Shown here one piece after another: positions 1 to 31,094 of a stretch of DNA of 31,094 nt. The DNA comes from a virus. The stretch lies in the IMG/VR virus record IMGVR_UViG_3300037264_006078, positions 1 through 31,094 of that record. The stretch is one strand, 5' to 3'. Position 1 is the first letter of the stretch, and each line of letters begins with the position of its first letter. The position numbers were made by a program, and so were the translations under genes. Below the pieces are notes generated by a model, which saw nothing but the letters and a program-made list of their open reading frames with translations, did no database searches and was not told where the DNA came from.

Positions 1-3000
1 TATTCTTGTAGACCGTCTCCCCAGTCAGAGAAGGTATTCATGATGCGATTCGCGATGTTGGACACCGAGTCCCCCATCGAGGCGAAACCCAACCGCACCA
101 TCTTTACCCAGAAGGCGAGGATCTTGACCCCGACAGCTAGCTTCTTGAGGACAGGACGAGCAAACAGTTCCCACACGAGACGTGCGACGGAGAAGAGGGC
201 CTGCACTCCCTTGATGACTAGACGTAGGGGGAAGATGATTAGTTGCAGGGCAGCCCTCGTCAAGAAGGCCACGATCTGCACGATCACCCCGAAGGCGTCG
301 AACTCCTCTCCCACCCCTCCGAACATGGATGCGATGTCCGTGAAGATGGGGCTGATCTCTGCCCACATGGCCCGGAAGAGGCTCGTGACCTCGCCTCCGA
401 GGAGCTGTAGATCGACAAAGACCGGTTCCAGGGCTCGGAGCACCCCCTCGATGACGCCGGCGACGACCGCGAGAAGGAAGTTGAACACCCAGATAAGAGG
501 TGTGAGGAGGAAGAAGATCACACGGAAGACAACCTTTGCCACCGCGCCGATCCCGGCGATCACACCCGAGAGGAAGCCCCCCTCCTCGGAGACCAGACCC
601 AGTCGCTGACCGACACGAGTCAACTCCTCGCCGATGAACTTGATGCCATCCGCGAAGCGGAAGATGGAGCTGAGAGCGGGTTCGAGGAAGTCGAAGAGGG
701 TCTCGGCGAGGGCCGTGAGGATGCTCACGGCCACGTCGATCCAGAACCCGACCAGCTTGAGGATGACCACAAACCCGAAGCCGATGGTCCTGACGAAGGA
801 CATGAAGGCGCTGCCGGCAGACACACCCTCCCCGAAGAACTTGGTCATCAGCTCCTGGACCCTGGTGAAGAACACCTCGAAGGGAGTCAGGAGTCCACGA
901 ACGTGTCCGAATAGTTCCTTGATGTCGTCCTTCAGGGCCACGACGAACAGGATGAGGGTCACGATGGCCGCGATGGCGAGACCGATGGGCCCCGTGGCCG
1001 CCCCGAAGGCGGCGATGAACCCATCCTTCAGAAAGCCGAGACCCGCGGAGAGGGCCGAGAGCATGGCCCTCGGTGAGAGGAGGGTCTTGATGATGTTCGC
1101 CTGTAGGGTGAAGAAGCTCGTGATGAGCGAGCCCGCGGTGATTGTCCCGGTCCGAAACCCGGTGATGGTGTTGGCGAAGGCGGCTCGAACCCGGCCGGCA
1201 GCGGCGGACACCCCACCCAAGGAAGAAGCCGTAGTTTCGGCTGCTAGTGCTTGAGCTACGGCAGCGGTTCTCGCCTGATTCGCCGCGCGGCGGGACTGAG
1301 CAGCGAGGACCGCCTGACTGCTGACTCTAGCCGCCGCGATGGTGCCTTCGGCAGCAACCGCAGACGCCGCTAGACGTTGATCCATCGCCAAAGCACTAGC
1401 TTCTCGCAGCGCCCCGAACCCAGCCGAGACGCGAGCGGCCTCGAACTCGATCGCTCGAATCCGCTCCGCTGCGCTCTCCGCCGAAGCGACGATACCCGCG
1501 TTCGCAATGCTGATCTGTCTGAGCCGAGCTGCTCCGGTATTTGGAGGAGCGACGATCTCGGGGATCACCCCCAAGTCCCAGATATCTCTACCGGTTTGAA
1601 CGGTAGGTAGCCCTCTGACGGCCGGCCGACCGCCGGTACCCTGCACCTGGAAGGCTGCTGCCCGGGCTCGGAGTTCCTGTAGTGCCTGTTCGCGCCGAGC
1701 TTGTGCGCTTGCGGCTCCAGCCGCCGCGGCCTCTGCTTGCCAAGCAGTTCGTGTGGCGATCTCAGCCACTCCAGCGTCTTGGATGGCCTGCTGCTGGGCA
1801 CGTGCAGCGGCCCTGATCGCCACCTCCTCGGCAGCTAGCTGACTGGCCACGAGACCCGGACCAGGACCGGCCATGAACTGAGCCTGGGCGTTCAGAGCAG
1901 CCACGCCTCCGGCAGCGGCCACCGCGGCGCTCTCGACCCCGAAGAGTCGTCGGATGACGAGCCCGAAGGCCGCATCTCCCTCCCTGGCGACGGAGGCTGT
2001 GGCGCTCCTGACCCCGAAGAGACCGCCGACCAGACGACTGAACGACGACTCCCCCCCTCGAGCGATGTCCGCAAAGCGGTCTGGCCACCTACCCCAAGTC
2101 TCGTTGATCTCCACGAGGTCGCCGGAGAACAGCCCAGCAGTCCCAGCTCTGATCCTGAAGACCGTCCTCACGGCGTTGCCGAACTCCGCGAAGGTCGTGC
2201 GGGCCGCGGTCAACGACTTGAACAGGAAGGAGAAGCTGAAGGCCGCCGCCGCGATGGCCCCCACCATGAGCACGAGGGAGGCAGCGAGACCCGTCAGGGC
2301 TACCCCGAGGAGACCTGTGAAGACGATGACGACCTTGATGGGGGTGGGGATGGCGAGGACGAAGGCGTTGAACGTGGTCATCGACTCGACCACGAGGTCG
2401 ACCGCGGGCTTCAGCGTCTGGCCGAAGGCCACGGCGAGGTTCTCGATGCTCGCCCTGAGGGTCGCAATGCGCGAGCCCATCGTCTGCGACGTGATCCCGA
2501 AACGACGGTCTACCTCTCCAGTAGAGGTTCTGACCGTCTCGAGGGCGTCATCGAACAGGTGCATGTTCTGGGAGAGCACGGAGACGATGTTGTTGAGGCG
2601 GCTCGCCGGGATACCCATGTCCCGCATCACCCTGGCGACTTCCGTCGTCGAACGGGCAGCACCGCTCGCGTCGTCTTGGATGTGGCTAAGAACGAGCTGG
2701 ATGACCTCGACGCCCTTGGACCCGTCGTTGATGAGAGCCTCCAGCTCCTGCCGGTTGATCCCGAGAGCCGAGGAAACCCTGTCCGTGTCGGCCGCGATTC
2801 GAGTCAAGAACCTGCTGATGCCCGTGCCCACCGTCTCGGCAGAAACACCGGTCCTGATGCCGGCCTGGGCGAACGCCAGCAGTTGTTCTTGAGTCAGGCC
2901 GATCTGGCGCCCCGCACCGGCCGACCGCTGAGCCACGTCCGCGATCTGGGCTGCCGTGGCGACACCCGCGATGTCGAGGGCAGCCAAGGCGTCGGCGACG

Positions 3001-3536
3001 CTGTCGATGGCTCGCGCGTAACCCTCCGCGTCTTCTTGCGCGTTCTTGCCGAACACGTCGTTCAGCTTGACGAGGGCTTGTGTAGCCTCCGACTCGGAGA
3101 ACTCCTCGGTGATGCTCGTGAGCCGTGAGATGGTCCTAACGAGGGGCTCGAGGGCCTCTACTGAACTTACGCCGGCTCGGGCAGCCTCCACGCCGATCGC
3201 GCTCAGTTGCTGCGCCGTCGTAGGTAGCCCCTGAGACAGGTTCAAGAACGAGTCGGAGAGGCGGTCGATCGAGATGGTGCTCCCACGGTCGAGGTTCGAG
3301 ACGATCTGACCCATCTGGTCGTCGAACGCGGCGGCCGACTGCGCGACGCCGGCGAAGGCCCGGGCTCCGATGGCGGCGAAGTTCAACATCCCCCGTCCGA
3401 GGTTGTTCAGCAGGGCGCCGAGCTGCTCCAGACCGAGGAACTCCAGCCGCATCCGGCGAAGTTCCTGACGGAACGCCGTGAACCCGCCGGTCTCGGCGAT
3501 GGAGACGAGTCTGACTCCTGCCGTGACGAGGGCCAC
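1..3536 (-). CDS. Tail tape measure protein (C-terminus cut by window edge)
   Basis: The minus-strand frame stays open from a GTG at 3536 to the left edge, giving about 1178 residues with no stop seen. Tape measure proteins set tail length and pass through the tube at infection. Residues ~60-300 resemble the TP901-type tape measure core (helical, with a segment starting FDDQMGQIVSNLDRG). A hydrophobic block lies near 395-425, an Ala/Gln/Arg-rich helical stretch at ~545-760, and further hydrophobic helices near 845-920. It directly follows the frameshifting chaperone gene, as tape measure genes usually do. The GTG lies 3 nt after the upstream TGA with no clear Shine-Dalgarno, so translation is probably coupled. 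Codon choice in the Ala-rich stretch (more GCT, GCA, CAA, GAA) differs from the flanks. Family assignment is confident; the true length is unknown. Confidence 0.9.
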   Translation of the reverse strand, partial: MALVTAGVRLVSIAETGGFTAFRQELRRMRLEFLGLEQLGALLNNLGRGMLNFAAIGARAFAGVAQSAAAFDDQMGQIVSNLDRGSTISIDRLSDSFLNLSQGLPTTAQQLSAIGVEAARAGVSSVEALEPLVRTISRLTSITEEFSESEATQALVKLNDVFGKNAQEDAEGYARAIDSVADALAALDIAGVATAAQIADVAQRSAGAGRQIGLTQEQLLAFAQAGIRTGVSAETVGTGISRFLTRIAADTDRVSSALGINRQELEALINDGSKGVEVIQLVLSHIQDDASGAARSTTEVARVMRDMGIPASRLNNIVSVLSQNMHLFDDALETVRTSTGEVDRRFGITSQTMGSRIATLRASIENLAVAFGQTLKPAVDLVVESMTTFNAFVLAIPTPIKVVIVFTGLLGVALTGLAASLVLMVGAIAAAAFSFSFLFKSLTAARTTFAEFGNAVRTVFRIRAGTAGLFSGDLVEINETWGRWPDRFADIARGGESSFSRLVGGLFGVRSATASVAREGDAAFGLVIRRLFGVESAAVAAAGGVAALNAQAQFMAGPGPGLVASQLAAEEVAIRAAARAQQQAIQDAGVAEIATRTAWQAEAAAAGAASAQARREQALQELRARAAAFQVQGTGGRPAVRGLPTVQTGRDIWDLGVIPEIVAPPNTGAARLRQISIANAGIVASAESAAERIRAIEFEAARVSAGFGALREASALAMDQRLAASAVAAEGTIAAARVSSQAVLAAQSRRAANQARTAAVAQALAAETTASSLGGVSAAAGRVRAAFANTITGFRTGTITAGSLITSFFTLQANIIKTLLSPRAMLSALSAGLGFLKDGFIAAFGAATGPIGLAIAAIVTLILFVVALKDDIKELFGHVRGLLTPFEVFFTRVQELMTKFFGEGVSAGSAFMSFVRTIGFGFVVILKLVGFWIDVAVSILTALAETLFDFLEPALSSIFRFADGIKFIGEELTRVGQRLGLVSEEGGFLSGVIAGIGAVAKVVFRVIFFLLTPLIWVFNFLLAVVAGVIEGVLRALEPVFVDLQLLGGEVTSLFRAMWAEISPIFTDIASMFGGVGEEFDAFGVIVQIVAFLTRAALQLIIFPLRLVIKGVQALFSVARLVWELFARPVLKKLAVGVKILAFWVKMVRLGFASMGDSVSNIANRIMNTFSDWGDGLQE

Positions 3537-3539
3537 GAC

Positions 3540-4582
3540 TCAGCGCCGCTTGCCGCGGACGGAGGATCGCGACTTCATCTTTCGCATCTCCTCGGACCGC
3601 TGGTCGTTGATCTCCTCAGCCTTCCGTACCAACCAGTCGATCTCGTCCACGGAGGCTTCACGCATCTCCGACCAGGTGATCGAACCCTCCATCACACGGA
3701 CGACGAAGAGCCAGCGTGACCTCAGCGCGTCTTCGATCTTCGCCTGCGATTCGGCACGCGGAACAAAAAATCCATCGCGCTCGCGGTGGCGGTGAACTCG
3801 TGACCGTTCGGGCACTCCGCGTCGAAGCGTGACTCCACGCCGGGCTGGGCGTCGCTCCACGCCTCGTACAACCAGTTCAGGATGTCGGCGTCCACGTCGG
3901 ACCAAAAGCGACCGTGTAGACCGCCGGGAGGGATCTTCTCCACGTCGTGCTCGGGGTCGTGCCATCGCATGGCCGTGAGGGACATGAGCTTCCACGTCGC
4001 CTCGAAGAGGTTGCCGCTCATCTTCCCGATGGCCTTGCGGTCGCGCCCACGCGGGTAGCGGAAGACGCTCTGTACCCCGAGTTCCTCGTTCGTCAGGGTG
4101 AAGACGCGGCAGCGGACGTTCTCTCGCTCCTCGGGGGCCAGCTTGGTCACGTCCTCGGGGGTGAGGATGCGGCCGTCCAGCCACCACTTCCCCTCGGCGT
4201 CGTCGAGGCCATCCACCTGGAGGGCCGAGAGGTCGAAGTCGCGGATCTCGGTGGCGCCCTCGCCCTTGGGGCAGTCGGGGCACACGTCCTTCACGGTGAC
4301 ACGGTCACCGGCCGTGAGGCGGACCACCTCGAAGAGGAGGGCGTCCGTGTCGGCGATGAGCATGTCCTGGAAGATGGTGGACGAGCAGCTCTTGTCCCCG
4401 ATCCTCACCACGCTGGGGGTGAGGACGGCCTGCATGACCTCGGAGTTGTCCGGGTTCTTCTTGCTGGCGAGGGAGGCCGCGTCGATCTGGCCCTGTCCCT
4501 TGAGCTTCCTGATGACCGCGCTGCGGACCAGCTTGCCCCCGGGCAACTCGAGCCCGCAGGGCAGGTCGACGTTCTTCTCCAC
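3540..4582 (-). CDS. Tail assembly chaperone, -1 frameshift fusion product
   Basis: Reading the 0 frame from GTG 4582 through codon 273 (TTG ending at 3764) and slipping back one base gives a fusion of 273 + 74 residues ending at TGA 3542-3540. The extension begins VPRAESQAKIEDALRSRW and is helical and charged, ending in a basic tail (RGKRR). It has no plausible start of its own near the junction and reaches to 4 nt before the tape measure gene. A short chaperone plus a minor frameshifted long form just upstream of the tape measure gene is a widely conserved arrangement in tailed phages (lambda G/GT, P2 E/E'). In those systems both forms coat the tape measure during tail assembly. The frameshift is inferred from the slippery site and the open frame, not demonstrated. 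Confidence 0.85.
3722..4582 (-). CDS. Tail assembly chaperone, short form (T4 gp26-like baseplate family)
   Basis: This is the 0-frame product, 286 aa. The central region (residues 75-120: IADTDALLFEVVRLTAGDRV, then CPDCP at 101-105, then a DFDLSAL segment) matches the pattern I associate with the T4_baseplate/gp26-like family. That family serves as a tail or baseplate assembly factor in many myophages. A second Cys/His cluster (ECPNGHEF, 256-263) lies just before the frameshift site, so C101, C104, C257 and H261 could bind zinc. Two starts have a Shine-Dalgarno: GTG 4582 (GGGAG, 7-nt spacing) and GTG 4633 (GAGG, 6-7-nt spacing, 17 residues longer). I prefer 4582 because the protein then begins EKNVDLPCGLELPGG, similar to where family members start. 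The gene lies between tail tube and tape measure. Confidence 0.82.
   Translation of the reverse strand: MEKNVDLPCGLELPGGKLVRSAVIRKLKGQGQIDAASLASKKNPDNSEVMQAVLTPSVVRIGDKSCSSTIFQDMLIADTDALLFEVVRLTAGDRVTVKDVCPDCPKGEGATEIRDFDLSALQVDGLDDAEGKWWLDGRILTPEDVTKLAPEERENVRCRVFTLTNEELGVQSVFRYPRGRDRKAIGKMSGNLFEATWKLMSLTAMRWHDPEHDVEKIPPGGLHGRFWSDVDADILNWLYEAWSDAQPGVESRFDAECPNGHEFTATASAMDFLFRVPNRRRRSKTR
3764..3770 (-). promoter_or_regulatory. Programmed -1 ribosomal frameshift slippery site T TTT TTG
   Basis: On the minus strand the in-frame codons are GAT TTT TTG TTC, so the heptamer T TTT TTG fits the X XXY YYZ rule for tandem -1 slippage in the correct frame. Thirteen 0-frame codons remain after it before the short-form stop at 3722. 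The -1 frame stays open for 74 codons to 3540. Position and geometry are those expected of a G/GT-type chaperone frameshift. Confidence 0.87.
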
Positions 4583-4671
4583 GATGGTACTCCCAGGGGA
4601 CCACCGGTCCCGAGTCACGCCCGAGGCGCGCACTGCGAACCTCAGGCTACGTGTCCACGAACGAACCAGAA

Positions 4672-5247
4672 CTAGAGTGGGGTGCGGACTTCGAGACCCT
4701 CGTGCGAGAGGACGACGGTCTCGAGAACTACGTCGTTGCCGTCGCCGCTGAACTCACCGATCTCCAGGCTGTTGGGCCAGGCGTCGTTGAGGGTCCACGC
4801 CCAGAGACCGTCGTCCCCACCCTCGTTGTGGTAGTCCCAGAGCCGGATCTCCACGTCTCGACGGAGGAAGTCACCGATGCCGGTGAAGTTGTTCAGGGAG
4901 GCCGCCTGCGACGTCCCTTCTCCGAAGGGTGGTGCTGCTCCGGCGAACCCACCCACGTTCGAGTGGATCGTCACGTCAACGATCGCCCTGCGCCAGGAGA
5001 TGAACTCCCTGTCGGTGGTCAACCCACGAACGAGCGTGACGTCGTCGAAGGAAGTCTGACCGAACAGCTTCCGCATCCGGCTCGGCTCGGTACCCTCCCG
5101 GTACTCGACGACCTCCGTGCTCTCCTTGAGCCCGGAGACGCTGCTGAAACCAGCACGAGACTTGCCACTCCCCGGTGGCGCCATGTCGAAGCTGACCGAG
5201 AACTTGAAGTTGCGGACGGGGTCTGCCTTCACACCACGGAAAGCCAT
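4672..5247 (-). CDS. Tail tube protein (T4 gp19-like family)
   Basis: 191 aa. The protein has the hallmarks of the gp19-type tube family shared by myophages and extracellular contractile injection systems. These are an N-terminal DPVRNFKFSV strand, then AGFSSVSGLKEST, the YREG motif, RKLFGQTSFDDVTLVRG, a DREFISWRRAI helix and a C-terminal strand set (VVLETVVLSHEGLEV). Subunits would stack as hexameric rings inside the sheath to form the DNA or injection channel. Start ATG 5247 has AGGAG with a 6-nt spacer, one of the best ribosome binding sites in the window, as expected for an abundant virion protein. It lies immediately downstream of the sheath gene in transcription order. Confidence 0.95.
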   Translation of the reverse strand: MAFRGVKADPVRNFKFSVSFDMAPPGSGKSRAGFSSVSGLKESTEVVEYREGTEPSRMRKLFGQTSFDDVTLVRGLTTDREFISWRRAIVDVTIHSNVGGFAGAAPPFGEGTSQAASLNNFTGIGDFLRRDVEIRLWDYHNEGGDDGLWAWTLNDAWPNSLEIGEFSGDGNDVVLETVVLSHEGLEVRTPL

Positions 5248-5268
5248 GTCTTACTCCTGCCTTCCGGC

Positions 5269-7827
5269 CTAGCTCTCGACCACCGTGACACCGTCGCTCA
5301 AGGCGACATTCAGCACGATGGCCTCAATCATGGCGGGGGGACGGATGCCCACGTCCACGAAGAGCTGCTTGAGGCGCTGGGTCTCGGGCGGGTTGTTCTC
5401 CGAGTCGCACTTGACGAACTGTGAAGACTCGAAGTCCGTCGAGGGGAAGAGTCCGCCGCTGGACCAGACCGTCTTCAGGAAGCTCCGCACCGTGTTGCGC
5501 ACGTCGCGGAAGAGCGCCGGCTGGATCAACTGGAACAGGAAGCGCCGCATGACCGGCACCAGCGAGATCCTGACGAAGATCAGGAGACGCCGGACGTGGA
5601 TGTCCTCCCGGCCGTCGAGTACCGAGGAGAGGGTCCGGGCACCCCAGATGCGTGAGGACTCACCCTGGAAGCGGCGGATCACGTTGATGCCGACGGGGTT
5701 CAGGGTCCCCTGCTGGGTGTCCGAGATGTCCACGAAGGGTTGGATGACCTCTCGCAGGTTCACGTTGGCCGGCGGCTGGTGGACGCCGGACTCGGCGGTC
5801 ACCCGGGCGATCACGCCGGCCATCGTGGCGCTGGGCGGGATCTGCTTCTCGGCGTCCGCGTTGGTGCTGCTACGGTCCCGCACGGTGAGCCACGGGTAGT
5901 AGAGGATCCCGTAGCTCGTGTCGCGACCTAGCTGGTTCATGCGCCAGTCGCGGACCTCCTCGGGGAGGTCCATCGCCAGCGGCGGGTCCACGATGCCGAC
6001 CATGTCGGTCCGGGAGTCCGCCATGTCGAGGATGGCCTGCTGCACCGAGAGGGACGTGATGCCCGGCACGGCGATGAGGTTCACCTCGCCGGGGTTCACG
6101 TTGCGGAAGAGTTCCAGACCGGTCGGAGGCTCAGCCGTGCCGATGTAGTCGGCGTCGACCGGGGTGGCCCCGTCGGCTCCGCCGGCCAAGAGCAGGTTCA
6201 CCACCGGGGCGGGGCGGTCCTCGATGTCGAGCGCGATCACCGGGTTCAGGTCGGTGGCCTCGATCATGTCCGAGCTGTTGCCGTCCCCGAAGAGCCGAAC
6301 CTCGACCCAGTCCTTCAGGTTCGTGTCCTGCGTCGACAGGAACTTGTGGGGTTCGGTTGTGCCTCCACGGTTCACCAGGAGGTCGAACTCCTGGGTCACG
6401 ATCGGGGTGTCGACCGCGAAGGCGAACCCGAGGGCCGCGTTCAAGGTCAGCTCGTTGCCGTTTACGAGCGTGACCACCCGGAACAGGACGTTCGTGTCGT
6501 CGTCGATCGACAGCTCCGTCCCGACCCGGATGTTGTTCGAGGACGTGACGGTGATGACCGTGTCCGTCGCGAGGCCGGCGACCGAGAGGGTCGTCCGAGC
6601 CCGGTGCGTGCTGGCTGTGTTCGCGATGGCTCCGATCACGATGGGCGAGGAGAGCGTGATGGCCGCGAACTCGATCGTCTTCGCCGCCACGTCCACCGCG
6701 TTGACGTGGACGATCACGCTCGTGGAGCCATCGTCGATGAACACCACGTCACCGACCTCGGCCTTGGCCACGGTCGACAGCTCGGCCTCGGTAGCCCCGG
6801 TGAGGAGGGTCGCCGTGAGGGAGGCCCGCCACCGCTCGGTGGTCACCCGGATGGTGTTGCCGTCCGCTCCCAGGTCCCGGGCGTCCAGCGTGATGATCGA
6901 CACGGGGGTCGAGTCGGAGCCGCTGACCAGGCCCGCCGGGAAGGAGAAGGCCGCGGGGGCGGAGATGACCTCGAGCGTCGAGGCCGACCCAGGCGTCGAG
7001 TGCGTGATCCGCACCAGACCGCCGAAGTTGCTCGCCACGGCCCCGACCAGGGTCGAGAGGAGGGCCACGACCTCGGCCGTGGTGACCGAGTCGATGTTCG
7101 CCACGTTGCCGGTGCCGGTCGTGGTGCCGACCGAGTGCCCGATCGCGACGAGGGCCGTGCCGCCGGTGATGTCGACCTCCGAACCGGTCCCTCGACTGTC
7201 CGACCGGATGTTGATCGTGAGGCCGCCGATGACGAGGGCCGTGGCACCGAGGATCTGGTCGTTGATCGCCTGGGCCACGAGGGCGGCCGTGGTCTCCGTG
7301 CCGGCGAAGATGATCGTCTGGGAGGTCCCGTTGTCGATCGTGAGGATCAGCGTCGAGGCGGCTCCAGGGGGAAGCGCCGTGGCACCTCCGACTCGAGTAG
7401 CGGCCGTGGCCAGGAACGTGAAGACCTGCGGGGCGCCCCCGTCGACCTCGATCGAGATGGCGTCGGCTGGCTCCAGGTCGTAGGGACCGGCCAGTCCCGA
7501 ATCGATGACTGGGGCCGAGGCTGTCCCGCCGAGCGACGGCAGGTCGACCGTCGCAGCCAGGGCACCGGTGCCTACCACGCGACCGATGATCAGGTCCCGT
7601 CCACCGTTCTGGAAGTACTGGAAGGCAGCGTCGTCCGCGAAGCTGTCCGTGAGCGGGTCGCCGAAGACGCGCCGGTAGTTCTGGAACGAGTCGACCCGAC
7701 GAAGCTCGTCCACCGGCCCCCGCTTCGTGGTCGCCACGATGCCGAACACCGAGGTGCTGACCCCGGCGACGGACGGAGGGAGCGCCGTCTCGGTGGGGTA
7801 GACGCCGGGATAAAGTGTTTCGACCAT
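5269..7827 (-). CDS. Contractile tail sheath protein with large inserted domains
   Basis: 852 aa. The N-terminus (LYPGVYPTETALPPSVAGVS, then GIVATTKRGP) and the C-terminal domain (GINVIRRFQGES, IWGARTL, HVRRLLIFVRISL, IRPPAMIEAIVLNVALSDG) are typical of the phage tail sheath family. The C-terminal domain forms the conserved inner layer that contacts tube and neighbouring subunits. The protein is longer than T4 gp18 (659 aa). The extra length is two beta-rich insertions, about residues 95-305 (LTIDNGTSQTIIFAGT, VAQAINDQILGA, GLTINIRSDSRGTGSEVDI) and ~335-495. The first resembles a domain inserted in the capsid protein of this genome. Such insertions would sit on the outer surface. Start ATG 7827 has GGAG with an 8-nt spacer. 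Confidence 0.95.
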   Translation of the reverse strand: MVETLYPGVYPTETALPPSVAGVSTSVFGIVATTKRGPVDELRRVDSFQNYRRVFGDPLTDSFADDAAFQYFQNGGRDLIIGRVVGTGALAATVDLPSLGGTASAPVIDSGLAGPYDLEPADAISIEVDGGAPQVFTFLATAATRVGGATALPPGAASTLILTIDNGTSQTIIFAGTETTAALVAQAINDQILGATALVIGGLTINIRSDSRGTGSEVDITGGTALVAIGHSVGTTTGTGNVANIDSVTTAEVVALLSTLVGAVASNFGGLVRITHSTPGSASTLEVISAPAAFSFPAGLVSGSDSTPVSIITLDARDLGADGNTIRVTTERWRASLTATLLTGATEAELSTVAKAEVGDVVFIDDGSTSVIVHVNAVDVAAKTIEFAAITLSSPIVIGAIANTASTHRARTTLSVAGLATDTVITVTSSNNIRVGTELSIDDDTNVLFRVVTLVNGNELTLNAALGFAFAVDTPIVTQEFDLLVNRGGTTEPHKFLSTQDTNLKDWVEVRLFGDGNSSDMIEATDLNPVIALDIEDRPAPVVNLLLAGGADGATPVDADYIGTAEPPTGLELFRNVNPGEVNLIAVPGITSLSVQQAILDMADSRTDMVGIVDPPLAMDLPEEVRDWRMNQLGRDTSYGILYYPWLTVRDRSSTNADAEKQIPPSATMAGVIARVTAESGVHQPPANVNLREVIQPFVDISDTQQGTLNPVGINVIRRFQGESSRIWGARTLSSVLDGREDIHVRRLLIFVRISLVPVMRRFLFQLIQPALFRDVRNTVRSFLKTVWSSGGLFPSTDFESSQFVKCDSENNPPETQRLKQLFVDVGIRPPAMIEAIVLNVALSDGVTVVES

Positions 7828-7850
7828 TGGGCTTCTCCAGCGGTCCTAGA

Positions 7851-8039
7851 CTAGACCGGCTTCGAGCGTAGACGCTTGTGCGCGAGGTGGCGCTGGATGT
7901 TGCGGCTGCCCCACTGGGTGTCGGTCAGGACCACGGACCTGCGGGACCCGAGGACGAAGGTCTCCCGCTTCCCTCCCACGACCGTGTCCAGGTTGTCCTG
8001 GAGCAGGGTGGGCGACACGTTCGTCACCTGGTGAGCCAT
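7851..8039 (-). CDS. Small protein of the tail operon, unknown function
   Basis: 62 aa, beginning AHQVTNVSPTLLQDNLDTVV and ending in a basic stretch (NIQRHLAHKRLRSKPV). It starts 6 nt after the upstream 412-aa gene ends, with GGAG 9 nt before its ATG, and stops 23 nt before the sheath start. No domain is recognised and no membrane segment is visible. The tight fit and Shine-Dalgarno support a real gene, perhaps a minor virion or assembly factor, but that role is only inferred from position. Confidence 0.72.
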   Translation of the reverse strand: MAHQVTNVSPTLLQDNLDTVVGGKRETFVLGSRRSVVLTDTQWGSRNIQRHLAHKRLRSKPV

Positions 8040-8045
8040 GAGCTA

Positions 8046-9284
8046 CTACTCCGGGGAGGCGCCGAGGGCCCCGTCGATGGACCCGACGGGGTGGAGCCTG
8101 AGTGAGATGTCGGTGGCCAGGGGGACCTCTCGGTAGGATGGTAGCCACTCGAGGACCGCCACGCGAGCGTGGACCGTCCTGGTGAACACCTGATCCTCCA
8201 CGGCGTTGGCCGCGGTCACCGACTCCAGCCCGACCAGAGGGAACTCCTCGTCCAAGGCTAGGGACCGTACCCACTGCCTCGCGTCGAAGGCCCTGCGCAC
8301 CGCGTCGGCCAGCTTCTTGGCGTGAAGGTCGTACTGGGCCACGCACCGGAGCATGAAGTCGTAGATGTGTCGGGGCGGGAATGTCCTGATCCTGCCGACC
8401 CCCAAGGAACGAAGAGGCTCCTCGAAGAAGGGCGCGAGGTAGTCGTGGACCCTGGGTTGAGCGGTGTTCGCGATCACGACGACGGGTAGTCTCGAGAGTT
8501 CGAAGTCGGCGTCCGAGGCGACATGGGCGTCCTTCAGCCTACCACGGAAGCGGATGGTCAAGACTCCTAGCTGCGGGGAAGTTAGGGTGATGAGTGGACC
8601 TACCCTCAACGAGAACAGATCTTGGGTCATCTGTGGATCGTCTGTCGTGTTGAAGACCTGGACCGGGTCGTCCACCCCCCAAGCAGCCTCCGTCAGGTTC
8701 ACCTCGTCCGTGGACTCCGCGATCTCGAAGACCTCCTCGGCGTTGATGGCCACCTCCGACATCAGCTTCCCGTGGATGCTCCTGACGATGTCTTCGGTCA
8801 CATCGTAGGCGGATTCCCACCAGATGTAGTGCCCCGTGAAGGAGGGGGTGCCCGAGCCATCCCCAGACTCGAGCCTCAGGAACACGGCGACCGAGTCCAC
8901 GAAGGAGAAGGACGAGATGCCCGCATCCACGTCCTCCTCGAAATTCCACTCGGTCGCGTCTGCCGGGGCCCTCCAGGTCGCTCCGTCCCAGAAGAGCTGG
9001 GTAGCGCCTCCATCGGCCGAGAGGCGGAACCGAGCCAGGTCACCCACGGTCCGATCGTCGACGACCTCGGCCCAGAACCCGGTGAGTTCTCGGAGAGCGG
9101 TCGGGCGCCAGACCTCGACGAGGATCTCCCCCGACCCGAAGGCCCCGACGGGGGACCACGTCCCGGTCCCGTCGAGACGGCGAAGACGGAGCACTCCGTC
9201 GACGTGGGCGATCTCCTCCTCAGAGTCCTCCAGGGAGATGGGGACATCCCTCTTGTCCCCCACGATGAGTTCATGCCTAGCCAC
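8046..9284 (-). CDS. Probable virion structural or tail-connector protein
   Basis: 412 aa, GTG start with GAGG 5 nt upstream, overlapping the preceding gene by 8 nt. The N-terminal half is beta-rich with many acidic and aromatic residues (WDGATWRAPADATEWNF, SFTGHYIWWES). The C-terminal third is mixed: a helix (YDLHAKKLADAVRRAFDARQ) followed by strands (VFTRTVHARVAVLEWLPSY, then ATDISLRLHPVG). That last layout recalls tail terminator or neck-completion proteins, which occupy this slot between head-tail joining genes and the sheath. I do not recognise a named family. Assignment as a virion protein rests on operon position and composition. Confidence 0.75.
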   Translation of the reverse strand: MARHELIVGDKRDVPISLEDSEEEIAHVDGVLRLRRLDGTGTWSPVGAFGSGEILVEVWRPTALRELTGFWAEVVDDRTVGDLARFRLSADGGATQLFWDGATWRAPADATEWNFEEDVDAGISSFSFVDSVAVFLRLESGDGSGTPSFTGHYIWWESAYDVTEDIVRSIHGKLMSEVAINAEEVFEIAESTDEVNLTEAAWGVDDPVQVFNTTDDPQMTQDLFSLRVGPLITLTSPQLGVLTIRFRGRLKDAHVASDADFELSRLPVVVIANTAQPRVHDYLAPFFEEPLRSLGVGRIRTFPPRHIYDFMLRCVAQYDLHAKKLADAVRRAFDARQWVRSLALDEEFPLVGLESVTAANAVEDQVFTRTVHARVAVLEWLPSYREVPLATDISLRLHPVGSIDGALGASPE

Positions 9285-10020
9285 GAATACCTCGAACCTC
9301 GCTCGCGGCGACGCCGGAGAACATGCTCCTCAACCTCTCGATGACCCGCATGAGTTCCGAGCGCTTCAGCTCTCGAGGACCAGGGCCTCGGGTGGCCGTC
9401 TCGATGACGGCCTTGTCCGCGGCGGCCTGGATCTCGAGGACGGACTCCTCCAGGGCCTTGGGGTAGACAGGCCGAGGCGGGATCATGATGAACTGCGTCT
9501 CCGGCCTGAGCCTGACGCCGAAGCGGGCCAAGAAGAAGGCTCGCATGGCATCGGTGACCGGTATGACCTGCCCATCCTCGTGGACGGCGGCCTTCACGGC
9601 GTGGATCGGGTTCTCGCTAGTGCTCGTCCCGATGAGGACCTCGAACCCAGGTCCGTTCTCCACCCAGCGCTCGGCATTCCCGACCTGCTTCTCGTTGGCC
9701 GCGAAGACCTCCACGGTCTGCCAGAGGTGTGGGGGTGTTAGACCAGACCCGTGACCGAGCAGCTTCGTACTGGGACGAGGTAGGTCCTGCTTGGCACGAA
9801 CAGTCAGATCGGTGAGCGCTGGGCCCTCGGCGGCACCTGTCCTGTAGATCTTCCTGGCCTGGCGCCTGACGATCTTGGCGGCCTCAATGCTGATCCTCCT
9901 GCGAAGCTTCCTGACCTCCTCAGGACGGAGGATACTGTCGAGCCCGGCCAGGTGCTCGAAGCCCTTGCCCAGACCCATCGCGAAGCCGATGGTGGGACCT
10001 CTCCTCAACCTGGTGGCCAC
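9277..10020 (-). CDS. Virion morphogenesis / tail completion protein (gpS-like)
   Basis: 247 aa. The stretch AAVHEDGQVIPVTDAMRAFF (about residues 147-166), followed by MIPPRPVYPKALEES, is the signature pattern of the phage virion morphogenesis (P2 gpS-type) or HK97 gp10-type head-tail completion proteins: a His-Glu-x-Gly segment, an 'MRAFF' helix, then 'PPRPV' and a C-terminal helix. Such proteins help join the tail to the head. The N-terminal ~60 residues are helical and basic (EEVRKLRRRISIEAAKIVRR). The GTG start shares one base with the upstream stop (TAGTG), implying translational coupling. Confidence 0.78.
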   Translation of the reverse strand: MATRLRRGPTIGFAMGLGKGFEHLAGLDSILRPEEVRKLRRRISIEAAKIVRRQARKIYRTGAAEGPALTDLTVRAKQDLPRPSTKLLGHGSGLTPPHLWQTVEVFAANEKQVGNAERWVENGPGFEVLIGTSTSENPIHAVKAAVHEDGQVIPVTDAMRAFFLARFGVRLRPETQFIMIPPRPVYPKALEESVLEIQAAADKAVIETATRGPGPRELKRSELMRVIERLRSMFSGVAASEVRGIRG

Positions 10021-10445
10021 TACGAGTGACCTCGGTCTCTATCCATCTCCAGTTCGCAGTACACGAGCAGTGGTCTACCGCGGAGGGGGGACTCGATGCG
10101 AACTTCCTCGATGAGCCAGTCGACGGCCTGCTCTTGGTCGGTCCCCACGAAGAGGGTCTTGACCTGCCAACCCTTCTTCGGCTTGGGGAGGGTGGTGTTC
10201 GGCGCGAGGTCCCTCGTGCGGAAGACGAGGTGCCCGCGAGTACGCGGGCGATCTCCGGTCTCGGTGCGGGCCTTCTTGTCCTGGTCCTTCGAGCCGAGGT
10301 TCACCTGAGCCGAGTACACGTAGGAAGTCGGTCGAACCTTCTTCACGGTAGGAGACCTGAAGACCGGGTCGATGGTAGGCCCCGAGGTCACGAGGTCCAC
10401 CACCTCGACCTGGACCGGGTTCCACCTGACGGGTCTAGGGGGCAA
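10020..10445 (-). CDS. Unknown probable head-tail joining protein
   Basis: 141 aa from a TTG start preceded by AAGG with 7-nt spacing. No in-frame ATG or GTG gives a better N-terminus. It is beta-rich with many Arg/Lys residues (KDQDKKARTETGDRPRTRG) and has a YVYSAQVNLGSK strand and a C-terminal PLLVYCELEMDRDRG. Its stop overlaps the start of the gpS-like gene, so it is co-translated with a connector protein. No family is recognised. The rare TTG start suggests low expression, in keeping with a low-copy connector component. Confidence 0.7.
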   Translation of the reverse strand: MPPRPVRWNPVQVEVVDLVTSGPTIDPVFRSPTVKKVRPTSYVYSAQVNLGSKDQDKKARTETGDRPRTRGHLVFRTRDLAPNTTLPKPKKGWQVKTLFVGTDQEQAVDWLIEEVRIESPLRGRPLLVYCELEMDRDRGHS

Positions 10446-10534
10446 GTTCTTCCCTTGGTTCTAGATGCTACGCGCGGTCAGCGTTCGGGGAAGGCTAGAC
10501 CGATGGCCTTCGAACCGAGGACGAGCTGACTCCG

Positions 10535-10556
10535 ACCTCGCAACCAGTTGCGAGGT
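10535..10556. repeat. Perfect 10-bp inverted repeat in a 117-bp gap
   Basis: ACCTCGCAAC and GTTGCGAGGT are exact reverse complements separated by 2 bp. In leftward RNA the hairpin lies 6 nt after the stop of the 91-aa gene and would close a CUGG tetraloop. No U-tract follows, so it is not a textbook intrinsic terminator. The same GCAACCNNTTGC core recurs at 14040 and 22821. The rest of this gap (10446-10534) shows nothing else I can name. Confidence 0.7.
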
Positions 10557-10562
10557 GAGGGC

Positions 10563-10838
10563 TCATCGGGCCGTCGCCGGTTTGATCGGGATAGGGGGCA
10601 CGTCCAAGTCAGCTTCGGTGTAGGTCCTCACGGCGATGCGGGTCCGACCGACTTCACAGTCCTGCTTGATGCCGTTCACCGCCCGCTGAGCAGCGTCGAC
10701 CTCCACCTCGACCCGCTGCACCTTGGCATCCAACTGCGCGTCGAGTTCCTTGAGCCGTCGTCTGAGAACAGCGGTGTCCTCGTCGCGGGGGCGCTTTTTG
10801 ACCTGGGGAGTCGGTTCGGGATCAGACAAAGCGCTCAT
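10563..10838 (-). CDS. Small charged coiled-coil protein
   Basis: 91 aa. Residues ~14-62 (KKRPRDEDTAVLRRRLKELD, then a VQRVEVEVDAAQRAV helix) form a likely coiled coil. The C-terminal ~30 residues look beta-like and end in PPIPIKPATAR. Its ATG overlaps the stop of the upstream membrane protein by 4 nt (ATGA), so the two are made together and may interact. No family is recognised. An accessory role to the upstream membrane protein, for example in lysis or virion assembly, is conceivable but unsupported by any motif. Confidence 0.7.
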   Translation of the reverse strand: MSALSDPEPTPQVKKRPRDEDTAVLRRRLKELDAQLDAKVQRVEVEVDAAQRAVNGIKQDCEVGRTRIAVRTYTEADLDVPPIPIKPATAR

Positions 10839-11248
10839 CTCTCTCGTCTCCGCGGTTCGTGTGGATCAGATGGCCCAAGTTGGAGGCTCTCCACGGCGTT
10901 CTTGAATTCGGCCTGCACGTTCAGGCTGCGGTCGAGGAGTTTCTCCTGCTTTCCGGACCACTCCTCGACCTTGCTCAAGGTCAAGGTCATCAGCTCCTGG
11001 ATAGTCTCGGCGTGCCGGTCGGACTTCCTGGACAGCTCCTTCGAGAGTTCCTCGATCCGCTTGTCCTTGGCCTTGATGATGTCGTCCTTGTCGGAGACGA
11101 CCTGCTTCCAAGCATCCGTCTTGTCCTTCTCGCGCTTGATGAAGTAGGACCAGACCACCCTGAGAGCCGTGCCGGCAGCACCGAGGCCGGCTGAGATGAT
11201 CCCGGCGATGGCCCCCCACGACAACTCGAGTGCAGCTTCGGCGAACAC
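10835..11248 (-). CDS. Membrane-anchored coiled-coil protein (holin- or spanin-like architecture)
   Basis: 137 aa. One hydrophobic segment near the N-terminus (residues ~11-36, GAIAGIISAGLGAAGTALRV then VWSYFI) is followed by a long charged helix (~38-120, including KDKRIEELSKELSRKSDRH) and a basic end (EPRRRER). This single-pass anchor plus coiled coil resembles some phage holin-type or inner-membrane spanin proteins, but lysis genes inside a virion module would be unusual and there is no endolysin beside it. The GTG start lacks a good Shine-Dalgarno and lies 7 nt after the upstream stop, suggesting reinitiation. Function uncertain. Confidence 0.72.
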   Translation of the reverse strand: MFAEAALELSWGAIAGIISAGLGAAGTALRVVWSYFIKREKDKTDAWKQVVSDKDDIIKAKDKRIEELSKELSRKSDRHAETIQELMTLTLSKVEEWSGKQEKLLDRSLNVQAEFKNAVESLQLGPSDPHEPRRRER

Positions 11249-11255
11249 TCAACAC

Positions 11256-11912
11256 TTACACGGCGAAGAGTTTGCGGAAGTAGAAGTTCAGAGCCAGACG
11301 GCGTGTCCCCACCACCGAACCTGTCTTGAACCGTAACGAGAGGATCATCCCGACCGGGACCGGGGCCGTGATGGCGAACTCGTTGCGGTGGTCGAGTCCG
11401 TGCGCCCCCACGAGCCGCGCACCGCCGTCGATCCCGTGGGAGCCTCGCACGGGCGAGAACCCATCGTAGCGGGCCTTCGCGACGTGCGTAGCGTCGTAGG
11501 TTCCGACGAGGTTGCTCTCCAGAGTCACGACGTCGCCGGCTCGAGAGAGGATCCGGCGGACCTCCTTGATCTCCCCCGCCGCGGTCCAGACCTCCAGGTA
11601 CTTCGCCCCGTTGACCGGGTCGTAGTAGACCCCGAGCCCCGCGCCGACCGTGACGTTCGCCTGCCCGGCGTCGGCCTGGGCACCTAGAGTGCCGATGGAC
11701 GGCGGGTGGACCGCCGCCACCCAGGCGTAGTCGCCTACCTCCATGCCATCCCACATGGCCGTCACGCCTTGGATGTGTAGGGCCTCCGACATGACGTAGT
11801 CGGCCGAGGCGAAAGCAGGATCGGTGACGACGGTCGCCGTGAGCGCGACGCCATCCATGTCCGTCTTGGGACCGCCAACGATCGGCTCGGCCTGGAACGC
11901 GGCACTACCCAC
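11256..11912 (-). CDS. Unknown probable virion protein
   Basis: 218 aa, GTG start with a near-perfect AGGAGG 5 nt upstream, so it is probably well expressed. The sequence is almost entirely beta-strand and turn (GMEVGDYAWVAAV, GDVVTLESNLVGTYDATHV, GMILSLRFKTGSVVG), with little charge, like head decoration, collar or fibre-associated proteins. It forms a run with the two genes upstream (198 aa, 343 aa), the larger of which has fibre repeats. I do not recognise a family. Role inferred from fold type and position. Confidence 0.75.
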   Translation of the reverse strand: MGSAAFQAEPIVGGPKTDMDGVALTATVVTDPAFASADYVMSEALHIQGVTAMWDGMEVGDYAWVAAVHPPSIGTLGAQADAGQANVTVGAGLGVYYDPVNGAKYLEVWTAAGEIKEVRRILSRAGDVVTLESNLVGTYDATHVAKARYDGFSPVRGSHGIDGGARLVGAHGLDHRNEFAITAPVPVGMILSLRFKTGSVVGTRRLALNFYFRKLFAV

Positions 11913-11921
11913 GACTACCTC

Positions 11922-12518
11922 CTACGGCACCAGGGCCGCGAACACGATCGCCCCGACGGTCTTGAGCGGTGTCGCCGTGACCGGCAGGATCCCGTCGGCC
12001 GTGGTCTGGAACCGGACGGGGTGGAACTTGCCCCTGAGACCGCCCATCGTGCCGACGAAGCGGGGCGCCGCGCTCGTGCAGGAGAACGAGATCCAGAACA
12101 GGGTCGGCGTCTCGACCACGAGGGGCGCATCGAGGGCCACGTCGACGATCTCGCCATTGTCCTCGACGACGAGGACACGTGAACCTTGTGCCTGTCGAGC
12201 GTTGGGGTCGTTGGACACGTTCGAGTAGGTCCCGACCCGGATCGTGTCTCCACCGGCTCCGCCGGAGACCAAGAAGGTCCGCACCTTCGTGTAGGTCCCG
12301 GCAAAGACGCGCGTGCGCGCGAACTGGATCTCGAATGCCGTAGGGTAGACGAGACCCTGGTAGAAGGTTCGGCCACCACCGAGGACGGTCTCGCGCAGGT
12401 TGCCACCGCTCTGCTCCTCGCGAGTGACCAACTCCTCGACATCTGCCGGAAGATCGACAGTCGCCTGCTCTACGACCCCGTTCCCGTAGTCGATGATCCT
12501 ACTTACCCGGTCTACCAC
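11922..12518 (-). CDS. Unknown probable virion protein of the fibre cluster
   Basis: 198 aa, predicted beta-rich (TKVRTFLVSGGAGGDTIRVG, FEIQFARTRVFAGTY, GKFHPVRFQTTADGILPV). The segment GLVYPTAFEIQFARTR and the 'VETPTLFWISFSCTS' strand suggest a jelly-roll or fibre-accessory protein, but no family is recognised. Its GTG immediately follows the stop of the 343-aa fibre-like gene with no visible Shine-Dalgarno, which points to translational coupling. It may be a partner or chaperone-like cap of the fibre protein; this is inference. Confidence 0.72.
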   Translation of the reverse strand: MVDRVSRIIDYGNGVVEQATVDLPADVEELVTREEQSGGNLRETVLGGGRTFYQGLVYPTAFEIQFARTRVFAGTYTKVRTFLVSGGAGGDTIRVGTYSNVSNDPNARQAQGSRVLVVEDNGEIVDVALDAPLVVETPTLFWISFSCTSAAPRFVGTMGGLRGKFHPVRFQTTADGILPVTATPLKTVGAIVFAALVP

Positions 12519-13550
12519 TTAGGCCGTCCCGAACGAGATGAGTCCGGTTCTCGTCAACATGAGGTCACCGTCGTATGTATCTACCCCACTACTACCCGCC
12601 CTGGTGACCTTGAAGTGAACTAGACGACCACTACCCATCTTCGTCCTATCGAGGGGTGTAGTCACCACGTGTCTACGACCTAAGGTGTTGGTGATGGCGA
12701 CGACCAGGGGGAGAGTCTCATCCGCAGCTTTACTGGTCAGCTCACCGTCAGCGAAGTAACGAGCCTCCACGGTGAAGTCCGCGTTCCCATTACCTGACCC
12801 AGTCGAGGAAACGATGATCGAGACCGACAGGACGGGGTTCACGGTCAGGTCGATCACGGACGTGATGTGGCGTTGTCCACGAGCACTTCGCGTCTGACCA
12901 TCCACGAAGCGAACTCCACCGACATCGTTGACGGTGATGACCGTCGCCGGTGAGATCTCGTAGAAGTCGACGAACGCTTCCCCGCTCGGGAGCCAGCCTC
13001 TGCGTAGCCGAGCAGTAGAGAGGGCCTTCGGGATGCGATCCGCGGTCGGGACCGTCGTGCCCATCGAAGATGTCGAAGCCATCTTCAGGGGAGTGACGAT
13101 CCTCAGATCGTCGACCCCAGCATCTACCTCGACCTGCGTAGCAACTTCCGCTGCTCCGACAACGGTCTCCGTTGCCTGTGGGAGCTGCGCGGAGGGGATG
13201 CGCGTCGCACCGTCGAGCGTAGCGAGGCTGTTGGCCGCACCACCCCACCCCGAAGCAAGCTTCCCTGACCCGTCGGCTCGAGGGACACGGTTCATCGTAG
13301 GGGTAGCAGTAGCTAGCTTCGCAGGAGTGATGATCCGCGTGTTGTCTACCCCCGCGTCGGACTCGACCTGCGTGGCGATCTCGGCAGCACCGATGGCCGT
13401 CTCCGTCGCCTGCGGGAGCTGCGAGGCCGACAAGGTCCCGGTGATCTCGCTGGGTGCGATCAGTACCCCACTAGGGCCGATAGGGTCTACCGCTGTCCCG
13501 ATGATGGACCCAGCACCCAACCCAGGAAAACTAGAAGACTGGTTGGCCAC
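12519..13550 (-). CDS. Tail-fibre-like protein with two phage fibre repeats
   Basis: 343 aa. Two copies of a motif typical of tail fibre proteins occur at residues 44-79 (SQLPQATETAIGAAEIATQV, then TRIITPAKLA) and 122-157 (AQLPQATETVVGAAEVATQV, then RIVTPLKMA). The rest is beta-rich, with a C-terminal half (VEARYFADGEL, VTRAGSSGVDTYDGDLMLTR) that could be a receptor-binding or trimer-forming domain. The GTG shares a base with the upstream stop (TAGTG). Fibre genes in myophages usually lie after the baseplate genes. Here it sits between neck and tail genes, so it may be a head, collar or whisker fibre instead. Codons such as CTA, GTA and ACT are more frequent than in neighbours. Confidence 0.82.
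   Translation of the reverse strand: MANQSSSFPGLGAGSIIGTAVDPIGPSGVLIAPSEITGTLSASQLPQATETAIGAAEIATQVESDAGVDNTRIITPAKLATATPTMNRVPRADGSGKLASGWGGAANSLATLDGATRIPSAQLPQATETVVGAAEVATQVEVDAGVDDLRIVTPLKMASTSSMGTTVPTADRIPKALSTARLRRGWLPSGEAFVDFYEISPATVITVNDVGGVRFVDGQTRSARGQRHITSVIDLTVNPVLSVSIIVSSTGSGNGNADFTVEARYFADGELTSKAADETLPLVVAITNTLGRRHVVTTPLDRTKMGSGRLVHFKVTRAGSSGVDTYDGDLMLTRTGLISFGTA
13080..13187 (-). repeat. Fibre repeat, second copy
   Basis: Encodes residues 122-157 of the fibre-like protein, 234 bp from the first copy. The two 36-residue units are clearly homologous (xQLPQATETxxGAAExATQVExDAGVDxxRIxTPxKxA) but diverged at the DNA level. Confidence 0.8.
13314..13421 (-). repeat. Fibre repeat, first copy
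   Basis: Encodes residues 44-79 of the fibre-like protein. It matches the copy at 13080-13187 position by position over 36 residues, indicating an old internal duplication. Confidence 0.8.
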
Positions 13551-14023
13551 TAGGTGTCGATCCTGCCACCAAGTTCAACCCAGATCCCAGCGTCAACCCC
13601 CGCCGGCAGGGCCGTCCTCGGGGTGACGACGAGACGGGCGAGCCGCATGATGTCCTCGGAGTTGTGCTCGAACATCTCCCCAGACCCCATTGCGCCGGTA
13701 TGAGCCGAAACCCCCGTAGTAGTCCCGAGTCCACCCTTGGTGACCCAGAAGCCGTGGGCCGTGTCCCCGTCGTGCTTCTCTCCGAGGCGGGAGAAGAACT
13801 CCTCGATACGCACGTCCATCTCGGCGGTGGGATCCGTGGGGGAGTACAGAACGGTCTTGAAGACCTGCCGGGACAGACCCATGAAGTTGCCTGTCAGGTC
13901 CCCGGACGTGAACTCGGTGTCCAGCACGAGGACGCCAGCAGGTACGAAGGCCGTCCGCAGGATCTTGTGTCCGAAGGCACCAGGACCCAGAGGCACGTAG
14001 GGCCCACTGTGGCTCTCGCTCAC
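13550..14023 (-). CDS. Unknown probable virion protein
   Basis: 157 aa, GTG start with GAGG 8 nt upstream. The N-terminal half (HKILRTAFVPAGVLVLDTEF, FMGLSRQVFKTVLY) and the C-terminal half (DIMRLARLVVTPRTALPAGV) look like a globular alpha/beta protein without membrane segments. It sits between the neck adaptor and the fibre-like gene, so a neck or collar role is possible. No family is recognised. A GCAACCGGTTGC palindrome lies between this gene and the upstream stop. Confidence 0.72.
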   Translation of the reverse strand: MSESHSGPYVPLGPGAFGHKILRTAFVPAGVLVLDTEFTSGDLTGNFMGLSRQVFKTVLYSPTDPTAEMDVRIEEFFSRLGEKHDGDTAHGFWVTKGGLGTTTGVSAHTGAMGSGEMFEHNSEDIMRLARLVVTPRTALPAGVDAGIWVELGGRIDT

Positions 14024-14039
14024 GTCGACTTCCTCGTTC

Positions 14040-14051
14040 GCAACCGGTTGC
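14040..14051. repeat. 12-bp perfect palindrome GCAACCGGTTGC
   Basis: It lies in a 36-bp intergenic gap, 8 nt after the adaptor stop and upstream of the Shine-Dalgarno of the 157-aa gene. The same core occurs at 10535-10556 and 22821-22834. Confidence 0.7.
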
Positions 14052-14059
14052 AGGACATG

Positions 14060-14965
14060 CTACGCCCAGGCCCCCTGGATGGGGACTCGGAACCGACTCA
14101 GGTAGCCATCGGCGATCGAGTCACCCGTCCCAGAACCAGATCTCGTGTTCCCCTGGCCAGCGAACAGCTCGTACTCGTAGTTGTCGGTCTCCTCCCGCTT
14201 CATCCTCCGGGCCTGATCCAGAGCGATCTCCTCCTCGGAGCCGGGGGCGAAGCGACGAGCGACGGCTGTCCTGACCACGGCCTCACGCACCAGCCGGGGA
14301 ACCTTGCCGTAGCGCACGACCGAGGCACCGGTGTCCGCGGACTTGGGCGAGGGGTCGATGTTGATCGAGGTAGGAGGCGACACGGCCTCTACGGGATCGG
14401 CCGTCACGATCACCCAGAACCGTCCATCGATCAGGAGTAGGTCGTCCTGTTCGATGTCCCCAGGAGCCTCGACGTCCAGGAGGACGGCACCCCGGAGGAG
14501 TGAGACGGAGAGGGTCGTCTCGAACTTCTCGCTGGGTTCTAGCCACCCGAAGATCCCGACGACCTCCACGTTCTCGTCGTCGTGGGAGAATCTCGGAGTC
14601 AGGTGCGCTCGGAAGGCACGGTCGAGGGTCTGTGGGTCGGTGTCGAAGTGGCGCAGGCGGATCCGGCGATCCATGATCGCGTAGGCTCGAGGATCGATGG
14701 CGGTGATCGATCCGTCCCTGTGCAGGTGGGCTACGCGCTCCACCTCGATGATCTTGTTCTTGTGGGGCTCCTCGACAGAGCGGAATCCTCGGCTACTCTC
14801 GCGCAGCGTCAGGCGTCGTGGACCGAAGAACTGACCCGTCACGGCCTCGACGATGTCGGAGGCCAGCTCGAGGAAGTAGGTCAGATTCTCGTCGGAGTAC
14901 AGAGAGGTATCGGAGAGGCCGGTCCGTCTGAGGTCCTGGATGGTGGCGTAGACGGACCTGGGCAC
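14060..14965 (-). CDS. Neck / head-tail connector protein (HK97 gp6-like)
   Basis: 301 aa. The N-terminus (VYATIQDLRRTGLSDTSLYS, then ENLTYFLELASDIVEAVTGQ and FFGPR) and a later helix (KVPRLVREAVVRTAVARRFA) match the gp6-type DNA-packaging connector family that binds beneath the portal. That family is often only 90-200 aa. Here a beta-rich stretch at ~55-215 (KNKIIEVERVAHL, DQDD-like 'IEQDDLLLIDGRFWVIVT') separates the two helical parts, an enlarged version. GTG start with GGAG 5-nt spacing. Position two genes after the capsid protein supports the role. Confidence 0.82.
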   Translation of the reverse strand: MPRSVYATIQDLRRTGLSDTSLYSDENLTYFLELASDIVEAVTGQFFGPRRLTLRESSRGFRSVEEPHKNKIIEVERVAHLHRDGSITAIDPRAYAIMDRRIRLRHFDTDPQTLDRAFRAHLTPRFSHDDENVEVVGIFGWLEPSEKFETTLSVSLLRGAVLLDVEAPGDIEQDDLLLIDGRFWVIVTADPVEAVSPPTSINIDPSPKSADTGASVVRYGKVPRLVREAVVRTAVARRFAPGSEEEIALDQARRMKREETDNYEYELFAGQGNTRSGSGTGDSIADGYLSRFRVPIQGAWA

Positions 14966-14994
14966 CGAATCTCCCTATCAGACCAGGCTCATCG

Positions 14995-15306
14995 CTAGGC
15001 GGGGGAGCCCACGCGCACCGTAGACGGGGGAGCAGGCTTCTGCGGAGTCTTCGCGGGTCTGTACTTCGCGTAGGACTTCGGCTTGGTAGGACTCCAGCTC
15101 CCATCCTCTCGGAACTGGTCCAGGGGGGTGCCGTGCTCATCGCACTCGATGAGCACGTCGAGCTTCCCCCTGTACCAGCTCGCGTCGGCCTGGGTGGTGG
15201 CCGTGATGACCTGTCCGGCCTTCACGTCGAGGACTCGACCCGCGGGAGCCCGGTAGAGCCGATAGGAAGCGGAGTGCCTCAGCTTGAAGAAGGTCTTCTC
15301 GGTCAT
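14995..15306 (-). CDS. Small basic protein after the capsid gene, unknown
   Basis: 103 aa, ATG with GGGAG 7 nt upstream. The N-terminal 60 residues read as a small beta-barrel (SYRLYRAPAGRVLDVKAGQV, ADASWYRGKLDVLIECDE). The C-terminal ~35 residues are Pro/Lys-rich and probably disordered (SPTKPKSYAKYRPAKTPQKP). It is next to the major capsid gene, a usual place for head decoration or head-completion proteins, but I see no specific family match. Confidence 0.72.
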   Translation of the reverse strand: MTEKTFFKLRHSASYRLYRAPAGRVLDVKAGQVITATTQADASWYRGKLDVLIECDEHGTPLDQFREDGSWSPTKPKSYAKYRPAKTPQKPAPPSTVRVGSPA

Positions 15307-15331
15307 GCCAGGACTCCCAGGGTTCGAGTCA

Positions 15332-15345
15332 GCTCAGGGGTGAGC
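15332..15345. other. Short GC hairpin after the capsid gene
   Basis: GCTCA and TGAGC flank a 4-nt loop in the 56-bp gap after the capsid stop. A 5-bp stem with no T-run is weak. It might slow polymerase or protect the capsid message, but could be chance. Confidence 0.25.
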
Positions 15346-15362
15346 CGGGAAGGTCACGACTA

Positions 15363-16781
15363 CTAAGGCAGCGAGCCCGCCACGTGCGACGTGCGGCGGA
15401 CGTTCGTCGCGAGGACGAGGGCATCGGGGTTCTCGATGGCAGCGTCGGTCTGGTGGTAGGCCAGCATGTCGACGCGGTCGTACTCCTCGTTGAACCGGAC
15501 GAACATGCGGGTCTGGTCGAGCATGGCCCACCAGAGGTTCCGCGGATTCGTGAGGATGATGAACGTCCCCTCGCGAACCGCGCCAGCCGTGCCGCTGTCC
15601 ACGCCAGCCGCAGAGACGGTACCGGGAGTGCCGTCGCCGAACCCGAGGGTGCTCGAGGCGTCGGGGGCGACGCCGGTGGCCGTGATGGCGATGGCCGTCA
15701 CGACGCCCTTGTCGATCGTCCGGATGGTGACCAGACCCTCGCCGTTGTCGTAGGCGATGGCCCGCGTCGCCGGCACGGTCGCCCGGAAGGCCGCGTTGAT
15801 CTGGTTGACGACCTGACGAGTCTCGAGGACCTGCCCCTCGGACGTCTCCAGGTTGAGCGTGATGACCAACGCTGCGCCGCCGTTGATGGCGATCGTCAGG
15901 GTGTTGTTGAGCCCAGTGAAGAACTCGAACGGACCGTGAACGACACCTTGTAGCGAAGCCGCGGTCGACTCCGACGTGATGGGGAGCAGGAGGTCCCGCG
16001 GGATGGTGTCGTCGACGAGGAGCGGGATGCCCCAGGGGGTGGCCGAGGCGCCCGACTCGCCGATGGCTCGGTCGCCGAGGGGCGTGCCACGACCAGCCAG
16101 GTTGGTCTGCCAGTCGAGGACGGTGCCAGAACCGACGATGAAGCGGAGACCGGTGTCGCCCCGGTACTGGTCAGGCATCCGGTCGATCATGGCCGCGAAG
16201 AGGCCCGGATCGATGAAGTTGCCACCGACGTCCAGCTCGTGACCGCCATCGCCGAACGTACCACCGCGAGCGAGCTTGAACCAGCCGTCGTTCGCCACGA
16301 GGAGCTGGCCGTGGTCGTCGTTCACGGCCGGGACGAGATCCGTGTCGCCCATCATGGCCAGCAGCGCGAGGTCCCGTGCGATGCGGGCCGTGGCGCCCTG
16401 CATCACGGTCATGTCGAAGTCGCTCTGCTCGACGTTGTTCTGCATGACCTCGGTCGTGATGTCCATCTGCGACCGGGTCTTCTGCGCATCGAGATGGACG
16501 AGGTTCGACAGCGGCTTGTTGTCCTGCGCCGGGTTCGAGTTCTCGCCCACAGCCTTCGTGATGGGCCGCCCGAAGTGCAGCTTCGGGAAGTCCATCGAGC
16601 GCTGGGTCATCGTCTTGGTCGTCACGGCCCCGAAGATCGAGGCGTGGCGCTTGACGAGGAGCAGGTACTGGCGGAACTGGTCTCGGGTGAGGAGGCCCTG
16701 GCTGCCGATGAAGTCACCGGACTCCAGAGCCTTGTTGACCAGGAGCAGCTCCTGGCCCTGAAGGGTGCTGAGGTTCAACAT
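15363..16781 (-). CDS. Major capsid protein (HK97 fold) with inserted beta domain
   Basis: 472 aa from ATG 16781. An in-frame upstream start adding 45 Arg/Pro-rich residues is rejected because it overlaps the protease gene. N-terminal helix ELLLVNKALESGDF, the strand-helix region ASIFGAVTTKTMTQ...MDFPKLHFG, a helix (VEQSDFDMTVMQGATARIAR then DLALLAMMGDTD), and the C-terminal GTFIILTNPRNLWWAMLDQT, FNEEYDRVDMLAYHQTDAAI and NPDALVLATN segments fit HK97-type major capsid proteins. Residues ~275-402 are an insertion between 'DDTIPRDLLLP' and 'GTFIILTNP'. It contains TLTIAINGGAALVITL, VVNQINAAFRATVP and GLVTIRTIDKGV and resembles the insert in the sheath. This would form a surface domain on capsomers. 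Confidence 0.92.
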   Translation of the reverse strand: MLNLSTLQGQELLLVNKALESGDFIGSQGLLTRDQFRQYLLLVKRHASIFGAVTTKTMTQRSMDFPKLHFGRPITKAVGENSNPAQDNKPLSNLVHLDAQKTRSQMDITTEVMQNNVEQSDFDMTVMQGATARIARDLALLAMMGDTDLVPAVNDDHGQLLVANDGWFKLARGGTFGDGGHELDVGGNFIDPGLFAAMIDRMPDQYRGDTGLRFIVGSGTVLDWQTNLAGRGTPLGDRAIGESGASATPWGIPLLVDDTIPRDLLLPITSESTAASLQGVVHGPFEFFTGLNNTLTIAINGGAALVITLNLETSEGQVLETRQVVNQINAAFRATVPATRAIAYDNGEGLVTIRTIDKGVVTAIAITATGVAPDASSTLGFGDGTPGTVSAAGVDSGTAGAVREGTFIILTNPRNLWWAMLDQTRMFVRFNEEYDRVDMLAYHQTDAAIENPDALVLATNVRRTSHVAGSLP

Positions 16782-16794
16782 GGTGGGGTGATCT

Positions 16795-17964
16795 CTACCC
16801 GCGGGTGGGGGTCTGGAGGAGAACCCGCGCCGCGGGTCCGAAGAAACCGGAGAAGGGGTTGTCCTTGACCGGCGGCTGGGCCTGGGTGGTCTTGTCGACC
16901 GAAGCCTGCTGACCATCGACGATGCGCTGGCTCACCCCGGCGGTCTTCTCGACCGCGACGAGGCGCTTGTCGAGGGTGGCCACGGTCTCGCGCATCGCGG
17001 CGTCGTGGGTCTTCAGCATCTCCTTCACGCCCTTCCCGAAGCCCGTCATGCCCTCGGCCATCGCCGAGCAGAGGGTCTGGGCGAACTCGTCGAAGGTCGC
17101 CTTGAAGGTGGACTCGACGTTGTTGCCCGAGGTCTTCACTTCGGCGGTCTCGCCGAGGACCTTCTGGAGAGCGGTCACGATCCGCTCGACACCGCTGCGG
17201 GACTTGTCGTTCAGCACGACGCCGTCGAGCTGAGCCACGGCCTTCTCCGCCGTCGCGACCTTGGACGTGATCTCGTCCTCGCCGGGCGCCGCGAACATCG
17301 CCCCGATGGCCTTCAGAGCCTCGAGACCAGATGTCGGAGAGGGCGCAGCCACCGGGGGTACGCCCAGCAGAGATGCGACCCCGTCGGCGACCGACGGGGC
17401 CACCTGCGTCCCGACAGGCGGGACCTCGGAGTTCGCGTTGGGAGCGCCCTCGACGGCGGGGGTGTTCTTCAGCAGGTCAGCCACGGGGGAGCCTCCAGCT
17501 ACGTCGCCTACCAGGTCGGCGACCTCGATCCCCTTCGAGCTGTGATGAGCCACGAACTCCTCGGGGGTGTGTGTCTTGAACTCGGGGGGATCCGACTTCA
17601 TGTCTCGGTAGTGCGCCGCGAGGTGGTCGTAGACCCCCTTCCGGTCACCATCTGGGATGTCTACACCACCTCGTGCGCCCAGGAGTGCGGCCATCGCCGC
17701 GTAGACTCCCCTGTTCACAGTCACCAGGCTACCATCGCGGAGCCGATGGTGGGGGAGCTTGTAGGCGTCCTTAGTGGTCGGTACTTCTCCCTGAGCGGAG
17801 TCGTAGTGGGTGTGGGCAGCCTTGTAGCGCCCCCAGTCAGCGGGGTCACCGAGCACGGCATCCGATGTGGACGTGCTCCAATCCCACGCCTCCTCGACCA
17901 CATCGTAGGTCTTGTGGGGGACCACGCTCTTCTTGGTCTCGACCATCTCCGTCTTGATCTGCAT
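16795..17964 (-). CDS. Candidate internal-start scaffold product (nested in protease gene)
   Basis: In frame with the protease, Met203 at 17964 has AGAGG with a 5-nt spacer, a ribosome binding site as good as those of real starts nearby. It falls right after the protease domain and would give a 389-aa protein with the middle domain and helical scaffold part. Lambda C/Nu3 and related phages make scaffold from the same kind of nested start. The product is inferred, not shown. Confidence 0.45.
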   Translation of the reverse strand: MQIKTEMVETKKSVVPHKTYDVVEEAWDWSTSTSDAVLGDPADWGRYKAAHTHYDSAQGEVPTTKDAYKLPHHRLRDGSLVTVNRGVYAAMAALLGARGGVDIPDGDRKGVYDHLAAHYRDMKSDPPEFKTHTPEEFVAHHSSKGIEVADLVGDVAGGSPVADLLKNTPAVEGAPNANSEVPPVGTQVAPSVADGVASLLGVPPVAAPSPTSGLEALKAIGAMFAAPGEDEITSKVATAEKAVAQLDGVVLNDKSRSGVERIVTALQKVLGETAEVKTSGNNVESTFKATFDEFAQTLCSAMAEGMTGFGKGVKEMLKTHDAAMRETVATLDKRLVAVEKTAGVSQRIVDGQQASVDKTTQAQPPVKDNPFSGFFGPAARVLLQTPTRG

Positions 17965-18570
17965 CGGCACCTCTACCTGCCCCTCCACCAGAGGAGCAGG
18001 GAACGCCGAGGAGACGGCCTTGGTCAGGGCCTCCACGAAGTGTGTCCCGGGGACGGCCGCCCTGTTGGCCCGAGTGGAGGCCACGTGGTCGAGCCTGACC
18101 TTCCGCAGCACACGGACCACGTGTCCAGCTTGGGACTTCTCGAACATCACCGCGTCAGGGTCGCGCTTCGAGATCAAGACACCCACGGAGAGCTGCTTCT
18201 GACAGGTACCGCTCTGGACATCTCGGAAGAGGTCGTGCGCCTGAGGGTAGCGAGGGTCGAGCTTGGTCGTGAGAACTAGCTGCGCGATGCGCTTGCCGTC
18301 CTTCTCCGTGTAGCGGACCTCACCGCGGTGCGACTTGCCGATCCCGTAGGTAGCTTCGTGGTGGTCGAGGAAGTCGATCTCGTTCTCGGTCCACTGCTCG
18401 GCCATCGACTGGATGGCCTCCTCCGACATCCGCTCCTTGACCCGATCCTCCGTGGAATCCGACGCGATGCCTACGACGTACATGGCGCCGGAGGCATCCT
18501 TGTAGGCCGTCTCGAGGGAGATGTCGAAGGCGGCGAGGTGGTCCGGGGCCTCGGCAGTTCCCGTCGTCAT
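16795..18570 (-). CDS. Prohead protease fused to scaffold-like region
   Basis: 591 aa from ATG 18570 (GGGGAGG 9 nt upstream). Residues ~10-185 are an HK97 gp4-type (S78) prohead protease. The likely catalytic residues are His71 in FLDHHEATYG and Ser128 in CQKQLSVGVLISK, followed by the RKVRLDHVASTRANRAAVPG segment. Residues ~215-345 form a second conserved domain (AAHTHYDSAQGEVPTTKDAY, KLPHH, ARGGVDIPDGDRKGVYDHLA), often found behind such proteases. From ~345 the chain is Ala/Pro-rich, then helical (ATAEKAVAQLDGVV, MRETVATLDKRLVAVEKTAG), as expected of a scaffold. It stands between portal and capsid genes, as usual. An internal ATG at 17964 may give the scaffold alone. Confidence 0.88.
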   Translation of the reverse strand: MTTGTAEAPDHLAAFDISLETAYKDASGAMYVVGIASDSTEDRVKERMSEEAIQSMAEQWTENEIDFLDHHEATYGIGKSHRGEVRYTEKDGKRIAQLVLTTKLDPRYPQAHDLFRDVQSGTCQKQLSVGVLISKRDPDAVMFEKSQAGHVVRVLRKVRLDHVASTRANRAAVPGTHFVEALTKAVSSAFPAPLVEGQVEVPMQIKTEMVETKKSVVPHKTYDVVEEAWDWSTSTSDAVLGDPADWGRYKAAHTHYDSAQGEVPTTKDAYKLPHHRLRDGSLVTVNRGVYAAMAALLGARGGVDIPDGDRKGVYDHLAAHYRDMKSDPPEFKTHTPEEFVAHHSSKGIEVADLVGDVAGGSPVADLLKNTPAVEGAPNANSEVPPVGTQVAPSVADGVASLLGVPPVAAPSPTSGLEALKAIGAMFAAPGEDEITSKVATAEKAVAQLDGVVLNDKSRSGVERIVTALQKVLGETAEVKTSGNNVESTFKATFDEFAQTLCSAMAEGMTGFGKGVKEMLKTHDAAMRETVATLDKRLVAVEKTAGVSQRIVDGQQASVDKTTQAQPPVKDNPFSGFFGPAARVLLQTPTRG

Positions 18571-18571
18571 C

Positions 18572-20161
18572 CTAGGAGACCTCCCCACCGCGACCGTCGC
18601 GGAGCAGATAAGGCAACCTTCGCACACTAGCCCCTACATCGTCAAGCGTTACACCATCTCGTGTCCCATCACCATCCCCAGGTGCAGTAGTCCGAGATGA
18701 CGGCTTGGGGGTCGAGGAAGCGAACGAGGATCCTTGCGTGATCTCTCCTCGGAGGGCGAGGAGAGCCACGGAGATGGGGAGGTCGGCCCACTTCTCGGCG
18801 GGGGGGAAGGGCTTCAGGCCCCGCTGGGCTCGGACCTCGTTGGGAGTTAGCGCCGCAACGTTGCCTTCCCCCGCGAGGAGTTCGTCCACCTGGGCCTGCT
18901 CCATCGGGTCGATGGCGCTCGGTCTCTTGAAGCGGAAGACTACCTTCGTAGCTCCGAGAGCCCCTCGCACGATCCGGCGGTTGATGACGTGCTCCTTGAG
19001 GAGCCGGGCAGGCTCGAACTCCTGCTCGTCGGTCGTCGCCTTGGCCACCACCGCGGACGCCTTCGTGAGCTTGCCGGAGCGGAAGTAGACCTCGCTGAGG
19101 CCCAGAACCTCTCTGATCTCCTCCTCGTTGGCCCGACGGTAGTTCAGGAAGGACGCATCCTCCGTCGTGTCCACCGTGAGGGGGCGAAGCTCGAGCTTGA
19201 CGTTCGACTTCTCGTCGGTCCCCACCCCCTCCGACTCGACCTGTAGGATGAGGATACGCCCGCCCTGGTCCGGACCCTGCCCCTCCTGGAAGAGTTCCTG
19301 GAGTTCCTTCCTCGACTCCTTGGTCAGGGTCCCACCCGTGACCAGGACAGCCATGCGAGGGACGGCGTCGTGGAGCAGCAGGGACACGTTCCGGATGGCG
19401 GCGTGGTGGTTGCCAGCGATGGCGGCAGCCGCGGGCACGAACCTCGGGATGCCGTAGATCTCCGACATCGGGCTGTACAGGGGGAAGTGGAGGACCTCGG
19501 AGGCCCGGTGCTCGAGGGGGATGCCCTCCTCGGAGGTTCCCTCCTCGCTCACGAACTTCCCAGTACGCGCGTCCATGACGCGCTCGTCCCCGAGGTGCTT
19601 GAAGTACCTGCGACGAGAGTCCCGACACTGCACGAATCCACGATTGTCCTTCAGGATCCGCATCGTGATGGCCGGGATGTGAAACATCTGGTGCAGGGAC
19701 CCGTCCTGTAGACGGGTGAACTCGAGGTAACCGTTGCCGGTCGCCCCCTCGTCGATCGTCTCGCACTCCACGAGGGACTCGAACGGGCGGTCCGGGTTCA
19801 GGTTGTCGAAGAAGTTCTTGACCCTCGAGATCTCCTCCTCGACTGCCTTCTTCTCCTTGGGCGTCTTGGCCGCGTCAGGATCGGCGGGGACGATCGACCA
19901 CCCCAGCCCTACGGTGTTCCGGGCGATGGTGTTGATGCCTCGGTTGAGTCGCGTGTTGCGGGAGAGTTGTGCCGCCCACAGAGCGGGGTCCGCAGGGGGC
20001 TCCACCACGTCCCCGAAGGAGTACTCCTCCTTCTGGATCTGCTGGGAGGACCCGTCGTCGTGGGTCTTCGAGATCAGGTCCTCCCCGTCGATCTTCGACA
20101 GGATGGTCTCGAACTGCTCCATCAGCAGTCGACCAGCCAGGACCTGCCTACGACTCACCAC
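18572..20161 (-). CDS. Portal protein
   Basis: 529 aa. The segments WAAQLSRNTRLNRGINTIAR, ETIDEGATGNGYLEFTR, EVLHFPLYSPMSEIYGIPRF and NHHAAIRNVSLLLHDAVPRM, then the YRRANEEEIREVLGLSEVYF motif, are characteristic of the PBSX/lambda-type portal family. Twelve copies form the DNA entry vertex and bind terminase and connector. The C-terminal ~60 residues are Ser/Thr/Pro-rich and probably disordered. GTG GTG start with GGGAGG 9 nt upstream; the stop is 1 nt from the protease ATG. No terminase lies upstream of it here, which is unusual. Confidence 0.93.
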   Translation of the reverse strand: MVSRRQVLAGRLLMEQFETILSKIDGEDLISKTHDDGSSQQIQKEEYSFGDVVEPPADPALWAAQLSRNTRLNRGINTIARNTVGLGWSIVPADPDAAKTPKEKKAVEEEISRVKNFFDNLNPDRPFESLVECETIDEGATGNGYLEFTRLQDGSLHQMFHIPAITMRILKDNRGFVQCRDSRRRYFKHLGDERVMDARTGKFVSEEGTSEEGIPLEHRASEVLHFPLYSPMSEIYGIPRFVPAAAAIAGNHHAAIRNVSLLLHDAVPRMAVLVTGGTLTKESRKELQELFQEGQGPDQGGRILILQVESEGVGTDEKSNVKLELRPLTVDTTEDASFLNYRRANEEEIREVLGLSEVYFRSGKLTKASAVVAKATTDEQEFEPARLLKEHVINRRIVRGALGATKVVFRFKRPSAIDPMEQAQVDELLAGEGNVAALTPNEVRAQRGLKPFPPAEKWADLPISVALLALRGEITQGSSFASSTPKPSSRTTAPGDGDGTRDGVTLDDVGASVRRLPYLLRDGRGGEVS

Positions 20162-20216
20162 GTTCTAGGGCCTCCCAGGAGGAACAGACCGACCCACAGC
20201 CGACTAGGCCGGCTGA

Positions 20217-20630
20217 CTAAGCCGGCCGACCGCCTCGCGTGGCCCCATGTACGTCGGTCGGAAGTCGGGGCGGGGTGACTCGAGTGGGGATACCGGTCAT
20301 CACGCCGCCTTGGGCTTGCCCCGAGATGCGCGGGATGATCGACTGAGCCTGAGGCGAGATCGACCCGACGGCGAGGACGGTGCGGGGGACGGAGGGGCCG
20401 GGGCGGTTCGAGGTGCCGGGGACGTAGGAGGGCGGAGCCTGGTCGTGACGCGAGATGACCGCGACCCCAGGGCCCTTCGGGGTGAGGGCCAGCCCCGCGA
20501 ACCGCATGTCTCGAGGAGGACGGCCCACCCCTCCGACAGTCCCGACCACCTCGGAACCAGAGCTGGAGGTGGGTGGGGTCATCGGGTAGACGATGGCCTT
20601 GTCGGCACGACGGACGAACGAGCTGCTCAT
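20217..20630 (-). CDS. Proline-rich low-complexity protein upstream of portal
   Basis: 137 aa, ATG with AGGAG 8 nt upstream and 12 nt after the preceding stop. The composition is rich in Pro, Gly, Ser, Arg and Val (VVGTVGGVGRPPRDMRFAGL, ISPQAQSIIPRISGQAQGGV), suggesting disorder. No membrane segment or known domain. The Shine-Dalgarno and exact fit between neighbours support translation. An alternative reading frame over the same DNA is open but lacks a ribosome binding site. Function unknown. Confidence 0.62.
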   Translation of the reverse strand: MSSSFVRRADKAIVYPMTPPTSSSGSEVVGTVGGVGRPPRDMRFAGLALTPKGPGVAVISRHDQAPPSYVPGTSNRPGPSVPRTVLAVGSISPQAQSIIPRISGQAQGGVMTGIPTRVTPPRLPTDVHGATRGGRPA

Positions 20631-20641
20631 GGGAGGTTCTC

Positions 20642-21091
20642 CTAGGACGAGACCGCCTCGTCGTAGACGAGGATGGCCCGCTCATCCAGACGGACGAGCA
20701 GGGGGTTCGAGGCCAGCCGCTTCACGGCACCGGACCACGAGTAGTGCGCCCCCGAACGCCCACTCGTGAACACGAGGGACAGGTCGACGGAGTCCCCTCG
20801 AGACGAGCGCGCCAGGACGGCTGTAGGGTCGCGCTTCACGACCTCGTCACACCGAGCCAGGGCCCAGCGACTGACTGGTACTGCCTCGGCCCGACCGACA
20901 GCCACGAGCGTGTTGTCACAACCCACGCAGGAGGTGACTTGGCCGTCTAGAGGGGCCTTCACCTGTCGAAGGATGGTCTCGAGGCACTCCCCACAAGGGA
21001 TCTTGGCCGGGCGCCACCCAGGACGTCGATCGAGGGAGATGTTGTCCGGAGTCCCGGCCTGGAAGTGCTTGATGATCGTCTCGGTGTCCAC
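20642..21091 (-). CDS. Zinc-ribbon protein, unknown function
   Basis: 149 aa, GTG with GAGG 6 nt upstream. Cys33-x2-Cys36 (IPCGECLETIL) and Cys55-x2-Cys58 (SCVGCDNTL) with an 18-residue loop form a likely zinc ribbon. The remainder is alpha/beta (WALARCDEVVKRDPTAVLAR, SVDLSLVFTSGRSGAHYSWS, LLVRLDERAILVYDE). It is first in the group that runs into the portal, so it could be a packaging or regulatory factor. No family is recognised. Confidence 0.75.
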   Translation of the reverse strand: MDTETIIKHFQAGTPDNISLDRRPGWRPAKIPCGECLETILRQVKAPLDGQVTSCVGCDNTLVAVGRAEAVPVSRWALARCDEVVKRDPTAVLARSSRGDSVDLSLVFTSGRSGAHYSWSGAVKRLASNPLLVRLDERAILVYDEAVSS

Positions 21092-21168
21092 GGTCGACCT
21101 CGCGGGGAGAGAACCCTCGACCCACGAGGCTACCAGATTCTTAGGCGAAAGAGACTAGGGACATCCGG

Positions 21169-21405
21169 CTACTCCTCCTTCGAATGGATCTCTCGGGCCA
21201 GCACGACCGAGTAGCGGATCCCTCCTCCGACCGCGAGGGGGGTGATGCTGAAGATCTGCCAACCGACGTCGGGTCTAGACTGGAACTCGTCGTCCGGTCC
21301 CCCGGAGCGGTTGATGGTCGCGTAGGAGTTCAGGAGGAGAGTCACCTCCTCCTGAGAACCTGCCTCCAGCACCTTCCATTCGACGGGGGTCAACTCGTAA
21401 GCCAC
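21169..21405 (-). CDS. Small protein under a possible structured ribosome binding site
   Basis: 78 aa, GTG start. The sequence is compact (AYELTPVEWKVLEAGSQEEV, then SRPDVGWQIFSITPLAVGGG and a VVLAREI strand) and looks like a small alpha/beta protein. No family is recognised. Its AGGAG lies 11 nt before the GTG, a long spacing, but the two are bridged by a 6-bp hairpin with the AGGAG in its loop, leaving 4 nt between hairpin and start. The 77-bp gap downstream, before the 149-aa gene, shows no clear feature. Confidence 0.65.
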   Translation of the reverse strand: MAYELTPVEWKVLEAGSQEEVTLLLNSYATINRSGGPDDEFQSRPDVGWQIFSITPLAVGGGIRYSVVLAREIHSKEE

Positions 21406-21409
21406 TAAG

Positions 21410-21448
21410 GCACACTCTCCTGGTGTGCAGCCCGGACGGCTGTCACAC
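21410..21448 (-). promoter_or_regulatory. Two mutually exclusive hairpins around a Shine-Dalgarno
   Basis: On the plus strand, GTGTG (21423-21427) can pair with the CACAC of 21411-21415 (hairpin 21410-21428, loop holding the AGGAG) or with CACAC at 21444-21448. In the second case CAGCC/GGCTG (21428-21442) extends it to a 10-bp stem with one bulged base. The two structures cannot coexist, so the leader of the 78-aa gene could switch ribosome access. No ligand class is recognised. Confidence 0.4.
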
Positions 21449-21458
21449 GATCTACGAT

Positions 21459-22769
21459 CTACCCGGGTTTAGTAAAGATCACAACTCGGTTCGAGTTCGT
21501 TCCCTTCTTTCCGTTGGTCACGCCCCAACAGTTGGCGGTCTTGGTAAACGCCTGGGTGTTGATGAGGACCAGGACCGGCTCGAGCCCCGCCGCGACCCCG
21601 CAGGGCACGACGGTCTCCTCGAGCCGGACCCGGCCGCCGCGCACCTCGCCCACCTCGAAGGCGACGTGGCCACCCGGGCGCAGGACCCGCGCGACCTCGC
21701 AGAGGACGCGGGTCATGGCCGCCTGCCACGCCTCCAGGTTCGACAGGACCGTGAGCTCGATCCCGGCCGGGTCGACGCCGCAGAACCAGCAGCGCAGCCA
21801 GTTGTCGGTGGCGTAGTCCACGACGTCGAGGAACGGCGGCGAGGTGACGCACAGGGCGACGGCGCCGTCCTCGAGCGCGGGCAGGGCGGCCGAGGGGCCG
21901 GTCATGAGGACCGCCCACCGGGCCGCCCGCTCGAGCGCGCGCCGGACCGCGTCGTCGACCTGCGAGAGGAGCGAGCGGGTCTTGGTCACGATGAGCCGCG
22001 CCACGTCCCGTGGCGCGGGCGCCTGCCCCAGGCGGGCGTTGATCCGCCGCTGCGAGGTCGCCGACACGGCCTGGTTCGGCGGGAGCGTGTAGACACTGAA
22101 GAACCCAGGTGAGTGGCCGGTCAGCCGGTTCACGGCCACCATGCGGATCCAGCGGTCGACCCCGTCGAGCGCGCCCACCGCCTCGCGCGCCAGCAGGTAG
22201 GCCCGGAGCACGCACAGGCGGGCCAGCGTCTCCGGGTGGAAGAAGACGAGCAGGTCCTCCTCAGGGACGGCCGACGTCGCACCGCACCCGACGTCGGGGG
22301 CGGGGTCGGACCCGCCGAGGCCGGGGATCGCCGCCAATCGCGTCACCACGTCGCCCACGGTCGGTGGCTCGAGCCGGGGTCGCGTCAGGACGACCGAGAG
22401 CGGGTTGACGTCGCACCCGGCTGGCACCCGCCTGCACAGGGCGGCCTCGAGTGGCGTCGTCCCCCGGCCCATGAAGGGATCGAGGACGAGGTCGCCCGGC
22501 CCCGTCAGGTGCTCAATGAAGAAGCGCGGGAGCTGGGGCTTGAAGCAGGCGCGGTACGACACCTCGTGCAGCCGTTGGGCCGCCCGCTGACGCGCGGTCC
22601 AGAACTCGTTCGTGAACGTCGGCACGACCAGGTGCCGCCCACCGACGAGCACCTCAGTATCACTGCGGAGGGAAGTCAACTCACGAAGACCGGTTAGGGC
22701 AAAGGTCAGTGGGATCAACTTCCAAATCCTTCTAGGTATCGAGTCATCGGGGATGTGCTCTGCTCTCAC
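21459..22769 (-). CDS. DNA methyltransferase (TSPPF type) with foreign GC-rich core
   Basis: 436 aa. The AdoMet-binding motif DPFMGRGTT (97-105), followed by acidic GCDVNPLS, and the catalytic motif TSPPF (309-313) identify an amino-methyltransferase. SPP(Y/F) is common in N4-cytosine enzymes, so the target base could be C or A. The C-terminal KTANCWGVTNGKKGTNSNRV stretch is typical of this subfamily. It would modify phage DNA against host restriction. The start is GTG 22769, 33 nt after the clamp stop, with a weak AAGG. By hand count, sampled 60-bp rows in the core are 77-80% GC, against 48-53% near both ends, so residues ~40-403 look imported. No restriction endonuclease is adjacent. Confidence 0.88.
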   Translation of the reverse strand: MRAEHIPDDSIPRRIWKLIPLTFALTGLRELTSLRSDTEVLVGGRHLVVPTFTNEFWTARQRAAQRLHEVSYRACFKPQLPRFFIEHLTGPGDLVLDPFMGRGTTPLEAALCRRVPAGCDVNPLSVVLTRPRLEPPTVGDVVTRLAAIPGLGGSDPAPDVGCGATSAVPEEDLLVFFHPETLARLCVLRAYLLAREAVGALDGVDRWIRMVAVNRLTGHSPGFFSVYTLPPNQAVSATSQRRINARLGQAPAPRDVARLIVTKTRSLLSQVDDAVRRALERAARWAVLMTGPSAALPALEDGAVALCVTSPPFLDVVDYATDNWLRCWFCGVDPAGIELTVLSNLEAWQAAMTRVLCEVARVLRPGGHVAFEVGEVRGGRVRLEETVVPCGVAAGLEPVLVLINTQAFTKTANCWGVTNGKKGTNSNRVVIFTKPG

Positions 22770-22802
22770 ATCCCTTATAAGTCCATGTTGAAGACCTGGG
22801 GT

Positions 22803-23969
22803 CTACTCACCCGGCACGCTCGCAACCGATTGCGGAGGTACTCGATCCGACTCGGCCACGACGAGGTCGAGAGCCTTGGGCATGACGACGCACAGACGCC
22901 GCCGCTCGGCGTCCTCGATGAACAGCGGACCTGCGTCGTCCACGAAGCCCATCCGCATCTCGGACCCAGAGAACACCGAGAGACCCGATGCCAGTCGCCT
23001 AGCAGAGATCCCGACCAGACGGCTCACATCGTGCTCGGCGTGGATGAACTCGATGCCCTCCCCTGCTCGACCCTTCCAGGAGACGCACACCCAACCAGGT
23101 CGGAGTTCCAGGAGTGCGCAGTCGTCCTCGTCTCCGATGACCGAGTCGAGACGCTTCAGCGCGGCCACCAACTCCCGGGTGTCGCACCGGACATCCTGGA
23201 TCAGGTTCCTCGAGACGTGGGCCTCGTAGGGAGGGAAGTTCTCCGTGGTGATGGAGGACCGCATGGTCACCCCCGGAAGAGCCACGGAGAAGGATGTCTC
23301 GTCGGCCCCTAACTGCACGGGGCCGTCGTGACCCTTCAACACCTTGTCTAGGAAGCCCACCGTGGAGGAGGGGACCAAGACCCTGACAGGCAGGGCCTCG
23401 CAGGGTTCTACCCGGGACAAGGCCAGACACTTGCCGTCGGTCGCCACCAGACGGAGCTTGCCGTCCACGACGTGGAACAGGACCCCCTGAAGGGAGAACC
23501 TCCTGTGTCCCTCTGCCGAGGAGGCGAAGGCGACGCAGGACAAGGCACCCCGAAGAGAGCTGGCCGGAGTCTCGGCGAACTTCGGGAGGACGTAGCCCAG
23601 CGGGAGACCGAACTCCGGAGGGTTGTCTCCAGACCTGATGCCCGGGATCTTGGCCGTGCTCCCACCTCCGACGGACTCCAAGACCAGGACGTCCTTGGGG
23701 GTCAGTCGTAGGGTCAAGAGACCGCGGAAACCACGACACATCTGCGTGAACTTCGCGGCTGGGAGACCGACCCCCCCTGCTTCTACGTCCGTCACGGGAC
23801 AGGTAGTCCTGATGGACGTGGACCCCGAAGACCCGAGGACGGATGCCTCCTCCCCGCGCACGGAGATCCAGACGTCCGTCAAGGACTGCCGCGGGTCGGA
23901 CTTGGGGGACACCTGGGCCGCCGTGGAGACCGCGGCCCACAGGTCATCACCGTCGCACGCGAACCTCAC
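22803..23969 (-). CDS. dnaN: DNA polymerase III beta subunit (sliding clamp)
   Basis: 388 aa, close to the 366 aa of E. coli DnaN. GTG 23969 overlaps the upstream TGA (GTGA) and has GGAGG at 5-nt spacing, giving the N-terminus MRFACDGDDLWAAVSTAAQV, like cellular clamps. An in-frame GTG 11 codons earlier is less likely. The segments RRFSLQGVLFHVVDGKLRLV and ATDGKCLALSRVE form the family signature in the second domain, LPAAKF appears in the first, and the end VVMPK corresponds to the usual C-terminal MP motif but with ~30 extra residues after it. The clamp tethers DNA polymerase for processive synthesis. A phage-borne copy suggests its own replisome; no polymerase is in the window. Confidence 0.9.
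   Translation of the reverse strand: MRFACDGDDLWAAVSTAAQVSPKSDPRQSLTDVWISVRGEEASVLGSSGSTSIRTTCPVTDVEAGGVGLPAAKFTQMCRGFRGLLTLRLTPKDVLVLESVGGGSTAKIPGIRSGDNPPEFGLPLGYVLPKFAETPASSLRGALSCVAFASSAEGHRRFSLQGVLFHVVDGKLRLVATDGKCLALSRVEPCEALPVRVLVPSSTVGFLDKVLKGHDGPVQLGADETSFSVALPGVTMRSSITTENFPPYEAHVSRNLIQDVRCDTRELVAALKRLDSVIGDEDDCALLELRPGWVCVSWKGRAGEGIEFIHAEHDVSRLVGISARRLASGLSVFSGSEMRMGFVDDAGPLFIEDAERRRLCVVMPKALDLVVAESDRVPPQSVASVPGE
22821..22834. repeat. Palindromic motif CGCAACCGATTGCG at clamp 3' end
   Basis: Stem CGCAA/TTGCG around CCGA, within the last codons of the clamp gene and 15 bp from its stop. It matches the core of the inverted repeats at 10535 and 14040. Confidence 0.6.
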
Positions 23970-24280
23970 GCCGACCTCCCCCGCTCGCGCTTGTGACCCC
24001 ACGGCGAGAGCCCCTTCGCCACGTTCGACTCGAAGCGAGCTACCCTCTCCTCTCGAGCCTCGAGATCATCACCTTGTAGGTAGACGTAGAGTCGGAGGAA
24101 GAACTTGTACAGCGTCGTCTCGTCGTGACGAATGAACTCTCTCTTCTTCCATCTGAAGATACAGCGCTTGTCGAGGTCGATGACCTTGGCCAGGGACTCC
24201 ACCCCACCCGCCTTTACCAGAGCTTCGGCCAACATCGCCTCGATGTTGACCAAGTCCAGATCATCTCGGTAGCGCCTCAC
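23966..24280 (-). CDS. Small helix-turn-helix-like protein
   Basis: 104 aa. Residues ~16-48 (LAEALVKAGGVESLAKVIDL then DKRCIFRWKKREFI) fit a helix-turn-helix: a short helix, a turn after GGV, and a recognition-like helix CIFRWKK similar to Cro/YdaS-type regulators. The rest is helical and charged (VYLQGDDLEAREERVARFES). It overlaps the clamp and the glycosylase-like gene by 4 nt each (GTGA), so the three are translationally coupled. It might be a DNA-binding regulator of the cassette or a clamp partner. The HTH call is by eye and moderate. Confidence 0.68.
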   Translation of the reverse strand: MRRYRDDLDLVNIEAMLAEALVKAGGVESLAKVIDLDKRCIFRWKKREFIRHDETTLYKFFLRLYVYLQGDDLEAREERVARFESNVAKGLSPWGHKRERGRSA

Positions 24281-24774
24281 ACCACCTGCCCCCCTCTAGC
24301 CACGGCAGCCACGTCCGACCAGAAGGATCGCGCCCTGGACCTGTTCTCCTCGTCGTTCCACCACCTGCTGATCCTCGAAGGATGGGGGGCCACACGAGTC
24401 CTCCAAGGGAGAGCAGGGATCTCCGCGAACCAAAGCACCCGAGGTCGCCCGAAGGCTCGCTCCACTCGTCTGCCCAGCAGGACCACGAGGTCTACCTTCA
24501 ACTGTAGACCCCTGTCGATCAGCCTTCCAGCACTCTCCGCGGCTGCTCGCGCGTCGAACAGGTCACCTCTCCCCGAAGGAGCCCTGCCTGGCCACGACTC
24601 CAGCAGGTTCGTGCGACGGAAGAGTCGCGCCCACTCGCCGGGGAAGCCGACACCAGCTAGGTCGGCCAGGGCGGGACTCATCAGGCTCAGGTGTAGCTGC
24701 TGAGATGTGTGGAGTTCCCTGCTGGGGGCCTCCCCCACCAACAAGACCTTGGCCAAGGGCGGACCGTAGATCAC
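24277..24774 (-). CDS. Uracil-DNA-glycosylase-like superfamily protein
   Basis: 165 aa from GTG 24774, which overlaps the methyltransferase stop (GTGA). Residues 10-18 (VLLVGEAPS) resemble UDG motif A (GEAPG). KVDLVVLLGRRVERAFG forms the middle strand-helix, and PHPSRISRWWND (130-141) resembles the HPS motif B plus a WWN segment seen in a phage subgroup. True UDGs remove uracil from DNA. Here the catalytic acid after motif A is not obvious (GEAPSREL), so activity on uracil is uncertain and the protein could act on another base or only bind DNA. It stands between a methyltransferase and the clamp, fitting a DNA repair or modification role. A longer start at 24834 would overlap the upstream gene by 64 nt. 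Confidence 0.72.
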   Translation of the reverse strand: MIYGPPLAKVLLVGEAPSRELHTSQQLHLSLMSPALADLAGVGFPGEWARLFRRTNLLESWPGRAPSGRGDLFDARAAAESAGRLIDRGLQLKVDLVVLLGRRVERAFGRPRVLWFAEIPALPWRTRVAPHPSRISRWWNDEENRSRARSFWSDVAAVARGGQVV

Positions 24775-25670
24775 CCGGTGATGTTCCGCCGCGAGATCTC
24801 GACCCACTCGGGATCCAGCTCGAAGGCTACGCATCGTCTACCCAACACCCCGCACGCCGCGAAGACTGGCCCCGAACCCGAAAAGGGATCCAGCACGACC
24901 GCACCCGGGTCGCTCCAGATTCGTAGCATCTCCTCGAACATGGCCCGAGGCTTCATGGCCTGATGTCGACGAGTCCCCTTCGGGACCTGGGGGACAGGGT
25001 AAGAGAAGATGAGGTCCTCGTAGGGCTTGTCCTTGCTCTTGTTGAAGACCCAAGGAGCACCCTTCTTCACCGCCCAGACGCCATCCTCGCAGCGCTGCAC
25101 GGAAGATCGCTCGATGTTGCGCGGGAAGGGGTTCTGTTTTTCGTAGTGGAACCGGCGCTTGGGTTCACACCCGAGGCTATCCAGAACTCGAGCGATGGAG
25201 CCGAGGTTCTTCCAGTCGTTGAAGATGGCGATGTTGGCTCCCCTCTTGAGCTTGGGCACGACGAGCCTCAGCCATCTCTCCTGGTCGAACCCGCCGTCCC
25301 AGGAGAACTCGATCCCCGCCCGCCCGATGGTGTGGAAGTTGTTCTTCCTGGTGACGTTGTAGGGGGGATCCGTCAGCAGCAGGTCAACCGACTCATCGGG
25401 GAGCAATCGAATGAGGTCCAGAGCATCTCCGCAGTAGACACCGGTTTCCAGCGTGGAGATACGAAGGTGGTCGTCCGGAAGAGCCGAATCCCAAAAGACG
25501 GAGTCCTTGGGAGTCGCTACCCCAGAGGATTCAGGGTGGGCACCTTCGAAGCGCACGAAGACGAGCTGCGAAGATGGAGAGATGGATGTGATGACACCCC
25601 ACTCCCGGTTCCCGACACCATCCACGTACACGACACGACGGCCGACGTCCCCTGGACCAGGTTCGATCAC
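24771..25670 (-). CDS. Site-specific DNA methyltransferase, beta class (adenine N6 type)
   Basis: 299 aa from GTG 25670 with GGAGG 4 nt upstream. The catalytic motif DPPY (101-104, in LLLTDPPYNVTRKNN) precedes the AdoMet motif DPFSGSG (261-267) and CVAFELDPEW, the beta-class order typical of N6-adenine methyltransferases. Residues ~1-62 (GDVGRRVVYVDGVGNREWGV, QLVFVRFEG) look like a small SH3/KOW-type barrel placed before the catalytic domain, uncommon for these enzymes and perhaps a DNA- or protein-binding module. Modification would protect phage DNA from restriction or regulate expression. No cognate nuclease is present, so it is a solitary methyltransferase. Confidence 0.9.
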   Translation of the reverse strand: MIEPGPGDVGRRVVYVDGVGNREWGVITSISPSSQLVFVRFEGAHPESSGVATPKDSVFWDSALPDDHLRISTLETGVYCGDALDLIRLLPDESVDLLLTDPPYNVTRKNNFHTIGRAGIEFSWDGGFDQERWLRLVVPKLKRGANIAIFNDWKNLGSIARVLDSLGCEPKRRFHYEKQNPFPRNIERSSVQRCEDGVWAVKKGAPWVFNKSKDKPYEDLIFSYPVPQVPKGTRRHQAMKPRAMFEEMLRIWSDPGAVVLDPFSGSGPVFAACGVLGRRCVAFELDPEWVEISRRNITG

Positions 25671-25725
25671 ACACCCTCCGGGACAGGAGGATCGCACGCA
25701 GAGGGTGTCACATCAACCAGACCCG

Positions 25726-26064
25726 TCAAGGCAAGATCAGGCGTCCTCTGTGGTCGATGGTGGCTACGACCCAGGAGGAGGCCCCCCTCTCGACGGCGAG
25801 GCTCCCTACAGACCTGATAAGGAGACCCCGCATCCGAGTGAGGGCGTCGTCGACGGCCGCCACGTCGCCCTTCACGACCCTGACCTGTGGAGAGATGACC
25901 GCGGACGAGACCAGGAGGCCGGGCACGAGGATGGGTGGATCCGCCCCATCCCCCTCCGGGCAGTCCCCCACGAGGGTAGCCCAGGTCGTGTCGACCTGGC
26001 CCGCCGCACCGCAGCTCAGACAGAGGAGGCGCCCCCCACGTCTTCGCCACCGATGGCCAGGCAT
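25726..26064 (-). CDS. First gene of leftward operon, unknown 112-aa protein
   Basis: ATG with GGAGG at 6-7-nt spacing, directly below the divergent promoter region. The basic N-terminus (PGHRWRRRGGRLLCLSCGAA) holds a single CxxC (C15, C18). A hydrophobic middle (ADPPILVPGLLVSSAVISPQ) and a C-terminal domain (DDALTRMRGLLIRSVGSLAV, SSWVVATIDHRGRLILP) follow. No family is recognised. One CxxC is not enough for a zinc site unless it dimerises or uses C34. Being promoter-proximal, it could regulate the modification cassette; this is inference. Confidence 0.7.
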   Translation of the reverse strand: MPGHRWRRRGGRLLCLSCGAAGQVDTTWATLVGDCPEGDGADPPILVPGLLVSSAVISPQVRVVKGDVAAVDDALTRMRGLLIRSVGSLAVERGASSWVVATIDHRGRLILP

Positions 26065-26081
26065 CGAGCACCTCCGGCCGG

Positions 26082-26111
26082 ACTCTACCCCTTCGAGCCA
26101 GTTCGGATCAA
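26082..26111 (-). promoter_or_regulatory. Candidate leftward sigma70-like promoter
   Basis: On the minus strand TTGATC (26111-26106) is separated by 18 bp from TAGAGT (26087-26082), each matching 4 of 6 consensus bases. Transcription would begin about 10 bp before the ATG at 26064. The -35 lies inside the first direct repeat. Moderate to weak by sequence; supported by the divergent gene arrangement. Confidence 0.4.
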
Positions 26112-26131
26112 GTTCCGAGCCGGATCAGGTT
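26104..26131 (+). repeat. Two 11-bp direct repeats CGGATCARGTT, 17-bp period
   Basis: CGGATCAAGTT (26104-26114) and CGGATCAGGTT (26121-26131) differ at one base. They sit exactly between the divergent genes and overlap both candidate -35 boxes, so they are good candidates for operator sites controlling both directions. Confidence 0.6.
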
Positions 26132-26158
26132 GACCTGAGAGGGCTCGAGGAGCATCAT
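26130..26158 (+). promoter_or_regulatory. Candidate rightward sigma70-like promoter
   Basis: TTGACC (26130-26135, 5 of 6 consensus) and CATCAT (26153-26158, 4 of 6) are 17 bp apart. The predicted start near 26165 leaves room for the GGAGGAG ribosome binding site of the gene at 26180. The -35 overlaps the second direct repeat. Confidence 0.45.
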
Positions 26159-26179
26159 GCTTCGAGCGGAGGAGACGAC

Positions 26180-26560
26180 GTGTTCAAGGTCCCAGAGGAA
26201 AATCGAGTCTCAGGTCCCTACGGACCAGCGATGGACGTCGCCGTCATCGGCACCAACTGCGGATGCTTCGGCTTCACGTCCTGTGTTCCGGGCCGAGCCC
26301 TACGCTGCATCGCAGCCGAGGGCTTCGGTTGGGAGCACGTATCCGTCTCGGTCCTGCGAGGCAAGAAGACGGCGATGCCTACCTGGGAGGAGATGTCCCA
26401 AGTCAAGCAAGCCTTCTGGAGCGACGAAGACGTGGTCGTCCAGTTCCACCCCAAGAAGTCCGAGTACGTGAACCACCACCCTCACGTCCTGCACCTGTGG
26501 CGACCAGTCGGGGTGGACATCCCGACGCCTCCTCCGATGATGGTGGGCCCGACGACGTGA
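26180..26560 (+). CDS. DUF7694-like phage protein
   Basis: 126 aa, GTG with AGGAG 5 nt upstream. A much longer in-frame extension to the left exists but has no ribosome binding site and would run through the promoter. Residues ~45-100 (GWEHVSVSVLRGKKTAMPTW, EEMSQVKQAFWSDEDVVVQF, HPKKSEYVNHHPHVLHLW) follow the pattern of a small domain common in phages and annotated as DUF7694. Its function is not established. Conserved Trp and His residues suggest a binding pocket. It is the first gene of the rightward operon and its stop overlaps the next start (GTGA). Confidence 0.82.
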   Translation: MFKVPEENRVSGPYGPAMDVAVIGTNCGCFGFTSCVPGRALRCIAAEGFGWEHVSVSVLRGKKTAMPTWEEMSQVKQAFWSDEDVVVQFHPKKSEYVNHHPHVLHLWRPVGVDIPTPPPMMVGPTT

Positions 26561-26841
26561 AGCGCTGGAAGATGGGCATCGTCGGGACCCACGTCGACAG
26601 CCTGACCGACCGCGACGAGAGCGACCTAGAACTCAGAGAAGACGCCGAGACATTCTACGCAGCCACCGCGGAGGACGCCGTGCTCGAGTTCGTCGCGTGC
26701 CGGTGGGACGAGATGGGAGGCCCGATGGAGATGGAAGTCCTGGCCAAGGACGTGATGACAGGGGAGTGGACCTCCTGGAACGTTACCGTGGAGATGTGCC
26801 CCGAGTTCTTCGTCACGAAGGTAGAAACCGATGACGAGTGA
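26557..26841 (+). CDS. Small acidic protein, unknown
   Basis: 94 aa, starting MKRWKMGIVGTHVDSLTDRD and strongly acidic overall (SDLELREDAETFYAATAEDA, ending KVETDDE). The order is strand, loop, helix (AEDAVLEFVACRWDEMG), then strands. GTGA overlap with the DUF7694-like gene implies coupled translation. No family is recognised. Small acidic early phage proteins often mimic DNA or bind host enzymes; here that is speculation. Confidence 0.75.
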   Translation: MKRWKMGIVGTHVDSLTDRDESDLELREDAETFYAATAEDAVLEFVACRWDEMGGPMEMEVLAKDVMTGEWTSWNVTVEMCPEFFVTKVETDDE

Positions 26842-27175
26842 CTCGGGGAAGACCTGTGGCTACTGCAAAGAACCCGCGACCACGGCCCTCCCCTTCCGGG
26901 ACAGGACCAAGGACGTGTGCGCGCGATGCCACCGCCGGAGCATCAACGGCATCAGGAACCTAACCGTCGTCTCCGGCGAACCATTCGACTGGGAGGTCGG
27001 TAAGGAGATGACGAACCGCGTCATCAGGTCGGATGGATCGGTCAACTGGGGAGCAGCGATGGCGGCCGATCCCGGCTGCGTGTCCTGCCCAGCGTGCGGA
27101 GTACACCACTGGCGGGAAGGGGACGTGGTACGTTGCTCCATGCCCGACTGCCTCCACGAGTGGCGGTTGGAGTAG
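26831..27175 (+). CDS. Double zinc-binding protein, unknown
   Basis: 114 aa, ATG overlapping the previous gene by 11 nt, AAGG 9 nt upstream. The first Cys set is C9/C12 and C30/C33 (CGYC...CARC, zinc-ribbon or treble-clef spacing, like HNH-associated or ClpX-type fingers). The second is C86/C89 and C102/C107 (CPAC, then VVRCSMPDCLHEWRLE), a typical short zinc ribbon. No catalytic His/Asn pattern of a nuclease is evident. It may bind nucleic acid or host transcription proteins. Confidence 0.78.
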   Translation: MTSDSGKTCGYCKEPATTALPFRDRTKDVCARCHRRSINGIRNLTVVSGEPFDWEVGKEMTNRVIRSDGSVNWGAAMAADPGCVSCPACGVHHWREGDVVRCSMPDCLHEWRLE

Positions 27176-27184
27176 GAGCCTTCC

Positions 27185-27493
27185 ATGTTGGCCTCGATGG
27201 ACCTCAGCACCTTCCTCCTCCTCACGACCTTCTCCTTCGTGGCCCTGCTGCTCATCGTGCGAACACTGTGTACCCTCAGAGCCCACGACCTGCTCGTCAC
27301 TTGCTTGCTCGAGGTGAGGATCATCTACTCGGTGGACAGCACGACGGTCGTGCAGGCTCAAGACAGAGCGGCCCAGGAAGATGATGAGACCAGGGTCGAG
27401 GTAACGACCACGTCGTGCTCGGTGACGAACATGCAGTCGGACCACGTGGAAGAGCGAGTCTTCTACGTCTTGCCTGGTTCGAGAGAGACCTAG
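27185..27493 (+). CDS. Small single-pass membrane protein
   Basis: 102 aa, ATG with AGGAG 6 nt upstream. One hydrophobic segment (residues ~7-27, LSTFLLLTTFSFVALLLIV) is followed by a short basic loop (RTLCTLRAH) and a mostly polar domain of ~65 residues (VDSTTVVQAQDRAAQEDDET, EERVFYVLPGSRET). Membrane insertion is likely, with the larger part on one side. Early phage membrane proteins often act in exclusion or inhibition of host functions, but nothing specific is seen. An alternative start is Met5. Confidence 0.75.
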   Translation: MLASMDLSTFLLLTTFSFVALLLIVRTLCTLRAHDLLVTCLLEVRIIYSVDSTTVVQAQDRAAQEDDETRVEVTTTSCSVTNMQSDHVEERVFYVLPGSRET

Positions 27494-27817
27494 ATGACGC
27501 TCTACTTCGAGGGCCACGTCCTGGTCCGACTGAACCCCGAATTCGTACACGACACGTGCGCACTAGAACTAGCTCAGAACTTGGGTTGGTGGGCGTCCCG
27601 ACTCGAGGATGACCTAGGACCTGACGAGACCGACCAAGCAGGGGACGTCATCCTCACGACACGGAGGAGTTCACAGGAAGTCCTCCTCGAGAGGATCCGT
27701 AATCTGGTCGAGGGGATCGCCCCTCTCAGAGTACGGATCCTTCGATACAAGGTAGAGGTCGCGACGGTCGACTCCAACATCGAGGACGTCCTCGATCTCC
27801 TGAGGTCCGAACCGTGA
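27494..27817 (+). CDS. Unknown 107-aa protein
   Basis: The ATG follows directly on the previous TAG (TAGATG), so translation is probably coupled. The sequence is a soluble alpha/beta mixture (TLYFEGHVLVRLNPEF, LAQNLGWWASRLEDDL, SSQEVLLERIRNLVEGIAPL, RILRYKVEVATVDSN). No cysteine cluster, membrane segment or known motif. It overlaps the next gene by 4 nt. Confidence 0.72.
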   Translation: MTLYFEGHVLVRLNPEFVHDTCALELAQNLGWWASRLEDDLGPDETDQAGDVILTTRRSSQEVLLERIRNLVEGIAPLRVRILRYKVEVATVDSNIEDVLDLLRSEP

Positions 27818-28029
27818 GCGAGACCAAGCGACACGTCCCGATCGTCACCGTCCGTGAGGTGACCAAGAGGACCTTCTGGGCAATCGACGTGACCTACTCG
27901 AAGGAGAAGGTAATGGTGTGGTCGTCCAGGTCCCGGGACGACGTGCTGGCCGTGAAAGAGTTCCTGACCTATAACCCTCGAGTGGCTTTGGCGGCGTGGC
28001 AGGAGCGTGGCAGAGGTCGGGCGTGCTGA
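27814..28029 (+). CDS. Unknown 71-aa protein
   Basis: GTGA overlap with the preceding gene. A beta-hairpin-like N-terminus (HVPIVTVREVTKRTFWAIDV, KEKVMVWSS) and a helix (RDDVLAVKEFLTYNPRVALA) end in a basic tail. No family is recognised. It overlaps the start of the winged-helix gene by 7 nt, so the genes are tightly packed. Confidence 0.7.
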   Translation: MSETKRHVPIVTVREVTKRTFWAIDVTYSKEKVMVWSSRSRDDVLAVKEFLTYNPRVALAAWQERGRGRAC

Positions 28030-28442
28030 ACCCTGTGGGCGAGCAGCGGACAGAACGAACCGCGTGCGAGGAGAAGGGGTGTCGCCGCAGCACACGCAAC
28101 GGTAAGCCCTTCTGCTCGGACCACGTGGAGAAGCTGCCATACGCCACGAACCTCGTGGATCAACTCAAGGCTCAGGAGGTCGAGATCGAGGAGGTCCGAG
28201 TGCGGGGGAGTCGAGTCGTGGACGTGGAGGGGCTCACGAGCCAGGAGATCCTCTCCTGGCTACGAGCGCACGGGGCTCGTACCGTCCCTCGGCTAGCTCG
28301 AGAGATCCAGGTAGACGTAAACATCTTAGGGTTCTACGTGACGGCGTTAGCAGAGAGCGGACTCGTCCAACTGGTGAAGACGGAACGGCGGGGGCCGATC
28401 GTCCGCATACCACCCCCCGAAGACAGGAACGTGTCGCGATGA
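28023..28442 (+). CDS. Putative winged-helix regulator with Cys cluster
   Basis: 139 aa from GTG 28023 (GAGG, 6-nt spacing). An N-terminal cluster C15, C20, C31, H34 (ACEEKGCRRSTRNGKPFCSDHV) may bind one zinc. Residues ~70-128 (LTSQEILSWLRAHGARTVPR, LAREIQVDVNILGFYVTALA, SGLVQLVKTERRGPIVRI) have the helix-helix-helix-wing plan of winged-helix DNA-binding domains. It is the best regulator candidate in the rightward operon and could act at the direct repeats near 26104 or at the GCAACCNNTTGC sites; both are inferences. Confidence 0.75.
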   Translation: MLNPVGEQRTERTACEEKGCRRSTRNGKPFCSDHVEKLPYATNLVDQLKAQEVEIEEVRVRGSRVVDVEGLTSQEILSWLRAHGARTVPRLAREIQVDVNILGFYVTALAESGLVQLVKTERRGPIVRIPPPEDRNVSR

Positions 28443-28789
28443 TGGATCAACTGTCCGTCAAGGACCTGGTTCACCTGGGGGGCGAGATCCACAGGTCCAA
28501 CCTGAGTCCGGCGTCCAAGCTCGCCCTCTTGACGATTTTGGGGCAGGCCAAGGTCTTGGCCACAAGACCTGTAACTACCCAGAAGTCCTCTACGCCTCGG
28601 CCTCCACGACCGAAGAAGGTAAAGACTCCATCGACTTCGACCCCGACCCGAGGGTGGGCAGTGGTCAGGTCAGGTCTGGATCGCCCTCGAGTAGTACAGG
28701 TGGAAGACCCCTTCAACATCGATAAGGTCTACCACACCAGAGAAGAGGCTCGCGGGGCAGCTAGACTGTGTCGAAGAGGAACACGATGA
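28439..28789 (+). CDS. Unknown basic protein with Pro/Ser/Thr-rich linker
   Basis: 116 aa, ATGA overlap. Residues 1-38 are helical (QLSVKDLVHLGGEIHRSNLS, KLALLTILGQAKVL). Residues ~40-72 are a Pro/Lys/Ser/Thr-rich linker (TPRPPRPKKVKTPSTSTPTR). The C-terminus (VVQVEDPFNIDKVYHTREEA then RGAARLCRRGTR) looks like a small folded unit resembling a 'GRTYHTREEAEAA' type helix. No function is assigned. Confidence 0.7.
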   Translation: MMDQLSVKDLVHLGGEIHRSNLSPASKLALLTILGQAKVLATRPVTTQKSSTPRPPRPKKVKTPSTSTPTRGWAVVRSGLDRPRVVQVEDPFNIDKVYHTREEARGAARLCRRGTR

Positions 28790-28824
28790 GCAAGATCTAC
28801 TTCCACGCCCCGCACACTTGGTGA
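28786..28824 (+). CDS. 12-codon mini-ORF between genes
   Basis: ATG 28786 overlaps the previous stop (ATGA) and is preceded by AGAGG with good spacing. It encodes MSKIYFHAPHTW then TGA, 7 nt before the next ATG, whose GAGG lies across the mini-ORF stop. It may be a leader peptide that couples translation, a truncated gene remnant, or noise. Too short to judge from sequence. Confidence 0.35.
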   Translation: MSKIYFHAPHTW

Positions 28825-28831
28825 GGACGAC

Positions 28832-29431
28832 ATGATCGGAAGGGAGGGTGTCTGCTACATGTGCGGGAAGGGGGCGGCTCTCAGTTGCACGGGGATCTGC
28901 TCCAGGTGCAGCGGGTCGCTCAACGTCATCGATCGAGAGCAGGATAGACGAACACGTCTCGGAGATCCGCCGGGAGGATCTGGAACCGAGGGCATCTGCA
29001 ACGTATGTCACTGTCAAGGTCTCCTGCTCAGTGGGTTCATCTGCACCGAGTGCGCGGTGAGGAGGGATCACGAAGATGAAGTGAGACGAGGGCGGAAGGT
29101 TCTAAGAGTGGACACGGTAGTCGGAGTCTCGGGTAGCCCCAGAGCCACAATCGGATCTCCGGACTTCCTCGAGCAGGTAGCCGGGGTCGCCGAGCACCAA
29201 GCAGGACCAGCAGGTAGCCTCTCGCGTCGACTCATCGTCCTCCTAAGTCTGCACCTGGGACTCGGATTAGTGACGGGAGCGTCGGAAATAGAAGCCCTAC
29301 AGTACCTGAGAGATCAGAAGCTCATCGAACCCCGCGTCGGGGACGACATGCAGACGGTGTCATGGATGGTCTCCGAGAAGGGGAGCAAGAAGCTGCATGA
29401 GATGAGCCTCATCTGGCTTGCATTGGAGTAG
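28832..29431 (+). CDS. Cys-rich zinc protein with helical C-terminus
   Basis: 199 aa, ATG with GAGG 5 nt upstream. The cysteines fall in two groups, C8/C11 with C23/C26 (CYMCGKG...CSRC) and C56/C59 with C71/C74 (CNVCHCQG...CTEC), spaced 12-15 residues apart, so probably two small zinc knuckles or ribbons. Residues ~130-199 (SLSRRLIVLLSLHLGLGLVT, EIEALQYLRDQKLIEPRVGD, VSWMVSEKGSKKLHEMSLIW) look like a winged-helix-type fold. A nucleic-acid-binding role is plausible; no family is recognised. Confidence 0.76.
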   Translation: MIGREGVCYMCGKGAALSCTGICSRCSGSLNVIDREQDRRTRLGDPPGGSGTEGICNVCHCQGLLLSGFICTECAVRRDHEDEVRRGRKVLRVDTVVGVSGSPRATIGSPDFLEQVAGVAEHQAGPAGSLSRRLIVLLSLHLGLGLVTGASEIEALQYLRDQKLIEPRVGDDMQTVSWMVSEKGSKKLHEMSLIWLALE

Positions 29432-29433
29432 AG

Positions 29434-29652
29434 ATGGGATCAAGACACCCAACACCCGAAGAAGTAGAGAGAGCCAAGACAGAAGTCGCGGCAGAGATGC
29501 ACGCAGAACGATCTCGGAGAGAGGCCCGACCCCACATCCGTCGTGACCTGCCTTCTGAGCACCCAGATCACGTGTGTGGCCTCCACTGCGATGGTCAGGA
29601 CGGCCGGTCGTCCTACTGCGCCCGTCTACGAAGGAAGCTGTTCGGCCCATGA
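29434..29652 (+). CDS. Small charged protein with Cys/His cluster
   Basis: 72 aa, ATG with GGAG 5 nt upstream. The N-terminal half is a charged helix (TPEEVERAKTEVAAEMHAER). The C-terminal half has a possible metal site (HPDHVCGLHCDGQDGRSSYC, then ARLRRK). It overlaps the next gene by 4 nt. Function unknown. Confidence 0.7.
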   Translation: MGSRHPTPEEVERAKTEVAAEMHAERSRREARPHIRRDLPSEHPDHVCGLHCDGQDGRSSYCARLRRKLFGP

Positions 29653-29912
29653 CTGACGAGGAGAAGCAGGTAGCTCTCATCGCCGACCTGCTCATCGAGG
29701 CGGTAAAGAACAGAGGAGACCTGGTCGCCACTCTCTTCTCCTACCTAGAGCAGTCCCAGACGATGCTGAATGGTCTCCCTTTGATCGTCGAGGCCATGAG
29801 TCTAGACGACGAGGAGATGAGGCTCAAGTTAGGAGAGCTGCTCCGTCACATCAGGAGCCAGGGGACGGACGAGGAGGCCATCCAGGGGGTCCGGGAGACT
29901 GGGGGGCTCTGA
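29649..29912 (+). CDS. Small helical acidic protein, unknown
   Basis: 87 aa, ATGA overlap with the previous gene. Almost entirely helical (EEKQVALIADLLIEAVKNRG, LVATLFSYLEQSQTMLNGLP, EEMRLKLGELLRHIRSQGTD). It probably forms a helical bundle or dimer. No family or motif is recognised. Confidence 0.72.
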   Translation: MTDEEKQVALIADLLIEAVKNRGDLVATLFSYLEQSQTMLNGLPLIVEAMSLDDEEMRLKLGELLRHIRSQGTDEEAIQGVRETGGL

Positions 29913-29917
29913 TTTCG

Positions 29918-30136
29918 TTGATCCTCACTTTCTCCAAGAGCGTTCGAGCGCTGGCCAAGACACAGGTCACCCTAGCCAGACAGGTAGGTACTTTAGCCAC
30001 TGTCGCGTTGATCTACACCTCGAGCAACACGTTCCTGCACGACGCCTCCACGCTGGCGGCGAAGCTGGGCAAGGGGGACGAAGCCCTGCGAACCTTCGCA
30101 CAGTCCAAATTCGGGAACATCTTCACCAAGAAGTAG
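29918..30136 (+). CDS. Small amphipathic protein, TTG start, unknown
   Basis: 72 aa from TTG 29918, with only a distant G-run upstream. No in-frame ATG or GTG is better placed. The sequence (ILTFSKSVRALAKTQVTLAR, QVGTLATVALIYTSSNTFLH, LGKGDEALRTFAQSKFGNIF) is plausible protein with a moderately hydrophobic middle. Confidence is limited by the weak start. Confidence 0.55.
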   Translation: MILTFSKSVRALAKTQVTLARQVGTLATVALIYTSSNTFLHDASTLAAKLGKGDEALRTFAQSKFGNIFTKK

Positions 30137-30148
30137 CCTCGTAACCGG

Positions 30149-30262
30149 GTGCGCGATCGAAGGCGTGAGGTCGTTTACGACCTGACCTGGATCGAGGCCC
30201 GCGTCTACTGCCGCTGGTGCAGAGACGATTACAGATCTATCATCGGTCTGGTCTCGTTGTAG
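30149..30262 (+). CDS. Candidate 37-aa protein in an apparent gap
   Basis: GTG 30149 opens 37 codons with a protein-like sequence (REVVYDLTWIEARVYCRWCR, then DDYRSIIGLVSL) and mainly G/C third positions like its neighbours. A YCRWC motif is present. There is no clear Shine-Dalgarno. Its TAG stop lies inside the left arm of a 17-nt hairpin, which argues for a functional end at this point. The remaining gap up to 30324 holds only that hairpin. Confidence 0.4.
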   Translation: MRDRRREVVYDLTWIEARVYCRWCRDDYRSIIGLVSL

Positions 30263-30292
30263 TGAACCTGGTCCACACTACAACAAGACCAG
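30248..30292. other. Long hairpin, 16 of 17 bp paired, 11-nt loop
   Basis: The arms at 30248-30264 (CTGGTCTCGTTGTAGTG) and 30276-30292 (CACTACAACAAGACCAG) pair at all but one position. It lies between the 37-codon ORF and the gene at 30325. There is no U-run, so it is not a standard intrinsic terminator. It could be a processing site, a regulator binding site (imperfect palindrome) or a structured leader. Confidence 0.75.
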
Positions 30293-30324
30293 CAAGCCCC
30301 TTGAGGTTGGAGAGGTACCAGGTC

Positions 30325-30909
30325 ATGGACGAGGCGCCGCGGAAGTATCCGAAGCTCCACTTCTACGAGGAAGAACTGCCACCGAAGGTAGTCCCGACTC
30401 CTACCCCAACCCAAGATCTCCTTCCATCTACGACTTCGGCGAAGAAACTTGTAGACAAGAAGCTCTCGTTCATGGATGTGAATGTAGAGGCCTCGCAGTA
30501 CCTGTCATACCCTCAACCGTTGACCAAATCTCCACAACCAGGTAAGTCCTACTGCCCCCACGGTCGGGAACTGGATAAGAACTGCCCGATCTGTCCACTG
30601 GCCCGCGAGGAGGTCGACCTCCGGAGGCAGGTCATCGCACAGTTCCAGGATTGGTCAGGACGAGTGGAGAACCTACGTACCTACTACCCAGGAAGGGTGT
30701 TCTTGGCCACGGAGGAGGCCGCTGACCTCTCTGCCCGATGGTTCAGGATCGCCTCCAGACTCGATGAGTCCCTCTCGAGGCGAGGGAACTTCGAGGACAG
30801 ACAAGCAAGGACGCGACTCCGGAGACGGATGACAAGCTTCGCTGCCAACGAAGCCGCGGTGCTGGAACTCGACGATCTCGAGCAGGTCCTCCGAGATCTC
30901 CCCTCGTGA
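30325..30909 (+). CDS. Unknown protein with Cys/His zinc motif
   Basis: 194 aa from ATG 30325 (GGAGAGG 9 nt upstream); 36 extra in-frame codons to the left cross the hairpin and are rejected. Residues 1-75 are low-complexity (VVPTPTPTQDLLPSTTSAKK). YCPHGRELDKNCPIC (76-90) gives C77, H79, C87, C90, a likely zinc knuckle. From ~93 on it is helical (EEVDLRRQVIAQFQDWSGRV, EEAADLSARWFRIASRLDES, DDLEQVLRDLPS). Possibly nucleic-acid binding; no family is recognised. Confidence 0.75.
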   Translation: MDEAPRKYPKLHFYEEELPPKVVPTPTPTQDLLPSTTSAKKLVDKKLSFMDVNVEASQYLSYPQPLTKSPQPGKSYCPHGRELDKNCPICPLAREEVDLRRQVIAQFQDWSGRVENLRTYYPGRVFLATEEAADLSARWFRIASRLDESLSRRGNFEDRQARTRLRRRMTSFAANEAAVLELDDLEQVLRDLPS

Positions 30910-31094
30910 GTGACGCGAGGATCCGTGAACTCGAACGAGCCGCGGCTACCGGTGACGCCCGGGCGCGGGCCCACCTGGAGCGGGAGGAGATTCGTGCGGG
31001 GAAGATCCGCGACCCTCGAGACGACCCGCAGCCTGGGGATGCGATGATCCTGGCCCCCATCTACGGCCAGACTGGTCCTATCGGTAGACGATGC
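30906..31094 (+). CDS. Partial gene with LRELERRA-type N-terminus, cut by edge
   Basis: GTGA overlap with the previous gene; the frame stays open for 63 codons to the window end. It begins with a helical motif (SDARIRELERAAATGDARAR, AHLEREEIRAGKI) that I recognise as a recurrent N-terminal helix pair in small phage and bacterial proteins of unknown function. Then DPQPGDAMILAPIYGQTGP suggests the start of a beta domain. Function unknown and the C-terminus is missing. Confidence 0.72.
   Translation, partial: MSDARIRELERAAATGDARARAHLEREEIRAGKIRDPRDDPQPGDAMILAPIYGQTGPIGRRC

Follow-up and report, generated by a model that had tools for sequence, protein, structure and literature searches.

A clade of UDG-superfamily glycosylases beside phage DNA-modification genes, and its coupling to a methyltransferase and a sliding clamp in one phage

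Why should a phage join a DNA glycosylase to a DNA methyltransferase and a sliding clamp? Such a cassette of four genes lies on the minus strand of a 31,094-base stretch of DNA with 64% GC (hereafter the window), which is an entire virus record and probably a fragment. Leftward virion genes for a portal, a virion structural protein, a tail sheath, and a tail tape-measure-like protein occupy the left part of the window, so the phage is contractile-tailed. The portal gene is downstream of the cassette on the same strand. The four open reading frames were confirmed, as was a second methyltransferase gene (MT2) next to them, and the GC1/2/3 profile is that of coding DNA for all five proteins. The features of the region are as follows.

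24771-25670, minus strand: MT1, a DpnA-like N6/N4 methyltransferase
24771-24774, minus strand: GTGA stop/start overlap of MT1 and the glycosylase, exact, 4 bases
24277-24774, minus strand: UDG-superfamily glycosylase, 165 aa, GTG start
24277-24280, minus strand: GTGA stop/start overlap of the glycosylase and the HTH-like protein, exact, 4 bases
23966-24280, minus strand: 104-aa protein, possibly helix-turn-helix, with weak HTH resemblance
23966-23969, minus strand: GTGA stop/start overlap of the HTH-like protein and the clamp, exact, 4 bases
22803-23969, minus strand: DnaN/beta-type sliding clamp, 388 aa
21459-22769, minus strand: MT2, type II-like second DNA methyltransferase, separated from the clamp by 33 bases

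A first, sequence-only reading had noticed that the four genes are joined by three GTGA overlaps, and these are present at 24774-24771, 24280-24277, and 23969-23966. Of the leftward genes in the window, 24 pairs are adjacent. Four of these pairs overlap by 4 bases, and three of the four are the consecutive joins of the cassette; this clustering is more than chance. Overlaps of 4 or 1 bases are nevertheless common in related phage loci, being present in 149 of the 388 other same-strand gene pairs that lie close together. The overlaps by themselves are therefore unremarkable, and production of the four proteins in fixed proportion, as had been proposed, is something we infer rather than read from the gene layout.

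The glycosylase matches the UDG family PF03167 (3e-8, 34.2 bits against a curated cut-off of 24.3) and, in PHROGs, phrog_12275 (9e-16), which has no annotated function. Its AlphaFold2 model, built with 14 sequences, has a pLDDT of 89.5 and a pTM of 0.86 and shows the UDG fold, the best Foldseek matches in the PDB being UdgX (8e-8), human TDG (2e-6), and the family-4 Thermus UDG (3e-6). The TDG matches include complexes with 5hmU. Because the N-termini of the relatives are about ten residues ahead of the GEAP motif, the GTG at 24774 fits better as a start than the upstream ATG. In an alignment of 75 rows, His131 and Ser133 are found in all 74 rows having a residue there, and Asn56, which aligns with the pocket Asn of family 4, is found in 71 of 72 aligned members. 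Since this Asn and this His are conserved, the protein is likely an active glycosylase.

Like family 4 UDG (Thermus UDG, 1ui0/1ui1) and UdgX, the window glycosylase has the PF03167 fold, the GEAP motif, the pocket Asn, and the HPS motif, with Foldseek E-values of 4e-6 to 8e-8 to these structures. The clade differs from them in being shorter (about 145-165 aa) and in its own HPSG..WWND signature, and the identity is only 17-20% over the fold. With family-4-type proteins from the same phage set as the alignment reference, including L020:9246-10412, the 4Fe-4S cysteines of family 4, which that protein has, were absent from the clade, and the active-site aromatic position was mostly Leu. The glycosylase accordingly belongs to a separate clade of the UDG superfamily, outside family 4.

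Single-sequence searches of IMG/VR with the glycosylase, the clamp, or MT1 returned essentially no close relatives, and relatives of the glycosylase were reached by alignment-based searches only. These scans gave 91 glycosylase loci in 74 clusters at 75% identity, the window included. No copy was found on plasmids, and the bacterial genomes searched yielded only two contigs of one MAG. Neighborhood enrichment was calculated by a family search of the whole records against random placement of genes. Of the 22 mapped records with a C5-cytosine methyltransferase, 19 have it no more than 1.5 kb from the glycosylase (expected 2.6, p<=5e-5; this and all further p-values treat the IMG/VR records as independent though they share ancestry). 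Eleven of these genes are directly upstream on the same strand and eight are downstream and convergent, and translation confirmed the SPPC and ENV motifs of the C5-methyltransferases. TAGT glycosyltransferases are found at the same distance in 13 of the 19 mapped records with one (expected 1.4, p<=5e-5), 11 of them upstream on the strand of the glycosylase. C5-methyltransferase and TAGT almost exclude each other, with one shared record among 50 (p 0.008), and each was seen in 11 of 57 groups after clustering at 50%.

Fourteen records have CmoA-like genes, each together with a C5-methyltransferase; in 11 of them the gene is within 1.5 kb of the glycosylase (expected 1.9). Their matches are all below the curated cut-off of the model (best E 1.5e-48, weakest about 3e-13), and part of them may come from SAM-dependent enzymes of another kind. 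Asparagine-synthetase-like genes were found in 10 records. The combination of SPPC-type C5-methyltransferase, CmoA-like, and asparagine-synthetase-like genes beside many relatives resembles the CmoX/CmoA/CmoY clusters and points to 5-carboxymethylcytosine pathways (PMC12783734). The differences are that PMC12783734 does not mention a glycosylase and that the window has no recognized Cmo genes. The PF01555 methyltransferases showed no enrichment (1 of 14 within 1.5 kb), and for about half of the relatives no modification gene was recognized nearby. A search for TET/JBP in the relatives gave none in 50 records, and the control was equally silent, making this search uninformative.

Gene fusions were found as well. 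L044:4924-6435 is one 503-aa reading frame with fused TAGT and glycosylase domains, and L041:5206-6459 (= L020:6206-7459) joins an asparagine-synthetase-like ligase domain (Pfam) and the glycosylase (tblastn) in one frame. Phage S-B43 matched just the ligase part of the latter. A candidate TAGT-glycosylase fusion in L092 was rejected, as its coordinates place the two domains in different frames. The phage group of YuA and M6 also has the glycosylase, and M6 carries 5-NedU.

The link of the clade to modification genes, which recurs in unrelated phages, is the strongest result of this analysis, and no report of it was found in the literature searched. That literature did not mention the cassette's combination of genes either, and it was fair to call the combination unfamiliar. 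The interpretation given in the first reading held in part. A DNA marking unit with a glycosylase is well supported: relatives adjoin C5-methyltransferase, TAGT, CmoA-like, and asparagine-synthetase-like genes far beyond random placement, and a clamp and an adenine-type methyltransferase recur among them. The particular row of four genes did not hold, as described below. For the other suggestion, protection against uracil-based host systems, the analysis turned up nothing in either direction.

We tentatively favor, at somewhat less than an even chance, a glycosylase linked to replication that clears modified phage DNA of uracil-type bases, with the cassette as part of a phage modification and replication module. 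The glycosylase would flip out and hydrolyze such bases in the phage's own DNA. Its substrates would be uracil or 5-substituted uracils coming from deaminated cytosine or modified cytosine, or from faulty modification, and it would serve as a quality-control partner of the modifying enzymes. C5-methyltransferases can themselves promote the deamination of cytosine. Because the glycosylase stands beside enzymes that modify cytosine or thymine, removing deaminated or misprocessed bases from the phage's own DNA would be the most economical role. A known pairing of this kind is vsr with dcm, where the gene of a repair enzyme overlaps or adjoins that of a C5-methyltransferase. Both vsr/dcm and this cassette pair a repair enzyme with a methyltransferase; Vsr is an endonuclease of another fold, whereas here the partner is a UDG-superfamily protein.

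The substrate class is suggested by the pocket. In UDGs an Asn reads the edge of uracil, and Brig1, which excises the cytosine-type base glucosylated hmC, has Glu at this position (PMC11078745). The Asn of the present clade thus favors uracil-type rather than cytosine-type substrates. Brig1 and Brig3 (PMC11078745, PMC13160076), likened here by description, are also UDG-superfamily enzymes handling modified phage DNA, but they are bacterial defense genes.

Uracil would equally suit the fold and pocket of an ordinary phage uracil-DNA glycosylase acting on dU incorporated in replication, and nearness to modification genes would then come from a shared early nucleotide and replication region. In some phages the neighbors are indeed a PolA-like polymerase (read by eye), ribonucleotide reductase, DnaB, and a clamp. 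However, the modification genes are adjacent or fused to the glycosylase in many records, often with overlapping frames, which is more specific than a common early region, and we regard this explanation as unlikely. The tight pairing with very different modifying enzymes is also what would be expected of a protect/attack pair similar to restriction-modification, in which the glycosylase discriminates self from non-self by base excision, attacking unmodified DNA of the host or rival phages while the modifying enzymes protect the phage's own. Anti-phage roles are known in the UDG superfamily (Brig1, PMC11078745; Brig3, PMC13160076), and restriction glycosylases exist as well (PMC10273834). Against this improbable alternative, a companion nuclease is absent, the Asn/His pocket resembles that of uracil-type glycosylases rather than one suited to normal bases, freshly synthesized phage DNA would be left exposed, and the PADLOC models gave no match to the glycosylase. 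The missing PADLOC match also led us to reject an anti-phage defense role for it.

How the favored reading, a quality-control glycosylase tied to replication, applies to this phage depends on its partners, which would be one or two N6A/N4C-type methyltransferases. MT1 matches PF01555 (5e-26) and phrog_67 (2e-46), and its nearest PDB structure is the DpnA-type adenine methyltransferase 5hfj (E 2e-38, residues 78-296). A DPPY motif, read from the sequence, precedes the SAM-binding motif, and together with the PF01555 match this makes MT1 a beta-class N6-adenine/N4-cytosine DNA methyltransferase, which falls in a widespread phage group. For MT2, a type II methyltransferase model of PADLOC aligns over nearly the full length of the protein (2e-161), PF01555 also matches (7e-14), and motif IV, TSPPF, suggests N4-cytosine specificity. 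Among the PADLOC matches listed, both proteins matched methyltransferase-type models only, besides single weak BREX/mads-type matches. No C5-methyltransferase (PF00145), TAGT, or CmoA was recognized among the window proteins searched, and the argument from pyrimidine deamination therefore fits this phage least.

The clamp would tie modification and repair to newly replicated DNA. Its domains 1 and 2 are above the Pfam cut-offs (PF00712 1e-7 and PF02767 1e-10), and it matches phrog_947 (2e-39) and PDB clamps (9e-16). Domain 3 has no Pfam match; TIGR00663 spans residues 1-364, below its cut-off, and there is a C-terminal extension. In E. coli numbering, the pocket keeps L155, T172, G174, L177, P242, V360, M362, and P363 and is changed at R176, R246, V247, N320, Y323, and M364. 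The only clamp-binding-like peptide (QL[SD]LF or QLxLxL) in the partners is QLHLSL in the glycosylase, which is inside a conserved family segment and absent from the clamp-bearing loci L051 and L065; we judged it unlikely to be a clamp-binding motif. Clamps in small-gene operons are also known from Paracoccus phage Psul1 and Agrobacterium phage Rivra, but a glycosylase is not annotated beside those. Searches with the 104-aa protein in Pfam, PHROGs, NCBIfam, the PDB, and the phage records gave nothing above cut-off. Its HTH resemblance is weak (PF13022, E 0.04) and its single-sequence AlphaFold model has a pLDDT of 60; it is possibly a helix-turn-helix DNA-binding protein.

The sequence-only reading had staked its proposal beforehand on a conserved four-gene neighborhood, and this was not borne out. 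The exact order has no second example among the relatives found. The closest relative of the glycosylase, with 44-48% identity (L006/L033), is part of a polymerase operon for replication, and a clamp, a C5-methyltransferase, a PF01555 methyltransferase, and a TAGT are all missing from its 33-kb record. A DnaN clamp is present in seven of 73 records of relatives, always on the strand of the glycosylase, and within 5 kb of it in four of the seven (expected 1.2, p 0.015). In L051 and L065 the genes run glycosylase, MT-A70 adenine methyltransferase, clamp, and DNA-binding-type protein; the kinds of genes are similar to those of the window, but the order and the methyltransferase family are different. 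The clamps of L051 and L065 are 50% identical, so these two loci are related to each other. Their DNA-binding-type proteins have no detectable homology to the 104-aa protein. Seven of 50 records have a clamp, and six of these seven have an adenine/N4-type methyltransferase, compared with 13 of the 43 without a clamp (p 0.009; p 0.016 for records of at least 33 kb). This co-occurrence is suggestive of a link among the glycosylase records, with few clamp records (n=7) behind it.

These results bear on whether the four genes came together by chance in a phage operon dense with genes and lack a joint function. Such an assembly would agree with the unique gene order, the HTH-like protein that lacks relatives, the frequency of overlaps in phages, and the membership of MT1 in a widespread group. 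It is at odds with the similar kinds of genes that L051 and L065, and less tightly L087, bring together, and with the joint enrichment of clamp and adenine-type methyltransferase, and we consider it the least probable of the explanations.

In a broader version of the favored reading, the clade would be a standard component of hypermodification systems (5-carboxymethylcytosine, TAGT-linked, and thymidine-hypermodified), where it edits bases that are modified or half-modified. This phage and some others would couple it with an adenine methyltransferase and a dedicated clamp that deliver marking and editing at the replication fork. We think this version rather doubtful as a whole, and the clamp-directed unit within it is what we hypothesize from the cassette. 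Phage DNA hypermodification is an active field, and how heavily modified phage DNA is kept free of deaminated or half-finished bases was not addressed in the literature searched. A glycosylase family that accompanies modifying enzymes of many kinds offers a concrete candidate, open to testing, that could perform editing or repair or act as a base-excision weapon. As roughly half of the relatives are beside genes without recognized modifying function, the glycosylase could also mark modification clusters that have gone unrecognized.

Several individual proteins and gene rows deserve mention. The N-terminal extension of MT1 (residues 1-77, window 25440-25670) has no family match and is possibly a small beta-rich domain. 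The ligase-glycosylase fusion of L041/L020 sits between a C5-methyltransferase and a CmoA-like gene. The same L020 phage has, besides this small glycosylase, a family-4-type UDG that carries a fused 3'-5' exonuclease domain (L020:9246-10412). L087:4241-8261 (IMGVR_UViG_3300045116_000113) is a row of SPPC-type C5-methyltransferase, glycosylase, CmoA-like protein, DAHP synthase (PF00793, 1e-74), and chorismate mutase (PF01817, 4e-13), and this phage may make for itself the prephenate used in Cx-SAM synthesis. ParB-like proteins, weak and below cut-off, are in the TAGT and glycosylase clusters at L022:4350-5309 and L025:4715-5491; ParB-domain proteins have been reported close to CmoX (PMC12783734). 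Finally, L065:1912-5544 encodes a 1210-aa protein in which a TAGT glycosyltransferase domain is combined with a family A DNA polymerase domain.
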